A DNA stretch of 64,000 bases from Ruegeria sp. TM1040 (GTDB lineage: Bacteria > Pseudomonadota > Alphaproteobacteria > Rhodobacterales > Rhodobacteraceae), in NCBI RefSeq assembly GCF_000014065.1, contig NC_008044.1:1759501-1823500 (forward strand). Reading direction: 5' to 3'. The position numbers and the translations under genes are program-made. Below the pieces are notes generated by a model. That model saw only the letters and a list, made by a program, of their open reading frames with translations. It ran no database searches and was not told where the DNA came from. Positions within the stretch are counted from its first letter, which is position 1. The number at the start of each line of letters is the position of its first letter. Positions 1 through 64,000 of this stretch are shown piece after piece.

Positions 1-2942
1 AAGCCTGTGCGCGATGTCAGCTGCTCTTCTTGGCTATAGAAGTTGGTGAAGTAGCTGTTCACAGATGCATTGAAGGTATCAAGGCCACCGGCTGCATCGA
101 TCAGTTGCCGCGCCATATCTGCGCCGTAGACCGAGGTCTCAAACATCGCCCCATTGAGCAGTTCCATGGCCTGATTGGCCGAGGTGATCGAGGACACAAG
201 CGCATCCAGCGTGGCCGCGGCGTCTTCGCCTTCGCGGATCAGCCTGCCACCCATGGCCTCATTGAACGACCCCAATGCCGCGTAGGAGAACTGATCGGCG
301 ACGGTATCGAAGATGCGCTGGATCTCAGCATTGCGCGCCGCCTCATCCAGCCCCTTGAGGCTGACCTGGATCTGCGTGGACCAGCTTGAGAAATTATCAG
401 CAGTGAGACCAAGCTGCGCACCGGCAGCGCCAATTGAGGTGGTGATGTCTTCAATGGACTTGCGGATGGGCGCAGCCGTAGCCTCATCTGCCTCCTCAAA
501 GGTGAGGCTGACCTTTTTGGAGAGCCCCCAGAAGCGGGACTTCTGCACCTTGTCGAACTCTTCAACCAAGGTGCCCATATTATCGGCGGTCACGCGAAGG
601 CCGTTATCCAAGTGCTTGGTTTTGGTGGTGAAGAAGCTCACCGCTGCAGCAACAGCGCCCAGAGCGGGTAGCGCCGCGCCTACTGCGCCCCAGCCGCCCA
701 CCGAACCGGTCACCAGACCACCCAGGTTCGCAAAACTGGACCCAAGGCCACCACCTGACAGCACGCCGCCAAGGCCCGAGGAAATTCCACTCACAGCACC
801 GCTGAACGCACCACCACTGCCCAGTCCAAGGACGTTGCCAAGCAGGCCACTACCGCCCCCGGCTGCGGCCTGGGCGACCCCACCGGCCACGGCTCCGCCA
901 CCGCTGAACGCGGCCATGAACGGAACGACGATCTCGTTTTTCAGTGCCACCGAGATCATCTGCTTGAGCCAGTTCTCGAAGGTATCCAAGATGCCGTCGA
1001 GACCGTCGGTGAAGCCGTTGAAAAGGCCATCCACGAGGCCGTCTGTCAGATCACCGACAAGCGGCAATGAGTCGGCCAGTTCGACATTCAGATCGCGCAT
1101 CGCACGCGCCATTTCATCCTCGGACAAAATACCTTGGAACTTAGCCAGTTTTTCCAGCTCTTGCCGATAAGCCTCCATTGGGTCGAGAGATGCTTTGAGA
1201 GCCTTAAGCTCGTTTTCAAGCGCCTTGGTGGACTTGCCGCTGGCAGAGGACACCTTGTTCAGTGCACGCTCTCTCTCGCGAGCGGCTTCGCGCTCTTTAT
1301 CCAGCATGATATCCGCAGCCTGTCCCGAGCGGAAAACCCATCTCTCTGCCTCAATCGCCATCAGCTCAAAAACATTCGCACCTTGCGAGCGGGCGTTCCA
1401 ATCGGTCTCTCGATTGAATAGCTCGGCCTCTTGGCGCGCTGCCTTGATCGACTTACCGGCTTGCAGCGCTTCGATTTCCACGAATTTCGCCGCGTTAGAG
1501 AGCATGCCGCCGCCGATTGCAGACAGTGACGACATGATCGCTTGGATCTCAGAGTTGACACCCATCATGGCGTCGGCCCAGCGTATCGTCTGAGAGGTGG
1601 CCTCCTCGGTGTCGGACACAGCCCTGCTAGATGCCGTAATGATGGCCTCCAGCTGAACTACTGCATCTGTCAAAGCTGAAGGCAGCTTTTGTCCCTCAGG
1701 GTAGAACTCTCGAATGATATCTAGGGCTTCTTTGGACTCTCTTTGGATGTCCTCAAGCGCTTGTGCTCCACGAAGCTCGTCAAAGCCTGCCTTGATAGCG
1801 CGAATTTCTTCGGGCATGAGCCCGACGGCTTGAGCGGCTACATAAGCATCCTCTTCAAGTGCCTCGAAGTTCTCCTTGAATGTTTGGATCTGTTCAGAGG
1901 TGGCTCCGATCGACTTGTTTCGCTCCAACGCGGCAAGTGCATCTTCCATGGCAGAAATGGCAGATGCAGCATCACTCAGGTTCGCAAAAAGATCAAAGTT
2001 CTCAGTTTGCAAACCATCCAGTGCGCGCTTTATCGAGACCCCAGAGAGATACTCGTAGGTCTCTTTGACGTCCTCAGCAAAGATGCCAAACTCTTCTATT
2101 AGCTCCAGAGTTCCACGACGCGCGGCGTCAGCATACAGCGTGTAATCGTCGAGCGCCCCAACAAGCTCGCCCATCGCTTCAGAATTCAGGCGAGACTGTT
2201 CCTCCATTTCCCTTGAAGCATCACCTACCTCGAGTAGCCCAACAGCCATTGGCCCCAGCACGCTGATCAGGGTACCGGCTGCAATACCGGCAATACCGAA
2301 CATGGCGCCAATATCGGCAGCCTGAATTGCTGCGGCTCCGAGATAGTCACCAGTAACAGATCCTTGTTGGCCCACCTGGCTCAGCTGAAGGCCAATCTGC
2401 CTCAGATCATGGCTTCGTTCCTTGGAAAACAGCCCAAGAAAGCCTCTCGTTGGCGTGGAAGCCTTATCGGCCGCTGACGACGTGCCCAAATATCGCTGCT
2501 CTGCCAGCTGCAGCACGCGGTTTGCTTCTTGCTGCGTGACAAGGCCGGAACGCACAGCGTTTTCAGCCTGCTCTACCGCAGCCTCATATCGCTTGGATGA
2601 GGCGTAGACAGGATCGAGCGTTGAGCGCAGCCGATCAAAGGATTTGGCTTGCCGATCTAATTGCCCTGCCCACAGCTTTGCAGAAGCCGAAGCCGAGTTG
2701 GACGCCCGCTCCACACCTGTCAGCGCATCGATTTGCTTCTGTGCCGCAGAAGCTGCTTTCTTGAAACCATCATCCCAAGACCGCGCCATCCCTTCGGCGT
2801 GACGCAATGCATCTCGGCTGGTCTCTTCGAAACCAGTACGCAGATAACCAAGTGCCTTGCGCGCCCGAGCACTACCGGCCTCAAAAGAGGCGGTTTCCAA
2901 CGATGCTTCGGCGCGCAGGGCGCCAACTGGGATTGCAGACAT
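1..2942 (-). CDS. Phage tail tape-measure protein, 3' part beyond window edge
   Basis: About 980 codons are open to the left edge with no stop, so the protein is incomplete at its C terminus. It sets tail length and is a scaffold inside the growing tail tube. The N-terminal half is rich in alanine, glutamine and charged residues with long predicted helices. A hydrophobic stretch near 2180-2340 is followed by more helical sequence, and a Gly/Ala/Ser-rich hydrophobic segment (about 640-930) is typical of tape measures. The last visible part resembles the C-terminal region of tape measures in other alphaproteobacterial siphophages. The ATG was chosen because GGAG lies eight bases upstream. It is the last gene of the visible late operon, downstream of the tail chaperones as in lambda, but here a cargo block separates them. 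The family is judged from composition, size and position. Confidence 0.85.
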   Translation of the reverse strand, partial: MSAIPVGALRAEASLETASFEAGSARARKALGYLRTGFEETSRDALRHAEGMARSWDDGFKKAASAAQKQIDALTGVERASNSASASAKLWAGQLDRQAKSFDRLRSTLDPVYASSKRYEAAVEQAENAVRSGLVTQQEANRVLQLAEQRYLGTSSAADKASTPTRGFLGLFSKERSHDLRQIGLQLSQVGQQGSVTGDYLGAAAIQAADIGAMFGIAGIAAGTLISVLGPMAVGLLEVGDASREMEEQSRLNSEAMGELVGALDDYTLYADAARRGTLELIEEFGIFAEDVKETYEYLSGVSIKRALDGLQTENFDLFANLSDAASAISAMEDALAALERNKSIGATSEQIQTFKENFEALEEDAYVAAQAVGLMPEEIRAIKAGFDELRGAQALEDIQRESKEALDIIREFYPEGQKLPSALTDAVVQLEAIITASSRAVSDTEEATSQTIRWADAMMGVNSEIQAIMSSLSAIGGGMLSNAAKFVEIEALQAGKSIKAARQEAELFNRETDWNARSQGANVFELMAIEAERWVFRSGQAADIMLDKEREAARERERALNKVSSASGKSTKALENELKALKASLDPMEAYRQELEKLAKFQGILSEDEMARAMRDLNVELADSLPLVGDLTDGLVDGLFNGFTDGLDGILDTFENWLKQMISVALKNEIVVPFMAAFSGGGAVAGGVAQAAAGGGSGLLGNVLGLGSGGAFSGAVSGISSGLGGVLSGGGLGSSFANLGGLVTGSVGGWGAVGAALPALGAVAAAVSFFTTKTKHLDNGLRVTADNMGTLVEEFDKVQKSRFWGLSKKVSLTFEEADEATAAPIRKSIEDITTSIGAAGAQLGLTADNFSSWSTQIQVSLKGLDEAARNAEIQRIFDTVADQFSYAALGSFNEAMGGRLIREGEDAAATLDALVSSITSANQAMELLNGAMFETSVYGADMARQLIDAAGGLDTFNASVNSYFTNFYSQEEQLTSRTG

Positions 2943-3009
2943 ATGCTTGCTCCAGTGAGGGGAAACGTGAATGATCCCCATGAATTGGATTCAGGAGGAC
3001 TTTGAGGTG

Positions 3010-3309
3010 ATGAGGTTTTTGGTTGTAGCTGCGGGACTAATCGCATTTCAGGCGCCTGCCGCAGGGGCGCGAGGCTTCGATGTTCCGCATAGGGATTGTA
3101 TCAATCTCTTGGATGAGATTTACGACCTGCCCGCAGCTCTGGATAAGGTTTACGAGGCTCACTCAAGGCTACTGACGAAAGAGCAGAACCCCTCTCCAGA
3201 ACTTGAAAAGATTGCAACGCACCTGAAAGAGATGCGCCGAACTCATATAAAAGAATGGAAGGGCATTCCCGAAGAGCTTCGGGCCTACTGCGAAGGATTG
3301 AAGTTCTAG
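3010..3309 (+). CDS. Small secreted protein, probable prophage cargo (moron)
   Basis: A 99-residue protein begins with a clear signal peptide (Met-Arg, then a hydrophobic run ending in Ala-Gly-Ala near residue 20). The mature part is helical and charged, with two cysteines (in the HRDC and AYCEG segments) that could form a disulfide in the periplasm. AGGAGG lies about 11 bases before the ATG; an upstream in-frame ATG at 2971 would add 13 residues and spoil the signal peptide. It is transcribed against the surrounding late genes and ends at a GC hairpin, which is how independently expressed morons look. I do not recognise the family. A host-modifying role in the lysogen is inference only. Confidence 0.6.
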   Translation: MRFLVVAAGLIAFQAPAAGARGFDVPHRDCINLLDEIYDLPAALDKVYEAHSRLLTKEQNPSPELEKIATHLKEMRRTHIKEWKGIPEELRAYCEGLKF

Positions 3310-3311
3310 CC

Positions 3312-3327
3312 CGCCCCTTGCGGGGCG
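3312..3327. terminator. GC-rich hairpin between convergent genes
   Basis: A six-base perfect stem (CGCCCC / GGGGCG) with a four-base loop lies directly after the stop of the small secreted protein and before the stop of the convergent DUF6414-like gene. No good T-run follows on the plus strand; on the minus strand a short T-run lies further off. It may be a weak shared terminator. Confidence 0.4.
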
Positions 3328-3349
3328 AGCAGCCTGCAAAAAGCGTTTA

Positions 3350-4300
3350 CTACAAATCTTCTTTACGTGCGGCGACAACCTCTCGGAAAACCATCAATGG
3401 TGTCATGCCATGCGCCGCTTTTGGTCTGCCGAGAAGAGTTCTGAATGCCGGCGCCAGATTTTCAAAAAGCTTCATGACCATTTCTTCGCCGTCGGGCGAA
3501 ACATCTCGAGCGCTTTGAGAGCCTAAAGTTGGCTCCGCGTCGAGAATTCCCAACATTGCCCAATCGCCAGGAACATCTGTACCATGTTTAAGCGCGATTT
3601 CCGACGGTGGCGTAGCGAGCCCTGAGGTGTCCATAGTGCACCAAACCCTGTTACCGTTTGCGTCTAAAACTTCAGCTTGGGCAGTATGTGGCAGCGTGGG
3701 TGCCATGTCCTTGAAGAGATCAAGGCTGAATTGTGCTTCTGCAAGGGCCTCTTTGGCGATTCGGACACTTGCTCTCATCTCCGGTGTTTCTTTTACACCT
3801 TTAGGCAATTTTGGAATTGTAGGAAGGCTCTCTTGGATCTTTCCCTGCACGGACTTCATCGACCAAAGCCCCGCCACCATCTGAAGATCGAAGATCGATA
3901 ACTTGCCTTTCACCAGAACGAGTTGCCCCAAGCAGGCGTCAGACAATCCTCGTTGAATTAGGCCTTTTTCATCTAGCGTGTCGAGGAGGGCCCGAGCATT
4001 TGACCACATTGGGTCATAAACGCGCTGAATCTCTTCTGCGTGAGACCGGCGGGTGATCTCCTTGGTGTCGTTCTTGGCAGACAGGACCCCAGGAAGGCCG
4101 CCGGTCACAGCTAGAGCGGCGTCGCTGTCTCTTCCCTCTTCAGCTGATTTTCCGGTGGAGACTGACTGTAAGTGCCCGGCTGGATCGAATTGGGCCAATA
4201 GCGATGCGATGCGACGTCCATCGTGATACAAAAAGTCAAAGACGGAATCGGTGATCTGACTTCCGCGCGCCTCGCTTGATGTCTCTTTTTGCTTCGTCAT
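3350..4300 (-). CDS. DUF6414-like protein of unknown function, prophage cargo
   Basis: A 316-residue protein whose N-terminal region reads FDFLYHDGRRIASLLAQ, followed by a small-residue-rich stretch and YDPMWSNARALLDTL. This pattern (F-L-Y-x-D-x-x-R-x-x-S-x-x-x-Q, later Y-D-P-x-x-x-N) is what I recall for the DUF6414 family; the match is from memory. No signal peptide or membrane segment is seen. The ATG at 4300 follows GGAGG with a 12-base gap; an upstream start at 4330 would add ten residues. It interrupts the usual order of tail chaperone then tape measure, so it is more likely cargo than a structural part. Anti-phage or superinfection exclusion roles are possible but unproven. Confidence 0.55.
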   Translation of the reverse strand: MTKQKETSSEARGSQITDSVFDFLYHDGRRIASLLAQFDPAGHLQSVSTGKSAEEGRDSDAALAVTGGLPGVLSAKNDTKEITRRSHAEEIQRVYDPMWSNARALLDTLDEKGLIQRGLSDACLGQLVLVKGKLSIFDLQMVAGLWSMKSVQGKIQESLPTIPKLPKGVKETPEMRASVRIAKEALAEAQFSLDLFKDMAPTLPHTAQAEVLDANGNRVWCTMDTSGLATPPSEIALKHGTDVPGDWAMLGILDAEPTLGSQSARDVSPDGEEMVMKLFENLAPAFRTLLGRPKAAHGMTPLMVFREVVAARKEDL

Positions 4301-4427
4301 GTTTTCGATCAACCTCCTTGCTTTCCTCAAGGAGCTCTTCGCGGCGGTTCAAAATCCTGTTTTTCAACATCTTAAATCTACCCAAAATGCAGGCCTTTGT
4401 TTCTGGCTTTTCCTTAGCTTTTTGCAT
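4236..4427 (-). CDS. Small charged helical ORF, uncertain
   Basis: A 63-residue ORF that is almost entirely charged (many Lys, Arg, Glu) and would form one long helix. GAGG lies about seven bases before its ATG. It overlaps the start of the DUF6414-like gene by 65 bases in another frame, so it could be a coupled small gene or a leader ORF. I do not recognise it, and it may be spurious. Confidence 0.3.
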   Translation of the reverse strand: MQKAKEKPETKACILGRFKMLKNRILNRREELLEESKEVDRKHDEAKRDIKRGARKSDHRFRL

Positions 4428-4493
4428 GGCCCGGCCTCGTAAAATCGGCTCCTGGAAAGCAGAACTTTAGGGACGTGACACTCACATGTCGAG

Positions 4494-4946
4494 TCACGAC
4501 CCCGCCATTGCAGACAGAGCCGCGCCCACTTTGTCCGAAAGCTTCTTGCGCTCCATCGCAACGCCAGGATCGTTATCCGGCCTGTCGTCATAGGCTGGAG
4601 AAACCTGCATAGGCCTCTGGCCTCGCGCCATACCGGCGACATATGACACGCTCATCGCGCGGACCTGCTTGGCCTCCCACGGCTCAAGATTAAGGCCCGA
4701 CTCTTTCGAGAAGGCCCGGATCTCGGACCAAGCGACCGGCTCAGCACCACCCATCTGATCGAAGGAGCACCAGCCAAGGCCCTCCTGCGCCATCATGTCC
4801 AGAAGGTATTCGACCCCGGATATATCAGGCAATGCGAAGTCGATGCCCTCTCTCTGCCAGAGCTTGAAGCGGCTGGTTTTCCATTCTTCAGGCCTTGCTG
4901 CAAGGAAACCGGCCTGGGCTGCATAGAGCGTCAGCCGGCGGAGGCG
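4494..4946 (-). CDS. Tail assembly chaperone, T-like part made by -1 frameshift
   Basis: This frame has no convincing start codon of its own: it opens after a TAA only eight codons before the slip site of the upstream gene, and the first ATG-type start (TTG at 4832) has no ribosome site. Its product is therefore expected only as a C-terminal extension of the upstream protein, giving a fusion of about 295 residues (145 from the G-like part, 150 from here). In lambda the gpG/gpGT pair coats and positions the tape-measure protein during tail assembly. The first residues after the slip (LTLYAAQAGFLAARPEEW) resemble the region of phage tail chaperones that shows such fusions. The conserved position upstream of the tape measure supports the role. 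Confidence 0.75.
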   Translation of the reverse strand, partial: RLRRLTLYAAQAGFLAARPEEWKTSRFKLWQREGIDFALPDISGVEYLLDMMAQEGLGWCSFDQMGGAEPVAWSEIRAFSKESGLNLEPWEAKQVRAMSVSYVAGMARGQRPMQVSPAYDDRPDNDPGVAMERKKLSDKVGAALSAMAGS

Positions 4947-5380
4947 TTTCCCAAGTAGCCGCCGCGCTTAGCGGAGAACTCAGCAGCCTGTTCAGCAAAT
5001 GACTTTTCGCCTTCCTGACCATTAAAGCGATTCAGGCCAAAGAACCATTTCGCGTCACGCTTCGTAGCGGGTTTGTCACCGTTGAAAACATTGTTGAAAC
5101 CGACCACACGGGGAAGCAATCCTTCGACCAACTTATCGTGGATCTGGTCATACGATACACCTTCGTCATCCGTATCACCTTCGGCGTCCTGCGAATTGGC
5201 GCGCGCCTTCTGAAGCTCGCGCATCGCTGCACGAACAGACGGAGCTTCAGAACCCAGAAGGATTACCTCACAAGGCTTGCCATCCTCAGTGAACAGTGGC
5301 GCCAAGGTGGCCGGGTCTTTCAGTTGCATAGCTGCGCCTTTTTCTGCGGCAGAAACGCTGTCGAACTTGTTGAAATCCAT
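4931..5380 (-). CDS. Tail assembly chaperone, G-like protein
   Basis: A 149-residue acidic protein starting MDFNKFDSVS, encoded immediately after the tail tube gene and before the T-like frame. This is the lambda gpG position. Residues 1-75 form the conserved chaperone core; a charged linker (GDTDDEG) follows. A short C-terminal tail is replaced by the T-like domain when ribosomes slip at 4946-4952. Most translation should stop at the TGA at 4931-4933. Assignment rests on gene order, size and the frameshift arrangement. Confidence 0.8.
   Translation of the reverse strand: MDFNKFDSVSAAEKGAAMQLKDPATLAPLFTEDGKPCEVILLGSEAPSVRAAMRELQKARANSQDAEGDTDDEGVSYDQIHDKLVEGLLPRVVGFNNVFNGDKPATKRDAKWFFGLNRFNGQEGEKSFAEQAAEFSAKRGGYLGNASAG
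4946..4952 (-). promoter_or_regulatory. Slippery heptamer GGGAAAC for -1 ribosomal frameshifting
   Basis: Read on the minus strand the zero frame is TTG GGA AAC GCC; slipping back one base re-pairs both tRNAs on GGG AAA. This is the X-XXY-YYZ pattern and differs in one base from the lambda G/T site (GGGAAAG). It lies 13 bases before the zero-frame stop, and the -1 frame opens only about 18 bases upstream, so the overlap just contains the site. Confidence 0.85.
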
Positions 5381-5478
5381 ATCATCATCCTTTGGTTCAG
5401 TGGTTCAAACAGGCCGGGGGAACGAACCACCTTCCGCCCGGCCCTACCGTTCCTGAGAACGGATCAGCGCGCGGCAGG

Positions 5479-5928
5479 TTAGGCTGCGGCCTTCTTCAGG
5501 ATCTCGTCGGGCATGATCTCAATCGAGGTAGTCGCCGTCACAACGTCATCGACACCGCCGATGCTCGGCTTGAACGACATGACCAGACCCACAAGGTAGT
5601 AGATCGTGCCATCTTGGAGTGTCACGGCGATGTAGACAGGATCATCGCTTTCGAGAGCGGTTTCCATTGCAGCTTGGCCCGCGTCGTCGGGGTCAAGCGC
5701 GAGGCTGGGGCTCAGGGTGCCGTTATTGAAGCTACCCTTGCCTTTCTTCGTGCCGCGGGTGGCCAGCGGGTTGTGAGTCACAAGTTGCCACTCCTTGCCG
5801 AACTCACCCACGTTCGTGATTTCACCAACGGAAGTGAAGGTGAGAGCGTCAAAGCCGGTGATGTCGTGAGTTGCGGGTGCAGCGGCCGAAATGCCGAGTG
5901 TCACCCCAGAGGCGGTCTGGTGCGCCAT
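5479..5928 (-). CDS. Major tail tube protein
   Basis: A 149-residue, mostly beta-strand protein (MAHQTASGVTLGISAAAP) of the phage tail tube class, which polymerises as stacked hexameric rings to form the tail tube. The phrases DITGFDALTFTSVGEITNVGEFG and YLVGLVMSFKP are typical of tail tube proteins in HK97-like alphaproteobacterial phages. It sits between the tail terminator block and the chaperones, as expected. The ATG is preceded by a good GGAAAC-type site within ten bases. Confidence 0.85.
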   Translation of the reverse strand: MAHQTASGVTLGISAAAPATHDITGFDALTFTSVGEITNVGEFGKEWQLVTHNPLATRGTKKGKGSFNNGTLSPSLALDPDDAGQAAMETALESDDPVYIAVTLQDGTIYYLVGLVMSFKPSIGGVDDVVTATTSIEIMPDEILKKAAA

Positions 5929-5988
5929 ATCAGTTTCCTTTCAGGATAGAGAGAAAGCGCCTAGGGGCGCGGATTTATAGGCCGAGGC

Positions 5989-6273
5989 CTATTCTTTCGG
6001 AACGACAGCCAATGGGGCGGAGAACTCAGCCATCACCTCGCCGTCGGACTCGACCGCTTCGGAGACTTTCCCCCGGTAGGTCACGCCGTTCTTCAGAGTG
6101 AACTCGAGAACATCACCCGGTTTGGGCAGCGGGCCTTTGAAAAGAGCGAAGGGATGCGTGGGCTTATTTTGCTCCATGGGCATGCGCTTCAGTTCGACAC
6201 CTGTGACAACCATCGGTGCAGCGTCTTTGGATGCAGGTTTTGAGGCCGCCGAAGCGGTTTTCTTTGCGGTCAT
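5989..6273 (-). CDS. Phage structural-region protein of unknown function
   Basis: A 94-residue protein. The first 20 residues are Lys/Ala/Ser-rich and probably disordered. The rest is a small beta-rich unit (FALFKGPLPKPGDVLEFTLKNGVTYRGKV) that could be an SH3-like or Ig-like fold. It lies between the tail terminator and the tail tube genes in the late operon, a slot that sometimes holds a tail accessory protein. No closer identity is recognised. Confidence 0.7.
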   Translation of the reverse strand: MTAKKTASAASKPASKDAAPMVVTGVELKRMPMEQNKPTHPFALFKGPLPKPGDVLEFTLKNGVTYRGKVSEAVESDGEVMAEFSAPLAVVPKE

Positions 6274-6314
6274 TGAATGATCCTTTCGAGGGTGATTGAG
6301 GCTGTTTCAGCCAG

Positions 6315-6668
6315 TCAGTCGCGATAAGTGATCGCGAATGTCAGAGAGACCCGGTGTGCAGCCGAGGCATCGCCGCTGTTGCTGTCTCGGATCGCAGTGA
6401 GAAGCGCACTGACGATCGGGCCGCCGCGGTATCCTTCCAGTAAAGCCCGGACTTCACGAGACGCGCCGATAGCTTGATTATAGGTCGCGCCCCAGCAGTC
6501 GATCTGAGTGGAGCCTTGCATCAGCCCCTTGCTGTTCAGGGTGTGGTAGCGCTTCCCCGACATACGGGTCATGGTCACGCGTGGCATGGTCTCCCCATCG
6601 CTGAAGAAGCCCCACTTCACCGGGCAACTCAGGGCGTCGGAGAGAGTTGAATACAGGTGCTCTTCCAT
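6315..6668 (-). CDS. Tail terminator-like protein (DUF3168 family)
   Basis: A 117-residue protein (MEEHLYSTLSDALSCPVKW...) with the DUF3168 layout: an N-terminal helix, a central beta region ending in QIDCWG, then a helix (QAIGASREVRALLEGY) and a final beta strand with LTFAITYRD. In related phages this family caps the tail tube, like lambda gpU. Its ATG shares one base with the stop of the upstream gene (TAATG), showing translational coupling. The larger ORF in this frame that runs upstream was rejected because it covers the well-supported HK97 gp10-like gene. Confidence 0.8.
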   Translation of the reverse strand: MEEHLYSTLSDALSCPVKWGFFSDGETMPRVTMTRMSGKRYHTLNSKGLMQGSTQIDCWGATYNQAIGASREVRALLEGYRGGPIVSALLTAIRDSNSGDASAAHRVSLTFAITYRD

Positions 6669-7123
6669 TAGAAGCCTCGCTTTGCGCGGCGCGCCAGGGT
6701 CGCCTCGATCTCTTCTCGCAAGGACGCGGCCAGTCCCTCTAGGATCTGCCCACGGAATGCATCCCAGGAAGGTGTCAACATCGGTCGAGGCGAGACCGCA
6801 CCAACGTACTTTCCGCTTTCGTGAAAGCGAGGCTCTGTGCCAAATTCCAGTAGATGCGAGTGAGGTGCGGAAGGAGTTGCGCCAACATACATAGTCACCG
6901 CAGTGGTGCTGCTTTTGGCTTTTTGCAGGTTTCTCTTGAGCTTGGAGGAAACAGCGAATGCACTGTCGTCGGCGCCAGGCCATAGCCCGTTCGCCATATC
7001 TGCGACCGGCTGCAGCTCCTTCGACAGCGCGCGGCGCACAACCGCCTTGGAGGTGGCCTTGGGCAGCGCCGCCAGTGCATTGTCGATCTCTCGAAGCCCC
7101 TCGACCTTGAATGACGCCTTCAT
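6668..7123 (-). CDS. HK97 gp10-like head-tail / tail completion protein
   Basis: A 151-residue protein with the HK97-gp10 pattern: N-terminal KVEGLREIDNALAALPKA, a basic helix (AVVRRALSKELQPVADMA), the central HSHLLEFGTEPR segment and RPMLTPSWDAFRG near the C-terminal third. Proteins of this family join the tail to the head completion ring. The gene order connector, closure protein, gp10, DUF3168 is the classic HK97-like order and supports the assignment. Confidence 0.85.
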   Translation of the reverse strand: MKASFKVEGLREIDNALAALPKATSKAVVRRALSKELQPVADMANGLWPGADDSAFAVSSKLKRNLQKAKSSTTAVTMYVGATPSAPHSHLLEFGTEPRFHESGKYVGAVSPRPMLTPSWDAFRGQILEGLAASLREEIEATLARRAKRGF

Positions 7124-7458
7124 GTGCCACTCTCGCAGATGAAATCTAGATACTGGCGCGGCTTTTCCCGGTTCGGCTCCACCGCGCGGATGTTGTAAAC
7201 AGTGCCCTTACCGATATCCCGCAACTGCCACCGAGTGGTGCCATCGGTGCCGATAACCGCCGTGGATACCGACTTACGCACGGTGGCGACGATGGCCTGC
7301 GTGCCAGACAGCCGCCCAGCCTGAACCTTCTCCCCACCGCGCAGGTAGGTGAATTCGGCGCGGGTGCTGAAGCGCTCAATCGGCTCTTTGTCTTTCCCAC
7401 CGAAGCTGTCACCGCCGCCGACAAGCTCGTCAAAGGCCACGCGCTCGATCAGCCTCAT
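7120..7458 (-). CDS. Phage head closure protein (head-tail adaptor)
   Basis: A 112-residue, beta-rich protein of the head-tail joining family: MRLIERVAFDELVGGGDSFG, then WQLRDIGKGTVYNIRAVEPN and RQYLDFICESG near the end. Proteins of this kind sit under the connector and close the filled head. The ATG at 7458 overlaps the upstream stop by one base (TGATG); a longer reading frame starting at 7548 would overlap the connector gene by 90 bases and was rejected. Four bases overlap the next gene. Confidence 0.85.
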   Translation of the reverse strand: MRLIERVAFDELVGGGDSFGGKDKEPIERFSTRAEFTYLRGGEKVQAGRLSGTQAIVATVRKSVSTAVIGTDGTTRWQLRDIGKGTVYNIRAVEPNREKPRQYLDFICESGT

Positions 7459-8030
7459 CAGATCGCCACCCAGCGATAGGGCCGGATTAGCGCCTCGACA
7501 CCCATCGGCAGCGCCTCGCTCGGCTCCGTGGTGCGGGTCTCGTACCATGTGGCTGCCAGCGCCTTGACTGCCAGTTTCAGGTTCGCCGGCACATCGGCCG
7601 CCGCACCAAACCCGCAGGTGAATTGCACGGTGATCGGCGCCGGGTTGCCGCTCTCCAGCGTCGGTAGGCCGAAATCATCGGACAGGTGAACCAGCGTGCC
7701 GGTCGCGACCGGAAGCCGGTCGACATGCTCCGCCGCAACCGTCTGCTCGGCCCCTTCCGCATCCGCGTAACTGATCGCCACGGCGGAAACATCCGGCACC
7801 GGCAGGCACATTTCGCGCGCCCAGGACGCACGCTGCACCTGCCACGTCTGCGTGACCATGGCCCGCCCCAGAACGCCGCGGAAGCCGTCAAGATACGCAA
7901 CAGCCGCGTCCCGCAGGCCGGTCAGAAGGGCATCATCGTCGGCGAAATCGACGGTTGCCTGTGCCTTCACCTCGTCCAGCGTGACGGGGCTTTCGGCCGG
8001 GGGCGCGGTGAGAATGGGGCGGAACTTCAC
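7458..8030 (-). CDS. Head-tail connector protein (gp6 / phiE125 gp8-like)
   Basis: A 190-residue helical protein with the family start PILTAPPAESPVTLDEVKAQ, the VDFADDDALLTGLRDAAVAYLD helix and a C-terminal LAVKALAATWYETR segment. It assembles as a ring below the portal and links it to the tail. The N-terminal pattern is highly characteristic of the phage connector family found in GTA-like and HK97-like phages. Its ATG lies inside the stop of the preceding small gene (ATGA). Confidence 0.88.
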   Translation of the reverse strand: MKFRPILTAPPAESPVTLDEVKAQATVDFADDDALLTGLRDAAVAYLDGFRGVLGRAMVTQTWQVQRASWAREMCLPVPDVSAVAISYADAEGAEQTVAAEHVDRLPVATGTLVHLSDDFGLPTLESGNPAPITVQFTCGFGAAADVPANLKLAVKALAATWYETRTTEPSEALPMGVEALIRPYRWVAI

Positions 8031-8209
8031 TTGCCGCGCGCCTTGTTCTTCGGCACAGCGCGGGCCTTGTTCAGGACTTCCGGCGCCTTCTTACGCAGGA
8101 CGCCGTTGACAACGAGGTGAGCCACGTCAGAAGGCTTCGCCTCGCGAGTGTCACCCTCCTCATAGAACTTATCGCCTTGGTGGCGGCGCATGACTTCATA
8201 CTTTTCCAT
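8027..8209 (-). CDS. Small phage protein between capsid and connector genes
   Basis: A 60-residue basic protein (MEKYEVMRRHQGDKFYEEGD...), with a folded-looking N-terminal part and a lysine-rich tail. The ATG was chosen because AGGAG lies seven bases upstream; the earlier in-frame start at 8230 lacks one. Small ORFs of this sort are common after the capsid gene. Function is unknown. Confidence 0.65.
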   Translation of the reverse strand: MEKYEVMRRHQGDKFYEEGDTREAKPSDVAHLVVNGVLRKKAPEVLNKARAVPKNKARGK

Positions 8210-8271
8210 GACGGTCTCCTTTCGGCTCATAGAGAGGGCGAGCTTCCCCGCCCTCCTTGATCAGCCGACGC

Positions 8272-9483
8272 TTAGGCCACGTAGCCCAGATCGCCGTAGA
8301 TAAACGCTTCGGGGCGGAATATCGCCAGCGCCAGACGCTCCTCGGCCAGGATGGTGACGAGGTTCTTGGTGAAGTCGTCATTCTCGTAGCCGGTTTCGAC
8401 CGTCGCATCCCAGCGGTCGAAGATCTGAGCACCCATGTTGAACGCACCGGTCAGGAACTTGTCCACGGTGATCGCCTGTGTAGCCACAACCGGCAGGCCC
8501 CAGAGGGTCGGCGCGATGGTGCCTTGCGGCTTGCCGATGATGTAGTTGGCGTTGCCGTCCTTGGTCAGCTCGATCCGTGCCCAGTCGGTCGGGTGCATCA
8601 CGTGTCCCGTTGCCGGGTATTCAGCCAGAGCCGCTTGCAGCATGGCGAGGCGCATCTTGTCGATTGCGGTCTCGGATGCCGGCGCAAACGCCGCCGAATA
8701 GGCTGTGGCGTTGGTGATCAGGCCGGACAGGTTCTGGCCGGTGCCGTCACCGTTCAAAAGCTGGTTTTCTTCCGCCAGCGCCAGGCCGAACAGCAGGCGC
8801 TGGTCGATCATCGAGCGCAGGGCGGAAACATCATCCAGCGCCTGGCGCGATGCCTTCATCCAGTGCGCGATCACCTTGGCAGTGGTGGTTTTCACGTCCA
8901 GCTTGATATCTGAGGACGGCTTTGCAGCGCCTTCGGCCACCGGAGCCGCGTTGTTGTTGAAACCGGTCTCCTGCACGTACTCGATGGTGTTGCCATCCAT
9001 GCGGCCCTGCGCCAGCAGATCGCGGATGGTCAGGCGGCGCTGCGGCAAGCCCTGGATGCCCGGCAGGCGGGTCGGGGCTACACCATCGCCAACGGCGCCA
9101 TCTGTGTCAGTGGTCGCCAGGGTCAGGGTCGCCTTGGTTTCCAGCTTCGCCTTGCTGTGACGGTCAAAGCCGCCGTCCTTGAACGACTTGAAGCCCTCGC
9201 TCTCAACGAAGCGCTGTCCCAGCGACTTTTCGCCGTCGCTACCTTCGCCGCCCGCGCCGCGCGCCAGCTTTTGCTCCAGCGCGTCCAGAGACGCTTTGAA
9301 GCCGTTCATTTCGGTCAGGGCCTCGTCGGCCTTTTCCTTCAGGTCGTTCGCCAACTTTTCGCCGCTCTGAGCTTTGCCCAGGGCTTCCTCGGCAATGGCC
9401 TTGACGGCATCAACGCTCTTGGCGTGGTCGGCTTTGATTTCGGCAGCGAGTTCCGCCACCGACCTGGTGTTTTCTTCAGCCAT
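8272..9483 (-). CDS. Major capsid protein, HK97 fold
   Basis: A 403-residue protein. Residues 1-100 form a coiled coil (the delta domain, an internal scaffold removed by the prohead protease). An HK97-type capsid domain follows, with typical segments RRLTIRDLLAQGRMDGNTIEYVQE, EENQLLNGDGTGQNLSGL and VVATQAITVDKFLTGAF. The protease gene lies immediately upstream in transcription, as usual for this system. There is no separate scaffold gene, which fits the delta-domain arrangement. Confidence 0.95.
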   Translation of the reverse strand: MAEENTRSVAELAAEIKADHAKSVDAVKAIAEEALGKAQSGEKLANDLKEKADEALTEMNGFKASLDALEQKLARGAGGEGSDGEKSLGQRFVESEGFKSFKDGGFDRHSKAKLETKATLTLATTDTDGAVGDGVAPTRLPGIQGLPQRRLTIRDLLAQGRMDGNTIEYVQETGFNNNAAPVAEGAAKPSSDIKLDVKTTTAKVIAHWMKASRQALDDVSALRSMIDQRLLFGLALAEENQLLNGDGTGQNLSGLITNATAYSAAFAPASETAIDKMRLAMLQAALAEYPATGHVMHPTDWARIELTKDGNANYIIGKPQGTIAPTLWGLPVVATQAITVDKFLTGAFNMGAQIFDRWDATVETGYENDDFTKNLVTILAEERLALAIFRPEAFIYGDLGYVA

Positions 9484-9507
9484 GATAGGCTCCTATGTCA
9501 GGTGGGT

Positions 9508-10194
9508 TTATGCCCGCAGTGCTTCAAGCAATGCACGGGCTTCAGTTGCCGCTGCCGGTTCCCCCGGCCCTTTCAGGTGGATGCGTGCGGCACGCTCCGC
9601 CTGTGAGTTCGAAAGCCCCAAGCTCCCCTTGAGCAGCGTTTCAAACTCTCGCTCAGTGAGCCGATCCCCGGCTTTGAGCTTTTCCGTGATTTCGTGAGCG
9701 GCCTTGGCCGCCTTCACGCTGGTGATCGTCGCGCTCTCGTTGGCTCCGATAGAGACAATCGAGACCTCGAACAGATCCAGCTTTTCGAGATACCAGACGC
9801 CATTGTCATCATCGACCCGGAAGCCGCCCGGGGTGATCCGGTAGCCGATGGACAGGCCGTCGATATCGCCCGCCTTGAGCAGAGCAGCCGCCTCGCGGCC
9901 ACGCTGGACGCCCATATTCAAGCGCCCGCGGATCAGCAGGCCGGTTTCATCTTCCTCGGCCTCCAGCAACTTACCGATGGGCTGCGAGGGGTCATGCTGC
10001 CATAACAGCTTGGGCATGGTGCCTTTGGCCTTGTGCTCTGCCAGGCTGTCAGCGAAAGCCCCCGCCACCACCACATCGCCATAGCTGTCAGGCTCGCCGC
10101 CGAAAGTGCTGCCGTAGCCCTCGAATTCGCCGGTTTCCTCGTCCAGTGCCTTGATCGAAAGGATCGGAGCCGCCGCCTTATGCATCATCGTCAT
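9508..10194 (-). CDS. HK97-family prohead protease
   Basis: A 228-residue protein of the U35 protease family, which cuts the scaffold domain from the capsid protein and then itself during head maturation. The catalytic His is in LLWQHDPSQPIG (about residue 67) and the Ser in DGLSIGYR (about residue 115). The start of the fold is seen as EGYGSTFGGEPDSYGD. The gene overlaps the 3' end of the portal gene by 17 bases, suggesting coupling. The C-terminal 50 residues are a charged helix likely to be trimmed. Confidence 0.93.
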   Translation of the reverse strand: MTMMHKAAAPILSIKALDEETGEFEGYGSTFGGEPDSYGDVVVAGAFADSLAEHKAKGTMPKLLWQHDPSQPIGKLLEAEEDETGLLIRGRLNMGVQRGREAAALLKAGDIDGLSIGYRITPGGFRVDDDNGVWYLEKLDLFEVSIVSIGANESATITSVKAAKAAHEITEKLKAGDRLTEREFETLLKGSLGLSNSQAERAARIHLKGPGEPAAATEARALLEALRA

Positions 10195-11401
10195 TTCCAG
10201 CCTCCAATTGCTTGCCTACCTCGGTGATCGGCACGTTCTGCATCTGCATTCGCGGCACCTCGCCGCCCGCCACCGGGGGCTTGTTCTCCAGCGCGCGCAC
10301 CTCATTGATGGTCAGCCAGCCGTTCTGCAGGCCAGACTGGTAGAAATCGGCGCGCGACTTGCTGTCTCCGCGAAGCAGCCCTTCCAGGTTGAATTCGATC
10401 ATCAGCCCGCGCGCCCGTTCAGCAGGGGTCAGGAGCTGTTTCATCAGCGCCTGCTCAATCCGCTTGATGCGGCGGCGAAGGGTGAACTTCTGAAACGCAA
10501 GGGTTTGCTGCTCCAAGCCAGTTCCCCAACTCGTGCTTTTCTCTGTGTGCCCAACCATATGCGGCGGCACGCCGAAAAACCGGCAGATTTCCTCCACCGA
10601 GAAGCGTCGGCTTTCCAGCATTTGCGCATCATCGGGGTTGATCGTGAATGGCACCCAATTGGTGCCACCCTCCAGAACAATTGGGCGCCCGGAGTTCTGC
10701 GCCCCCACCATGTCGTCAACCAAAGTGGATTTGGCCCGGGCCCGCTGCTCATCAGTCAGCCAATTGTCAAATTTCAACGCGCCAGAGGGGCGCATCCCGT
10801 TCTTGAACGTCTCACCCGCTGCTCGGTCAACCGCACGTGCCAAGCCGAAAGCATTGCGAGCGAATTGTAGGGTAGACATGCCGCCAAGCGGCGAACCTCC
10901 AAAACCGCGAACGTGCAGCACAGCGCCGTCAAGCTCCCGATGGGTTTTGCCATCTTCCGACCAACGATATTCGATTTCACCGGTCGGCAGACGGCGAACC
11001 CTCATCAGATCTGGCGCGACAGGCACTAGGCCGACGATCTTGCCATTTTCCCGCAAGATATGCGCGTAGGCGTTGCCCCACAGCTCCAGAGACGCCGCCA
11101 TAAATTCCCAGAAGTCCAGCGCTGTCTGATCATAGTTCGGGCTGTCATGCAGCAGTCGGTAAACGACGTGCGAGCGGTCAACGGTGCGCGTTTGGCCGTT
11201 CCGGCGATACACCATCAACGGAAGCGAGCCGATTGTTCCCGCAATCAAGTTGGTGCAGGCCCAAACCGTCGAAATTCCGAGCGCGCTATGCCCGGTGACG
11301 ATCTCCCCCGCATCACTGGCACGATGAAGTCCCATCTGGTGAGCATCAGTCAGCCCAAAGCGGCGAATGATCATGGATTTCAAGCGATCTCGCAGACCCA
11401 T
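10178..11401 (-). CDS. Portal protein, HK97 family
   Basis: A 407-residue protein forming the dodecameric DNA channel at one head vertex. Family features include STVWACTNLIAGTIGSLPLM near residue 45, LLHDSPNYDQTALDFWEFM, RFFGVPPHMVGHTE in the stem region and the late helix LRRRIKRIEQAL. The stop codon of the large terminase gene abuts the ATG (TAAATG). The length is normal for HK97-like portals. Confidence 0.95.
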   Translation of the reverse strand: MGLRDRLKSMIIRRFGLTDAHQMGLHRASDAGEIVTGHSALGISTVWACTNLIAGTIGSLPLMVYRRNGQTRTVDRSHVVYRLLHDSPNYDQTALDFWEFMAASLELWGNAYAHILRENGKIVGLVPVAPDLMRVRRLPTGEIEYRWSEDGKTHRELDGAVLHVRGFGGSPLGGMSTLQFARNAFGLARAVDRAAGETFKNGMRPSGALKFDNWLTDEQRARAKSTLVDDMVGAQNSGRPIVLEGGTNWVPFTINPDDAQMLESRRFSVEEICRFFGVPPHMVGHTEKSTSWGTGLEQQTLAFQKFTLRRRIKRIEQALMKQLLTPAERARGLMIEFNLEGLLRGDSKSRADFYQSGLQNGWLTINEVRALENKPPVAGGEVPRMQMQNVPITEVGKQLEAGNDDDA

Positions 11402-13183
11402 TTAGCCGCCCCCAAGTGAAGCAAAATAGTCGTCCAATCCGGACTTCGTTTTCATCGCCGCGGTGGCTGACCCTACGGCCATCGCTAGGGTGACAACCCC
11501 ATCGATCCGGCCCCGCGAACGTGATTTGTCGAACATCCGGTTGCCGAAACCATCCTCGCGGATGATCGCGTTGCGCGCGCAGATGCTGGTGAGCTTGTTG
11601 CGATCGATCTTGACCGTGCCTTTCAGCATGTGGTCCTCAAGCTGTGTGATCGAAGTCGGCATACAGAGGAACTTTCCGTCGAAGCTGACGTTCGTGCCTT
11701 GCTTATGCCTGACAATTTTCAGGCCGCTGCCCGGCTTGTCGTCGCCTTCTTCGATCCAATACGCGAAACCCGCCTTATCGAAGGCCTCGCAGAGCTTTTC
11801 CATGTGGGCGCTGTCGATAGCCATCTGCACCACTGAGTGGCGTCCACAAAAGTCGATAATCTTCGCCGCAATGAACGTGTAGTCGATTACGCGCCCCGGC
11901 GTGACTTCTATCAGGTCCGCCGCTTCCAACTCGCGATAAGGGATCGCATCTGCCGTTGATCGCTCTTCGATCTCAAATTCACGAGTCCAATACCATGATT
12001 TGACATCGATCCTTTCGCCCTCCCACGCCACCGCGAGCGCGGTGAGGTCGTTCTTCTCGGAGAGGTCGAGCGCCAAATGCGCCCGGCGGCCGATCATCTT
12101 CGCATCATCGACCTTGCCCTGCACTTCCTTCCATGCCTGCTCAGAGGTCCAGAACCCTGCAGAGCCTACCGGGATTCCGAAATACAGGCGCTTTGTGGTC
12201 AGCTGCGTGCTGATCTGCTGTTTCGCCGTCACTACCAGCTTGCGCACGTTGTCCACCGGATAGGTGATGCCCAGGGCGGGCAACGCCTTAACCCAGCAGC
12301 TTTCGTCTTCCAGCGGGTCGTCGCCCTCGTCCACCCGCGCGATATATGCAAACACGCTGTCGTCAGTGAAGTCGCCGGTCACCACCTTCTGGCAAAACTC
12401 GCTGTAGTCCGTCCCCACCTGCTGGTCTGCGCTTGGGGTGTTCGTTCCAAGCATCAGTATGCTGTCACCGTGTTTCTTGGTGACTGCGGCCCGCCACATC
12501 TCAATCGCCTTGCCGCTTTTCATCTCGTGGATCTCATCGCCAGCCACAAGGATCGGCTTTGGCCCCGAAACGCTGTCATTGTTCGCGATGGGCCGCATGA
12601 ATGATCCGCTGTCGGGATGCTCGACGCTGTAGGCAAGGTCGCCGGTGCCGCGGATCACAAACGCCGCGTCTTCCAGCGTCATGCCGCCTTTGCCTGGGAT
12701 CGGCGCCCGAAGCATCGCCACCGCATCGCGGAACATAACCCGCGCCGTGTCCTTCGTTTCCCCGATGCAGTAGACCTCGGCCCGCTTCCGGCCATAGAAC
12801 CCGCTGAGATAGATACCTACAGCCGCCATGAGCGGCGATTTCGCTTGCCCCTTGCCGGTTTCCAGCCACACGAACCGGAACCGGATGAAACCTTCCGCTG
12901 TTCGCCAGCCGAAAATCGACCCTACCACGAACAAGTGCCAGGGCAGCAGCTTGAATGGCTCGCCCTCCTTGGCCCCTTCGGTGATCGACAACATGGCCGG
13001 AAAGAACCGAATGGCCCGCTCGGCCTGCTCAATATCCCACTGCAACCCGCGCGCCGGGCCATGCTTCAGATCATCTAGGTGCCGCTGGCATTGCGCCCGC
13101 ACGAATGCGCCCGCTACGATCTTTCCCGAAACCACATCCCGCGCGTATCGCGTGGTCTGGTCAATGCGCTCCGAGGAACTCAT
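11402..13183 (-). CDS. Terminase large subunit (packaging ATPase/nuclease)
   Basis: A 593-residue motor protein. The ATPase domain has a Walker A-like loop (GKGQAKS, about 110-116), and a Walker B segment ILVAGDEIHEM with the acidic pair near 216-217. The C-terminal RNase H-like nuclease begins at HLALDLSEKNDLTAL, where the first metal-binding Asp lies. The family is the HK97-type (phage terminase-like) large subunit, and packaging by cos cutting would be expected. The start overlaps the 3' end of the small subunit gene by 23 bases. Confidence 0.93.
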   Translation of the reverse strand: MSSSERIDQTTRYARDVVSGKIVAGAFVRAQCQRHLDDLKHGPARGLQWDIEQAERAIRFFPAMLSITEGAKEGEPFKLLPWHLFVVGSIFGWRTAEGFIRFRFVWLETGKGQAKSPLMAAVGIYLSGFYGRKRAEVYCIGETKDTARVMFRDAVAMLRAPIPGKGGMTLEDAAFVIRGTGDLAYSVEHPDSGSFMRPIANNDSVSGPKPILVAGDEIHEMKSGKAIEMWRAAVTKKHGDSILMLGTNTPSADQQVGTDYSEFCQKVVTGDFTDDSVFAYIARVDEGDDPLEDESCWVKALPALGITYPVDNVRKLVVTAKQQISTQLTTKRLYFGIPVGSAGFWTSEQAWKEVQGKVDDAKMIGRRAHLALDLSEKNDLTALAVAWEGERIDVKSWYWTREFEIEERSTADAIPYRELEAADLIEVTPGRVIDYTFIAAKIIDFCGRHSVVQMAIDSAHMEKLCEAFDKAGFAYWIEEGDDKPGSGLKIVRHKQGTNVSFDGKFLCMPTSITQLEDHMLKGTVKIDRNKLTSICARNAIIREDGFGNRMFDKSRSRGRIDGVVTLAMAVGSATAAMKTKSGLDDYFASLGGG

Positions 13184-13568
13184 CTGCTGCCGTCTTTTCC
13201 GGTGTCTTCTTCGGCGCCTCTGCTTTTGCGCCTACGCTCTCAGGCGTCAGCGTGAGCGCCTTTTCCAGCTTGCCGATCTGCTCGGCCATGTTCTTCACTT
13301 GCGACCAGAGCATGTTCACGTACTGCCCGCCGTCGCCACTCTCCCGCACCGGCCCCTGCGCCACAGCCAGCGGCTGATAATGCAGATATTCGGCAGTCAT
13401 GCGCACCAGCCGGTCCAGTGTCCGCGCACGCGCCCGGTTCCAAAGCCCACGAGCCTCAAGGTCGGCCTTGTATTCCTCCCAGAGCACTTTGGCCTGCTCA
13501 GCCATCGGCCCGCCCTCGTCGTGACCGGCGAAAACATCGTCATATCGGGGGCGCTGGATGCGGGTCAT
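13161..13568 (-). CDS. Terminase small subunit
   Basis: A 135-residue protein: an N-terminal acidic start, a central helix-rich region (AKVLWEEYKADLEARGLW, then LVRMTAEYLHYQPL) and a C-terminal helix followed by an Ala/Lys/Glu-rich tail. This matches the P27-type small terminase family, which recognises the packaging site and loads the large subunit. It sits just upstream of the large subunit gene and downstream of the candidate cos region. Confidence 0.75.
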   Translation of the reverse strand: MTRIQRPRYDDVFAGHDEGGPMAEQAKVLWEEYKADLEARGLWNRARARTLDRLVRMTAEYLHYQPLAVAQGPVRESGDGGQYVNMLWSQVKNMAEQIGKLEKALTLTPESVGAKAEAPKKTPEKTAADEFLGAH

Positions 13569-13726
13569 GGGACACCCCTACTTTCGGGAGCAGATATTGC
13601 GCACGGAGGACCGGCGATAGGTTTCCAGTGTGGAGGCCTGAACTTTGGACCTCCCCCCCCCTACCCTCAGAACGGCGCGGGAGCGGCCAAAACCAGCCCG
13701 CCACAAGGGCGAAACGCTATGGCTCG
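13569..13726. other. Candidate cos (packaging) region
   Basis: This 158-base gap lies between the HNH nuclease and the small terminase genes, the usual cos position in HK97-like phages. It holds a run of nine C residues at 13,653-13,661 flanked by GC-rich sequence. C/G runs are common in single-stranded cos ends of GC-rich phages. The cut site cannot be read from sequence alone. Confidence 0.4.
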
Positions 13727-14056
13727 TCACCACTCCTGCCCCACACGCTCCTTGGCCTGAGCGATCAGCTCAGCGTCTCCTGCGTGTGCGGCCTCGATCG
13801 ATGCGCAGTGGGTGGAGTGACAACCAGAGCAGACCAGCGCCAGGTTCGTCAATTCGTAGGCGAGATCAGGACGGAGGCGCCATGGACGGAGGTGATCCAC
13901 CACAGCAGTACGTTTACCTGTCTTGCCCCGGAGGCTCGCCGGTATCGGCTGGTTGCACATACGGCACTTGCCGCCTTGCTGTGCATAGAGAGTAGCTGCG
14001 AAACGGTCACGGGCTGCGCTGCCCTTGCGGCCAGAGAATGGGTGCCTCTCGCTCAT
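13727..14056 (-). CDS. HNH endonuclease, packaging-associated
   Basis: A 109-residue HNH protein. Zinc cysteines appear as CRMC and CSGC; the HNH core is the VVDHLRPWR strand followed by LTNLALVCSGCHSTHC. In many cos phages an HNH protein encoded just before the terminase genes helps the terminase cut cos. The ATG at 14,056 was preferred to a GTG two codons upstream. It is the first recognisable gene of the late operon after the NusG-like gene. Confidence 0.85.
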   Translation of the reverse strand: MSERHPFSGRKGSAARDRFAATLYAQQGGKCRMCNQPIPASLRGKTGKRTAVVDHLRPWRLRPDLAYELTNLALVCSGCHSTHCASIEAAHAGDAELIAQAKERVGQEW

Positions 14057-14158
14057 TCGCACCCCGTCTGTTGTGGAGATTGCCGGGCATCCCGCCCGAT
14101 TGGTTCTATTTGTGCAACTGAGCAGCGCCCTTTCCGGTATCCTGCCGGTGGGCGATGT

Positions 14159-14293
14159 TCACTTTTGTGCGGTTTTGGCCTTGCGAACAGCGTCATCCAG
14201 CTTTGCGATCCGCATCGGGCGCGGGTCATCTTGCCAGCCGTCCGGCTCCTTGACTGCAAAACGCGCTAGGGCATCAAGGTACTTGCGTTCCAT
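14159..14293 (-). CDS. Small phage ORF, 44 residues
   Basis: A short ORF starting MERKYLDALARFAVKEPDGW, with GGAG eight bases before the ATG. It is highly charged and likely helical, with no recognised family. It begins the gene-poor leader between the NusG-like gene and the HNH gene, so it may be the first product of the late transcript. Confidence 0.45.
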   Translation of the reverse strand: MERKYLDALARFAVKEPDGWQDDPRPMRIAKLDDAVRKAKTAQK

Positions 14294-14601
14294 GTCCGTG
14301 CTCCAGTTCAAGTTCCCGCCGCCCTGCATTCAGCAGGATAATGCCATGACCCCTCTACACCTTGCTGTTGACGCTCTAGCGCATGCAGGGCTTTGACCAG
14401 TGGCGGGTGATACTGGGGAGGAATGGTGTGAGGGTGTGAGGGTGTGGTCTAAGGATGCTGCGGCGCGAAAGCCGGTTCAAGCATAGGAATTGCAGCAGCA
14501 CGCGCCCTTTCCTCAGTTCCGAAACCGGGGGCGCGTGGACGGGCCGACCGGAGCGATCCTGGTGCGACCTTGCGAAGAGAATACCACATCTTGGGATTGC
14601 A
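14294..14601. other. Leader between early (NusG-like) and late genes
   Basis: No convincing gene is seen here; a 85-codon ORF in the region lacks a ribosome site and looks like chance. The segment contains the tandem octamer repeat at 14,425-14,448. Its place, after the NusG-like gene and before the packaging genes, is where a late promoter or antitermination site would be expected, but no clear -35/-10 pair was found. Confidence 0.4.
14425..14448. repeat. Three tandem copies of an 8-bp unit
   Basis: GGTGTGAG occurs twice followed by GGTGTGGT with no gap. It lies in the leader between the NusG-like gene and the late genes. It could be a protein-binding array for the terminase (cosB-like) or an antitermination site; neither is proven. 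Confidence 0.7.
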
Positions 14602-15171
14602 TCAAGAGGCAGCTCGCACATCCAGCGGATCAATCTTCACGCGCGTCAGGCGACCGAGGATCTCGATCTGCGCCTCGATCATCGGGTATGAGTCGTGTGC
14701 AGCCTCAACCATCCGGGTGAACTTCACCAGTCGCTCAGCGAAGGGGCCAGCCAGAACGTCGAGCGCCTCCCCCGGCTGAAACTGGCACATTGCAGCGCGA
14801 TCGCGGCTTTCGATGATCCGTTCTGCATCAGCGTTCTCTGATTTCACCTTGGCGATGAAGGGTTTTACATGGTGCAAGACTTCTTGGGCCGGCACAGCCA
14901 TGAGGGAAGCGCTCAACCCTCGGCATTGGATCGCGCGGGTAAACATGGACGCAGGGATCTCTGCGAAGATGTATCCCGGCAGATACGCGCTTGTGATCGG
15001 TTCGGCGTGGCGCTTCTTGCCGACCCGCTTAAACTCGATCCTGCGGGGGGCGTGGGCCTCGATGCCCAACGCGCGCAGCTGGCGCTCCACCGCGAACTCT
15101 CCGCGCTCTTTTTCGGCGCCGGGTTCGGGTGCGATGTGCCGGGTGGTCGTTCTGCCCAGATACCACGTCAT
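14602..15171 (-). CDS. Phage NusG-family transcription factor
   Basis: A 189-residue protein with a NusG N-terminal (NGN) domain starting MTWYLGRTTTRH and including YLPGYIFAEIP, the typical NGN core strand. A KOW-like element follows near residue 130 (CQFQPGEALDVLAGPFAERL). NusG binds the clamp of RNA polymerase and suppresses pausing or termination. A second copy encoded in a phage, as the last gene before the late operon, suggests a Q-like role in letting polymerase read through into the head and tail genes. That role is inference; the host should have its own NusG elsewhere. Confidence 0.8.
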   Translation of the reverse strand: MTWYLGRTTTRHIAPEPGAEKERGEFAVERQLRALGIEAHAPRRIEFKRVGKKRHAEPITSAYLPGYIFAEIPASMFTRAIQCRGLSASLMAVPAQEVLHHVKPFIAKVKSENADAERIIESRDRAAMCQFQPGEALDVLAGPFAERLVKFTRMVEAAHDSYPMIEAQIEILGRLTRVKIDPLDVRAAS

Positions 15172-15193
15172 TTTGCCTGTCTCCTGCCTTTGG

Positions 15194-15448
15194 TTATTTG
15201 CTGAGGTCTACGGGTTCCGGATTGAACAGGAACTCGCGCGTGCATCCAGTGAGAGCGCAGAGAGCGTCGATGTATTCATCCGGTGGTCTGGTGCCACGCG
15301 CGCGAAGGCTCGATACTGCGGCGCAGCTCTTGCCGATGCTTGCTGACCACTCAGTGAACGTGACCTGACCAACAACGAGGGCGACCTCGACGCGCTCCCA
15401 GAACTCTGGGGGCATGCGGTCTTTCAGGGGGCGTCCTCTCATAGCCAT
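15194..15448 (-). CDS. Small helix-turn-helix-like phage regulator
   Basis: An 84-residue basic protein. The segment TFTEWSASIGKSCAAVSSLRARGTRPP reads like a helix-turn-helix of the XRE type, followed by EYIDALCALTGCTREFL, the usual next helix where the phage repressor family ends in a fold-capping region. It has no second domain. It is co-transcribed with SSB and the NusG-like gene and may control timing of late expression. The stop of SSB overlaps its start by one base. Confidence 0.6.
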   Translation of the reverse strand: MAMRGRPLKDRMPPEFWERVEVALVVGQVTFTEWSASIGKSCAAVSSLRARGTRPPDEYIDALCALTGCTREFLFNPEPVDLSK

Positions 15449-15924
15449 CAGAAAGGCACCTCGTCGTCATCGATGCTCTGACTGTCAGAGCCGTATCCGC
15501 TGCCCTGAGTTCCATCGGAGTCGTATCCACCGCCGTAGCCGCTATTTTCATAGCCGGACTGCTGAGTTCCTCCAGCCCCGTCCAGCATGGTTAGCGTGGA
15601 GCCAAAGCCATGCAACACGATCTCGGTTGAATAGCGGTCCTGACCGCTCTGGTCCTGCCACTTGCGGGTTTGTAGCTGGCCTTCGACATAAACCCTTGAC
15701 CCTTTGCGCAGGTATTGCTCGGCCACGCGCACCAGACCTTCATTAAAGATCGCAACGGAGTGCCATTCGGTCTTTTCGCGGCGCTCGCCCGTGTTGCGGT
15801 CTTTCCAAGATTCGGAGGTCGCGATGCGGAGGTTGCAGACCTCGCCTCCGCTCTGGAAGGTCCGGACTTCCGGATCGCGGCCAAGGTTGCCTATCAGCAT
15901 AACTTTGTTCAGCGATCCAGCCAT
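15448..15924 (-). CDS. ssb: Single-stranded DNA-binding protein
   Basis: A 158-residue SSB. The OB fold covers about residues 1-110 ([45 protein letters not shown]). A Gly/Ser/Tyr-rich linker follows, and the acidic tip DDDEVPF at the C terminus recruits replication proteins. The ATG overlaps the stop of the previous gene by one base. It protects single strands during phage replication. Confidence 0.95.
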
Positions 15925-16145
15925 CAATCGGCCTCCTTAGACGTTAGTTCGGGATATGCCGCGTCCAGAGACGCGCGATTCCAGCGAAGGCCACGGGAAT
16001 AGATGTACGAGCCAAGTGCTGCCTGGCTCATTTCAAGTTTGGCCGCCACCTTGGGAAGGCTGCTGTCGATATGAGCGTGGATAGCGCGCATCTTCTCCAG
16101 TTCGTGGCGGCGAAGGATCTCGGGCCATGTCTCCGGGGCGCTCAT
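15924..16145 (-). CDS. Small phage protein with possible helix-turn-helix
   Basis: A 73-residue protein starting [20 protein letters not shown]. The middle ([30 protein letters not shown]) has a helix-turn-helix look in which the second helix follows EMSQAAL. It is tightly coupled to genes on both sides (ATGA and TGATG overlaps). No specific family is recognised. Confidence 0.6.
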
Positions 16146-16903
16146 GACGGGTCACCCATCATGCAATCGCCTCGCAGGGCGATATCTACAGCAGCCTCGC
16201 GATCTTTCCTCGACTGGCGCGGGAACATCTCGTCAACCATGGCCTGAATGCGGGCGCGTTCCTCGTTTGTTGGCGGACGGCGCTTCGGTTCCGGGTCTGG
16301 CGCGGGTTGAGACAGGGCGGCGATCATGTGGCGGCGAGGACTGGCCTTAGCCTCACACAGTCGCTCCAATTCGGCCCACGATGGGAACCACTTCCACGAA
16401 TGCTGCAAAAGCGCGTGACGGACCACATCAGCGGGGTATTGCGCCAAACGAGAGGAATATGCGGTGAGCTGAAGTTCTGCCGCGATACCGTCAGTGCCGC
16501 GCCCCGCTGTGAGAACCGAAAGCTCGGCCAGCCAGCGCTCAATCTGCGGAATAGGCGCAGGCGTCTGAAACTTCTTCAGATCTTCAATCGCAGCCTCGCG
16601 CTGAGCCGTGGTCCCGTGAATGCGGCAGCCGACTGCAACCTCGTAGCTGGGGAGATACTCGCCATTGGGGCCAGTCGGATAACGGCCCTCAAATTTGACC
16701 TCCAAATTGACGCCGTGCGACCGCGCCCGCGAGACCGCCGCCTTGTCCATGTCCGCCGGGGTATGCTTGGCCAGCCATTCGGCGATTTCGGATGAATTTT
16801 GGCGCGACGTCGCGACAGCGGTTGCGCCACGTTTGCCGCCAACCGCGTCGAGACTTTCTTCCGCCAGCGTCTGTCCGGTCTGTCCAATAGGCATGAAAGT
16901 CAT
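16142..16903 (-). CDS. Phage replication-associated protein, possible helicase loader
   Basis: A 253-residue protein. The C-terminal half (AAELQLTAYSSRLAQYPADVVRHAL, then SWKWFPSWAELERLCE and a basic Pro-rich stretch) resembles phage proteins found after the replication initiator and thought to load the helicase. The first 70 residues are read from the same DNA as the end of the initiator gene in another frame. The start at 16,903 has GAGGAG nine bases upstream; an internal ATG at 16,750 would cut the overlap from 215 to 62 bases. Function is inferred from position. Confidence 0.55.
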   Translation of the reverse strand: MTFMPIGQTGQTLAEESLDAVGGKRGATAVATSRQNSSEIAEWLAKHTPADMDKAAVSRARSHGVNLEVKFEGRYPTGPNGEYLPSYEVAVGCRIHGTTAQREAAIEDLKKFQTPAPIPQIERWLAELSVLTAGRGTDGIAAELQLTAYSSRLAQYPADVVRHALLQHSWKWFPSWAELERLCEAKASPRRHMIAALSQPAPDPEPKRRPPTNEERARIQAMVDEMFPRQSRKDREAAVDIALRGDCMMGDPS

Positions 16904-17441
16904 CTGCGATCTCCTCAATCTCGGCCTCGGTCAAATTCAATGAAAGGGCGTATTCTCGGTCTTCGTCACTGGGGCACCAGTCCTCGGGCAGCCGTGCCTT
17001 GACTGGCTTTTTCGGATTTTCCGGCTGGGGAACTACAAGGGGTAATGACGGTTCATTGATGGTTACTGACGGTTTGGGTGCATCTGGTGCGGGGGTAGAC
17101 CCGCATTTCGTGCGGGGGGGGGGTGCATCTGGTGCGGGGTGCATTTCGTGCGGGGGTGCATCTGGTGCGGGGGGTGGCGTAGGTGTTGGGCGGACGAAAT
17201 AGAGGTTGGACCCATTCCGCCCGGCCCCCGGTATGATCTCCACATAGCCCTGCGCCTGGAGTTTCCTGATGTTCGTCTGCACCGCTCGCTCCCCGAGCCC
17301 TGTGCGCTGGCACAGGCGGGTGATTGATGGATAGCAGCGGCCCTCGTCGTCAGCATGATCAGCGAGTGCGAGCATGATGAGACGCTCTGTGGCTCCCAGT
17401 GTTTCGCTTTCGAAAACGGCTGACATGATGCGGATGCTCAT
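16689..17441 (-). CDS. Replication initiator with N-terminal winged helix
   Basis: A 250-residue protein. The first 85 residues form a winged-helix domain (AVFESETLGATERLIMLALADHADDEGRCYPSITRL is the typical start of this replication-protein family). A long Pro/Ala/Glu-rich linker with repeated APDAPP follows. The C-terminal part (LPEDWCPSDEDREYA, then AEIEEIADDFHAYWTDRTDA and WRQTWRNRC) matches the usual end of these initiators. It should bind the phage origin, which often lies within its own gene. The linker DNA holds tandem repeats that could be that origin. Confidence 0.75.
   Translation of the reverse strand: MSIRIMSAVFESETLGATERLIMLALADHADDEGRCYPSITRLCQRTGLGERAVQTNIRKLQAQGYVEIIPGAGRNGSNLYFVRPTPTPPPAPDAPPHEMHPAPDAPPPRTKCGSTPAPDAPKPSVTINEPSLPLVVPQPENPKKPVKARLPEDWCPSDEDREYALSLNLTEAEIEEIADDFHAYWTDRTDAGGRKSRRGWRQTWRNRCRDVAPKFIRNRRMAGQAYPGGHGQGGGLAGAVARRQFGGQI
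17076..17176. repeat. Interleaved short repeats in the initiator linker
   Basis: Three copies of GGTGCATCTGGTGCGGGG (near 17,077, 17,122 and 17,156) alternate with two copies of GCATTTCGTGCGGGGG (near 17,103 and 17,140). They encode the APDAPP repeats of the linker. Direct repeats inside an initiator gene are a common form of phage origin (iterons), so this is a candidate origin. Confidence 0.6.
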
Positions 17442-17794
17442 GGCTGGCCTCCAATCTCGATATAAACCGCCCCGCCCTTCTCGACGGGGCCAAACTCTGT
17501 CGGGAACACGCAGCGAAACCCCACGTCATCAACCTTCATCGCGTCGGCAATCCCATCGATGGCAGCCTTCATGGTGGCTGGCAGATTGTGGGTGTCGCGG
17601 CGGCGGCGATCAGGCGGGCAGAAACGAAACGTGAGAACCGCAGCTGGGTCTCTCGGCCACTTGGCTTCCAATGCTAGTGCCCATGCCTCCTTGCGCTGTG
17701 TGCGCTTGGCTGCGGCCCTCACCATGTGGCTGGCCTTCTCATTGTCCCAGAGGGCGCGGCGGGGCCAAGAGAGGCGAATGGTGGTGGACTTCAT
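17438..17794 (-). CDS. RusA-family Holliday junction resolvase
   Basis: A 118-residue protein of the RusA family, which cuts four-way junctions formed in recombination and replication. The key block is RRRRDTHNLPATMKAAIDGIADAMKVDD, where conserved acidic residues bind the metal and Asn-Leu precedes the helix. The fold starts with an N-terminal beta strand (STTIRLSWPRRALW). It overlaps genes on both sides by four bases (ATGA). Confidence 0.88.
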   Translation of the reverse strand: MKSTTIRLSWPRRALWDNEKASHMVRAAAKRTQRKEAWALALEAKWPRDPAAVLTFRFCPPDRRRRDTHNLPATMKAAIDGIADAMKVDDVGFRCVFPTEFGPVEKGGAVYIEIGGQP

Positions 17795-18363
17795 GCGGCC
17801 GCCCCCTGAAACTTGTCGACCTCGTTCCCGAACACGTCCCAGCCTGTCCGCTCTTGGCGGCTGAAAAGCTCTAGCCTAGGAACATCACCGCAAAGGGCCT
17901 CAGCTGCTGCGAAAGCCTCCTCTGGCTTTCGAGAATGCTCGCGCAAGGGCCCTTCGATTACCGATCGAACGTTTCTCGCGGTCTTTGGATTCCCAACGGT
18001 GCCGATCAGGAAGGGTTCACCGGCACAACGAAGGATATAGCCCGTGCCGAAGGCTTGCTTACCGCCGGAGGTCTTCTTTGACCAATGGCCTGCGGTCTTG
18101 GATTGGAACCCCCATGCCTCCATGACCTCGAAAGCCTTATCCAGCAGCGGGTTGGTGGCCCAAAGCCACAAAACGCAGCTTTCAGCCGCTAGATGACCGA
18201 CCTGCATTCCCTTGATGTCGTCCAGGCCGATGCAATCATATTTCGCGCTTGCGTTCTTGTGGTCTCCTTTTGCCGACCAATTCTCATAAGACCACGGCGG
18301 ATCTGCCATGATCAGGCCATAGCGGAACAGCGGCATGTCAGCGAAATTTGAGAATGCTGCCAT
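17791..18363 (-). CDS. MT-A70 family adenine DNA methyltransferase
   Basis: A 190-residue protein. The catalytic DPPW is at residues 21-24 (YGLIMADPPWSYENW). A conserved SAM-binding segment follows (ESCVLWLWATNPLLDKAFEVMEAWGF), and LRCAGEPFLIGTVGNP and REHSRKPEEAF complete the family pattern. It would methylate adenine N6, probably to shield phage DNA from host restriction. A second methyltransferase (cytosine) lies in the rightward operon. Confidence 0.9.
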   Translation of the reverse strand: MAAFSNFADMPLFRYGLIMADPPWSYENWSAKGDHKNASAKYDCIGLDDIKGMQVGHLAAESCVLWLWATNPLLDKAFEVMEAWGFQSKTAGHWSKKTSGGKQAFGTGYILRCAGEPFLIGTVGNPKTARNVRSVIEGPLREHSRKPEEAFAAAEALCGDVPRLELFSRQERTGWDVFGNEVDKFQGAAA

Positions 18364-18665
18364 CAGTCCTTACCCGCGGCTCTGCGCATCCGGCGGATGC
18401 AGCGGTTCATGATCCGTGTGCGCTCAGCGATAGTCTCCGCGAGGATCAGCTTCTTGCGCTCGATGCGTGGCTCAAGGGTGGCGAGGCGCGAGAGTTCCGC
18501 GTCGTCCGCATAGCGCAGCCACGGGGCGTCAATACCGAAGGGTGCTTCGATCCTCGGACCGCCGTTGTGGCCGATGTGCGCGGCGATTGCTGCAATCTTG
18601 CGCGCCTCGGCTTCCTGCTGCGCTTGTACCTTGGCGTAAATGGCCGTGAGAGGGTCATCCAGCAT
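18363..18665 (-). CDS. Phage protein of unknown function
   Basis: A 100-residue mostly helical protein: an Ala/Glu-rich N-terminal helix, the motif IGHNGGPRIEAPFGI and a basic C-terminal helix (ERKKLILAETIAERTRIMNRC). The segment HIGHNGGP recurs in small phage proteins of alphaproteobacteria but I know no function. Its stop shares a base with the start of the methyltransferase gene. Confidence 0.65.
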   Translation of the reverse strand: MLDDPLTAIYAKVQAQQEAEARKIAAIAAHIGHNGGPRIEAPFGIDAPWLRYADDAELSRLATLEPRIERKKLILAETIAERTRIMNRCIRRMRRAAGKD

Positions 18666-18668
18666 TGA

Positions 18669-18899
18669 TCAATCCTCCGTCTTGTACAGTGGGTTGCGCT
18701 GTACAGGCTTCGGAGAAATCGCCCGTCCAATCGCCATGGAAAGACCAGATCGGATGTTCTGCGTGGCGTTTGATTTGGTGGCCTTACAGGGGCACTCAGC
18801 GAGAGCGACACGCAAGCTCTGCGCTCGGTCCTTCGGCATGCGGATGACCAGATCTTCGCCTTCGAGTTTCACGCTGCTGCCGCGTACCGGATCAGCCAT
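18669..18899 (-). CDS. Small phage protein of unknown function
   Basis: A 76-residue protein (MADPVRGSSVKLEGEDLVIRMPKDRAQ...). The first half looks like two beta strands and a short helix, the rest is basic and rich in Asn and Ser. It is three bases from both neighbouring genes, so it belongs to the leftward early operon. No family is recognised. Confidence 0.6.
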   Translation of the reverse strand: MADPVRGSSVKLEGEDLVIRMPKDRAQSLRVALAECPCKATKSNATQNIRSGLSMAIGRAISPKPVQRNPLYKTED

Positions 18900-18902
18900 G
18901 TC

Positions 18903-19346
18903 TCAGGCCTTCCTGATGGGGGTGACGCCTGCGGCCAGTGCCTCGAACCGAACGGCCATTTCATCGAATTTTGCCGAGGCCTCTCGCGCCTCCACGACTG
19001 CGGCTGCGTAATCGCCCGCATCGCCAGACTGCGCGGCGCGGATACCGGCGCACACCGCCTGGCCACCCTCTTCCGAGGCTTCACCCGAAAGCGCGTAGAG
19101 GCATGTCTCTCCCCCATCACGAACGGAGGACGCGCGGTAGGTGTCGAAGCAGTTATTTCGAGTGGCATCCATAAGGGCCCAAGCCCAGAGAAGCGGAACC
19201 TCGAGCTGCCCGTTCTTGATCTTCGTGAGAGTCCCAATGCTGATCGAGTGACCGACTGCCGAAGCGATGACAGAAGCTGCGGCCTCCTTGCCACCCGCTT
19301 GGGTCACGAGGTTGTCAAACATCTGCGCGGCGATCTTAGGCTGCAT
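18903..19346 (-). CDS. Phage regulatory protein with helix-turn-helix-like N terminus
   Basis: A 147-residue protein. Residues 1-50 (MQPKIAAQMFDNLVTQAGGKEAAASVIASAVGHSISIGTLTKIKNGQLEV, read in parts) look like a helix-turn-helix: GKEAAASVIASAVG then SIGTLTKIKNG. The C-terminal half is Ala/Glu-rich and helical with four cysteines in the middle. As the second gene of the leftward operon it sits where lambdoid phages carry a CII-type regulator. I infer a DNA-binding role. Confidence 0.6.
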   Translation of the reverse strand: MQPKIAAQMFDNLVTQAGGKEAAASVIASAVGHSISIGTLTKIKNGQLEVPLLWAWALMDATRNNCFDTYRASSVRDGGETCLYALSGEASEEGGQAVCAGIRAAQSGDAGDYAAAVVEAREASAKFDEMAVRFEALAAGVTPIRKA

Positions 19347-19426
19347 GGAAAGGCCTTTTCCTTGGGGTTCGAGTTCGCCGCACCCAACTTGAATGTATGG
19401 AAGCGGTATTAGGCATAGAGAGAGGG

Positions 19427-19684
19427 TTAGGCGGCGGTGTCGCGAGAGATAGCCGAGACGTGCTCACGCAAGCCCTTCGGAGGCGTGTGACCCTCAGGCC
19501 AGTTCTCAAGAAACCAAACCATGGCATTGTTGAAACGGCGGACGTCTATCCCCGCCCCACCCCGGAGAGCGGATAGCTTCTTGCTATCCTCAAAAACACG
19601 ATGAGAAACCGTCCGGTCATGCTCGACCGAAGCAGCGATTTTATAGGCGTCAGCGACGGCCAAGAGAGCATGGATTGTCATCAT
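19427..19684 (-). CDS. Cro-like DNA-binding protein, first gene of leftward operon
   Basis: An 85-residue protein. The segment LLAVADAYKIAASVEHDRTVSHRVFED reads as a helix-turn-helix, and RRFNNAMVWFLENWPEG is the usual end of a small phage DNA-binding family found beside repressors. It faces the S24 repressor across three operators, the Cro position. Two adjacent ATGs exist at 19,684 and 19,681, neither with a ribosome site; the promoter model places the transcript start at or next to 19,684, so translation is probably leaderless. Confidence 0.65.
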   Translation of the reverse strand: MMTIHALLAVADAYKIAASVEHDRTVSHRVFEDSKKLSALRGGAGIDVRRFNNAMVWFLENWPEGHTPPKGLREHVSAISRDTAA

Positions 19685-19691
19685 GAGCCGG

Positions 19692-19720
19692 ATCATGCGG
19701 TTTTTTTACCGCTTCGTCAA
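19692..19720 (-). promoter_or_regulatory. Leftward early promoter (Cro-like gene)
   Basis: On the minus strand TTGACG (19,720-19,715) is separated by 17 bases from CATGAT (19,697-19,692). Seven bases later comes the ATG at 19,684. The operator at 19,697-19,712 fills the spacer, so repressor binding would block polymerase. Confidence 0.65.
19697..19712. promoter_or_regulatory. Repressor operator 1
   Basis: GCGGT-TTTTTT-ACCGC: perfect inverted half sites with a six-base T spacer. It overlaps the spacer of the leftward early promoter. Confidence 0.75.
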
Positions 19721-19735
19721 CGGTCATCTTACCGC
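19720..19735. promoter_or_regulatory. Repressor operator 2
   Basis: ACGGT-CATCTT-ACCGC: one mismatch in the left half site. Centre is 23 bp from operator 1, about two helical turns. Confidence 0.65.
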
Positions 19736-19754
19736 TCTTCGCAGATCCACACCT

Positions 19755-19770
19755 GCGGTAATATTACCCC
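19755..19770. promoter_or_regulatory. Repressor operator 3, overlapping repressor -10
   Basis: GCGGT-AATATT-ACCCC: one mismatch in the right half site. It covers the presumed -10 (TAATAT, 19,759-19,764) of the repressor promoter and ends one base before the C preceding the ATG, so occupancy would shut off the repressor gene, as OR3 does in lambda. Confidence 0.68.
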
Positions 19771-19772
19771 CA
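19759..19772 (+). promoter_or_regulatory. Repressor promoter -10 and leaderless start
   Basis: TAATAT at 19,759-19,764 is followed seven bases later by the ATG at 19,772, so the transcript should begin at or next to the start codon. No ribosome site is present. The -35 region (around 19,736) is poor, which would suit a promoter that needs activation. Confidence 0.5.
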
Positions 19773-20422
19773 TGGATATGGGTGAGATTTTGGCTCGGAT
19801 CACCGAGCGCCGTGAAGAGCTGAAGTTGTCCGAGCAGGCCTTGGCGCTCCAATCTGGAATGTCAAAGGACGGCATTCGAAATTGGAGAAGGCGCTTTGAA
19901 GCTGGAGACGACAACGCCGGAGCGAACGTCAGTTCAATCAGCAAAGTTGCCTCGACATTAGGTGTCTCAGAACTCTGGCTGCTTCACGGTATAGGCGAGA
20001 GTAAAACCCCCACCATCTCGATCGCGGGCAAAGTAGGTGCTGGCTCTCAAGTCCCTGTTTTCGACGCCTACGAGAAAGGCGATGGCCCACAGGTCGAGTG
20101 CCCACCTGGTATTGGACCGCACGGCGTTGTAGCGGTTGAGGTTGAAGGTGACAGTATGGAGCCAGTATATTCCGCTGGGGATCTACTGTTCTACTCGCGC
20201 AACGGTCATGACAGCGTTCCCGACGACGTGGTCGGCTACAAGTGCGTTTGCGAAGACGCGGACGGCATGGGCTGGGTGAAGCAAGTCAAAGCGGGTGATG
20301 AGCCGGGCCTGTTCCACCTGATCTCGCTCAACCCCACCGGCGCAAACATGTGGAACGTGCGCCTCAAGTGGGCCGCCCGCGTGCGCCTGCACTGGCCTGC
20401 GGAGTTTGCGAGGAAGAAGTAA
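19772..20422 (+). CDS. Prophage repressor, S24 (LexA/CI-like) family
   Basis: A 216-residue repressor. Residues 1-75 carry a helix-turn-helix (LSEQALALQSGMSKDGIRNWRR, then VSSISKVASTLGVSELWLL). The C-terminal S24 domain has the nucleophile Ser128 in EGDSMEP and a probable catalytic Lys at 170 or 173 (GWVKQVK). Ala-Gly pairs near residues 85 and 90 are possible self-cleavage sites, allowing RecA-triggered induction. The start was set at the ATG just after operator 3; reading further upstream would pass through all three operators. hicAB follows on the same transcript. Confidence 0.9.
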   Translation: MDMGEILARITERREELKLSEQALALQSGMSKDGIRNWRRRFEAGDDNAGANVSSISKVASTLGVSELWLLHGIGESKTPTISIAGKVGAGSQVPVFDAYEKGDGPQVECPPGIGPHGVVAVEVEGDSMEPVYSAGDLLFYSRNGHDSVPDDVVGYKCVCEDADGMGWVKQVKAGDEPGLFHLISLNPTGANMWNVRLKWAARVRLHWPAEFARKK

Positions 20423-20444
20423 ACTTATCAAATTTTGAGGTGAG

Positions 20445-20714
20445 ATGGCCCCTAAAAAATCACTCTTGGAGCGAATGCGCGCGAACCCTCGCGATGACTG
20501 GACAATTACCCAAGTCGAAACGCTATGCAAAAAAATTGGACTAGACGTCCGGAAGCCAAACGGTAGCAGTCACTACGTTGTGTCGAGCAAATACTTGCGC
20601 GACTCACTCTGCGTGCCCTACAAGCGCCCGATTAGGGCACTATATATTAAGAACCTTGTGAGCTACTCTGACGCCCACGCCGAAATGCAATCTAAGGATA
20701 GCAGTAATGTCTGA
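20445..20714 (+). CDS. hicA: HicA-like toxin
   Basis: An 89-residue basic protein. The N terminus (SLLERMRANPRDDWTITQVETLCKKIGLDV) and the core GSSHYVVSS, with the conserved His that HicA needs for mRNA cutting, match the HicA family, followed by PYKRPIRALYIKNLV. It is longer than the shortest HicA proteins because of the N-terminal helix, which is normal for this subgroup. HicA cleaves mRNA and is held by HicB. The ATG lies 22 bases after the repressor stop, and its end overlaps hicB by eight bases. Confidence 0.85.
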   Translation: MAPKKSLLERMRANPRDDWTITQVETLCKKIGLDVRKPNGSSHYVVSSKYLRDSLCVPYKRPIRALYIKNLVSYSDAHAEMQSKDSSNV

Positions 20715-21108
20715 ATACCCCATCGTGATCGCACCGCTGCCCGATGAAGATGGCGGCGGATACATTGCACTTTATCCGGACCTTCCGGGATGCATGTCCG
20801 ACGGAGACACTCCAGAAGAAGCGCTCGTGAACGCCAAGGACGCCTTTGATGCTTGGATCGAAGTTCAGAAAGAGCGCGGCGCGTCAATCCCAGCACCTGG
20901 GGATTCCTCATCCGAAAATGCGAAGCGGATGGATTCACTCATGGAAGCATTGAAGGTTGCGCTGGACCGAGTCGAGCTGGCAGACCAGCACATCAAATCG
21001 CTTGAGGCTGCTTTGGAGAAAGCAATTCGGCAAAATACGGGATCTTGGCAGCCTTCCGGCATGCTTGCCCACACAACCCCAGCAGACAACATCTCTCACA
21101 TTCACTAA
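20707..21108 (+). CDS. hicB: HicB-like antitoxin
   Basis: A 133-residue protein. Residues 1-65 are the HicB domain: YPIVIAPLPDEDGGGYIALYPDLPGC, then SDGDTPEEALVNAKDAFDAWI. Instead of a standard C-terminal DNA-binding module, residues 75-110 form an acidic coiled coil (MEALKVALDRVELADQHIKSLEAALEKAI). It should bind HicA and block it. The overlap with hicA gives translational coupling. A strong terminator follows the stop. Confidence 0.88.
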   Translation: MSEYPIVIAPLPDEDGGGYIALYPDLPGCMSDGDTPEEALVNAKDAFDAWIEVQKERGASIPAPGDSSSENAKRMDSLMEALKVALDRVELADQHIKSLEAALEKAIRQNTGSWQPSGMLAHTTPADNISHIH

Positions 21109-21132
21109 TTTTCACATCGATCAAGCGACAGG

Positions 21133-21158
21133 AACCCCGCTCCGGCGGGGTTTTTCTT
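21133..21158 (+). terminator. Terminator of the repressor-hicAB operon
   Basis: A GC stem CCCCGC / GCGGGG (extended by AA/TT pairs) with a four-base loop is followed by five T and then CTTT. This is a classical intrinsic terminator 25 bases after the hicB stop. Confidence 0.9.
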
Positions 21159-21286
21159 TGCGCGCACCTCGCGGTGATTTCTGCGCCGGGAACGGAGTCG
21201 CCTGTGTGGAAAGGCTATCCGAACCCAGCGCAGCGCTTTGCGGCAAACCCGTTGTAGCATGGTGAGGTGCAGGATGCGACACGAAA

Positions 21287-21302
21287 GCGGTAAATAAACC
21301 GC
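21287..21302. promoter_or_regulatory. Repressor operator 4
   Basis: GCGGT-AAATAA-ACCGC: perfect half sites identical to operator 1. It lies upstream of the rightward early promoter; its centre is 29 bp from operator 5. Confidence 0.72.
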
Positions 21303-21309
21303 TTTTATG

Positions 21310-21338
21310 TTGACGGCGGTAATTTTACCGCTTATGTG
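21310..21338 (+). promoter_or_regulatory. Rightward early promoter
   Basis: TTGACG (21,310-21,315), a 17-base spacer and TATGTG (21,333-21,338). The -35 and spacer architecture repeats that of the leftward promoter exactly, with an operator in the spacer. The transcript would have a leader of about 60 bases before the next gene. Confidence 0.6.
21316..21331. promoter_or_regulatory. Repressor operator 5
   Basis: GCGGT-AATTTT-ACCGC: perfect half sites placed between the -35 and -10 of the rightward early promoter. Confidence 0.75.
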
Positions 21339-21406
21339 TATTCCCAACAGCCCCACCGAAGTCGCGCCGCTGGCGCAGATCGCGGGGCAACAAAGGGAGC
21401 CACGAC

Positions 21407-21799
21407 ATGCAAGTTCAAGATTTCGACCTTACCAGTTCGAAGCCAGTCATCTCCGCAACGCAAGTTGCAGCATATAGCAAAGCGAAAAACTGCCCGTGGC
21501 TCACTCTGAGTGATGTCCAGAGCTCTACCGCTGTTCAGCACCGAGTTCTTGCATTCATCAATGCAGGCTCTAACCCAATGGAGCATCACCGCGCGAAACT
21601 CGTTGACAACGGGTTGGCAGGCGCAGCTCAGACGATCAACCGCATCACCAGTCCAGAAAAGGCGAAGTTCATCGCTGGCGAGTTTATTCGCAAGGCTCGT
21701 GAAAATCGCCTTCTCGGTGGCGCGGATGTGGCGCTCGCGCTTTCTCAGGCAGCCAGATACCGCAAGGCGGCAAAACAGCACATTCAGGCAGCGGAGTGA
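21407..21799 (+). CDS. Phage early protein of unknown function
   Basis: A 130-residue protein (MQVQDFDLTSSKPVISATQVAAYSKAKNC...), helical and Ala-rich, without signal peptide or membrane segment. GGGAG lies about nine bases before the ATG. It is the first gene of the rightward operon, where phages often place host-takeover or anti-restriction proteins, but no family is recognised. Confidence 0.7.
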   Translation: MQVQDFDLTSSKPVISATQVAAYSKAKNCPWLTLSDVQSSTAVQHRVLAFINAGSNPMEHHRAKLVDNGLAGAAQTINRITSPEKAKFIAGEFIRKARENRLLGGADVALALSQAARYRKAAKQHIQAAE

Positions 21800-21809
21800 G
21801 GTCGAAGAC

Positions 21810-22016
21810 ATGAGCTACCAAGACGTTCACACACGCATGCGCGCCAACTCCGTCACAGACGTGGCTTATGAGCGCGGCGTGCAGGTCAACCGGCTGACAA
21901 TGGCGCTGGAAGACATCGCCCGGACCTCCAGCTGCCGCAGAAGCGCGGAGAGAGCCCGCTTGGTTCTGGCACAGGTAGGAGATCCCTACCCTCTTGACCG
22001 GGAGGGCGCGGCATGA
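21810..22016 (+). CDS. Small phage early protein
   Basis: A 68-residue protein starting MSYQDVHTRMRANSVTDVAY. It is helical with a basic stretch (SCRRSAERARLVLAQVG). The ATG is ten bases after the preceding stop with GAGGTCGAAG as ribosome site. Its end overlaps the next gene by four bases (ATGA). Function is unknown. Confidence 0.6.
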   Translation: MSYQDVHTRMRANSVTDVAYERGVQVNRLTMALEDIARTSSCRRSAERARLVLAQVGDPYPLDREGAA

Positions 22017-22276
22017 GCCACCTTTCCAACGTCACCCCCATTCGCACCCCGGCGGCAAAGTCCACTACTCACGGCACGCACAGCACGCGCCGCCGGGGCC
22101 TTGGAGATCATCCAGGCATGGGAAAGCATCTGGAACGGATGAACCGAGAGCGAAATGCGTCTCGCAATCATGACCAGAAGAACTGGACGCTCACGCTGAC
22201 GTTCTGGGCGCTGATGATCTTCGTCGCAATCCTGACCGCAGTGTCAGTCGGCGCCAGCCTCTCTCAGCCTTATTGA
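22013..22276 (+). CDS. Small single-span membrane protein
   Basis: An 87-residue protein. Residues 1-55 are polar and basic with no folded-domain signature; residues 58-82 form one strong membrane helix (LTFWALMIFVAILTAVSVGASL) and the chain ends five residues later. This suggests an inner-membrane protein with a cytoplasmic N-terminal part. In a phage early operon this could be a superinfection-exclusion or host-signalling protein; no family is recognised. Confidence 0.65.
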   Translation: MSHLSNVTPIRTPAAKSTTHGTHSTRRRGLGDHPGMGKHLERMNRERNASRNHDQKNWTLTLTFWALMIFVAILTAVSVGASLSQPY

Positions 22277-22314
22277 ACCTCCCTGTCGGGCGCATCACTT
22301 CGCGTCCGCAACTT

Positions 22315-22368
22315 CCCCGGCGGTGAGGGTTTCCTCCTCCCTAACCCGAAACCGCCGGGGCCTTTTAT
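22315..22368 (+). terminator. Long hairpin with T-run, terminator or attenuator
   Basis: CCCCGGCGGT (22,315-22,324) pairs perfectly with ACCGCCGGGG (22,351-22,360). Within the loop GGGTT can pair with AACCC, and CCTTTTATT follows. It stands inside the rightward operon, ahead of the ATPase gene, so part of the transcription may stop here. Confidence 0.65.
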
Positions 22369-22384
22369 TCCAAGGAGACACGAC

Positions 22385-23362
22385 ATGACTCTGAAAATTA
22401 CAAAATCGGATGAGGTGATTGAGGTGAAGAACCTTTGTGTCACCATCTATTCCCAGCCTGGGCTTGGCAAAACCAGCCTCGCCTTCACAGCAAGTCGCCC
22501 GCTGCTTCTGGACTTTGACAAAGGCGCTCACCGCGCCGTTGATCGCAAAGATGTTGTGCAAGTCGAAGACTGGCGCGATGTGGCAGGCATCTCTGCAGGA
22601 GATCTCGCCGCCTACGACACCATTGTGATCGACACTGTGGGCAAGGCGCTGGACACCCTGTCGGCTGATATCATCCGCGCGAACTCGAAACTCTCATATG
22701 GCGGTGCCTTGAACCAGCAAGGATGGGGGCAACTTGGCGTCAGGTTTTCCGCATTTCTCAAGCTCCTGCGCAGCTTCGGCAAGGACGTGGTGCTGATCTC
22801 TCACATGGACGAAAAAGCGGACGGAGACGCCATCAAGGAGCGCTTGAAAATCTCAGGCGGATCCAAGGATCTAGTGCTTACAGACAGCGATGTGATCGCA
22901 CGCATCTCGATTTACAACCGCGAACGTCACCTGATCTTTTCCCCTACTGAAACATCATTCGGAAAAGACCCGGCTAACATTGGCGCGATGCCCATTCCGG
23001 AAGCGTCGGCAGAAACATATGCCACCTGCCTCTCCGACATCATCACCCAGATCAAGGAAGGCATGAACGCGCTTTCCGAGGAGCAGGTGCAACGCAAGGC
23101 TGAGATTGATTGGTTCGCCACCAAGCTGCCTGAAATGACCAGCGCCGAGGAGATCAACGGCGTTCTGGGTCGAGCCAAGAAGGCGGGCAAGGATATTCAG
23201 AAGATGGTGGTCGCGCGCGCGAAAGAGCTTGGCTTCGACTTCGATCCTGAAGCGAGGGAGTACGTCGATCCGAGTGCGGCGCTTGCTGACGAATTGGACG
23301 ATGAAATCCCGGAGTTTGACGATGCAGACGAGCCGGAAAGCCCAGCTATGGCCGCCGAGTAA
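22385..23362 (+). CDS. RecA-fold phage ATPase (Sak4-like / AAA_24)
   Basis: A 325-residue protein with a Walker A at 25-31 (PGLGKTS) and a Walker B-like strand YDTIVIDTVGK near residue 80. The order PLLLDFDKGAHRAVDR after the P-loop and the later VVLISHMDEK segment are typical of phage AAA_24 ATPases, which include the Sak4 recombinases. The C-terminal 80 residues are acidic and probably bind partner proteins such as SSB. The next gene is a 3'-5' exonuclease, a pairing expected of a phage recombination module. AAGGAG precedes the ATG. Confidence 0.75.
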   Translation: MTLKITKSDEVIEVKNLCVTIYSQPGLGKTSLAFTASRPLLLDFDKGAHRAVDRKDVVQVEDWRDVAGISAGDLAAYDTIVIDTVGKALDTLSADIIRANSKLSYGGALNQQGWGQLGVRFSAFLKLLRSFGKDVVLISHMDEKADGDAIKERLKISGGSKDLVLTDSDVIARISIYNRERHLIFSPTETSFGKDPANIGAMPIPEASAETYATCLSDIITQIKEGMNALSEEQVQRKAEIDWFATKLPEMTSAEEINGVLGRAKKAGKDIQKMVVARAKELGFDFDPEAREYVDPSAALADELDDEIPEFDDADEPESPAMAAE

Positions 23363-23382
23363 AGCCACAAAGGAGAAAAGCA

Positions 23383-24087
23383 ATGCCGCTTGATATGTCC
23401 GCCATTCAGGAAGCCTACGCTTCCCACAGTTTCGTCTACTTCGACATTGAGACTATCCCATGTCAGGATGAAAGCTACCTGATCGACCTTGAACGCAAGG
23501 TGAAGCCTCCGGCAAACCTGAAAAAGCCGGAGAGCATAGAGAAGTGGCTTGCCGAAAACCGCAAGAGCGCTGCAATCGAAGCGCTCTCCAAGACCAGCTT
23601 TGACGGAGGTCGCGGGCACGTCTGCACTATTGCATGGGCAAGGAATGACGGCCCTGTTGCAGTGCGCCACGCAAAAACCACTGCAGACGAGCGGAGCATC
23701 TTAGCCGACTTCTTCGGTGATCTGGATCCCTACCACAGTGAAACGCTTGTGGGTCATAACATCGCCGGGTTCGACATTGGGTTTCTTCGCAAGCGGGCGA
23801 TCTATCTCGGCGTAAAGATGCCGGCGTCTTGCAGCTTCCCTCGCGACCCAAAACCCTGGGACCGGTCTATTGTGGACACAATGGCTGCATGGGCTGGCGG
23901 CACCAACCGCATCAGCATGGACGAACTCTGCCAGATCCTCGGAATTCAGGGCAAGGACGGTTTTGACGGCTCTCAGGTGGCTGCAGCATGGGCGGCAGGC
24001 GAACACGACAAAATTGCTGAATACTGCAAGGACGATGTGTGGCGCACTCGTGAGATCCACAAGCGCTTTCTCGCGGCGGGCTACTGA
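23383..24087 (+). CDS. DnaQ-like 3'-5' exonuclease
   Basis: A 234-residue DEDD nuclease. Exo I is YFDIETIP with Asp21 and Glu23; Exo II is LVGHNIAGFDIGFL; Exo III is YCKDDVWRTREI. The pattern fits the DEDDy class related to polymerase B-associated exonucleases. It would trim single strands during recombination or replication and is coupled to the upstream ATPase gene by 20 bases of spacing. Confidence 0.85.
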   Translation: MPLDMSAIQEAYASHSFVYFDIETIPCQDESYLIDLERKVKPPANLKKPESIEKWLAENRKSAAIEALSKTSFDGGRGHVCTIAWARNDGPVAVRHAKTTADERSILADFFGDLDPYHSETLVGHNIAGFDIGFLRKRAIYLGVKMPASCSFPRDPKPWDRSIVDTMAAWAGGTNRISMDELCQILGIQGKDGFDGSQVAAAWAAGEHDKIAEYCKDDVWRTREIHKRFLAAGY

Positions 24088-24260
24088 TGACCACCCGCGC
24101 CGCCGTTGCCGAATACTTCCGCCGTGAGAAGGCGGCTATGAACACGCCTCAAGGCGCAGATCATGACGCCCTGATTGCAGAGGTTGCGCTCGAGTTTCGC
24201 ATGAGCATTCGCATCCTCAATGACGCCGTGAAATCCGAAACAATCACGAGGCCGAACTGA
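24087..24260 (+). CDS. Small phage protein, 57 residues
   Basis: A short coupled ORF starting MTTRAAVAEYFRREKAAMNT, whose ATG shares a base with the exonuclease stop (TGATG) and whose stop shares one with the next start. It is helical and charged. The tight coupling on both sides supports a real gene; function is unknown. Confidence 0.55.
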   Translation: MTTRAAVAEYFRREKAAMNTPQGADHDALIAEVALEFRMSIRILNDAVKSETITRPN

Positions 24261-24604
24261 TGCATGACGCTATGAACAAGGCCCAAAAAGCCACTCAATA
24301 TCTGATCGATAGCGCGGCAGAGATAGCTGCTGCCAAGGCCGACCTCACTAAAGCGGAAAACATGCTTCGCGTGGTGAAGGCAATGGCAATGAAGCACAGC
24401 GACGAAAAGAGCGCTGCGGCCCAAGAGCGAGAGGCATATGCGAGCCAGCAGTATCTCTCAGCCGTGAACGAGCTGGCTCTCGTGGCTGGCGAATACGAGA
24501 AGCTGCGCGCACTACGAGAGGCCGCGAAACAGCAGATCGAGTTTTGGCGTAGCCTGAACGCCAACCAGCGCGCCGCTGAGCGCGGTTACGGGAGCGCAGC
24601 ATGA
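24260..24604 (+). CDS. Phage coiled-coil protein
   Basis: A 114-residue protein that is almost entirely helical with heptad-like spacing (AEIAAAKADLTKAENMLRVV, then LALVAGEYEKLRALREAA). No signal peptide or motif is seen. Its end overlaps the HNH gene by four bases. A role in assembly of a recombination or restriction complex is possible but unsupported. Confidence 0.6.
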   Translation: MHDAMNKAQKATQYLIDSAAEIAAAKADLTKAENMLRVVKAMAMKHSDEKSAAAQEREAYASQQYLSAVNELALVAGEYEKLRALREAAKQQIEFWRSLNANQRAAERGYGSAA

Positions 24605-24978
24605 CACGCCCTGTTGCCGAATGGATCGGCAAAACCGACGCCACCCCTGCCCCGGCTCGCGTAAAGGCACGGATCATCATGGCGCAGGATGGCATCTGCG
24701 CCTGCGGCTGTGGCGTGAAGCTCGGCGCGGCTGGCGAAGCTATCGAGTTCGATCATGAAACCGCCCTGATCCTTGGTGGCGAGAACAGGGAAAGCAATCT
24801 GCGCGCCTTACGCCGCCCATGCCACTCGCTGAAAACAAAGCAGGACGTGGCGCAAAAATCAGTCGAGGCCCGGAAGCGGAACAAGTCTCTCGGACTGCAC
24901 AAGCCCAAAGGCACCCTGCCCGGATCAAAGGCCAGCAAATGGAAACGCAAGGTAGATGGCACGGTCGTGCCTCGCTGA
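24601..24978 (+). CDS. HNH endonuclease
   Basis: A 125-residue protein with two zinc knuckle-like motifs (CACGCG and the later PCHSLKT) and the HNH core IEFDHETALILGGENRESNLRAL, in which His and Asn coordinate the metal. The C-terminal 40 residues are very basic and should bind DNA. It lies between recombination genes and the cytosine methyltransferase, so it may nick phage or host DNA; the target is unknown. Confidence 0.85.
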   Translation: MTRPVAEWIGKTDATPAPARVKARIIMAQDGICACGCGVKLGAAGEAIEFDHETALILGGENRESNLRALRRPCHSLKTKQDVAQKSVEARKRNKSLGLHKPKGTLPGSKASKWKRKVDGTVVPR

Positions 24979-24979
24979 G

Positions 24980-25105
24980 ATGCCCACCGAGTCCGAGAAA
25001 GAGAACGAAGCGGCCCGCCTATACAGCGAATGGCGCGCCTTACCGAAACCCCGTCCTGAGTTCCTTACCTGGGCACACACCAAGCGAGAGAAGACCGCAG
25101 CATGA
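24980..25105 (+). CDS. Small phage protein, 41 residues
   Basis: A short ORF starting MPTESEKENEAARLYSEWRA, separated by one base from the HNH stop and overlapping the methyltransferase start by four bases (ATGA). The coupling suggests a real peptide. No family is recognised. Confidence 0.5.
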   Translation: MPTESEKENEAARLYSEWRALPKPRPEFLTWAHTKREKTAA

Positions 25106-27195
25106 CCGCACAGCTTCCCCTTGAATTCCTTGACGCAGCGCGGGTTTACGAGCGCCCCTTGATTGTCGACAGCTTTGCGGGCGGCGGCGGGGCCAGCACT
25201 GGCATTGAGCTCGCTCTCGACCGTAGTCCGGATATCGCGATCAATCATGATCCGGCAGCGCTTGCGCTACATGAAGCGAACCACCCCGAGGCGTTACACC
25301 TTTCGGAGAACGTATATCGCATTGACCCGCTTGAGCATTTGAGTGGAAAGCACATCGGCCTGATGTGGTTCAGCCCCGATTGCAAGCACTTCTCCAAGGC
25401 CAAGGGCGGTAAGCCGGTAGCTCGCAACATCCGCGATCTCGCTTGGATTATTCCGGGCTGGATCGAAAGGATTCAGAAGAGCGGCGGCAAGGTCGACGTA
25501 GTTCTTATGGAGAATGTCGAGGAGTTCGCTGGCTGGGGGCCACTGATCGAGACCGACAAAGGCCTGATGCCGTGCCCAGAGCGCAAGGGGGAAACGTTCG
25601 AAGCGTGGTGCAAAAAGATCCGCAGCCTTGGTGGCAAGCTAGAGCGAAGAGAACTCCGAGGCTGTGACTACGGAGCGCCAACAATTCGCAAGCGCCTATT
25701 TGTGGCGATCCGCTTTGATGGGGAGCCTGTCAGTTGGCCCACGCCCACACACGGCGATCCCAACAGCGCCGAGGTGAAGTCGGGCAAGCTCAAACCGTGG
25801 CGAACCGCAGCAGAATGTATCGACTGGAGTCACCCTTGCCCCTCGATTTTCGACAGCAAGGCCGAGATCATGGAAAAATACGGACTGCGCTCGGTGCGCC
25901 CTCTGGCCCACAACACGCTTGCGCGCGTGGCTCGTGGCCTGCATCGCTATGTTCTGCAGGCTGAGCGTCCGTTTCTGGTGAACCTGACCCACGGCGGGCG
26001 CGTCGAGGACGTCGCAGAACCCTTCAAGACAATCACGGGGGCCAACCGGGGCGAAAAGGCGATTGTTGCGCCCTCCCTTGTCAGCGTCGCGCATGGCGAT
26101 AGCGGCGGTCGTCGAAAATACCCACTGACCGATCCATATGGCGTTGTAACGGCCGGAGGCGTTTCAAACGCACTCATTGCCCCCAGCATTGCACGTTTCA
26201 CCACTGGCGGAACCGGACACCAAATCAAATCTCCCCTCGCAACGGTCCCGGCAAACAGCTTCATCAAGCGCCCAGGTGGTGCCGCCCCGCTTGGAGTGCT
26301 GGCACCGTACCTTGCCACCATGCGCAACAGCCTGAAGCCTTGGCAGGAGGTAACGAAGCCCACCCACACCGTCACGGCGGGCGGCGCAGGCCTTACGCTT
26401 TGCGCGCCCCACCTGATGAGCCTGAAAGGCACTGCGCGCCGGGATCGTGCTGCAGACGCACCTCATCCGACCGTTCTGGCCGGAGGCGGCCACTCCGCTC
26501 TCATGGCCCCCGTCTTGACCTACGCACAACAGGGCGGAGCCAATCGCTCTATGCTGGACCCGCATCATACGATCTGCGCGAGCAAAAAGGACCAGAACAG
26601 CCTGTTCTCGGCCTTTCTCGCCCAGCAAAACGGCGGACCGCGCATGGCGGGGCACAGTGGCCATGATCCCCGCGAGCCGATTTCCACCGTCACCGGCAGC
26701 GGGAGCCAGCAGACGCCGGTGGCCGCGTTCTTCGCCAAATATTACGGCACCGGTGATGGAGCGCGCGCGGACGCTCCGCTGCACACTATCACAGTCAAGG
26801 ATCGCATGGCGCATTGCCAAGCGGATGTGATCCCAGCTCCACCGTTCACTGACGCCCATACGGAGCGCGCCCGCCAAGTCGCAAGCCTGATGCGCGACCA
26901 TGGCCTTTGGGATGAACGCGAGTTCGTCACACTCGAGATCGAGGGGCAAGCTTTCATCATCGTAGATGTCGGTATGCGCATGCTCACCCCGCGAGAGCTC
27001 TTCAACGCCCAAGGCTTCCCTGCAGACTACGTGATCGAGGGAATTTGGAAGCAGGAAAGCGATGACTGGACCTTTTCCACGTTCCCCAAGGACGTGCAGG
27101 TCCGGTGCGTGGGCAATAGCGTCTGCCCACCAGTGGCCGAGGCGCTGGTGCGCGCCAACTGTTCGCACCTTATCGAGATGGAGGACTCGCAGTGA
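25102..27195 (+). CDS. DNA cytosine-C5 methyltransferase with repeat-built recognition region
   Basis: A 697-residue enzyme. Motif I is DSFAGGGGASTG (about 23-34); the catalytic Cys is Cys94 in SPDCKHFS, where Asp replaces the usual second Pro; motif VI is MENVEEF (136-142); motif VIII is GAPTIRKRLF (191-200). The end carries the motif X segment CVGNSVCPPVAEAL. Between about 305 and 572 lie eight degenerate repeats of roughly 33-40 residues built on a P-x-x-T-(V/I)-T-A-G-G and AP-L pattern, where the target recognition region should be. The product probably protects phage DNA from host restriction; no matching restriction enzyme is seen. Confidence 0.9.
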   Translation: MTAQLPLEFLDAARVYERPLIVDSFAGGGGASTGIELALDRSPDIAINHDPAALALHEANHPEALHLSENVYRIDPLEHLSGKHIGLMWFSPDCKHFSKAKGGKPVARNIRDLAWIIPGWIERIQKSGGKVDVVLMENVEEFAGWGPLIETDKGLMPCPERKGETFEAWCKKIRSLGGKLERRELRGCDYGAPTIRKRLFVAIRFDGEPVSWPTPTHGDPNSAEVKSGKLKPWRTAAECIDWSHPCPSIFDSKAEIMEKYGLRSVRPLAHNTLARVARGLHRYVLQAERPFLVNLTHGGRVEDVAEPFKTITGANRGEKAIVAPSLVSVAHGDSGGRRKYPLTDPYGVVTAGGVSNALIAPSIARFTTGGTGHQIKSPLATVPANSFIKRPGGAAPLGVLAPYLATMRNSLKPWQEVTKPTHTVTAGGAGLTLCAPHLMSLKGTARRDRAADAPHPTVLAGGGHSALMAPVLTYAQQGGANRSMLDPHHTICASKKDQNSLFSAFLAQQNGGPRMAGHSGHDPREPISTVTGSGSQQTPVAAFFAKYYGTGDGARADAPLHTITVKDRMAHCQADVIPAPPFTDAHTERARQVASLMRDHGLWDEREFVTLEIEGQAFIIVDVGMRMLTPRELFNAQGFPADYVIEGIWKQESDDWTFSTFPKDVQVRCVGNSVCPPVAEALVRANCSHLIEMEDSQ
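26014..26817. repeat. Degenerate protein repeats in the cytosine methyltransferase
   Basis: Eight successive units contain forms such as DPYGVVTAGG, KPTHTVTAGG, APHPTVLAGG and DPHHTICASK, each followed 8-14 residues later by AP-x-L or a similar hydrophobic step. The DNA is diverged, so the repeats are visible only in protein. Confidence 0.7.
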
Positions 27196-27347
27196 GCCCG
27201 CAAACGCTCTTACGCCAGCGCATTGAGGCTCACCGTCGCGCGATACGATCCGGGGATCTCATCGAGATCAATCGCACGTGGGACGATCTGGAGCACGTCG
27301 TAGAATACGCCAAGCCCGCAGAGGGCCAGAAGAAGGAGGCCGCTTGA
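27192..27347 (+). CDS. Small phage protein, 51 residues (GTG start)
   Basis: A short ORF whose GTG overlaps the methyltransferase stop (GTGA) and whose TGA overlaps the next ATG. It starts MSPQTLLRQRIEAHRRAIRS and is helical and basic. The coupling supports translation; function is unknown. Confidence 0.5.
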   Translation: MSPQTLLRQRIEAHRRAIRSGDLIEINRTWDDLEHVVEYAKPAEGQKKEAA

Positions 27348-27556
27348 TGGTGAGTGTTACCCCTGCCGCCCTGAGGGAGGCCAACGCTGCCGCATACCTC
27401 GATATGCCCGTTGCCAAATTCCGGGATCTTGTGAGCCGCGGGGCTTTGCCGAAACCCGTCATTATCGCTGATGATGTGGAGAGGTGGAAATCCGAAGACC
27501 TGCTTGCCATACTAAACGGCAACGCGGCCCGGCCCAGCGAGGACTTTGAACTGTGA
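27347..27556 (+). CDS. Excisionase-like helix-turn-helix protein
   Basis: A 69-residue protein with the winged helix-turn-helix pattern of AlpA/Xis: LREANAAAYLDMPVAKFRDLVSRGALPKPVIIADDVERWKSEDL. The ADDVERW segment is the usual wing. It directly precedes the integrase and overlaps it by four bases, as excisionases do, so it probably steers integrase towards excision. A longer frame starting at 27,278 was rejected because the coupled ATG at 27,347 fits better. Confidence 0.75.
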   Translation: MVSVTPAALREANAAAYLDMPVAKFRDLVSRGALPKPVIIADDVERWKSEDLLAILNGNAARPSEDFEL

Positions 27557-28599
27557 GACGCCCGAATAAGCCACGTATCGTCAAGCCGGGGCTTGTTTGG
27601 AAATGGGACACCCGCAACTCGATCTGGGTGCCCTATCACCGTGTGAACTGGACAGAGGGCGGCAAGAGAAAGCAGCGAACGACAAAGCTGGACTGGCGGG
27701 GCGACTCTGAGCGCCTCGACATGCTTTATTGGCAGTGCCGAGCTGGCAAACACAAAAAACAGACAGCTCCGGCGAAGTACACGTGGCGGCAACTTATCAC
27801 CGCGTGGCGCGAAGATCCGCGTGTTCAGTCTCGATTGGCGGATGGAACAAAGCGCAGCTATTCCAGAACGATGGAAGCCATACTTGATAAGAACAGTGAC
27901 AAGGACGTGAGGCGAACCACACGCCAAGCAATTCGAACCGCGCACTCCAAGATGTCCGAAACTCCGAGGAAAGCGGACAAGTATCTGCAGACCGTGAGCC
28001 TTCTTTGGAACTATGGCGCCGAGAAACTAGACTGGCCCCTCGGTCCAAATCCAGCGAAAGGCATTGAACACTTCGGTAAGCAGAGCGAGTATGAGCCCTG
28101 GCCGGAATGGATGGTCGACAAGCTCAAGGATGCGCCGGAACATGTGCGCACTGCCGCTGAATTGATCCTAGGGACAGGTCAGAGACCCAATGCGGCCATT
28201 CACATGAAGTTCGCACACTTTGACGGCGAATGGATGAGCGTCCTTGATGAGAAGAGCGACGAACGGATTGATGTTTATTGTCCTCCAGCCCTGCGCGAGT
28301 TCATCTCGCGAGCGCCACGCAACGGAGCTTACGTTTTAGCGAAGAACCTTACAGAGCCCCGAGGCTACTGGTCGATCTCTTCATCATTTCGCACATGGCG
28401 CGATGCACTCGGCCCGGAGGCGAAGAAGTACGTTCTGCATGGCCTGCGCAAACTCTCTATCATCCGCCTCGCCGAGGCTGGTTGCAGTGATGCCGAAATT
28501 CAAGCCGTTACGAACCAAAGCGCAGAGATGGTGGCTTACTATCGCTCTCGGGCCAGCCGCAAAGCGCTCTCACGCGCCGCTCAAGAGCGCCGAAAGTGA
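27553..28599 (+). CDS. int: Tyrosine recombinase (prophage integrase)
   Basis: A 348-residue tyrosine integrase. The N-terminal part (1-80) is the DNA-arm binding region; residues 95-175 form the core-binding helices. The catalytic part has Arg211 in LGTGQRPNAA, the HGLRK box with His296 and Arg299, and a nucleophile Tyr at 329 or 330 in EMVAYYRSR. The usual later His is replaced here by Asn-Gln-Ser, a tolerated variation. It starts at GTG overlapping the excisionase stop. The integrase end faces a tRNA-Leu gene 120 bases away, its likely target. Confidence 0.9.
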   Translation: MRRPNKPRIVKPGLVWKWDTRNSIWVPYHRVNWTEGGKRKQRTTKLDWRGDSERLDMLYWQCRAGKHKKQTAPAKYTWRQLITAWREDPRVQSRLADGTKRSYSRTMEAILDKNSDKDVRRTTRQAIRTAHSKMSETPRKADKYLQTVSLLWNYGAEKLDWPLGPNPAKGIEHFGKQSEYEPWPEWMVDKLKDAPEHVRTAAELILGTGQRPNAAIHMKFAHFDGEWMSVLDEKSDERIDVYCPPALREFISRAPRNGAYVLAKNLTEPRGYWSISSSFRTWRDALGPEAKKYVLHGLRKLSIIRLAEAGCSDAEIQAVTNQSAEMVAYYRSRASRKALSRAAQERRK

Positions 28600-28721
28600 A
28601 ATTCCACTAAACGAACAAAACGAAAACGAAACGAGACTGTGTGAGTCGGGTGTGTGAGTCACCGAAAAGATCACACTTCTAAGAGCTCAACGCATCTTCG
28701 GTTTATCGTTTAAAATCAGCT
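28600..28721. other. Integrase-proximal attachment region
   Basis: This gap between the integrase and the tRNA holds a 10-bp direct repeat (TGTGTGAGTC at 28,638-28,647 and 28,651-28,660) spaced 13 bp apart and several AACGAAA-type steps at 28,613-28,635. Such repeats are typical of integrase or Xis arm sites. No gene is seen. Confidence 0.5.
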
Positions 28722-28770
28722 TGGTACGGGCGGCGGGACTCGAACCCGCACGGCTAAAGCCTGGGGATTT
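28722..28770. other. Probable prophage attachment site (tRNA 3' half)
   Basis: The tRNA 3' end faces the integrase. Phages that use tRNA genes recombine within the 3' half and rebuild it, leaving a complete tRNA on the integrase side, which fits this layout. The other junction lies outside the window, so the repeat length cannot be checked. Confidence 0.5.
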
Positions 28771-28805
28771 TAAGTCCCCTGTGTCTACCATTCCACCACG
28801 CCCGC
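28722..28805 (-). tRNA. tRNA-Leu (anticodon UAA)
   Basis: An 84-base gene including the encoded CCA. The acceptor stem GCGGGCG pairs with CGCCCGT; the anticodon loop CTTAAAA in a GGGGA/TCCCC stem gives UAA; the long variable arm (GGC/GCC stem) marks a class II leucine tRNA; the T arm is GCGGGTTCGAGTCCCGC. It seems intact and serves as the phage integration target. Confidence 0.95.
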
Positions 28806-28892
28806 GCGGCTGGACCAATTGCCACAAGCTCTACCTGCGCGTGCGGGTGGGTTCAATCGGAAAGTCAGTGATTTTCGGCGCTTGCTCTCCGG

Positions 28893-29504
28893 TCACAGGT
28901 CGATGGACTCGTCCGCAAGCGGGGCGCCCGGTGCAAGGAGATGGCGTTCCGACAGCCAAGGATTCAGATCGAGGGCCGCGCGCAAGGCCTCGCGGGCCTC
29001 TGCGATACGCGACAATCCCAGCAGCGAGAGCGCGCGGCCGCTCATGGCGCCGACATGACGTGGCGAGAGCGCAAGCGCGCGGTCAAGATCGCGCAGCGCC
29101 GCAGCAAAGTCTCGGCGCAGATAATGAACAAAGGCACGCTGGTTATACCCCTCGGCGTAATTCGGGCAGTAGTCGACCAGACGATCAAAATCCGCCAGCG
29201 CCCCGACAAAATCATAGACTTCGCGCCGCGACATGCCACTATCGAGGATCTCTTGCGCGCGCTCATCGGGGGCATCCGCCCAATACTCCCAGAGCTGAGT
29301 ATTGATGCGTTGGGCTTCCTGCTCGTTTGCAGCGGATTGCACATCTTCCAATAATTCGGAAATCGGACCGGAGTGATCCGGGGCAGCCGGACATTCCGAT
29401 GCCACGGCGACAGAGCCAACACAAAAAAACACAAGAGCGGGGACACAACAACGGATAACCATATCGAAGAAATGGCGCGGAATGAGCCCCAGGCAAGCCC
29501 TCAT
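28893..29504 (-). CDS. Secreted TPR-repeat protein
   Basis: A 203-residue protein with an N-terminal hydrophobic segment (residues 15-36, CVPALVFFCVGSVAVASEC), a probable signal peptide. TPR-like helix pairs cover about 95-190: EVYDFVGALADFDRLVDYCPNYAEGYNQRAF, FAAALRDLDRALALSPRHV and IAEAREALRAALDLNP. Such proteins act as scaffolds in the periplasm. An alternative start at 29,462 would put the signal peptide at residue 1. The gene follows the Lrp-type regulator by nine bases, probably one transcript. Confidence 0.8.
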   Translation of the reverse strand: MRACLGLIPRHFFDMVIRCCVPALVFFCVGSVAVASECPAAPDHSGPISELLEDVQSAANEQEAQRINTQLWEYWADAPDERAQEILDSGMSRREVYDFVGALADFDRLVDYCPNYAEGYNQRAFVHYLRRDFAAALRDLDRALALSPRHVGAMSGRALSLLGLSRIAEAREALRAALDLNPWLSERHLLAPGAPLADESIDL

Positions 29505-29513
29505 GGGAACGCG

Positions 29514-29990
29514 CTAGATCGGCCCCAGCCCTGCATCATCCTTGACCGACTGCATCGACATATAAGTCGAGGTGGAGGAAACATGCGGTAGCGAAGAGAT
29601 TTTCTCCCCCAGAATCGCACGAAAATCCGACATCGAGCGGCAGCGCACCTTGAGCAGGTAGTCGAAATGCGAGGCCAACATGTGCACCTCCTCGATCTCG
29701 GCCACCTGCACCACTGCGGCATTGAACGACGCCAGCGCCGCCTCGCGGGTGTCGGTGAGCTTCACCTCGACAAAGGCCACATGATCCAGCCCAAGTCGGA
29801 TCGGATCGATCATCGCCCGGTAGCCCTGAATGATGCCCTCGGACTCCAGGCGCTTGAGCCGCGCCTGTGTTGGCGATTTTGAGAGACCAATGGCACGGGC
29901 GAGGTCGGAAATGGAGGTGCGGCCATTGTGGCTCAACTCGCGCAGAATCGCCTGATCGAACCGGTCCAGCCCCGGGAAACGCGATTGCAT
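29514..29990 (-). CDS. putR: PutR-like Lrp/AsnC family regulator
   Basis: A 158-residue regulator with an N-terminal winged helix-turn-helix (DQAILRELSHNGRTSISDLARAIGLSKSPTQARLKRLE) and a C-terminal RAM/AsnC ligand domain (HVAFVEVKLTDTREAALASF, then VHMLASHFDYLLKVRCRSMSDFRAIL). It is divergent from putA, the arrangement known for PutR, the proline-responsive activator of putA in Rhodobacter and Agrobacterium. The gap of 112 bases between them should hold the binding sites. Confidence 0.85.
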   Translation of the reverse strand: MQSRFPGLDRFDQAILRELSHNGRTSISDLARAIGLSKSPTQARLKRLESEGIIQGYRAMIDPIRLGLDHVAFVEVKLTDTREAALASFNAAVVQVAEIEEVHMLASHFDYLLKVRCRSMSDFRAILGEKISSLPHVSSTSTYMSMQSVKDDAGLGPI

Positions 29991-30102
29991 CAAAAACCCT
30001 CCGCAAATAAGCGCATTTGACCTGTACTATTGCGACAATCGGGACAAATGACCAGTGATGACGCGATAAAAGGGGAAAAATCTCTTAACAAGGGGAACAC
30101 TC

Positions 30103-33100
30103 ATGACTCGTGATATGCGCCTACGCGACCGGATTGATGCCGGCACCTATTTGGATCAGGCCAATATGCGCGATGCGCTGGTGGCTCTGGCCGCTCTGTC
30201 CGAAGCGGATCGCTCCGCCATCTGTGCCTCGGCCACCCAATTGGTGAAAGACATCCGTGGCCATTCCTCGCCCGGCTTGATGGAAGTGTTCCTCGCCGAA
30301 TATGGCCTATCGACCGACGAAGGCGTGGCCCTCATGTGCCTCGCAGAAGCGCTCTTGCGGGTGCCGGATGCGGACACCATCGATGCGCTCATCGAAGACA
30401 AGATCGCCCCCTCCGATTGGGGTAAGCACATGGGCAAGTCGACCTCCTCTCTGGTCAATGCCTCCACTTGGGCGCTGATGCTGACGGGCAAGGTTCTGGA
30501 CGAGGAAAAGAGCCCCGTCGGCGCGCTGCGTGGGGCCATCAAACGGCTGGGCGAGCCGGTGATCCGCACCGCCGTGGGCCGCGCCATGAAGGAAATGGGC
30601 CGTCAGTTTGTTCTTGGGGAGACCATCGAGAGTGCGATGAAACGCGCGTCGAACATGGAAGCCAAGGGCTATACCTATTCCTACGACATGCTGGGCGAGG
30701 CTGCGCGTACCGAGGCAGACGCCTCGCGCTATCACCTGGCCTATTCCCGCGCGATTTCGGCCATTGCCAGCGCCTGCACCAGCACCGACATCCGCGAAAA
30801 CCCCGGCATCTCGGTCAAACTCTCGGCGCTGCATCCACGCTACGAGATCGCCAAGGAAGAGTCCGTCATGCAACAGCTGGTGCCGCGTCTGAAGGCACTG
30901 GCGCTTCTGGCCAAGGCGGCCAAGATGGGGCTCAACATCGACGCCGAAGAAGCTGATCGCCTGTCGCTGTCGCTCGAAGTGATCGAAGAAGTGATCTCTG
31001 ACCCCGCGCTCAAGGGTTGGGACGGTTTTGGCGTGGTGGTGCAGGCTTATGGGCCCCGCACCGGGCTGGCGATTGATGCCCTTTATGAGATGGCCGAAAA
31101 ATACGACCGCCGCTTTATGGTTCGCCTGGTAAAAGGCGCCTACTGGGACACCGAGATCAAGCGCGCTCAGGTTGAAGGCATGGACGGTTTCCCGGTCTTC
31201 ACCTCCAAGGCGCTGACGGATGTGTCCTACATCGCCAATGCACGCAAACTCCTGTCGCGCACCGATCGGATCTATCCGCAGTTTGCCACCCACAACGCCC
31301 ACACCGTCAGCGCCATTCTGCATATGGCCGAAGAAGGTCAGGCCTATGAGTTCCAGCGCTTGCACGGCATGGGCGAAACCCTGCACCAGATGGTGATGGA
31401 CCAGAACAAGACGCGCTGCCGGATCTACGCGCCAGTGGGCGCGCATCGCGATCTTCTGGCCTATCTGGTGCGTCGCCTGCTGGAAAACGGTGCGAACTCT
31501 TCTTTTGTGAACCAGATCGTTGACGAGGACGTACCACCGCAAGTGGTGGCAGCTGATCCGTTCCAGGAGGTCGATGACCTGACAACCGATATCCCCACCG
31601 GCCCCAATCTGTTCCAGCCCGAGCGCATCAACTCCAAAGGGTTTGATCTGCGTCACGCGCCAACCTTGGCCGCAATCGAGAAGGCCCGCGCGCCCTTCCG
31701 GGAGGCCACCTGGGACGCGGTTCCGCTGATCGCGGGCGAAGCACAGCCCGAGGCCCGCGTTGCGGTCACAAACCCAAGCGATCTCAGTGAAATCGGCAGC
31801 GTGTCTCAATCCAGTGCCGAAGACGTGGAACTGGCGCTTGCCTCGGCCAACACCTGGGACGCCCCCGCTGAGGAGCGCGCCGCCGCACTGAACAAGGCGG
31901 CTGACCTCTATGAGGCGCATTACGGCGAGCTCTTTGCGCTCTTGGCCCGTGAGGCCGGCAAAACCCAGATGGATGCCGTCGCAGAGCTGCGCGAAGCGGT
32001 GGACTTCCTGCGCTATTATGCCTCCCGCATCCCGGATGCAGCGCCAGCGGGTATCTTCACCTGCATCTCACCCTGGAACTTCCCGCTCGCGATCTTCACC
32101 GGGCAGGTTTCGGCTGCGCTTGCCACGGGCAATGCGGTGCTGGCAAAACCTGCGGACCAGACCCCGCTGGTGGCCTTCCGCGCCGTGGAACTGCTGCATG
32201 AGGCAGGTGTTCCACGCGATGTGCTGCAGTTCCTCCCCGGGCGCGGCTCCAAGGTTGGCGCAGCCATCACGGGTGATGCACGCATCAACGGCGTTGCGTT
32301 TACCGGCTCCACCGCAACCGCCATGCGGATCCGCTCGGCCATGGCCGAGCATTGCGCCCCCGGCACGCCTCTCATTGCAGAGACAGGCGGTCTAAATGCG
32401 ATGATCGTTGATTCAACCGCGCTGCCCGAACAAGCGGTGCAGGCCGTGGTCGAAAGCGCGTTTCAGTCTGCAGGCCAGCGTTGCTCGGCGCTGCGCTGCC
32501 TCTACCTGCAGGAGGACGTGGCCGAAGACGTGCTGACGATGCTTAAAGGCGCGATGGAGCTCCTTGATCTTGATGATCCCTGGCATCTTGCGACCGACAG
32601 CGGCCCGGTGATCGACGAAGGATCACGCGCCAAGATCCTCGCCCATATCGACGAGGCCCGCGCTGAGGGGCGCGTCCTGAAGGAAATGCAGGCGCCACAG
32701 AGCGGCACCTTTGTGGCGCCGACAATGATTTCGATCAACGGGATCAGCGACCTCAAGGAAGAGATCTTTGGCCCCGTCCTGCATGTCGCCACCTTCAAAT
32801 CGCGCGAGCTTGATGCCGTGATCGACGCGATCAACGCCACGGGCTATGGGCTGACCTTCGGCCTGCAGACAAGAATTGATGACCGCGTACAGCACGTCTG
32901 CGACCGCATCCACGCGGGCAACATCTATGTGAACCGCAACCAGATCGGCGCTATTGTCGGCAGCCAACCCTTTGGGGGCGAAGGCCTTTCCGGCACTGGT
33001 CCCAAAGCAGGCGGCCCGAACTACCTGGCCCGTTTCTGTGCTCCGGATCGCCGCCAGGTTGACGCCGCATGGAAAGACACCATGGGCGAGATCCCCGCGG

Positions 33101-33510
33101 CACGCGGCCAAGCCGGACATCCCGAAACCACCTCCCTGCCCGGCCCCACAGGTGAATCAAACCGCCTCACGGTCTCGGCACGCCCGCCACTTCTCTGTGC
33201 GGGCCCCGGCGCCGAGGCCGTCTCTGAACAGGCCAAACTGGTCGCGTCTCTGGGCGGCATCGCCATCGAGGCCGACGGCATGGTGGACCTGCACCGGCTG
33301 GCGCATATGGATGGGATCTCTGGCGTTCTATGGTGGGGCGATGCGGACACGGGGCGCGAGATCGAACAGAGCCTCGCCAAACGTGAGGGACCGATTGTGC
33401 CGCTCATTCCCGGCGCGCCGGATCGCGCGCGGGTGCTCGCTGAACGCCATGTCTGTGTCGACACCACGGCAGCCGGGGGCAACGCAGCCCTTCTGGGTGG
33501 CAACGCCTGA
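30103..33510 (+). CDS. putA: Bifunctional proline dehydrogenase / P5C dehydrogenase
   Basis: A 1135-residue PutA that oxidises proline to glutamate in two steps at the membrane. The proline dehydrogenase half covers about 130-460 (motifs KGAYWDTEIKRAQ and RLHGMGE). The aldehyde dehydrogenase half has the FTGSTATAM cofactor loop, ETGG near 763 and the catalytic Cys794 in GQRCSALR. A shorter conserved domain ends the protein. There is no N-terminal ribbon-helix-helix DNA-binding domain, so unlike E. coli PutA it cannot repress itself and depends on PutR. A GGGG-type site precedes the ATG by six bases. Confidence 0.96.
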   Translation: MTRDMRLRDRIDAGTYLDQANMRDALVALAALSEADRSAICASATQLVKDIRGHSSPGLMEVFLAEYGLSTDEGVALMCLAEALLRVPDADTIDALIEDKIAPSDWGKHMGKSTSSLVNASTWALMLTGKVLDEEKSPVGALRGAIKRLGEPVIRTAVGRAMKEMGRQFVLGETIESAMKRASNMEAKGYTYSYDMLGEAARTEADASRYHLAYSRAISAIASACTSTDIRENPGISVKLSALHPRYEIAKEESVMQQLVPRLKALALLAKAAKMGLNIDAEEADRLSLSLEVIEEVISDPALKGWDGFGVVVQAYGPRTGLAIDALYEMAEKYDRRFMVRLVKGAYWDTEIKRAQVEGMDGFPVFTSKALTDVSYIANARKLLSRTDRIYPQFATHNAHTVSAILHMAEEGQAYEFQRLHGMGETLHQMVMDQNKTRCRIYAPVGAHRDLLAYLVRRLLENGANSSFVNQIVDEDVPPQVVAADPFQEVDDLTTDIPTGPNLFQPERINSKGFDLRHAPTLAAIEKARAPFREATWDAVPLIAGEAQPEARVAVTNPSDLSEIGSVSQSSAEDVELALASANTWDAPAEERAAALNKAADLYEAHYGELFALLAREAGKTQMDAVAELREAVDFLRYYASRIPDAAPAGIFTCISPWNFPLAIFTGQVSAALATGNAVLAKPADQTPLVAFRAVELLHEAGVPRDVLQFLPGRGSKVGAAITGDARINGVAFTGSTATAMRIRSAMAEHCAPGTPLIAETGGLNAMIVDSTALPEQAVQAVVESAFQSAGQRCSALRCLYLQEDVAEDVLTMLKGAMELLDLDDPWHLATDSGPVIDEGSRAKILAHIDEARAEGRVLKEMQAPQSGTFVAPTMISINGISDLKEEIFGPVLHVATFKSRELDAVIDAINATGYGLTFGLQTRIDDRVQHVCDRIHAGNIYVNRNQIGAIVGSQPFGGEGLSGTGPKAGGPNYLARFCAPDRRQVDAAWKDTMGEIPAARGQAGHPETTSLPGPTGESNRLTVSARPPLLCAGPGAEAVSEQAKLVASLGGIAIEADGMVDLHRLAHMDGISGVLWWGDADTGREIEQSLAKREGPIVPLIPGAPDRARVLAERHVCVDTTAAGGNAALLGGNA

Positions 33511-33524
33511 TCTGACAACGATGC

Positions 33525-33550
33525 GCTGCCCGGCCTCTGCGCCGGGCAGC
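33525..33550 (+). terminator. Perfect GC hairpin after putA
   Basis: GCTGCCCGGC pairs with GCCGGGCAGC with a six-base loop, 14 bases after the putA stop. No T-run follows, so termination may be Rho-dependent or the hairpin may protect the transcript. Confidence 0.5.
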
Positions 33551-33611
33551 ACTTCTGCCCAAGCCTTTCATTTCGCTTGACCTCCCTGCGCCGACGCCCC
33601 AGCTTCAGCGC

Positions 33612-34382
33612 ATGTTTCCTCTGCGTGATCACAACCCCTCCGGCCGAACGCCTTATGTCGTCTACCTGCTGATGGCGGCCAATATTTTGGGCTTTCTCTG
33701 GTATTCCACCAGCTTTCCCACCGACAGAAGCCTTGCGCTTTTTTACGCCAGCTTCGCCACGGTCCCACGAGAGATCACGATGGGAGAAGGAACACTCACG
33801 CTGCTCACCTCCATGTTCATCCACGGCGGGATCATGCATCTGGCGGGCAACATGCTGTTTCTGTGGATCTTTGGCGACAACATGGAAGACGAAATGGGCC
33901 ACCTGCCGTTTCTCGCCTTCTATCTCATCTGCGGGGTGGGAGCGACGTTGGCTCATGTCTGGTCCGCGCCGCTCTCGATGGTGCCACTGGTGGGAGCCTC
34001 CGGTGCAATTGCGGGCGTCATGGGCGGCTACCTTCTGATGTTTCCAAAGGCCCGCGTCGATATTCTCATCATCCTGATCATCTTCTTTCGCATCATCCCG
34101 ATCCCCGCCTTCATCATGCTAGGGCTCTGGCTTGCGATGCAGTTCTTTGGTGGCCTCAACGCCGATCCGAACCTGGGCGGTGTCGCTTATTGGGCGCATG
34201 CTGGTGGTTTCTTTGTCGGCCTTGCCCTGACCGTGCCGCTCTGGATCATACGCGGGGGGCCACGGTTCTGGTCACGCACTCAGGGCCATCCACCGCATCC
34301 TGGAACCAGCTATAGCGCCAGCCGCATTCCCCGCGTCCGCCGCCGCAACACACCGCCTCGCAGCGGCCCTTGGGGCAAGTAA
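33612..34382 (+). CDS. Rhomboid-family intramembrane serine protease
   Basis: A 256-residue membrane protein with about six helices. The nucleophile Ser130 lies in VPLVGASGAIAGVMGGY and the catalytic His196 in YWAHAGGFFVGL. The loop before helix 2 contains HGGIMHLAGNMLFLWIFGDN, a rhomboid signature. The C-terminal 45 residues are basic and Pro-rich, in the cytoplasm. Substrates cannot be read from sequence. Confidence 0.92.
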   Translation: MFPLRDHNPSGRTPYVVYLLMAANILGFLWYSTSFPTDRSLALFYASFATVPREITMGEGTLTLLTSMFIHGGIMHLAGNMLFLWIFGDNMEDEMGHLPFLAFYLICGVGATLAHVWSAPLSMVPLVGASGAIAGVMGGYLLMFPKARVDILIILIIFFRIIPIPAFIMLGLWLAMQFFGGLNADPNLGGVAYWAHAGGFFVGLALTVPLWIIRGGPRFWSRTQGHPPHPGTSYSASRIPRVRRRNTPPRSGPWGK

Positions 34383-34407
34383 CCCACTGCCCCCAAAGGA
34401 GCATCCC

Positions 34408-34794
34408 ATGGAAACGCATACTGCCAGCTGCCATTGTGGCGCCGTCGAAATTTCAGCCCGCTTCCCAAACGGTCTCGCCTCAGCCAGCCGCTGCGACTGC
34501 TCCTTCTGCCTGCGCCGGGGCGCAGCCGCTGTTACAGCCACCACAGAGAGCCTGCAGATCCTGCGCGGTGCCGAAAACCTCAGCCTCTACACTTGGGGCA
34601 CCCACACGGCCCAACACCACTTTTGCAAGACCTGCGGCATCTACGTCTATCACCAGCGCCGCTCCAACCCCGCAGAATGCGGTGTAAACCTTGGCTGCAT
34701 CGACACCGGAAACCCGCGCACCCACGCCGAGATCTACGGCGAAATCCCCTGGCGCGATGGCGTCAATCACCCCTCCGACACTGATGGTGATTGA
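34408..34794 (+). CDS. GFA / CENP-V-like zinc protein
   Basis: A 128-residue protein of the GFA family. Zinc-binding cysteines appear as CHCG near residue 7, CDCSFC near 31 and CKTCG near 76. The name comes from glutathione-dependent formaldehyde activation, but many members lack that activity. AAGGAG precedes the ATG, 25 bases after the rhomboid stop, so they may be co-transcribed. Confidence 0.85.
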   Translation: METHTASCHCGAVEISARFPNGLASASRCDCSFCLRRGAAAVTATTESLQILRGAENLSLYTWGTHTAQHHFCKTCGIYVYHQRRSNPAECGVNLGCIDTGNPRTHAEIYGEIPWRDGVNHPSDTDGD

Positions 34795-34806
34795 CCACCC
34801 ACTGCC

Positions 34807-34829
34807 TTCTTCTAACTCCAAATATCCCC
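34807..34829. repeat. Dispersed intergenic repeat, copy 1
   Basis: The stretch TCTTCTAACTCCAAATATCC at 34,808-34,827 recurs with one mismatch at 59,355-59,374. Such CCAAATATCC elements recur in intergenic DNA of roseobacters. It lies after the GFA gene stop. Confidence 0.6.
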
Positions 34830-34880
34830 GCCGGAGGCATCCGGGAGCGCTCTCAATCCGAGACGGCGCAGATCGGTCCA

Positions 34881-34920
34881 AAACAAAAACACCCCGGCGC
34901 GCCCATCGGCGACCGGGGTG
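34881..34920 (-). terminator. Terminator of the inositol-monophosphatase-like gene
   Basis: On the minus strand CACCCCGG / CCGGGGTG forms the outer stem with a GC-rich inner part, followed by TTTTTGTTTT. It is a good intrinsic terminator 46 bases after the stop. Confidence 0.8.
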
Positions 34921-34965
34921 TGAGGCTTTCACTGCACATCCGAGATCTGCAGGGTCTCGAACAGC

Positions 34966-35751
34966 TTAGCCGCGGATCACCTTGGTGAAATTCTCAAAAA
35001 TGGGTTCATTCGCGCAGATTACCTCGCCGCTTTCGATGATCGACTCGCTGGGATCCAGCGCTTCGCACAGACCACCGGCTTCCTTGACGATGATAATCCC
35101 GGCGGCCAGGTCCCAGGCGTTTAGGCGACGTTCCCAGAACCCCTCGTACCGGCCGGCGGCCACATAGGCCATGTCGAGAGCGGCTGCACCCCAGCGGCGC
35201 ACCCCGGCACAAGCAGGCATCAGGCGGGCCAGATCCTGCAGAGTCTCCGGCAGATCGGCACGACCGGCAAACGGTAGGCCGGTGGCAAAGATCGACTCGA
35301 TCATGCGGTGGCGCGCAGACACCCGGATACGGGTCTCGTTCATCCAGGCCCCCGCGCCTTTTTCGGCAAAGAACATCTCGTCCTTGGCCGCGTCATAGAC
35401 CACACCGGCGACAATCTTGCCTTTGTGTTCAAGCGCAATAGAGACGGCCCAATGCGGCAGACCATGCAGGAAGTTGGTGGTGCCATCGAGCGGGTCCACA
35501 ATCCAGCGACGGGTCGGATCTTCGCCGGGGATTTCGCCGCCCTCTTCGGCCAGCCAGCCATAGGTCGGACGCGCGCCCAGGAGTTCATCTTTCAGGATCT
35601 TTTCGGCGGCAATGTCGGCGCGGCTGACAAAATCGCCAGCCCCCTTGGTGGAGACTTGAAGGTTTTCCACCTCGCGGAAATCTTTCACCAAAGAGCGGCC
35701 TGCCTTGCGAGCGGCCTTGATCATCACATTGAGATTTGCGCTACCAATCAT
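34966..35751 (-). CDS. suhB: Inositol monophosphatase family protein (SuhB-like)
   Basis: A 261-residue phosphatase. The metal-binding core is RWIVDPLDGTTNFLHGLPHWAVSIAL (family motif DPLDGT), the first motif is GEIPGEDP and the last is NAWDLAAGIIIVKEAGG. It removes phosphate from inositol-phosphate type substrates; SuhB relatives also bind NusA in ribosomal RNA transcription. The start at 35,751 was chosen for AAGGA and family length over a longer frame at 35,802. The gene symbol is used by similarity only. Confidence 0.85.
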   Translation of the reverse strand: MIGSANLNVMIKAARKAGRSLVKDFREVENLQVSTKGAGDFVSRADIAAEKILKDELLGARPTYGWLAEEGGEIPGEDPTRRWIVDPLDGTTNFLHGLPHWAVSIALEHKGKIVAGVVYDAAKDEMFFAEKGAGAWMNETRIRVSARHRMIESIFATGLPFAGRADLPETLQDLARLMPACAGVRRWGAAALDMAYVAAGRYEGFWERRLNAWDLAAGIIIVKEAGGLCEALDPSESIIESGEVICANEPIFENFTKVIRG

Positions 35752-35931
35752 TGTACGAGCTGTCCTTGCGGGGGAGATGTCGGTCAAAGGGTGCCCATAC
35801 ACGGGCTGTGCGCAGTTGCCAAGGGGGCGAGCCCCTTTGCGGTTAAGTTTCAGCCATGCACCCAGTGCATAAGAGCCGCTACCCCCACCTTGTGCGGGCC
35901 CTGAGCCACCATTGGACCAACGCCCACCACC

Positions 35932-36837
35932 CTAGACCTGCTGCAACTTGCGCGCCTCGACCCGGGCCAGACGGATCAGCTCCTGCATGAACGGTTTGCT
36001 TTCGTCCTCGCTGCGGATCGCTGCATAAAGCCGGCGGGTGATGCCCAGTTTTGTCAGCGGGCGCGTCACATAATCCGAGGAATACTTCACCTCGCGCACA
36101 ACCCAGTCAGGCAACACCGAGACCCCGCGGTTGGAGGCCACCAACAACAAGATCACCGCCGTCAGTTCGACCTTCCTGATGCTCGCAGGCTCCACGCCCG
36201 CCGGGATCAAGAGCTGGCTGAACACATCGAGGCGGGTGCGCTCTACGGGATAGGTAATGAGGGTCTGACCACGAAAATCCTCGGCTTCTACATAGGGCTT
36301 TGCGGCAAGCGCGTGCTGGGCAGAGGCGACAAACACGGGATTGTAATCAAAGAGTTCAATAAAGGAGACCCCCGGCATGTCCTCGGGGTCGGAGGTCACC
36401 ACCAGATCCACCTCTTCGCGCATCAAAGCGGGCATGGCCTCGAACGCGAGACCCGGACGGATGTCCACATCCACATCCCCCCAGCTTTTGCGAAAGCCCT
36501 CCAGGACAGGAAACAGCCATTCAAAACAGGCGTGGCATTCAATTGCGATGTGCAGACGCCCCGCCTCGCCCTCGCGCAGGGCGGCAAATTCTGCTTGCGC
36601 AGACTCAACTTGCGGCAGGATCTGCTCTGCCAACCGCAACAGCCGCAGACCCGCCGCAGAGAGCTTCATCGGTTTTGAGCGGCGCAAAAACAGCTCTACC
36701 CCCGCCTGCTCTTCAAGCCCCTTGATCTGATGACTGAGCGCGCTCTGGGTGATGTTGAGCTGATCCGCCGCCCGCGCCAGCCCACCGGCCTCGTGGATCG
36801 CCTTGATGGTCCGAAGATGACGAAACTCGATGTGCAT
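35932..36837 (-). CDS. metR: MetR-like LysR-family regulator
   Basis: A 301-residue LysR regulator. Residues 1-60 carry the winged helix-turn-helix (FRHLRTIKAIHEAGGLARAADQLNITQSALSHQIKGLE); the rest is the effector-binding domain. It is divergent from metF, the standard MetR target. The start at 36,837 has GAGG 11 bases upstream and leaves a MetR-type site (TGAA-N5-TTCA) in the gap. It probably senses homocysteine and controls methionine synthesis. Confidence 0.85.
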   Translation of the reverse strand: MHIEFRHLRTIKAIHEAGGLARAADQLNITQSALSHQIKGLEEQAGVELFLRRSKPMKLSAAGLRLLRLAEQILPQVESAQAEFAALREGEAGRLHIAIECHACFEWLFPVLEGFRKSWGDVDVDIRPGLAFEAMPALMREEVDLVVTSDPEDMPGVSFIELFDYNPVFVASAQHALAAKPYVEAEDFRGQTLITYPVERTRLDVFSQLLIPAGVEPASIRKVELTAVILLLVASNRGVSVLPDWVVREVKYSSDYVTRPLTKLGITRRLYAAIRSEDESKPFMQELIRLARVEARKLQQV

Positions 36838-36871
36838 ACTGCGATCTGCCTCATGTTGTTCTTGAGAAATA

Positions 36872-36884
36872 TGAATTTGATTCA
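36872..36884. promoter_or_regulatory. MetR-type binding site TGAA-N5-TTCA
   Basis: TGAA-TTTGA-TTCA matches the consensus known for E. coli MetR exactly. It lies in the gap between metR and metF, 35 bases before the metR ATG. Confidence 0.7.
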
Positions 36885-36920
36885 CTGATAGCTCTCATGT
36901 GAAAAGGGGTCAAACCTGAA

Positions 36921-36936
36921 GCGACACATGTGTCGC
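36921..36936. promoter_or_regulatory. Perfect 16-bp palindrome between metR and metF
   Basis: GCGACACATGTGTCGC has no mismatch and no loop. It lies 59 bases before the metF start. It could be a second regulator site for methionine control, for instance for an SAH or SAM sensor. Confidence 0.65.
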
Positions 36937-36994
36937 AAAACACGACATTCCGAGCCCGCCGTGAAACGCGCGCCGCCTCCGAGGAGCACCGACA

Positions 36995-37864
36995 GTGACC
37001 ACGCCCGAGATTTCCTTTGAATTCTTCCCGCCCAAGAACCTCGAAGCCTCTTTTCGGCTTTGGGACACGGTGCAGTCACTGGCGCCGCTGGCGCCCCGTT
37101 TTGTCTCTGTGACCTATGGCGCGGGCGGCACCACCCGCGAGCTGACCCGCGATGCGGTGACGACCCTGCACAAGAATTCCGGCCTCAAGGTGGCTGCACA
37201 TTTGACCTGTGTTTCTGCGACACGACAGGAAACACTTGATATCGCAGACCAATATGCAGCAGCCGGGATAACCGACATCGTGGCCCTGCGCGGTGACCCG
37301 CCCAAGGAAGAAGGTCGTTTCACGCCGACCGCGGACGGGTTCAACTCTTCGGTGGAGCTGATTGAGGCGCTCGCCGCAACCGGCAAGTTCAACCTGCGCG
37401 TTGGCGCCTACCCCGAGAGCCATCCGGAAGCCGCCAGCCAAGCGGCCAATGTAGAATGGCTCAAGCGCAAGCTTGATGCCGGTGCCGATGAGGCGCTCAC
37501 GCAGTTCTTCTTTGAGGCCGAGAGCTTCTTTCGGTTCCGCGACGCCTGCGCCAAGGCGGGCATCGACACTGACAAGATCACGCCCGGCATCCTGCCAATT
37601 GAAAACTGGAAGGGCGTGCGTCGTTTTGCAGAGGCCTGCGGCACCACGATCCCGGCTTGGCTGGACGAGGCGTTCGAGAAAGCAGACCGCGACGATCGAT
37701 GCGATCTCCTCGCCACAGCATTGTGCAGCGAGCTCTGCACGGAACTCCTGGATGGCGGCGTCAAGAAGCTGCATTTCTACACGCTGAACCGCCCTGAACT
37801 TACCCGCGATGTGTGTCACGCGCTCGGTGTGAAATCCAAGGCACGCCTTCAGAACGTCGCGTAA
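36995..37864 (+). CDS. metF: Methylenetetrahydrofolate reductase
   Basis: A 289-residue flavoprotein making 5-methyl-THF for methionine synthesis. The start ISFEFFPPKN is the family signature; FVSVTYGAGG follows and the HLTCVSATRQE and ALRGDPPKEEGRF segments form the flavin and folate site. A GTG start is used, with GAGGAG nine bases upstream. It ends 58 bases before the thioesterase gene. Confidence 0.95.
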   Translation: MTTPEISFEFFPPKNLEASFRLWDTVQSLAPLAPRFVSVTYGAGGTTRELTRDAVTTLHKNSGLKVAAHLTCVSATRQETLDIADQYAAAGITDIVALRGDPPKEEGRFTPTADGFNSSVELIEALAATGKFNLRVGAYPESHPEAASQAANVEWLKRKLDAGADEALTQFFFEAESFFRFRDACAKAGIDTDKITPGILPIENWKGVRRFAEACGTTIPAWLDEAFEKADRDDRCDLLATALCSELCTELLDGGVKKLHFYTLNRPELTRDVCHALGVKSKARLQNVA

Positions 37865-37922
37865 CGCTTGTTACGCCTGTGGCGCCCTCCTAACGTTTGT
37901 GAAATGCATTCAGGAGGACGCC

Positions 37923-38405
37923 ATGGCCGTCGCGGAAACACCTTCTGATCTGTTGCCGATCGAAAAGGTCGCCCAGATCTCCGGTCTCGACTTCATGACG
38001 GCCATCCTTGAAGGCCGCCTGCCCGGCCCGCCGATCGGGGAAACCCTCGGCTTTAGCCTCAAGAGTGTGGAGCCCGGGCGCGTGGTGTTTCGCGGCGCAC
38101 CTGAATTCAATGTCACCAACCCGATGGGCACGGTGCATGGGGGTTGGTACGGCACGCTTCTTGACAGCGCCATGGCCTGCGCGGTGATGACACGGGTGCC
38201 CAAGGGATCCGTCTACACAACGCTGGAATTCAAGATCAACATTCTGCGCTCGATCCCGCTTGGCATGTCCATCGACTGCTGGGGGGAAATCGACCACGTC
38301 GGGCGCACGACCGGGATCGCACATGGCGAAATCCGTGGTGTCGAAGATGGCAAGCTCTATGCAACAGGATCAACCACCTGCATCGTGATGAAAGTCGCGC
38401 CCTGA
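37923..38405 (+). CDS. PaaI-like hotdog thioesterase
   Basis: A 160-residue protein. The hotdog helix is TNPMGTVHGGWYGTLLDSAMACAV, in which GTVHGG is the catalytic loop, and VYTTLEFKINILRSIP the following strand. It hydrolyses an acyl-CoA thioester. AGGAGG precedes the ATG at 37,923; the frame starting at 37,899 includes that ribosome site and was rejected. It converges with the next gene with a 16-base gap. Confidence 0.88.
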   Translation: MAVAETPSDLLPIEKVAQISGLDFMTAILEGRLPGPPIGETLGFSLKSVEPGRVVFRGAPEFNVTNPMGTVHGGWYGTLLDSAMACAVMTRVPKGSVYTTLEFKINILRSIPLGMSIDCWGEIDHVGRTTGIAHGEIRGVEDGKLYATGSTTCIVMKVAP

Positions 38406-38421
38406 TGCGTCGGCCTATAGC

Positions 38422-39426
38422 TCAGGAGGATCTAGCCAAGATCCAGTCCGCGATCGCGTCCAGCGCCCCCGGCGCATAGGCCCCTCGTCCCGCGAGCATA
38501 AAGCGCGCATGCGCAAACCACGACCACTCATCAAAGCTCTGATAGTTATATGTTTTTGCGCGTAGCAAGCCATGGGTGGCTTCTGGCCATAGCTGCAATT
38601 TGGTCTCAGCCGCCGCTGCCGCGCGCAGGCTTCGGTAACGATCAAAGTCCCGAACCGCGTCCACATTCAGATCCTGCGCGCCCCAGATTGCCATCAGGGG
38701 CAGTTCAAGGGCTGCAAGATCGGCGCTTGCATCGCTGTTGCGATTGACCTGAATAAAGCCCCAGCGCGCGGGTGTCATCCCCGCTGGCAGCGGCGACGGG
38801 GGAATATCATGGGCAAACAGGGTTTTGTCCTGCGCTGCGGACGCCTCCAGCGCCTGCGCAATCGCCGCGCGCGTGTAGCCCGCGCGTTCAAAGCGGACCC
38901 GCGTGTGATAGGCGCCTTGCGCCTGCCATGAGACCGCAGGTCCCACCAAAACCAGAAAATCCGCAGCCCCCGGTTCAAGTTTCGGCAGCACCCAGCCTGC
39001 CTGCGAAAACCCAAGGGCACCGATGGGCACCTCCGCGATCGCTGCCTCAAGCTGCGCCAGCGCCACGCGCACCTCAAGCGCACGATCCTGCATCGATTGT
39101 TGTTGCCAGTCGCCCTCCGACGCGCCAATGCCGGGCTTATCCCAGGCCGCAACCGCGATGCCGCGATCCAGGAGCGCGTTGATAAAAGGCGCATATCCGC
39201 CGCTCGCTGTGCGATCCTGAGCGCCATCGCCATGCACCAAGACCACCGCCGCCCGCAACGGCTCATCCGGCAGCCAGAGCGTCCCCGCGATCTGTCCCTC
39301 TAGGGTGCGAAACTCAAACGTTGTCTGAGCGCGTCGCTCCAGATCGTGATCGAGTAGCCGCCAGAACACAAACGCCCCAAGCAATGCAGCACAGAGCGCC
39401 GCGGCAATAAAAACTCTCGGCTTCAA
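38422..39426 (-). CDS. Membrane-anchored alpha/beta hydrolase
   Basis: A 334-residue protein with an N-terminal membrane anchor (residues 5-24). The oxyanion region is VVLVHGDGAQDR; the nucleophile Ser141 is in LGFSQAGW, the Asp in IWGAQDLNVD and the His in ATHGLLRA. This is a dienelactone-hydrolase-like, peptidase S9-type fold acting on the periplasmic face if the anchor is uncut. The substrate is unknown. Confidence 0.85.
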   Translation of the reverse strand: MKPRVFIAAALCAALLGAFVFWRLLDHDLERRAQTTFEFRTLEGQIAGTLWLPDEPLRAAVVLVHGDGAQDRTASGGYAPFINALLDRGIAVAAWDKPGIGASEGDWQQQSMQDRALEVRVALAQLEAAIAEVPIGALGFSQAGWVLPKLEPGAADFLVLVGPAVSWQAQGAYHTRVRFERAGYTRAAIAQALEASAAQDKTLFAHDIPPSPLPAGMTPARWGFIQVNRNSDASADLAALELPLMAIWGAQDLNVDAVRDFDRYRSLRAAAAAETKLQLWPEATHGLLRAKTYNYQSFDEWSWFAHARFMLAGRGAYAPGALDAIADWILARSS

Positions 39427-39477
39427 TTGAATGTAACCTTGTAAAAATCCATATCTCTCTGGACTTAGGGAGGGACG

Positions 39478-40101
39478 ATGGCGAACTCAAACCAGATGGG
39501 CCAAAAAGTCTCGATTGAGGCCAGTATTCGCCCGGAGCATCGCGCCCAGGCAGCGCGTGGCTATTGGCAGGCCTTTGCACGCAAACTGCGCTACCCGCTG
39601 GGGCCCGCTTCCAAGGCGATGGCCTTTTTTGAACGCGTGATCGACCCGGAGCACGCCCTCAGCGCGGTTTCAGACACCGGCGATTTTCTCGGTGCGGCCG
39701 GGTTCAAGACGTCGACTGGCAGTTTTATCGGCGGGCATTTCAACGATCTGAGCCGCGTCTATGGCTCCATCGGCGCAACCTGGCGCGGACTGTTGATCCA
39801 CACGCTCGAACGCGACTGCGAAGAGGGCACACTGCTGATGGACGGGATTTTTGTTGAACCAGAGGCCCGCGGACTCGGGGTCGGCACCAAATTGCTGCAC
39901 GCGCTAATGAACCGTGCCGAAAGCGCCGGATTGCAGCGCCTGCGCCTTGATGTCATCGACACCAATCCGCGCGCCCGAGCGCTCTATGAGCGCGAAGGCT
40001 TCGTCCCCGGCCATGAGAAAAAGCTTGGTATTCTGGCGCCGCTTTTTGGGTTCTCAACGGCGACAGAAATGGTCAAAACGCTCCGGCCAGTACAGCTCTA
40101 G
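39478..40101 (+). CDS. GNAT-family N-acetyltransferase
   Basis: A 207-residue protein. The acetyl-CoA loop is VEPEARGLGVGTKLLHALMNRAESAG, followed by LRLDVIDTNPRARALYEREGFVPG, the standard GNAT end. An N-terminal extension of about 90 residues contains a possible substrate part. The gene is divergent from the hydrolase gene with a 51-base gap. Confidence 0.9.
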   Translation: MANSNQMGQKVSIEASIRPEHRAQAARGYWQAFARKLRYPLGPASKAMAFFERVIDPEHALSAVSDTGDFLGAAGFKTSTGSFIGGHFNDLSRVYGSIGATWRGLLIHTLERDCEEGTLLMDGIFVEPEARGLGVGTKLLHALMNRAESAGLQRLRLDVIDTNPRARALYEREGFVPGHEKKLGILAPLFGFSTATEMVKTLRPVQL

Positions 40102-40122
40102 AACAGGCCTGCACTGCGGCGC

Positions 40123-41208
40123 CTAGAGGCGGGTTTGGCGCATAAAGATACCGAGCCACCCGGCTGTCTTGTTGGGCTTTTTTGCTATCTGAACACTGGG
40201 ATGCACGCGCTCACTCGGGTCGAGACCGATCTTGCGTCGGCTACGGATCAGAAAGATCTTGCCCCAGCCCGACCATGTGCCCACCGAAGGTGCATCGGGA
40301 TCCACCGGAAAACGCATCCGCCAGTCCCGCGGCAGCGGCAGGCCCGACATCTCTGCGCGTTCCAGCATCCAGACCAACGACAGGTTGGCCAGCGGGCGGG
40401 CGGCGTCACATTCGCCAATCTGACCGCCAACATCGCCATGAGAGCCCCGAAACCAGACCTGCTCAAGCTGGCCTGAATAGTCTGGCGAGGTTTGCCACAG
40501 CACCGGTGCATAGGCTTCGCGCGTCTCGTCCATGGCCAACGCGTGATAGCCCGCCCGGACGTGATCCCCCAGTTTCTGATCATGGAACGCGTGTTGCACT
40601 TGCGACCAGCGCCACAGGATCGGTAGGCGAATGCCCAGCGCCTTCACGGTATCCCAGGCTCCGACCATCTCAATCTGGATCTCCGGGTGGCAATGAGCGT
40701 TGCGAAAGGCTTGTCGTACCTCATGGCCGCTTCCCATCTGGTAGTGGCGATAGGCGGTGCGGATGTGGCGCACGGTGGCGTGTTCTGTTTTCACCAGCCC
40801 AACTGCGCCGAGCATGCCGGCAAGGGAACGCGCCGCGTAGGCGCCGCGCGAGTAGCCCAGAAGATAGATCTTGTCGCCGGGGCGATAGCGCGAGGCGAGA
40901 TAGCCATAGGCGCTGCGGATCTTGCGGTTGATGCCGCGCCCAACCATCACATCGGCGGTCTTGCTCCAGGCGTTCCACTGCACGCCAGCCTCGTAATAAA
41001 CAGAGACCCGCGGCCCCATTTCCTTGCAGAGCCGATAGGCCATTCCCGCATGGGTTTCACGCCCCGGTTCGAGTGTCGACATAGTGCCGTCAAGGATGAT
41101 CACATGAGATTGCGGACCGCGCGAAGCGGTCTCTGACGAGTGCGCGGACAGCAGCCGACGCCGCCCGAACACTCCCAGAACTGATTTACTCAGCCGCTTG
41201 AGAAACAT
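40123..41208 (-). CDS. DUF2235-type alpha/beta hydrolase
   Basis: A 361-residue protein of the DUF2235 type. It begins with a basic helix, then HVIILDGTMSTLEPG, the entry strand carrying the acidic residue typical of this family. The nucleophile lies in KIYLLGYSRGAYAARSLAGML (G-Y-S-R-G). Later segments include VEMVGAWDTVKALG and WFRGSHGDVGGQI, in which the last His-Gly-Asp is conserved. Members include type VI secretion phospholipases, but no secretion genes lie nearby, so a housekeeping role is equally likely. It overlaps the upstream gene by 23 bases. Confidence 0.8.
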   Translation of the reverse strand: MFLKRLSKSVLGVFGRRRLLSAHSSETASRGPQSHVIILDGTMSTLEPGRETHAGMAYRLCKEMGPRVSVYYEAGVQWNAWSKTADVMVGRGINRKIRSAYGYLASRYRPGDKIYLLGYSRGAYAARSLAGMLGAVGLVKTEHATVRHIRTAYRHYQMGSGHEVRQAFRNAHCHPEIQIEMVGAWDTVKALGIRLPILWRWSQVQHAFHDQKLGDHVRAGYHALAMDETREAYAPVLWQTSPDYSGQLEQVWFRGSHGDVGGQIGECDAARPLANLSLVWMLERAEMSGLPLPRDWRMRFPVDPDAPSVGTWSGWGKIFLIRSRRKIGLDPSERVHPSVQIAKKPNKTAGWLGIFMRQTRL

Positions 41209-43495
41209 CCCTCATCAACTCCCAAAGTTTGACCGGCGTGAACGGCATATCCACCTGCCGGATGCCCTGATCCCAGAGCGCATCCTGAACCGCATTGGCC
41301 ACTGCTGCGAGGGCCCCAACCGTGCCCGCCTCGCCGCAGCCCTTCATTCCCATCGGGTTCTGCGTCGATGGCACCGGCTCCGAGGTGAAATCCACCCAAG
41401 GCATATCTTCGGCGCGCGGCATCGCGTAGTCCATGAACGTTGCCGTGAGCAACTGGCCATCCGCGTCGTAGACCACATGTTCAAGCATTGCCTGCCCTAG
41501 CCCCTGAGCGACCCCGCCATGCACCTGACCTTCGGCCAGCATGGGGTTGATAAGATTTCCAAAATCATCAACCACCGTATAGCGGTCAACGCGGGCCTGC
41601 CCGGTTTCACGGTCGATCACGACCTCGGCGAGATGGGCCCCGTTGGGGAAGGAACGTCCCGGCAGTGATGCTTCGGCCTGATGGCGCAACAGGTCTACGC
41701 GCCCCTTTTCACGGGCCAGGTCAGCCGCCTCAAGCACCGTCGGGGTGAGATTGGACCCCGGCGCGCGGAAGGTCTCACCATCAAAGTCGACAGCCTCCTC
41801 ATCCACGCCCATTTCTTCGGCAAGGAAGGGGGTGAAGGCGGCCACCATCTTGTCGACGGTGGCCAATGTGGCATTGGCCTGTGTGGTCACGGAACGAGAG
41901 CCGCCGGTCCCGCCGCCCTTGGCGATGCGGTCACTGTCGCCCTGGACAACCGAAATGGCGCTGACGGGGATGCCGGTCTGGTCCGCAAGGAACGTCGCAA
42001 AGACAGTTTCATGCCCTTGCCCGTTGCTTTGCGTACCCACATAGATGTTCACCCGGCCGTCCTCCAGAAACTCGACGTCTGCAGTCTCTGAAGGATCGCC
42101 CAAAATACTTTCGATATAGTAACAAAGGCCCGCGCCCCGGTAACGACCTTCTGCCGCGTCCTGCGCGCGCCGCGCCTCGAACCCGGCCAGATCCGATTCT
42201 TTGATGAGACGGTCGAGCACGAGGTTGAAATCCCCCACGTCATAGGTCTCATCGGTGACGGTCTTGTAGGGAAACTTTTGCGGCGCGATGAAGTTCCTGC
42301 GCCTCAGGTCCATCGGATCAACGCCAAGATCGCGCGCCGCCCGGTCGATGACCCGCTCGAGCACATAAATCGCCTCGGGCCGCCCCGCCCCGCGATACGC
42401 ATCCACCTGCGTGGTGTTGGTATAGATCCCATCCACTTCGAGCCACGCGGTCTGGATGTCGTAAACCCCTGCCAGCACCCGAGAAAACAGCTGGGTCTGA
42501 ATGGGCTGGCCAAAATGAGAGTTATAGGCGCCGAGATTGCAATGCGTATGGACGCGGTAAGCCGTGATCTTCAGATCCGCGTCAAAGGCCAGCTCGGCCA
42601 GAGAGGTGAGATCCCGCCCGCCATTGTCGCTCAGCATGGCTTCGGTGCGATCCGACATCCAGCCCACGGGCCGCTCCAGCACCTTGGCTGCATAGGCGAC
42701 GGCAAAATACTCCGGATAGGGCATTGCTTTCATGCCAAAGCCGCCGCCCACATCCGGCGTCACCACATGTACATCTTCGGCGGGGAGATGCATTTTCTTG
42801 GCCAACTGCTCCTTCATGGACCAGACGCCCTGCCCGCCATAGTAAAAATGCATGCGCCCATCCTGCCAGGTGGCGTGACAGCCGCGTGGCTCCATCGCGT
42901 TGACGATGATGCGGTTGTCGTCGACCTGCAGGCTGACCGTATGAGCGGCAGCTTCAAAGGCCGCATCGGTTGCAGCCTTGTCGCCAAGCCCCCAGTTGAA
43001 GGCGCGATTCTGAGGTGCCTCGGGATGAATCTCTGCGCCGCCTGCGGCCAGATCTAGCTTCACGTCGAGATCCTCGTAGTCAAACTCGATCAATTCGGCG
43101 GCGTCACGCGCCTGATCCATGGTGTCGGCGATGACCACGGCCACGGGCTCCCCGACATAGCGCACGCGGTGCCCTGCCAGCACCGGCCGTTCGGGAGCTG
43201 CAGCCTTGCTGCCGTCAATATTCTTGACCAAAGCACCATCAAGCGTGGCCTCAATCCCCGCATCAACCAGATCGGCCTGCGTAATCACCAGATGCACGCC
43301 TTCGGCTGCGCGCGCATCATCGACATTGAGCGTGGTGATCTCGCCATGCGCGACGGGGCTGCGAAACACATAGGCCCGCAATGCCCCCGCAGGCATGGTA
43401 TCCTCGATGTAGCGCCCCTGTCCGGTCAGCAGACGCTGGTCCTCCACCCGTGCGAGCGGCTGACTCTTCCCAAATTTTTCGACCCGTTGGTTCAT
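41186..43495 (-). CDS. Form II CoxL-like molybdopterin-binding dehydrogenase subunit
   Basis: A 769-residue large subunit of the xanthine dehydrogenase/CO dehydrogenase family. The active-site loop is AYRGAGR (366-372), which marks form II (not the AYxCSFR of true CO dehydrogenase), so CO oxidation is doubtful. Other family motifs are GHRVRYVGEPVAVV, VGGGFGMKAMPYPEY and QSNGQGHETVFATFLADQ, the last holding cofactor contacts. The iron-sulphur and FAD subunits that normally accompany it are not encoded next to it. Its substrate is probably an aldehyde or purine-like heterocycle. Confidence 0.9.
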   Translation of the reverse strand: MNQRVEKFGKSQPLARVEDQRLLTGQGRYIEDTMPAGALRAYVFRSPVAHGEITTLNVDDARAAEGVHLVITQADLVDAGIEATLDGALVKNIDGSKAAAPERPVLAGHRVRYVGEPVAVVIADTMDQARDAAELIEFDYEDLDVKLDLAAGGAEIHPEAPQNRAFNWGLGDKAATDAAFEAAAHTVSLQVDDNRIIVNAMEPRGCHATWQDGRMHFYYGGQGVWSMKEQLAKKMHLPAEDVHVVTPDVGGGFGMKAMPYPEYFAVAYAAKVLERPVGWMSDRTEAMLSDNGGRDLTSLAELAFDADLKITAYRVHTHCNLGAYNSHFGQPIQTQLFSRVLAGVYDIQTAWLEVDGIYTNTTQVDAYRGAGRPEAIYVLERVIDRAARDLGVDPMDLRRRNFIAPQKFPYKTVTDETYDVGDFNLVLDRLIKESDLAGFEARRAQDAAEGRYRGAGLCYYIESILGDPSETADVEFLEDGRVNIYVGTQSNGQGHETVFATFLADQTGIPVSAISVVQGDSDRIAKGGGTGGSRSVTTQANATLATVDKMVAAFTPFLAEEMGVDEEAVDFDGETFRAPGSNLTPTVLEAADLAREKGRVDLLRHQAEASLPGRSFPNGAHLAEVVIDRETGQARVDRYTVVDDFGNLINPMLAEGQVHGGVAQGLGQAMLEHVVYDADGQLLTATFMDYAMPRAEDMPWVDFTSEPVPSTQNPMGMKGCGEAGTVGALAAVANAVQDALWDQGIRQVDMPFTPVKLWELMRDVSQAAE

Positions 43496-43671
43496 CGGAT
43501 GGCTCCCTTTGCCTGCGCTCAGCTTGGGCGGAGCCTACTGTGCGCGACAGGCTTGTCCAGTGATCCCGCGCCCGTGGTGTAAGAAATTTCTGCCTTCTGG
43601 CGCCGTCGAAGGCGCTCAAGGTCGTACCCACCATTTGAGGAATTGCGCTGCGCGAGGCGCATCGCGGTGGC

Positions 43672-43704
43672 GCAGGCGCCGTGCCCCCTGGGCACGGCGC
43701 CTGC
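43672..43704. repeat. Perfect 15-bp inverted repeat, 3-base loop
   Basis: GCAGGCGCCGTGCCC and GGGCACGGCGCCTGC are exact complements around CCT. No T-run follows on either strand, so this is more likely an intergenic REP-type hairpin than a terminator. Confidence 0.85.
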
Positions 43705-43740
43705 TCGGCCCAACGCTTTTGGGAGCCCGACAGGGCACCC

Positions 43741-43767
43741 GCAAAGGGGCGGGAGCGCGCCCTTTTG
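43741..43767. repeat. Second GC-rich inverted repeat
   Basis: GCAAAGGGGCG and CGCGCCCTTTTGC form an imperfect hairpin 37 bases beyond the first. Together the two hairpins look like a composite intergenic element. Confidence 0.55.
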
Positions 43768-44331
43768 CTTTGACCTTCAAAGCTGAGAATGCTCGCCGGT
43801 CTAAAACCCAACGTGAGTTGTAGACGCCCACCTGCGATCATCTAAGGCAAGTGCAGCAAAAACTCTGACTTGATTGGGAGTCTTCTCGCCCTGAAGCACC
43901 CACTCGACACCGAGAATACGGGGCGCCCAGACGAGATCGCTAAACAGGACGCGAGTCAGCTGGCACGTGTATCGCCGTGTCAGGTCATGACACGAAGCGT
44001 ATGGCTCGCCTGAAAAAGCTGCAGAAACTCGTGTACCCGGACAGGTTCGCGGCATACGCGTCAGACCTGACCGGGCACGAAAGCCGAGACTTTCTATGAG
44101 GGGGGCACGCAGTTGGGAGTGGTGAGTGGGGTGGGCTGCGTCCCTTGATGACCTTTATTTCAAATAAGACTTAAGAGCCGGTTATCAGCGCGGGCCGACA
44201 AAGAAAATTCTGCAAGTCCCCGCTGTGGGTTCGACACTTTCCCTTTGGGGCGGCATTCGTTATTGGAAGGACAACCGCGGGCGATGGCCTGCACATATAT
44301 ACTCCAAGACGTGACGCACGGGGCATCTGAT

Positions 44332-47300
44332 ATGGCACTGGACAAGACCTTTAACGCAGCCGAGGCGGAGAGCCGCCTGTTTGACGCCTGGGAAAAAGCG
44401 GGCTGCTTTACCGCTGGCGCAAATGCCAAACCGGGCGCGTCGACCTACTGCATCATGATCCCGCCGCCCAATGTCACCGGCGTTCTGCACATGGGGCACG
44501 CGTTCAACAACACGCTGCAGGACATCCTCATCCGCTGGAAACGCATGCAGGGCTATGACACGCTCTGGCAGCCCGGCACAGACCACGCTGGCATCGCCAC
44601 GCAGATGGTGGTGGAGCGCAAGCTCGCCGAAACTCAGCAGCCTTCACGCCGTGAGCTGGGCCGTGAAAAATTCCTTGAAAAAGTCTGGGAATGGAAAGAG
44701 CAATCCGGCGGCACCATCATCAACCAGCTCAAGCGCCTCGGCGCGTCGTGTGACTATGAGCGCACCGCCTTCACCATGGCGGGCGCGCAGGGGGACACCC
44801 GCACGGGCCATGAAAACTCGCCCAACTTCCACGACGCCGTCATCAAGGTGTTTGTGGAGATGTACAACAAGGGCCTCATCTATCGCGGCAAGCGACTGGT
44901 AAACTGGGACCCGCATTTTGAGACCGCGATTTCCGACCTTGAGGTCGAAAACATCGAAGTTGCGGGCCACATGTGGCACTTCAAATATCCGCTCGCCGGA
45001 GGGGAGACCTATACCTACATCGAGAAGGACGAGGACGGGAACGTCACGCTCGAAGAAGAGCGCGACTATATCTCCATCGCGACCACCCGCCCCGAGACCA
45101 TGCTCGGCGACGGCGCGGTTGCGGTGCACCCTTCGGACGAACGCTATGCGCCGATCGTGGGCAAGCTGGTCGAAATCCCGGTCGGCCCCAAGGAGCACCG
45201 CCGTCAGATCCCGATCATCACCGATGAATACCCGGACAAGGATTTTGGTTCCGGTGCCGTAAAGATCACCGGCGCGCATGACTTCAACGACTATCAGGTC
45301 GCCAAGCGCGGCGGCATCCCGATGTACCGTCTGATGGACATGAAAGGCGCAATGCGCGCTGATGGTGCGCCTTATGCCGAAGAAGCGGCAAAGGCCCAAG
45401 CCCACGCGAAGGGTGCGGCGTTCACTGAAAACGAGGTAGATGCAATCAACCTCGTGCCCGATCATCTGCGCGGGCTGGATCGCTTTGAGGCGCGCAAGCT
45501 GGTGGTGCAGGAAATCACCGACGAGGGTCTGGCGGTGATGCAGACCGTGACTAAAACCGTCAAAGACGATGAGGGCAATGAGACCGAGGTGTCCGAGGTG
45601 GTCCCGATGGTCGAAAACAAGCCGATCATGCAGCCCTTTGGCGACCGCTCCAAAGTCGTGATCGAGCCGATGCTGACTGACCAGTGGTTTGTCGACGCCG
45701 AAAAGGTTGTTGGCCCGGCGCTCGATGCGGTGCGCAATGGCGATGTGAAAATCCTGCCGGAAAGCGGCGAGAAGACCTATTACCACTGGCTGGAGAACAT
45801 CGAACCATGGTGTATCTCACGTCAGCTGTGGTGGGGTCATCAGATCCCGGTTTGGTACGGGCCTGAAAAAGATCTGCCTGATCCATTTGACAAAAACAAA
45901 GTCGCCACAAAGGCATTTTGTGGTGCATCCAAAGAAGAGATTCTTCAACAAGCCAAAGACTACTATGGTGAAGATGTACAGGTCTCCATCGGCGAAGATG
46001 GCTTTGAGTTCATTGCAACCCCCGATGCGGTGATCCTTGAATCGGTTCAACTTCGTCGCGACCCCGACGTGCTCGACACCTGGTTCTCCTCCGGCCTCTG
46101 GCCGATCGGCACGCTGGGCTGGCCCGAATGGACCGAGGAGACGTCCAAGTACTTCCCGACCTCGACGCTGGTCACCGGTCAGGACATCCTGTTCTTCTGG
46201 GTGGCCCGGATGATGATGATGCAGCTTGCCGTCGTCGATCAGATCCCGTTTGACACCGTCTATCTCCATGGCCTCGTGCGCGATGCCAAGGGCAAAAAGA
46301 TGTCGAAATCCACCGGCAACGTCATCGACCCGCTTGAGATCATTGACGAATACGGCGCCGACGCGCTGCGGTTCACCAATGCGGCGATGGCGAGCCTTGG
46401 CGGCGTGCTGAAGCTCGATATGCAGCGCATCGCGGGCTACCGCAACTTTGGCACCAAACTCTGGAACGCCGTGCGTTTTGCCGAGATGAACGAGGTCTTT
46501 ACCGACGCCGTACCGCAGTTGACCGTGGACGACCTTGCCCCCAAGGCGGCCGTCAACGCCTGGATCGTGGGCGAGACCGCCCGCGTGCGCGAAGCGGTGG
46601 ACGAGGCGATGGAAACATTCCGGTTCAACGACGCGGCGCAAGCGCTTTATGGCTTTGTCTGGGGCAAGGTCTGCGACTGGTATGTCGAGCTCTCCAAGCC
46701 GCTGCTGCAAGGCGATGACACCGAGGCGCAGGCCGAAACCCGCGCCACCATGCGCTGGGTCATGGATCAGTGCATGATCCTCTTGCACCCCATTATGCCC
46801 TTCATCACCGAAGAGCTCTGGGGCGCCACCGGACCGCGCGCCAAGATGCTGGTGCATGCAGATTGGCCGACCTACAAGGCCGCCGATCTGGTAAAGCCCG
46901 AAGCCGATGCAGAGATGAACTGGGTCATTTCCGTCATTGAGAACACCCGCTCCGCCCGCGCGCAGATGCATGTGCCCGCTGGGCTCTATGTGGAGATGCT
47001 CGTGACGGAGATTGATGCAGCCGGTCAGGCCGCATGGGAGGCCAACGAGACGCTGATCAAACGTCTGGCGCGGATTGAGAGCCTGTCCAAAATCGAGACC
47101 GCCCCCAAAGGCTGCGTGTCGATCTCTGCGCCGGGGGCGTCGTTCCTGCTGCCGCTCGCGGACATCATCGACATCGACGGCGAAAAGGCCCGGCTTGAAA
47201 AATCGCTTGGAAAACTCGCCAAGGAGCTCGGTGGTCTGCGCGGACGTCTGAACAATCCGAAGTTCATCGCTTCCGCTCCCGAAGAGGTGGTCGAGGAAGC

Positions 47301-47379
47301 CCGCGAAAACCTCGCCGCGCGCGAAGAGGAAGAGACCAAGCTCAAAGAGGCGCTCTCGCGGCTTGCCGAAATCGGCTGA
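44332..47379 (+). CDS. valS: Valyl-tRNA synthetase
   Basis: A 1015-residue class I synthetase. The HIGH-type motif is HMGH at 53-56 ([15 protein letters not shown]) and the KMSKS motif is in [12 protein letters not shown], near residue 656. The editing domain lies in between and the C-terminal coiled coil ([21 protein letters not shown]) ends the chain. The ATG at 44,332 gives the normal N terminus; a longer frame starting at 44,245 was rejected. Residues about 519-560 (45,885-46,020) are encoded by unusually A/T-rich codons. Confidence 0.96.
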
Positions 47380-47398
47380 CCCGCAGATCACACTCTGA

Positions 47399-47430
47399 AA
47401 CGCCCGGGCCCTTGGTTCGGGCGTTTTTGT
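47399..47430 (+). terminator. Terminator of valS
   Basis: AACGCCCG pairs with CGGGCGTT around an 11-base loop, followed by TTTGT. It lies 19 bases after the stop. Confidence 0.85.
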
Positions 47431-47589
47431 CTGCACTGTCATGCATCTTGGCGACTGGCAGAGGGGCTTTCCCCGTGAAATTATCATCAATCGCCTATAG
47501 GTGGTGATTGCCAAAGCCCGGGATCTGGTACAGCTTGGGTGCAGAACACGAGAGGCCGGTCACCGGCCCGGACTACATGGGGAACGAAA

Positions 47590-47883
47590 ATGGCCAAAGG
47601 GTATTGGGTGGCGCATGTCGATATTGACGACATGGAGCGCTATAAGGCGTATATTGACGCCAACGCGGCCCCCTTTCGTGAGTATGGCGCGCGATTTCTG
47701 GTTCGAGGCGGCGCCAAAGAGGTGCGCGAAGGACAGACGCGTGCGCGCACCGTTGTGATCGAATTCAAGGATTTTGCGACGGCCAAGGCCTGCTATGACA
47801 GCCTCGCCTACCAAGAGGCCAAGGCGCTCAGAGATCCGGTTTCGACCGGAGATATGGAAATAGTCGAAGGCTACGACGGCTGA
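47590..47883 (+). CDS. DUF1330 protein
   Basis: A 97-residue protein starting MAKGYWVAHVDIDDMERYKAYI, the strong DUF1330 signature (ferredoxin-like dimeric fold). It continues with ARFLVRGGAKEVREGQTRARTVVIEF and FATAKACYDSLAYQEAKALR. The enzymatic role is not established for the family. GGGAACGAAA precedes the ATG. Confidence 0.88.
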   Translation: MAKGYWVAHVDIDDMERYKAYIDANAAPFREYGARFLVRGGAKEVREGQTRARTVVIEFKDFATAKACYDSLAYQEAKALRDPVSTGDMEIVEGYDG

Positions 47884-47905
47884 CGCCGCCGAAAAGGAGT
47901 TTTTG

Positions 47906-48364
47906 ATGCTGAAGAAGCTGTTTCAGGCCTTTCGCCCGCCGCAAAGCCCGAACCTGCCCGACCCGGATGCGGAACTGGCGCTTGGTGCGCTTCTGGTGCG
48001 GATCGCACAGTCTGACCGGGCCTATCTTCTGGAAGAAATCAGCCTGATCGACCGCATTCTGGCGCGTCTGTACGGGCACAATGCGCTGGAGGCCGCCAAG
48101 GTGCGCGCCACCTGTGAGAAGCTGCATGCCGCAGCGCCTGAGACGGACACGTTTGGCCGCCTGATCCGCGAGACGACCGGGCTTGAAGAACGGCTGGCGG
48201 CGCTGGATGCGCTCTGGGAAGTGGTTCTGGCGGACAACCGCGAACACGAGGGCGAAATCCGGATCGTCGAAGACGCCTGCAAGGCCATGGGGCTGTCGGT
48301 GATCGACAACAAACGGGCGCGTGATCGTGCCCGCGCCAAGCTGGCCACGCAACCAACGGAGTAG
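47906..48364 (+). CDS. TerB-like protein 1
   Basis: A 152-residue helical protein of the TerB-like type: an N-terminal helix (LKKLFQAF), the segment DAELALGALLVRIAQSDRAYLLEEISLIDRIL holding acidic residues that may bind metal, and the second half with LWEVVLADNREHEGEIRIVEDACKAMG. Homologues are linked to tellurite resistance and phage inhibition, but often have unknown roles. A second copy follows eight bases later; the two share about half of their pattern and look like a duplicated pair. Confidence 0.82.
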   Translation: MLKKLFQAFRPPQSPNLPDPDAELALGALLVRIAQSDRAYLLEEISLIDRILARLYGHNALEAAKVRATCEKLHAAAPETDTFGRLIRETTGLEERLAALDALWEVVLADNREHEGEIRIVEDACKAMGLSVIDNKRARDRARAKLATQPTE

Positions 48365-48372
48365 GAAAGCGC

Positions 48373-48816
48373 ATGATATTCAAGGACTTTTTGGATAAGC
48401 TATTGGCGCCTGCTCCGTCGATCTTACCAGATGAGGATGCCCGGCTCGCACTGACGGCACTGCTGGTGCGTCTGGCGCGTTCCGACAATGTCTATTCCGA
48501 CTCCGAGCGGGACCGGATCGACCGGATCCTGCGCAGCCGCTTTGCGCTGGATGCGGGTGCAGCCCAGATCCTGCGCGAACAGGGCGAAGGGCTGGAAGCT
48601 GAGGCTCCGGACACGGTCCGCTTTACCCGCGCGATCAAAGAGGTTGTCCCCTATGAGGAGCGCACCGGCGTGGTAGAGACCTTGTGGGAGGTCGCGCTGT
48701 CGGATGGCAAGCGTGACGTCGAGGAAGACGCCCTGATCCGACTGGCGGCCAATCTTCTGGGTGTCAATGACGTGGACAGCGCCATGGCGCGCAAACGGGC
48801 GGAGGCCCACGCATGA
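48373..48816 (+). CDS. TerB-like protein 2
   Basis: A 147-residue paralogue of the preceding gene: PDEDARLALTALLVRLARSDNVYSDSERDRIDRILR matches its first repeat block, and VETLWEVALSDGKRDVEEDALIRLAANLLGV matches the second. Acidic residues in both blocks are conserved. The stop overlaps the start of the PhnD-like gene by four bases, so the three form an operon. Confidence 0.82.
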   Translation: MIFKDFLDKLLAPAPSILPDEDARLALTALLVRLARSDNVYSDSERDRIDRILRSRFALDAGAAQILREQGEGLEAEAPDTVRFTRAIKEVVPYEERTGVVETLWEVALSDGKRDVEEDALIRLAANLLGVNDVDSAMARKRAEAHA

Positions 48817-49583
48817 TTGCCTCTTTGCCGATGTATGATCGCCCCGAAACCGCTGCTGCAAATGATGCCTTCTGGGCCGCGATCCGCGCCGAACTCGGCC
48901 ACGGGCCTGAGAGCCTGACACGCGACATGGATCTGTGGCAGGTCTGGCGCGCGCCCGATCTGTTGCTGGCGCAGACCTGTGGACTGCCGTATCGCGCGCG
49001 CCTCTACGGCGATGTGGAACTGGTGGGCACCCCCGATTACGGCCTGCCGGGCTGTCCGGAGGGGCATTACAACAGCGTCTTGATCGCCGCAGCCGATCGC
49101 AAGGGAACGCCCCTTCGGGATTTTGCCGGGACCCGCTTTGCCTACAATGACTCTCTGTCGCAGTCCGGCTGGGCGGCGGCCATGATGCGGATGCGTGCAG
49201 ACGATATGCTTCCCGGCGAGCTGATCGAAACCGGCAGCCACCAGGCTTCGGCAGTCGCGGTTGCCGAAGGGCGTGCGGATTTTGCCAGTCTTGATGCGCT
49301 CACCTATCAGATGCTGCTGGACTACGAGCCGGACCTGATGGCAGGCCTGTGCGAACTGGAACGCACCGAGCCGACACCGGCGCTGCCGTTCATCACTGCG
49401 CTGACACAGGATGCCACCATCCTGCGCACCGCGATGGAGCGCGCGCTCGAGGCGCTGGAGCCTGAACATCGCGAGACTCTGCACCTGAAGAAGATCGTCT
49501 CGACCACCCCGAGCGACTACCTTGCAGTGCCCACCCCACCGGGTCCGACACTGGTGATGGACCGTCTTGCCCGCGCGCGCTGA
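48813..49583 (+). CDS. PhnD-like substrate-binding domain protein
   Basis: A 256-residue protein of the phosphate/phosphonate-binding (PhnD-like) fold: MIASLPMYDRPETAAANDAFWAAI, then YNSVLIAAADRKGTPLRDFAGTRFAYNDSLSQSGW and SHQASAVAVAEGRADFASLDAL. It lacks a signal peptide, so it would stay in the cytoplasm, unusual for this class. No transporter genes adjoin it. The ligand is unknown; being in one operon with two TerB-like genes suggests a stress-linked role. Confidence 0.78.
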   Translation: MIASLPMYDRPETAAANDAFWAAIRAELGHGPESLTRDMDLWQVWRAPDLLLAQTCGLPYRARLYGDVELVGTPDYGLPGCPEGHYNSVLIAAADRKGTPLRDFAGTRFAYNDSLSQSGWAAAMMRMRADDMLPGELIETGSHQASAVAVAEGRADFASLDALTYQMLLDYEPDLMAGLCELERTEPTPALPFITALTQDATILRTAMERALEALEPEHRETLHLKKIVSTTPSDYLAVPTPPGPTLVMDRLARAR

Positions 49584-49763
49584 AACCACGCGCGCCACTG
49601 CCTGCGCAGCGCGCGCCGCATTTGGCGCGCACATTGCGCTTTCTGGCAGTTTCCGTAGCGAAATTGCCGTTTTACGCCCGGTTGCCCCCCCTTTGCGCAT
49701 TGCATTCGCCCGGAAAGTTGGTCCAATAGGGGCCACTTTATATAACAGCCGGACGATGTAACC
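49584..49763. other. Gap upstream of the amino-acid ABC operon
   Basis: No gene is seen. The right half holds the candidate promoter at 49,718-49,746. The left part is GC-rich with repeated GCGCG steps. Confidence 0.5.
49718..49746 (+). promoter_or_regulatory. Promoter candidate for the ABC operon
   Basis: TTGGTC (49,718-49,723), a 17-base spacer, then TATAAC (49,741-49,746). The TTG start codon would lie about ten bases after the transcript start, so the leader is very short. Confidence 0.45.
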
Positions 49764-50543
49764 TTGACCGACGACACCCCTGTACTCGAAATCCGCGGAT
49801 TGCATAAATCCTACGGCGACTTGGAAGTGATCAAAGGGGTGGATATCACCGCCAAACGCGGCGACGTTGTGTCTTTGATCGGCTCTTCCGGCTCTGGCAA
49901 ATCCACCCTTTTGCGCTGCTGCAACCTGCTTGAGGACAGCCAACAGGGCGACATCCTGTTCAAGGGCGAACCGATCACCTGGAGCGGCAGCGGCATCGCC
50001 CGCCAGCCCGCGGACGCCAAGCAAGTCCTGCGCATCCGCACCAATCTGTCCATGGTGTTTCAGCAGTTCAACCTGTGGTCCCATATGACCATTCTGCAAA
50101 ACGTGATGGAAGCGCCGCTGACCGTGCTGAAACGTGACCGCGACGAGGTGGAGAAATCCGCGCGCAAGTATCTCGATCAGGTGGGCATCGGCGACAAATG
50201 CGACGTCTACCCGGCGCAGCTTTCGGGTGGCCAGCAGCAGCGAGCAGCGATTGCGCGCGCGCTCTGCATGGAACCTGAGGCGCTGCTGTTTGATGAGCCG
50301 ACCTCCGCCCTTGATCCCGAGCTGGAGCAAGAGGTCGTGAAGGTCATCAAGGATCTCGCCAAGGAAGGCCGCACCATGCTGATCGTGACCCACGACATGC
50401 GTATGGCAGCAGATGTCTCCGATCACATCGTGTTCCTGCATAAAGGGCTGATCGAAGAAGAAGGCTGCCCCGACGAGATCTTTGGAAATACCCGCAGTGA
50501 ACGGCTGCGGGCCTTCCTGTCGTCCACGCGACAGGCCCAATAA
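49764..50543 (+). CDS. Amino-acid ABC transporter ATPase (HisP/GlnQ-like)
   Basis: A 259-residue ATPase. Walker A is GSSGSGKST near residue 43; the signature motif is LSGGQQQR; Walker B is ALLFDEPTSALDP; the switch His is in LIVTHDM. The segment LRIRTNLSMVFQQFNLWSHM is typical of polar amino-acid importers. It starts at TTG. Substrate-binding and permease genes follow in order, an operon of the histidine/octopine type. Confidence 0.93.
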   Translation: MTDDTPVLEIRGLHKSYGDLEVIKGVDITAKRGDVVSLIGSSGSGKSTLLRCCNLLEDSQQGDILFKGEPITWSGSGIARQPADAKQVLRIRTNLSMVFQQFNLWSHMTILQNVMEAPLTVLKRDRDEVEKSARKYLDQVGIGDKCDVYPAQLSGGQQQRAAIARALCMEPEALLFDEPTSALDPELEQEVVKVIKDLAKEGRTMLIVTHDMRMAADVSDHIVFLHKGLIEEEGCPDEIFGNTRSERLRAFLSSTRQAQ

Positions 50544-50582
50544 CCAAAAACCAGACCAACACCAATAAACGGGAGTTACCAC

Positions 50583-51290
50583 ATGAAATCTCTGCTTCTT
50601 GGCTCTGCCGCACTGGCACTGTCCGCAACCTTTGCCATGGCCGACACCATCCGCCTCGGCACCGAGGGCGCCTACCCTCCCTACAACTTCATCAACGACG
50701 CCGGTGAAGTCGACGGGTTCGAGCGCGAGCTGGGCGATGAGCTGTGCAAGCGCGCCGAACTGACCTGCGAGTGGGTCACCAACGACTGGGATTCGATCAT
50801 TCCGAACCTGCTGTCGGGCAACTACGACGCGATCATCGCGGGCATGTCGATCACCGACGAGCGCAAGGAAGTTGTTTCCTTCACCGAAGGCTACACCAAG
50901 CCCTCGCCCTCCGCTTACGCCGCCCTGTCCGAAGGTGTTGACGTGAACGCAAGCGTTGTTGCCGCGCAGTCCGGCACCATCCAGGCGGCACATGTGGCCG
51001 AAACCGGCGCCACCCTGGTGGAATTCCCCACCCCGGATGAGACCATCGCTGCCGTGAACTCCGGCGAAGTCGATGTGGTGCTCTCCGACAAGGACTTCCT
51101 CGCACCGATCGTTGAAGAATCCGATCTGGTCTTCCTCGGCGACGTCTACCTCGGTGGTGGCATCGGCATGGCGTTCCGTCAGTCCGACGACGAGATGCGC
51201 GGCAAGTTCGATGCGGCGATTGCCTCGATGAAAGAAGACGGTTCGCTCAACGAGCTGCTCGACAAATGGGAGATCGAGGGCAAGTTCTGA
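50583..51290 (+). CDS. Amino-acid ABC transporter periplasmic binding protein
   Basis: A 235-residue protein with a signal peptide ending AMA-DT near residue 20. The SBP fold starts RLGTEGAYPPYNFIN and continues with GFERELGDELCKRAELTCEWV and DAIIAGMSITDERKEVVSFTEGY, characteristic of basic or polar amino-acid binders (lysine-arginine-ornithine type). It is slightly short for the family. A GGAG precedes the ATG. Confidence 0.92.
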   Translation: MKSLLLGSAALALSATFAMADTIRLGTEGAYPPYNFINDAGEVDGFERELGDELCKRAELTCEWVTNDWDSIIPNLLSGNYDAIIAGMSITDERKEVVSFTEGYTKPSPSAYAALSEGVDVNASVVAAQSGTIQAAHVAETGATLVEFPTPDETIAAVNSGEVDVVLSDKDFLAPIVEESDLVFLGDVYLGGGIGMAFRQSDDEMRGKFDAAIASMKEDGSLNELLDKWEIEGKF

Positions 51291-51383
51291 TCGCCCTGAT
51301 CCCTGACTGAAACACGGGAGGGGGGCATCGGCCCCCTTTCCACTTTTGCCACCGCGCATGCGGTCGCGCCCGTTCCCCATCAG

Positions 51384-52292
51384 ATGACGAGGCCCGCCAT
51401 TTTTTCCTATTGCTCTGATCCGGCCACGCTCGAGGGCTTGCAGTGGCTGAGTTGCTACCTCACTACCGGCAAGCATTGGGCCTTTTACATGTCCTTTGGG
51501 ACGGTTCTGTTGCTGCTGGCGGTCACCGCCCCGATGGCGCTGGCCTTTGGTTTCTTTGGCGCCAGCGCCGCACGTTCGCGTGTCCTGCCGCTGGCTTGGT
51601 TCGGCAAAGGCTACATCGCCGTGGTGCGGGGTGTGCCCGATATTGCCTTCTTCCTGTTCTTTGTGATCGCGCTCGATCAGGGGATAGAATGGCTGCGCCA
51701 TCAGGTGAAATGTCCGGACTGGGATGAGCCGATCCGGCAGGGCAACGACTTTATCGTCTGCCAGGCCGCCAAGATGCCGCTCAATACCGACCCGCAGTGG
51801 TTCCATGAGATCTATGGCTTCAGCCTCGCGGTCCTGACCTTTGCGATCGTGTTTGGCGCCTTTGCCGCCAACGTGTTGTTTGGGGCCATGCGCGCGGTGC
51901 CGCGTGCGCAGATTGAAACCGCCGAAGCCTATGGGATGACGCCCCGCCAGACCTTCTGGCGCGTGCTGGTGCCGCAGATGTGGGTTTATGCTCTGCCCGG
52001 GCTCTCGAACCTCTGGATGGTTCTGATAAAGGCGACGCCGCTTCTGTTCCTGCTCGGCGTCGAAGACATCGTCTATTGGGCCCGCGAGCTGGGCGGGTCA
52101 AAAACCACCCGCTTCACCGACTACCCCCACGGCGACTGGCGCATGTGGTACTTCCTTGGGCTTCTGGTGTTCTACCTCGCCTTTACCAAGGTCTCTGAAA
52201 TCGTCCTGGCCCGTATTTCCCGCCGCCTGTCCCATGGGCAGGCCACCCTCGCCGGCGAAGCCCAACGCAAAGCCGAAGGAGCCGCAACATGA
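51384..52292 (+). CDS. Amino-acid ABC transporter permease 1 (HisQ-like)
   Basis: A 302-residue inner-membrane permease. Several membrane helices are visible (KHWAFYMSFGTVLLLLAVTAPMALAFGFF and later AVLTFAIVFGAFAANVLFGAM). The EAA-type contact with the ATPase is ETAEAYGMTPRQTFWRVLVPQ. A 40-residue soluble loop with CPDWDEPIRQ may be periplasmic. It overlaps the second permease by four bases. Confidence 0.92.
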   Translation: MTRPAIFSYCSDPATLEGLQWLSCYLTTGKHWAFYMSFGTVLLLLAVTAPMALAFGFFGASAARSRVLPLAWFGKGYIAVVRGVPDIAFFLFFVIALDQGIEWLRHQVKCPDWDEPIRQGNDFIVCQAAKMPLNTDPQWFHEIYGFSLAVLTFAIVFGAFAANVLFGAMRAVPRAQIETAEAYGMTPRQTFWRVLVPQMWVYALPGLSNLWMVLIKATPLLFLLGVEDIVYWARELGGSKTTRFTDYPHGDWRMWYFLGLLVFYLAFTKVSEIVLARISRRLSHGQATLAGEAQRKAEGAAT

Positions 52293-53095
52293 GCTGCTTT
52301 GAAACCTTTCAGGCCTATGCGCTGCGCTCAATCGGGATTGGCGAACGGTTGCTGCCGCGCAGTGACTTTACGCTCTGCGATCAATTTGTCCTGATCGGTT
52401 CCGGCCTGATCTGGAACGTCTACTTCGGCGCGATTGCGATTTTCACCGGGTTCTTCTTTGCCAATGCCCTCGCGGTGGCGAAGAACTCCCACAAGCGCTG
52501 GCTGCGCGCACCGGCAAACGGGTTCATCTTTGTGTTCCGGGGCTCGCCGCTGTTCATCCAGTTCTTCTTTGCCTATTTCGTGTTCCTGTCGCTCAAGAGT
52601 GTTTCACCGATCTTTGATCCGCTCTCGGCGGCCTGGCTTGGTGCGCTGATCGTGCTGTTCCTCAATACCTCGGCCTATTCGGCAGAGATCTTCTACGGCG
52701 CGCTGCGCTCGATCCCCAAAGGCGACCTCGAAGCCGCCGACGCCTATGGTCTGTCGGGCTGGAGCCGCTTTCGCAGGGTGATCTGGCCCACCATGATGCG
52801 GCTGGCCTGGCCCGCCTATACCAACGAGGCGATCTTTCTGTTCCACGCCACGACACTGGTCTATTTCTCGGGCTTTCCGGCGTGGCGCCAAAAGGGCGAT
52901 GCGCTGTATTACGCGAACTACTTCGCGGATAAGACCTTCAACCCGTTCGTCCCCTACCCGATCCTTGCGTTCTATTTCATCCTGCTGACGCTGGCGATCA
53001 TCGCGGTGTTTGGAATGATCAACACGCGGCTCAACCGGCATATGCCACAGGAGCTGCGCCGCAAGATCCGGGTGCGCCCGCAGCTGATGCGCTAA
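52289..53095 (+). CDS. Amino-acid ABC transporter permease 2 (HisM-like)
   Basis: A 268-residue inner-membrane permease. Helices lie near 37-56, 90-110 and 118-135; the ATPase contact is EAADAYGLSGWSRFRRVIWPTMM. The segment RGSPLFIQFFFAYFVFLSL is typical of the HisM type. With the first permease it forms the channel heterodimer. The stop is followed by a bidirectional terminator shared with the opposite PhaC gene. Confidence 0.92.
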   Translation: MSCFETFQAYALRSIGIGERLLPRSDFTLCDQFVLIGSGLIWNVYFGAIAIFTGFFFANALAVAKNSHKRWLRAPANGFIFVFRGSPLFIQFFFAYFVFLSLKSVSPIFDPLSAAWLGALIVLFLNTSAYSAEIFYGALRSIPKGDLEAADAYGLSGWSRFRRVIWPTMMRLAWPAYTNEAIFLFHATTLVYFSGFPAWRQKGDALYYANYFADKTFNPFVPYPILAFYFILLTLAIIAVFGMINTRLNRHMPQELRRKIRVRPQLMR

Positions 53096-53110
53096 GGGCG
53101 CGACACCCGC

Positions 53111-53155
53111 AAAGAAAAAACGCCCCGCTGATCAGATCAGCGGGGCGTTTTCTTA
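53111..53155. terminator. Bidirectional terminator between ABC operon and phaC
   Basis: A 12-base perfect stem (CGCCCCGCTGAT / ATCAGCGGGGCG, loop CAG) is flanked by an A-run on the left and a T-run on the right, so it can stop both convergent transcripts. Confidence 0.95.
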
Positions 53156-54982
53156 TCCACGCGCCTTGGCACGCACATAGTTGCCCGGCGCCTGTTCAAG
53201 CACCGGATAGGATTTATGCGCCCCTGGCACCCGCGCGGGCACCTGCTTGCCCGAACGTTTCTTGAGCCACGCCTCCCAGCGCGGCCACCAGGATCCTTCG
53301 GTGAACTCTGCGCCCTCCATCCAGTCGTCGGCATCGAGACTGAGATCGCCGTTGACATAATGACCGTATTTGTTGCGGCTCACGGGATTGACGATACCCG
53401 CGATGTGACCGGACTGGCTCACCACAAAGCTCTTGGAGCGCGAGCCCATCTGTTGCACGCCGCGATAGCATTGTTTCCACGCCGCAATGTGGTCGGTCTC
53501 GCAGGTGATCGCCATCAGCGGCACGTCCACATCGCGCACATGCAGCGTATGCCCAAAGAGCTCGAACCCGTCGGTCACAAACTTGTTGTCCTGGCAGAGC
53601 CCCCGCAAATACTGCACCGCCATTTTTCCCGGCAGATTGGCGCCGTCGCCATTCCAATAAAGAAGATCAAAGGCCGGTGGGGTCTCGCCCATCATATAGC
53701 TGCGGATGGCCGGGCCATAGACCAGATCATTGGCCCTCAGGAACGAGAAAGTCCGCGCCATGATGTAGTGCGGCATGATCCCGTCTTCGCCGATCTCCGC
53801 TTCGATCGCATCGACAAAATCGTTTTGCAGGAAGGGCGTAAAATCCCCCTGATCGGAGAAATCGGTGAGCGCGGTAAAGAATGTCGCGGACTTCACCGAT
53901 TTGTCGCCGCGCTGTTTCAGGAGCGACAGCGTCAGGCTGAGCGTGGTGCCCGCAATGCAGTAGCCCACTGCATTCACTTGCTTGGTGCCGGAGATCTCCT
54001 TGGCGACCTCGATGGCCTTGAGGAACCCCTCCTCGATGTAATCCTCCATGCCGACATCAGCATAGTCCGAATTGGGATTGATCCATGAGACCACAAACAG
54101 ACTGTAACCCTGATCTGTGATCCATTTGATCAGGCTGTTCTTTTCCTTGAGATCGAGGATGTAGAACTTGTTGATCCAGGGCGGGAACAGCACGATGGGC
54201 GTTTCGTGCACCGTCTCGGTGGTGGGATGATACTGGATAAGCTCCATCATCCGGTTGCGATAGACCACCTCGCCGGGGGTGGTGGCGATGTTGTGACCGA
54301 TCTCAAAGGCGTTCTCATCGGCGAGGCGAACGATCAACTCGCCATCATTGGCCTCCAGATCGGCCACGAGATTCTCCAACCCGTCGATCAGGGATTGCCC
54401 GTCAGTTTCCAGCGCCTTTTCCAGAGCGTCCGGGTTTGTCGCGAGGAAATTGGTCGGAGCCATCATGTTGATGATCTGATCGGCAAAATAACCGAGCCGC
54501 TGCCGATCCACCCGATCGAGATCTTCGACCTCGTCCACAGCGGTACGGATGGCCTCCGCATTGGTCAGGTACTGATCGCGCAGGAACCGGAAATAGGGAT
54601 TGGTCTCCCACATCGGATTGGCGAACCGACGATCGTTTACCGCGGGGCGCTCTGTAGTCTCGCCCTCCTCATTCTGCGCGGCGGCCAGCGTCTGTGCCAT
54701 GGCCTGCTGCGCTTCTGCAAAATTTTGCACCGACTTGCCCCAATATTGAACTTGTTGTTCAAGCAGGCGGGTGGGGTTCTGTGCCATCGCAGCCCAATAG
54801 GACGATGCTGCACGCGCGAAAAGTTCCTGATTCGGAGCGTCCAATCCGGGGTTGTGACCCTTCTTCTGAGCCAAAACTTCGATCAAACGCTTGGAGAGTT
54901 GCTCTACGCGCACCAAATTTTCTTTAAGCTGGTCAATCTGTTCCGCAGATGAAGCTTCAATAGACTTGTCCGTTGTTGTCAT
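53153..54982 (-). CDS. phaC: Class I polyhydroxyalkanoate synthase
   Basis: A 609-residue synthase. The catalytic Cys342 is in the lipase-like box GYCIAGTT. The catalytic Asp is in MAITCETDHIAAW and the His in SGHIAGIVNP. The helical N-terminal part (1-200) carries an Asn/Asp-rich PHA_synth region. It polymerises hydroxybutyryl-CoA into storage granules. It is divergent from the depolymerase gene, with a 148-base gap. Confidence 0.95.
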   Translation of the reverse strand: MTTTDKSIEASSAEQIDQLKENLVRVEQLSKRLIEVLAQKKGHNPGLDAPNQELFARAASSYWAAMAQNPTRLLEQQVQYWGKSVQNFAEAQQAMAQTLAAAQNEEGETTERPAVNDRRFANPMWETNPYFRFLRDQYLTNAEAIRTAVDEVEDLDRVDRQRLGYFADQIINMMAPTNFLATNPDALEKALETDGQSLIDGLENLVADLEANDGELIVRLADENAFEIGHNIATTPGEVVYRNRMMELIQYHPTTETVHETPIVLFPPWINKFYILDLKEKNSLIKWITDQGYSLFVVSWINPNSDYADVGMEDYIEEGFLKAIEVAKEISGTKQVNAVGYCIAGTTLSLTLSLLKQRGDKSVKSATFFTALTDFSDQGDFTPFLQNDFVDAIEAEIGEDGIMPHYIMARTFSFLRANDLVYGPAIRSYMMGETPPAFDLLYWNGDGANLPGKMAVQYLRGLCQDNKFVTDGFELFGHTLHVRDVDVPLMAITCETDHIAAWKQCYRGVQQMGSRSKSFVVSQSGHIAGIVNPVSRNKYGHYVNGDLSLDADDWMEGAEFTEGSWWPRWEAWLKKRSGKQVPARVPGAHKSYPVLEQAPGNYVRAKARG

Positions 54983-55130
54983 CTTAAGGAAACCCTCATA
55001 ATCTTTCTGCTGTGCAGAATACTTGCTTCGCCATTCTACGGCAAAGCGGCCTCAGCTCCCAATCTCCCGGCGTGCGTCGGCAAAGATGGGCTCAAACCGC
55101 GGCACGAAAAGCACCGCCAAGGAGACGCAC

Positions 55131-56402
55131 ATGCGCTACATGATGTCCTACGACCTGATGGAGACGGTTCGTAACGCGAACCAATGGCTTGGCGCAACCG
55201 CGCTGTCCATGGCCTCCTATCCGGCCAATGCCGCCCTGCCGAACCCGATGCTGAGCTGGATGGCCGCATGGGGTCAGGTCACAGAACGCAGTTTCGAGCG
55301 GATGGTGACCAAGCCCGACTGGGGCATCCCGGCAACCACCCTGCCTGATGGTAAGGACCATCTGGTCGAAGTCGACACAATCGTCGAAAAACCGTTTGGG
55401 GATCTCATTCATTTCCGGGTCACCGATCGCGCTGAACAGCCGCGCAAGGTTCTGGTGGTGGCGCCGATGTCCGGCCATTACGCCACGCTCCTGCGCTCCA
55501 TGGTCAAAAGCTTGATCGAGAACTGCGAAGTCTATGTGACAGACTGGCACAACGCCCGCGACATTCCCGTCTCGGCCGGGAAATTCGATGTCGAGGATTA
55601 CACGCTCTATCTGGTTGAGTTCATGCGCGAACTTGGCCCTGACACCCATGTGGTTGCCGTCTGTCAGCCGGCGCCGCTCACCCTGGCGGCGACCGCCTAT
55701 CTCGCAGAGATCGACCCCAAGGCGCAGCCGTCTTCGCTGACCCTGATCGGCGGTCCCGTGGACCCTGACGCCACGCCCACCGATGTGACCGATTTTGGCC
55801 GCCGCGTGACCATGGGACAGCTGGAGCAGACCATGATCCAGCGCGTTGGCTTCAAATACAAAGGGGTCGGTCGCAAGGTCTATCCCGGGCTGTTGCAGCT
55901 GGCTTCATTTATGTCGATGAACATGGACCGCCACTCCAAGGCCTTTTCCGAGCAGATCATGCGCGTCTGCCGCGGCGAGGCCACGGATCACGATGCCCAC
56001 AACCGCTTTTACGACGAGTATCTTGCAGTGATGGACATGCCGGCAGAGTTCTATCTCTCGACGGTAGAGCGTGTCTTCAAACAGCGCGAAATCGCCCAAA
56101 ACGCCTTTACCGTCCAAGGTCACAAGATCGACATCGGCAAGATCACGGATGTCGCGGTGAAAACCGTTGAAGGCTCCAAGGACGATATTTCCGCGCCCGG
56201 TCAATGCATTGCAGCGCTGGACCTCTGCACCGGCCTGCCCGACTCGAAAAAGGCAAGCCATGTAGAACCCGGTGCCGGGCACTATGGCATCTTTGCCGGT
56301 CGTTCCTGGCGCAACAACATCCGTCCGCTTGTGATAGATTTCATGGATGCCAACGCGCGCCAACCTGTGCGCAAACAGCCCAAGAAAACCGCAGCCAAAT
56401 AG
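55131..56402 (+). CDS. phaZ: Intracellular polyhydroxybutyrate depolymerase
   Basis: A 423-residue PhaZ. The nucleophile is Cys178 in VVAVCQPAP, the cysteine variant of the lipase box known in intracellular depolymerases. The C-terminal EPGAGHYGIFAGRSWR holds the catalytic His. It degrades PHB granules when carbon is needed. The ATG follows AAGGAG with eight bases; a frame starting at 55,023 was rejected. It is opposed to phaC, which suits coordinated control of granule metabolism. Confidence 0.93.
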   Translation: MRYMMSYDLMETVRNANQWLGATALSMASYPANAALPNPMLSWMAAWGQVTERSFERMVTKPDWGIPATTLPDGKDHLVEVDTIVEKPFGDLIHFRVTDRAEQPRKVLVVAPMSGHYATLLRSMVKSLIENCEVYVTDWHNARDIPVSAGKFDVEDYTLYLVEFMRELGPDTHVVAVCQPAPLTLAATAYLAEIDPKAQPSSLTLIGGPVDPDATPTDVTDFGRRVTMGQLEQTMIQRVGFKYKGVGRKVYPGLLQLASFMSMNMDRHSKAFSEQIMRVCRGEATDHDAHNRFYDEYLAVMDMPAEFYLSTVERVFKQREIAQNAFTVQGHKIDIGKITDVAVKTVEGSKDDISAPGQCIAALDLCTGLPDSKKASHVEPGAGHYGIFAGRSWRNNIRPLVIDFMDANARQPVRKQPKKTAAK

Positions 56403-56413
56403 AGGGCATTTTC

Positions 56414-57007
56414 ATGTCTGACGCCCCCTCGGAACCGCTTGGGTTTTCCTGTGCCTGTGGCGCGCTCTCCGGTCACATCGAGGCGGCCTCAGTCAAGCAA
56501 GGCACCCGCCTACGCTGCCACTGCACCGATTGCCGTGCAGTGGAGCTCTATCATGGGTCTCCGGATCCAAAAGGAAGCGGGGTCGACCTGCTGCAGCTCA
56601 ACCCGGATATGGTAGTGATCGACCGGGGCGCAGATCAGCTACACCTGCTGCAGCTGTCTCCCAAGGGGCTCTATCGTTGGTATGCGGGCTGTTGCGGCAC
56701 GCCGCTGTTCAATGGCCTGCGCAATCCGAGGCTGCCCTTCATCGCGGTCCGCACGGCGCTTTTCTCCGAACCCGACCGCCTAGGGCGCGTGGTGGCAGAG
56801 GCCTTTATTCCACAACCGGGGAAACCGCCACGGCACAAGGGCGCGGCGCGCATGACAATGAAACTGGCCAGTCGAATGATTTCTGCCTGGGTCTCCGGGC
56901 GCTGGCGCCAAACCGCGTTTTTTGACGGTCAGAGCGGGCGACCAGTGGCAGAGCCACATGTGTTGTCCAAGGCCGAACGCAGGGCGCTGACCGCAGACAA
57001 GCAATAA
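56414..57007 (+). CDS. DUF6151-like zinc-cysteine protein
   Basis: A 197-residue protein with GFA-like cysteine clusters: CACG near residue 14, CHCTDC near 37 and a CC pair near residue 95 (YAGCCGTPLF). The spacing fits the DUF6151 group rather than true GFA enzymes, as I recall it. It lies 12 bases after the phaZ stop, so they are co-transcribed. Function is unknown. Confidence 0.78.
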   Translation: MSDAPSEPLGFSCACGALSGHIEAASVKQGTRLRCHCTDCRAVELYHGSPDPKGSGVDLLQLNPDMVVIDRGADQLHLLQLSPKGLYRWYAGCCGTPLFNGLRNPRLPFIAVRTALFSEPDRLGRVVAEAFIPQPGKPPRHKGAARMTMKLASRMISAWVSGRWRQTAFFDGQSGRPVAEPHVLSKAERRALTADKQ

Positions 57008-57010
57008 ATC

Positions 57011-57904
57011 TCAAGCGCTTGCGCGATAATTCGCAGACAAATGCAACACGTCCTCTGACAGCTCTTGCATGGGCGTATCCGCGTGCGCGATCACCGGTGC
57101 TGCGGTCTGGCGCCGCGAACGGCGACTGACCCAAAGAGGTTCATCAACCGGCTCTGCCAGCTCTCCGGTCAGAGGGCAAACCGCGTGATCTCCGATGATC
57201 CAATTGTGCAAAATGGCGCTGACACGCTCGGGTTGCTCCATCAATGGCACATGCCCTGCATCCTCGATCATCTCAATCCGGGCATTCTGCATCAGTTCCG
57301 CCGTGATCATCTGCCGTTTCACAGGCGTGATCTGGTCATGCACGCCGCAGATCACCAGCCCAGGCTGCGAGGCCCGCCGCAGGGTTGCTTGCTGATCTCG
57401 GCGTCGTTGCAACATCCGGCTTTGCGACACAAAGACATCCGGTCCCAGATCCTCTGCCATATCCGCAAGCTGTCCCATGATCTGATGCCGCAACGGTCCC
57501 GGTGCCAGGCTAGACGTCGGGATCACCTCTTCCATGACACCGCGCAGCCGTCCGGTGCGCGCACGGATGATCCAGGGTTCACGTTCTGCCGCCTTGGCCG
57601 GGGTTTCCGGCAGCGGCGTCGACCCGATGAGCCCGATACCCGCGATACGTCCGGGTTGCGCAGCCAGCATCGCCATCGCAATCGATCCGCCGAGGCCGGC
57701 CCCAAGCACGGTGAACTTCTCTGGCATATGCGTCAAAAGCGTGGCCGCGACATCCTCAATCCGATCCGCGTTGAGCACCGGCGCAATCGTGACCGGCACA
57801 TGCCTCGAGAGCATTCGGACCTGGGGTTCCCAGACCCGTCCGTCACTCATGAATCCAGGCACAACCACCAAAGGATGCGCCAACAACTGCGCTGGTTCAA
57901 TCAT
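57011..57904 (-). CDS. Alpha/beta hydrolase-like protein lacking the nucleophile
   Basis: A 297-residue protein with an alpha/beta hydrolase fold: PLVVVPGFMSDGRVWEPQ at the start and VICGVHDQITP and DAGHVPLMEQP for the Asp and His turns. The nucleophile elbow reads VLGAGLGGSIAM, with Gly70 where Ser is needed, so it is probably non-catalytic. A C-terminal extension of about 60 residues is Arg/Pro-rich. It converges with the Zn-cysteine gene, three bases apart. Confidence 0.8.
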   Translation of the reverse strand: MIEPAQLLAHPLVVVPGFMSDGRVWEPQVRMLSRHVPVTIAPVLNADRIEDVAATLLTHMPEKFTVLGAGLGGSIAMAMLAAQPGRIAGIGLIGSTPLPETPAKAAEREPWIIRARTGRLRGVMEEVIPTSSLAPGPLRHQIMGQLADMAEDLGPDVFVSQSRMLQRRRDQQATLRRASQPGLVICGVHDQITPVKRQMITAELMQNARIEMIEDAGHVPLMEQPERVSAILHNWIIGDHAVCPLTGELAEPVDEPLWVSRRSRRQTAAPVIAHADTPMQELSEDVLHLSANYRASA

Positions 57905-58025
57905 ATGTATCTGCCCGTATTGAATGCGCCTATGTATGGCGCTTGGGTTCACTACACGTCCCAAAGTGCGGGGCAGCAAGGACTTTTTTACTCTGCGCAA
58001 AATTGGTTAAGGATGTGTGTCTTCC

Positions 58026-58451
58026 TCAATACCCATTCCAGCGGAACGCGCCCTCCGGCGAGAGCGCCGAATAGGGGTTATGCGCGATTTCCCAGATATG
58101 CCCGTCTGGCGACTGGAAATAGCCGATGGTCCCGCCCCAAAAGACCGGCCCAGCCGGGCGCAAGATGGCAGCGCCCGCAGCCTCAGCCCGCGCCAAAAGC
58201 GGGGCAACCTCTTCGGCGTCGCGCACGTTATGGCTCAGGGTCATCGCACCGGTGCCCAGGGCCTCGATCGGCAAGTTCAAATCTTCCGCCAGCTTGTCCA
58301 GCGCATAAAGACCAAGGGTCTGTGACATCAGATCAAAGGCGACAACGCCATCCGGACTTTCTGCCCGCGTCCACCCAAGTTGCTCGTAAAACTGCGCCGA
58401 TGCTTCCACATCCTGCACACCAAGCGTGATCAAACTGATCCTTTGTTCCAT
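58026..58451 (-). CDS. VOC / glyoxalase-like protein
   Basis: A 141-residue VOC-superfamily protein. It begins SLITLGVQDVEASAQFYEQLGW, the standard first module, and contains ILRPAGPVFWGGTIGYFQSPDGHIWEIA, the usual second module with acidic residue for metal. It may act on a small electrophile or confer resistance to one. Possible alternative: fosfomycin-type thiol transferase. Confidence 0.85.
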   Translation of the reverse strand: MEQRISLITLGVQDVEASAQFYEQLGWTRAESPDGVVAFDLMSQTLGLYALDKLAEDLNLPIEALGTGAMTLSHNVRDAEEVAPLLARAEAAGAAILRPAGPVFWGGTIGYFQSPDGHIWEIAHNPYSALSPEGAFRWNGY

Positions 58452-58543
58452 GGTTCAATCCTTTAAAAACAAACGACGCGCCAAAACCCTTGGCGCGCCC
58501 TTTCCTTACATCAAGCAGGAACAAATTGCGAACATTTCTTCGT

Positions 58544-59287
58544 TTATCCGGCACAGACCTGCTCGACCGCCGATGCGATCAGAGCCAGGCAGGCCTCATC
58601 CGAGAACCGGTGATCGGCGTCTTTCACCAGCGTCAGCCGCATATCCGCGCAGTCAGCATGCTCCAACAGCCGCAATGCCGTCTCGGTCGAGACGGCCGAG
58701 TCATCCGTGCCCTGAAGGCAGCGCACCGGAAAGGGCAGATCAAGCTTTTCCCGCAACACAAGGTTTTCACGCCCGTTTTCGACCATGCGCTTGGTCACAA
58801 TATAGGGCTCCATGTAATCGCTGGGCAGCTCGACATGGCCCTGGGACTCTAGTTCTTCTTTTTGCGCCACGGTGAAATTGGCCCAATAGCCATCCTCGGT
58901 AAAATCAGGGGCGGCGGCGATTGTGACCATCCCCTTGATCCGGTCCGCGCGCGCCTTGGCAAGTAACAGCGCCTGCCAGCCCCCCATCGAAGAGCCCACA
59001 GGAACGATCTCCCCCTCGGTCAGGCCATCGACAACCGCAAGCGTATCTGCATGCCAATCGCCGATGCAGCCCTCCTCAAACCGCCCCGAACTTTCTCCAT
59101 GGCCGGAATAGTCAAACCGCAAGAACGCCTGCCCGCGCGCCTTGGCCCAATCCTCAAGGAACACCGCCTTGGTGCCTTCCATGTCGGACTTCAGCCCCCC
59201 AAGGAACACCACACAGGGACCCTGCCCTTCGGTCTTGTGATAAGCGATACGTCGTCCCTCTGAGGTCTCCAGATACTGCGGCGCCAT
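58544..59287 (-). CDS. Alpha/beta hydrolase (palmitoyl-protein-thioesterase-like ABHD10 type)
   Basis: A 247-residue hydrolase. CVVFLGGLKSDMEGTKAVFLEDWAK and FLRFDYSGHGESSGRFEEG are typical of the ABHD10 group. The nucleophile is Ser100 in VGSSMGGW; the Asp lies in GTDDSAVS and the His in DADHRFSD. It is complete, unlike the nucleophile-less relative at 57.0-57.9 kb. The start was set at ATG 59,287 by family length. Confidence 0.87.
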   Translation of the reverse strand: MAPQYLETSEGRRIAYHKTEGQGPCVVFLGGLKSDMEGTKAVFLEDWAKARGQAFLRFDYSGHGESSGRFEEGCIGDWHADTLAVVDGLTEGEIVPVGSSMGGWQALLLAKARADRIKGMVTIAAAPDFTEDGYWANFTVAQKEELESQGHVELPSDYMEPYIVTKRMVENGRENLVLREKLDLPFPVRCLQGTDDSAVSTETALRLLEHADCADMRLTLVKDADHRFSDEACLALIASAVEQVCAG

Positions 59288-59353
59288 GTGTTTTCTCCCA
59301 GAAATCTTGCTCTCTCTCCCATGCCACGCGGCGGAGGGATTCGCCAATTCCCC

Positions 59354-59376
59354 GTCTTCTAACCCCAAATATCCCG
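59354..59376. repeat. Dispersed intergenic repeat, copy 2
   Basis: TCTTCTAACCCCAAATATCC at 59,355-59,374 differs from copy 1 by one base. Here it is followed by CGGGGAGCGCGAGGGGCAGC and a small hairpin GGGGCAGCGCCCC, typical of roseobacter intergenic elements. Confidence 0.6.
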
Positions 59377-59527
59377 GGGAGCGCGAGGGGCAGCGCCCCT
59401 CGCCCAGGGGGCTTTAATTTCAAACCTCTATCTTGACCTTGACCGCGCCCTCCGCCAAACAGCTCAGACGCATATAACCCGCAACCGGGCGTTCTGTGGG
59501 CGCCAAACCGACGAGGAGAGCCAGACT

Positions 59528-61474
59528 ATGGCCCAGATTTCCCTCACATTCCCCGATGGCAACGCACGTTCCTACGACGCAGGGATTACCCCTGCCGAGG
59601 TCGCAGCCGACATCTCCACTTCCCTTGCCAAAAAAGCGATCTCTGCCACCGTGGACGGTCAACACTGGGACCTGCAATGGCCAGTGACCCAGGATGCCGC
59701 CATCGCCATCCACACGATGAAGGACGAGGCGCAGGCCAATGAGCTCATCCGGCACGACCTTGCGCATATCATGGCGCGCGCGGTGCAGGAGATCTGGCCC
59801 GATACCAAGGTCACCATTGGCCCGGTCATCGAAAATGGCTGGTATTATGACTTTGATCGTGCGGAACCCTTCACCCCCGAAGATCTCGGCACGATCGAAA
59901 AGAAGATGAAAGAGATCATCAACAAGCGCGAACCCGTGACCACAGAGGTTTGGGAGCGCGAGAAGGCGATCCAGTATTACACCGACAACAACGAGCCCTA
60001 TAAGGTCGAGCTGATCGACAGCATCCCCGGCGATGAGCCGCTGCGGATGTATTGGCATGGCGACTGGCAGGATCTCTGCCGCGGGCCGCACCTGCAGCAC
60101 ACCGGCCAGGTGCCGGGCGATGCCTTCAAGCTGATGTCGATCGCCGGCGCCTACTGGCGCGGCGACAGCGATCGCCAGATGCTCCAGCGCATCTACGGCG
60201 TGGCCTTCACCGGCAAGGAAAAGCTCAAGGCGCATCTCACCATGCTCGAGGAGGCCGCCAAGCGCGACCACCGCAAGCTGGGCCGCGAGATGAACCTTTT
60301 CCACATGCAGGAAGAAGCACCCGGCCAGGTGTTCTGGCATCCGAACGGATGGCGCATCTACACCACGCTTCAGGACTACATGCGCCGCATGCAGGATCGC
60401 GACGGCTATGTAGAGGTCAACACGCCTCAGGTGGTGGACCGCAAACTCTGGGAAAAGTCCGGCCACTGGGACAAGTATCAGGAAAACATGTTCATTGTTG
60501 AGGTCGACGAGGATCACGCCCGCGAAAAGGCCGTGAACGCCCTGAAGCCGATGAACTGCCCCTGCCACGTGCAGGTGTTCAACCAGGGGCTCAAGTCCTA
60601 TCGCGACTTGCCTCTGCGCATGGCAGAGTTCGGCTCCTGCGCGCGCTACGAACCCTCGGGCGCCCTGCATGGCATCATGCGCGTGCGCGGCTTCACGCAG
60701 GATGATGGCCACATCTTCTGCACCGAAGATCAGATTACATCCGAGACCGCAAAGTTCATCGCCTTCCTCTCCAAAGTCTATGCAGATCTCGGCTTTGACA
60801 ATTGGACCATCAAGCTCTCCACCCGCCCCGAACAGCGGATCGGCTCGGATGAGACATGGGACAATATGGAACAGGCCCTTGGCGATGCCTGCAAGGCCGC
60901 GGGCTACGACTATGAGATCCTCGAAGGCGAAGGCGCCTTCTATGGTCCCAAACTCGAGTTCACCCTGACCGACGCCATCGGCCGGAACTGGCAATGCGGC
61001 ACACTTCAGGTGGATGCCAACCTGCCCGAACGGCTCGAAGCGAGCTTTATCGGTCAGGACGGCAGCAAGCACCGTCCGGTCATGCTGCACCGCGCCACCC
61101 TTGGCTCGTTCGAGCGCTTCATCGGCATCCTGATCGAAGAGCACGCTGGCAAGCTCCCGTTCTGGCTCGCGCCGCGTCAGGTGGTGGTCGCCTCGATTAC
61201 GTCAGAGGCGGACGACTATGTGAACGAAGTGGTCGAGACCCTGCGCGCCGCCGGTGTGCGAGCCGAGGCCGATACGCGCAATGAGAAGATCAACTACAAG
61301 GTCCGCGAGCATTCGGTTGGCAAAGTGCCGGTGATTCTCGCCGTTGGCCACCGCGAGGTTGAGGAGCGCACCGTCTCCGTGCGTCGTCTTGGCGAGAAAC
61401 AGACCAAGGTTGAGAGCCTCACAAATGTTACAGAGGAACTGGCAAAGGCCGCAACGCCGCCAGATCTTCTGTAA
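59528..61474 (+). CDS. thrS: Threonyl-tRNA synthetase
   Basis: A 648-residue class II synthetase. It has an N-terminal TGS domain (1-62), an editing domain with the [18 protein letters not shown] block, and a catalytic core with [10 protein letters not shown], where Cys and His bind the zinc, and [14 protein letters not shown]. The C-terminal anticodon-binding domain ([11 protein letters not shown] onwards) is complete. The ATG is preceded by GAGGAG. A long antisense ORF in this region was rejected as a shadow. Confidence 0.97.
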
Positions 61475-61499
61475 TATTTACCCGGTTTTTGAACAAAGG

Positions 61500-61527
61500 C
61501 GGCCCCCACTCGGGGGCCGTTTTGTTT
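61500..61527 (+). terminator. Terminator of thrS
   Basis: CGGCCCCC pairs with GGGGGCCG around a four-base loop, followed by TTTTGTTT, 25 bases after the stop. Confidence 0.9.
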
Positions 61528-61694
61528 CAAAACCCCAGAAATCGCAGCAATTTGGCACCAAACGCGCGGGTTCTCTCTAACATCGACTGACGCAGGCGTG
61601 AGCCACGCGCTCGTGAGTTCCTTTGTGCCTTCATTCGCGGTTAGTCTGTATTTGTCACTCAAGACGACGCCTATCACTTCAGGAGGACACGCGT

Positions 61695-62000
61695 ATGTCG
61701 ACCACCACCAAAACTCTCGCCGTTGCAGGCGCCGTTGCCGCAGCACTGACAGCCGTCACCACGTCGCACGCCTCTGCTCAGGCCAAAGAGAAATGCTATG
61801 GCGTTTCGCTGGCCGGTCAGAACGACTGCGCGGCCGGTCCCGGCACCACCTGCGCGGGCACATCCACCGTTGACTATCAGGGCAACGCCTGGACGCTCGT
61901 CGACTCTGGCACCTGCACCGAGATGGAGCTGCCGGCGATGGCAGATGGCACCGCACGCGCAGGCTCGCTCGAGCCGCTCGAGCGCGACCTGCCAGCCTAA
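61695..62000 (+). CDS. bufA1: BufA1-like bufferin precursor (DUF2282)
   Basis: A 101-residue secreted peptide precursor. The signal peptide ends near ASA-28. The core has four Cys at 34, 45, 53 and 74, set in the highly characteristic pattern [18 protein letters not shown] and [16 protein letters not shown]. In the bufferin family such Cys are converted to thiooxazoles by the maturation enzyme and bind copper in the periplasm. The ATG is preceded by AGGAGG at nine bases. It heads the cluster with the maturase, partner and a DoxX-family gene, and is not preceded by another bufA in the window. Confidence 0.92.
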
Positions 62001-62130
62001 GCCTAAGCCATCACAGACTCCTTGGCAGGGGCGCTGCGGCGCCCTTGCCTGTTGCCGATGCGCCGCAACGAGACGCGGCCTCTCCTACACCTTACCGCTC
62101 TTCGTTTTTACGATCCCCACGAGGTCCGCT

Positions 62131-62982
62131 ATGACCGATTTTTCCCAGCTGCCGAACGCCGCAGGTGTTGGCTATAAGCCTCAGCATTTCCAGAATATTA
62201 TTGATGGCTCCGGGGCGGTGGACTGGCTTGAGATCCACGCCGAGAACTACATGGGCGACGGCGGTCGCCCGCTGGCGCAGCTGCGTCATCTCGCCGAGCG
62301 TTTCCCGATCTCCGTGCACGGTGTTGGGCTTTCCATTGGCGGCGAAGGACCGCTTGATCCGGAACACCTTGCGCGGCTCAAACATCTCGTGGACTGGCTG
62401 AAGCCCGCGAGCTTCTCCGAACATCTGGCGTGGTCCACCCACGACACGCATTTCTACAACGATCTGCTGCCCCTGCCCTACACGGATGCCACGCTTGCGC
62501 GGATCTGCGATCACATCGACATGGTGCAGACCCTGCTGGGGCGGCGTATGCTGCTGGAGAACCCCTCAAGCTATCTCGCCTTTGCCGAGAGCACATGGGA
62601 AGAGCCGGCCTTTTTGCACGAGATCGCCAAACGCACGGGCTGCGGGCTTTTGCTGGACGTGAACAACGTGTTTGTCTCCGCCACCAATCTTGGCTATCGC
62701 CCGCAGGACTATATTGATGCCTACCCGCTTGATCTGGTGGGAGAAATCCATCTTGGCGGGCATGATGAAGACGAGGATGACCACGGTCGCCCGCTCCTTA
62801 TCGACAGTCATGGCGCCGAAGTTGTCGACCCGGTTTGGTCCCTTTTGTCCTATACCCTCACCCGATCTGGCCCAAAGCCCACGCTGGTGGAATGGGACAC
62901 GGATGTCCCCGAATGGTCGGTGCTCGAAGCCGAAGCAGCCCGCGCAGCGAACGCGCTGCGGACGGCGAAAGTGGCCGCCTGA
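62131..62982 (+). CDS. bufB: MNIO-family bufferin maturase (DUF692)
   Basis: A 283-residue multinuclear iron oxidase of the DUF692 family, which converts precursor Cys to thiooxazole. Metal-ligand candidates are His63 in SVHGVGLS, His98 in FSEHLAWS, Glu143 in LLENPSS, Asp176 and Asn178 in [11 protein letters not shown], and His207 and His211 in [11 protein letters not shown]. The ATG has GAGG at seven bases. It overlaps the partner gene by one base (TGATG). The gap from bufA1 is 130 bases. Confidence 0.93.
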
Positions 62983-63728
62983 TGACACGCGAAGCGGAGT
63001 TCACCACGGCAATCCTCGACGCCCGTCTACCGGTACCGGACGGGTTGTTGGACGGTGCAGCGCGGCCCGCCGGGCGCCGCTTCAGCGTCTATCGCAACAA
63101 TGTGGCCGTCTCCCTGACAGAGGCGCTGCATCAGGGATTTCCGGTCATCGCAAAGCTCCTCGGCAAGGAGAACATGGATGGATTGGCCGCACTTTTCCTG
63201 CGCGCCCACCCCCCCTCAAGCCCGCTGATGATGCACTATGGCGCTGAATTTCCGTGCTTTATCGAGGGCATGCCGCAGCTTTCGCATTTGGGGTATCTGG
63301 GGGATGTGGCCCGGCTGGAGTTGGCTCTGCGCCAGAGCTACCACGCCGCTGATGCCGCGCCGCTTGATCCAGCAAGGCTGGCCGCGCTCTCGTCCGAGGC
63401 TCTGATGCAAAGCCGGCTGACATTTGCTCCGGCAATGACAGTGCTGCGCTCGTCTTGGCCAATCCACGCGATCTGGCGGTACAACACCGAGGATAGCGCC
63501 CCAAAGCCGCAACCGCAGGCCGAGGATGTTTTGATTACCCGACCGGATTTTGACCCCATCGCCCAGCCGCTCCCCAAGGGCGGCGCTGTTTGGATTTCAG
63601 CCCTTCAGGCCGGCGAGACCCTCGGGGACGCCACCGAAGCCGCAACACATGATTTTCCCGAATTTGACCTCAGCGTCCCCCTGACGCTTTTGATCGAGGG
63701 CTTGGCCCTCACAGACCTCTCGCAATAG
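62982..63728 (+). CDS. bufC: Bufferin maturase partner (DUF2063)
   Basis: A 248-residue protein of the DUF2063 type, the partner that presents the peptide to the maturase. The N terminus has the characteristic FSVYRNNVAVSLTEALHQGFPVIAKLLG stretch followed by FLRAHPPSSPLMMHYGAEFPCFIE. The C-terminal part is a beta-rich domain. It is coupled by overlap to bufB and is nine bases from the DoxX gene. Confidence 0.9.
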   Translation: MTREAEFTTAILDARLPVPDGLLDGAARPAGRRFSVYRNNVAVSLTEALHQGFPVIAKLLGKENMDGLAALFLRAHPPSSPLMMHYGAEFPCFIEGMPQLSHLGYLGDVARLELALRQSYHAADAAPLDPARLAALSSEALMQSRLTFAPAMTVLRSSWPIHAIWRYNTEDSAPKPQPQAEDVLITRPDFDPIAQPLPKGGAVWISALQAGETLGDATEAATHDFPEFDLSVPLTLLIEGLALTDLSQ

Positions 63729-63736
63729 GACTTCCC

Positions 63737-64000
63737 ATGACTGCGTTGATTTCTCTCCATAACGCCGTGTTCAACCTGGTTGAGCGCTTGGGCGACTGGC
63801 TGATGCCGCTATTTGCCCGTTTCACTTTTGCCGCTGTGCTGCTGCTCTATTACTGGAACTCCGGGCTCACCAAGCTGGGCGATGGCCTCTTTGGGCTGTT
63901 TTCGCCCTCGATCGGTGCTTATAGCCAGATCTTTCCCAAACAACTCGAGGCCGTTGGCTACGATGTGTCCCAGTTCGGACTGTTGCAGTGGGTTGTCGTG
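63737..64000 (+). CDS. DoxX-family membrane protein, cut by window edge
   Basis: The first 88 residues are visible. A polar N-terminal segment is followed by a strong membrane helix (MPLFARFTFAAVLLLYYWNSGLTKLG) of the DoxX type. Such genes commonly end bufferin clusters. The stop lies beyond the window. Confidence 0.85.
   Translation, partial: MTALISLHNAVFNLVERLGDWLMPLFARFTFAAVLLLYYWNSGLTKLGDGLFGLFSPSIGAYSQIFPKQLEAVGYDVSQFGLLQWVVV

Follow-up and report, generated by a model that had tools for sequence, protein, structure and literature searches.

Two reading frames overlap in the −1 relation in the tail gene cluster of a Ruegeria sp. TM1040 prophage, and the question is whether they are expressed as two proteins, one of them a fusion produced by ribosomal frameshifting. 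The window that we analysed is a 64,000-nucleotide (nt) stretch of contig NC_008044.1, the left part of which is a prophage read on the minus strand. Our analysis favours the view that this siphophage tail module uses programmed −1 ribosomal frameshifting to make both G and a G-T fusion, and we give this reading a probability of about 0.94; the slippage itself we infer from the arrangement of frames and signal. Frameshifting in tail chaperones is an already known mechanism, for which the founding survey is reportedly that of Xu, Hendrix and Duda (2004). The features concerned are as follows.

5380–4931, minus strand: G, putative tail assembly chaperone, zero frame, 149 codons (149 aa), ATG start, TGA at 4933–4931
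4952–4946, minus strand: candidate slippery heptamer GGGAAAC (G_GGA_AAC), in X_XXY_YYZ phase
4931–4967, minus strand: overlap of the zero and −1 frames, 37 nt, holding the heptamer
4494–4946, minus strand: T part of the predicted G-T fusion, −1 frame, 150 aa plus stop (4496–4494)
5479–5928, minus strand: major tail protein, the probable partner of T (phrog_158, E 1.9e-19)
6315–6668, minus strand: tail terminator-like gene, upstream (phrog_347, E 5.1e-6)
3–2981, minus strand: tape measure protein, the probable partner of G, a 993-aa open frame that runs out of the window (phrog_24, a weak match at E 1.8e-4)

The zero-frame 3′ end of G reads TTG GGA AAC GCC TCC GCC GGC TGA, with 12 nt between the heptamer and the G stop. 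The sequence-only reading had built its case on TTG GGA AAC before this stop, with GGGAAAC in slip phase and inside the frame overlap, and on a fusion of 295 residues; the letters bear out each of these points, the overlap containing the whole heptamer and the frames giving 145 + 150 residues. Its statement that the −1 frame opens eight codons upstream needs correction: the last upstream stop is at 4970–4968, and from 4967, which is 15 nt or five codons 5′ of the heptamer, the frame is open. In the mechanism that we propose, most ribosomes would terminate at the TGA of G, yielding the 149-residue chaperone, and in a minority the tRNA-Gly and tRNA-Asn on GGA AAC would move back by one base to GGG AAA, after which these ribosomes would continue into T and make the 295-residue fusion. 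By analogy with lambda, the tape measure protein would be bound by G, and the rare fusion would use its T part to recruit the major tail protein.

The genomic setting is that of a tail module. Reading of the frames gives the order terminase, portal, protease, capsid and connectors, and family searches give neck protein, tail terminator, major tail protein, G/T pair and tape measure. Pairs of the lambda G/GT kind are recognized by a position between the major tail protein and tape measure genes, which is where G and T lie. A DUF6414-like gene and a small ORF (together 3350–4427, minus strand) and a plus-strand ORF (2971–3309) are found between T and the tape measure gene; the first of these matches phrog_9699 (E 7.6e-46), with a DUF6414 match below the cut-off, and a PADLOC search returned no match. 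In a second prophage of the same genome, a frame like the window's tape measure starts about 380 nt after T, and for this reason the intervening genes look like inserted cargo. Elsewhere in the window, an integrase-like frame, judged by eye, occupies 27553–28599 and adjoins a tRNA-Leu(TAA) at 28722–28805; the segment 27553–28805 is a probable attachment site. An excerpt of PMC5488378 describes three mitomycin C-inducible prophages in TM1040.

Taken alone, the sequence of the window gene makes a moderate case that the heptamer is not a product of chance. When the codons of G were shuffled, an in-phase XXXYYYZ of any kind fell in the overlap with P = 0.06, a heptamer from a chosen subset of commonly slippery ones with P = 0.034, and GGGAAAC with P = 0.00125 (0.125% of trials). 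As a plain string GGGAAAC is not rare in the window, with 10 occurrences observed and 7.8 expected, and the identical in-phase scan recovers the GGGAAAG of lambda. It is comparison across relatives that gives the heptamer its significance.

Relatives were collected with a profile, built from eight G proteins whose genes all have GGGAAAC or GGGAAAG sites, which was converted into one DNA pattern covering only the N-terminal MDF...FD motif of G, with the slip site outside it. The pattern matched 135 viral-contig and 49 genome-contig stretches, and tblastn with the whole window G, a step that does include the slip-site residues, confirmed 71 and 8 of them, giving 79 loci. One (L151), which has no T frame and matched over just 45 residues, was excluded. 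Conservation of the heptamer in homologous phages, a check proposed by the sequence-only reading, is evident in the remaining 78 loci: GGGAAAC is present in phase in 75, and some in-phase XXXYYYZ in 77, even though identity between the window G and family members falls as low as 25%. The three loci that do not have GGGAAAC carry TTTTTTG (L134), TTTTTTC (L142) and only GGGGGAA (L126). In the last of these, the G end has a run of five G in place of GGGAAAC, and T is still in the −1 frame. The −1 frame extends at least 66 codons beyond the G stop in 76 of the 78 loci, the other two (L074, L131) running into a contig end. Some of the loci are near-duplicates; thinning to less than 95% identity leaves 50, with XXXYYYZ in 49 and GGGAAAC in 47, and thinning to less than 70% leaves 27, with XXXYYYZ in 27 and GGGAAAC in 25. 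Codon shuffling of the 50 non-redundant loci (400 rounds) left an in-phase XXXYYYZ within 60 nt of the end of G in a mean of 3.8 loci and a maximum of 9, compared with the 49 observed.

Weak T matches from the genome searches (L019, L020, L023–L025, L028–L037, L062–L066) are other genes or have no G frame with an in-phase site, and were not counted as family. The locus of Acinetobacter phage HHU4 (L014) is truncated by the end of its record, which leaves no readable site. Six of the nine phage matches of one search were taken, the other three being copies or near copies, and two new ones came from the six of another. As a probe of 385 whole genomes, phrog_18915 found no match outside the window's own genome.

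Judged by the bases at and around it, the heptamer is kept beyond the protein requirement. The conserved Gly of the site is encoded by GGA in 47 of the 50 non-redundant loci (GGG, GGG and GGC in L126, L134 and L142, respectively), compared with 38 of the 528 other Gly codons in those G genes. T precedes and G follows GGGAAAC in 47/47 loci, and among the 43 loci whose heptamer lies 12 nt from the stop, TGGGAAACG shows no variation in any of its nine columns; the spacing is constant because the zero-frame stop falls in the codon of a Leu that is conserved in T (CTG A.., CTA A.., CTA G..). The G following the heptamer encodes Arg 1 of T, whose column does not vary across the alignment of 38 T parts. 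Counting back from the Leu, the residues at this column are V, I, A, Q and I in the TTTTTTG class (L056–L059 and L070), and R in L040; given the non-Arg residues in the former five, the G after the heptamer may be required at the base level.

Could T instead be translated from a start of its own, by separate initiation or by coupling to termination of G? Candidate starts do exist. The first ATG, GTG or TTG of the window's −1 frame is TTG 4832, 38 codons into the T part, and 21 of the 50 non-redundant loci have some such codon in the T frame between 20 codons before and 15 codons after the G stop. In that interval, however, none of the 50 has ATG or GTG with an SD-like 4-mer, and no start position common to the family was found among them; ATG or GTG with an SD-like 4-mer does occur 18–30 codons past the G stop in at least six loci (L093, L096, L104, L125, L133, L142), counted among the first three start codons per locus. 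Initiation at 4832 would drop T residues 1–38, which comprise two predicted helices and conserved columns, and it leaves the kept heptamer unexplained. The T model (mean pLDDT 94.5) has a helix at residues 2–16 and a predicted fold from the second residue on, that is, the modelled fold begins at the junction. Independent translation of T is, in our judgement, very unlikely. The claim that the T frame has no credible start of its own stands, in that no usable start lies near the junction; and a conserved independent start in relatives, which the sequence-only reading had named as evidence that would count against it, is not found in the 50 loci. A second frame in the −1 relation, overlapping the end of G and without its own start, is a further mark of the lambda G/GT kind, and T is such a frame.

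The second prophage bears on a different explanation, in which the split is a sequencing error or the remnant of a decayed gene whose intact form was read in one frame. Over the G/T region it is 89% identical to the window copy, with an identical overlap and heptamer. About 40 kb separates the two prophages (C3:1724 kb and 1764 kb); their G proteins are identical and their T proteins differ by about 20%. All 17 nucleotide differences in G fall at zero-frame third positions (17/17), and the 86 in T are distributed over −1-frame third (56), first (22) and second (8) positions; by this codon-position pattern, both frames are under selection as coding sequence. Nothing beyond the split itself favours error or decay, and a frame-joining sequencing error, the other outcome that had been named as fatal to the frameshift, is excluded by the identical arrangement in the second prophage and by the long −1 frame of the 76 related loci (contig ends accounting for the other two). 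Together with the selection seen in both frames, this leaves error or decay with virtually no chance of being correct. The fusion could also be made by transcriptional rather than ribosomal slippage, which the runs of six T in some relatives would suit; the window site, however, has runs of three only, and tandem tRNA slippage is consistent with the phase of the heptamer and with its codons, GGA and AAC. We hold transcriptional slippage to be extremely unlikely, and the programmed ribosomal frameshift is the reading carried forward here.

Stimulatory elements were sought on both sides of the heptamer. Folding of the region 3′ of 4946, a check put forward with the original reading, supports no structure in the window copy, where z-scores of 0.02 to 0.58 are no better than those of shuffles. 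A hairpin with a 6-nt spacer (GCCGGCU + GGCCGGU) was considered and rejected: over 12 rows 46.7% of cells pair, compared with 47.7% after shuffling, and it is not conserved. In the 60 nt that follow the heptamer, the mean z over 46 loci is −1.34, with 39% below −2, compared with means of −0.90 to 0.07 in nine upstream windows; windows further into T are also low (−1.14 at +60, −0.90 at +120 and −0.89 at +280), and the 3′ folding signal is therefore not site-specific. RNAalifold, applied to 40 of 42 loci, returned only a 3-bp helix at −0.39 kcal/mol and no common structure. In L098, L105, L112, L123 and their kin, a GC hairpin (GCGGC/GCCGC) lies 7 nt after the heptamer, beside or over the zero-frame stop; in this subgroup of 15, each of its five base pairs is retained by between 13 and 15 of the loci, G-U pairs counted, with no compensatory change. 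Upstream of GGGAAAC, an anti-SD duplex of −6 kcal/mol or stronger is present at 1 of 48 sites compared with 15% of background positions, giving no indication of an SD-like stimulator in this class. Mean duplex energies upstream of TTTTTTG (−5.8, six sites) and TTTTTTC (−6.1, four sites) look stronger than the −3.5 of background, though from few sites.

Most of the more distant relatives that we read keep the −1 relation and have other slippery sites, a few being without any XXXYYYZ. GGGAAAG is present in Paracoccus phage Pkon1; TTTTTTG in five loci of four genomes (L056–L059, L070); TTTTTTC in Vibrio phages 230E39-1 and 1.151.O and in genomes G086 and G088; AAATTTT in Salicola phage CGphi29, two Acinetobacter phages and G700; and GGGAAAC itself in the distant relative G248. 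Vibrio phages pYD38-B and F89 g1 (L158, L159) have a related T in the −1 frame and no in-phase XXXYYYZ, only T_TTT, and L021/L060 (G291) likewise keep the −1 relation with only T_TTT tetramers and no in-phase XXXYYYZ near the stop. The TM1040 genome holds a third, only distantly related G/T pair (L040/L164, C3:857091–858004), whose in-phase site, TTTTTTG, precedes the stop by 39 nt. A quickly built tree of 63 T parts implies no fewer than 12 changes of site type, and for GGGAAAC three or more are required by branches with good support; many of the deep branches of this tree are weak, and the program gave a long-branch warning.

Four loci (L089–L092) carry TTTTTTGGGAAACG, which amounts to two usable slip sites, nested, and is possibly an intermediate between site types. 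We tentatively suggest, as an idea more doubtful than probable, that the signal is selected at the level of bases as the nonamer TGGGAAACG, with AAC in place of the AAG that E. coli favours, and changes by a relay between TTT TTG and GGA AAC two codons on. The conserved peptide Phe/Tyr-Leu-Gly-Asn would be codable for slippage at either of these two sites, and either slip in L089 (TTTTTTGGGAAACG) would give the same fusion length (NFLGKR or NFLGNR). If the relay is true, slip sites are exchangeable without loss of the fusion protein. For Escherichia coli, PMC5009743 reports that A_AAA_AAG shifts far more than A_AAA_AAC, a point against the frameshift reading. A second host tRNA-Lys as the reason for AAC over AAG is unsupported: a pattern search detected a single tRNA-Lys(UUU) and no tRNA-Lys with the CUU anticodon.

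What the analysis adds to the known mechanism is a slip signal that is kept almost letter for letter within a chaperone family, together with a predicted function and a corrected reading for two genes that are called hypothetical, conserved hypothetical or uncharacterised in nine related phage records (L009–L014, L158–L160), where T is mostly called from an internal start. A function is also proposed for PHROG 18915. The family forms a natural series for following the retention and replacement of slip sites as proteins diverge to about 25–30% identity.

Among known families, window G matched none of those searched; phrog_313 (tail assembly chaperone) is matched by 21 of 47 family G members at E ≤ 0.01. 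T matches phrog_18915, with function not assigned in PHROGs, as do 56 of the 57 family rows. Window T scores 19.4 bits against Phage_TAC_18 (PF23812), below the curated cut-off of 27, and 36 of 57 family members match PF23812 at E ≤ 0.01. One further family, phrog_4966 (311 positions), matches G at 9–149 and T at 239–306, window T only at E 0.0097; because it spans G and T, PHROGs already holds both parts as one protein. PDB searches by sequence and fold returned nothing useful. The G model (pLDDT 89.5) matches the tape-measure chaperone of Sansa in Foldseek (short form, E 7.2e-6; long form, E 4.6e-5) and, more weakly, the chaperones of Seurat, Colossus (E 0.015) and Loki. The T model has no fold match at E 0.001, its best match with a named function being the Seurat chaperone (0.088), and its comparison with the Sansa long form (E 3.2) gives no added support for T homology.

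GGGAAAC sites in tail chaperones are in print for other phages. It is the predicted slip site of Caulobacter phage CcrColossus gp116/gp117 and Burkholderia phage KL1 gp18/gp19 according to partial texts of PMC3556154 and PMC3483164, with the stop directly after the heptamer, unlike the 12 nt of the window; the Colossus site could also be read directly in its sequence, and a profile comparison of the window G with Colossus G gave no match. Extracts from the literature likewise report GGGAAAC at the predicted tail-chaperone frameshift of HCTV-1 and AAAAAAC as the predicted site of Loki (PMC5313236), and a Rhodobacter capsulatus phage survey treats a tail-chaperone frameshift as usual (PMC8601537). 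Among the matches listed in a mostly open-access literature search, we recognised no paper on the TM1040 pair or on conservation of the site in this family.

Alongside CcrColossus and KL1, two further systems serve as close comparisons. Lambda G/GT (NC_001416) is alike in gene order, −1 frame and GGGAAA core, and differs in its heptamer, GGGAAAG, which lies 15 nt before the G stop rather than 12; hhalign probabilities of 0.1 and 0.3 percent for G and T indicate no detectable homology with the lambda proteins. The pair of the Caulobacter phage Sansa (KT001913, 19655–20140 and join to 20586) is homologous in G (hhalign 96.8%, E 2.1e-10) and in T (84.8%, E 6.5e-6, over only 62 columns, Sansa T residues 88–149); its record annotates ribosomal slippage (20116), and it adjoins the tape measure gene, as in the window prophage. 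Sansa's in-phase heptamer is GGGAAAA, with A instead of C at the Z base, and lies 21 nt before the G stop compared with 12 nt in the window. The lambda G/GT logic proposed in the sequence-only reading draws support from gene order, from a heptamer in phase within a −1 overlap, from deep conservation and from there being no usable T start near the junction, and on these sequence comparisons the TM1040 pair is a pair of Sansa-type chaperones predicted to work like lambda G/GT.
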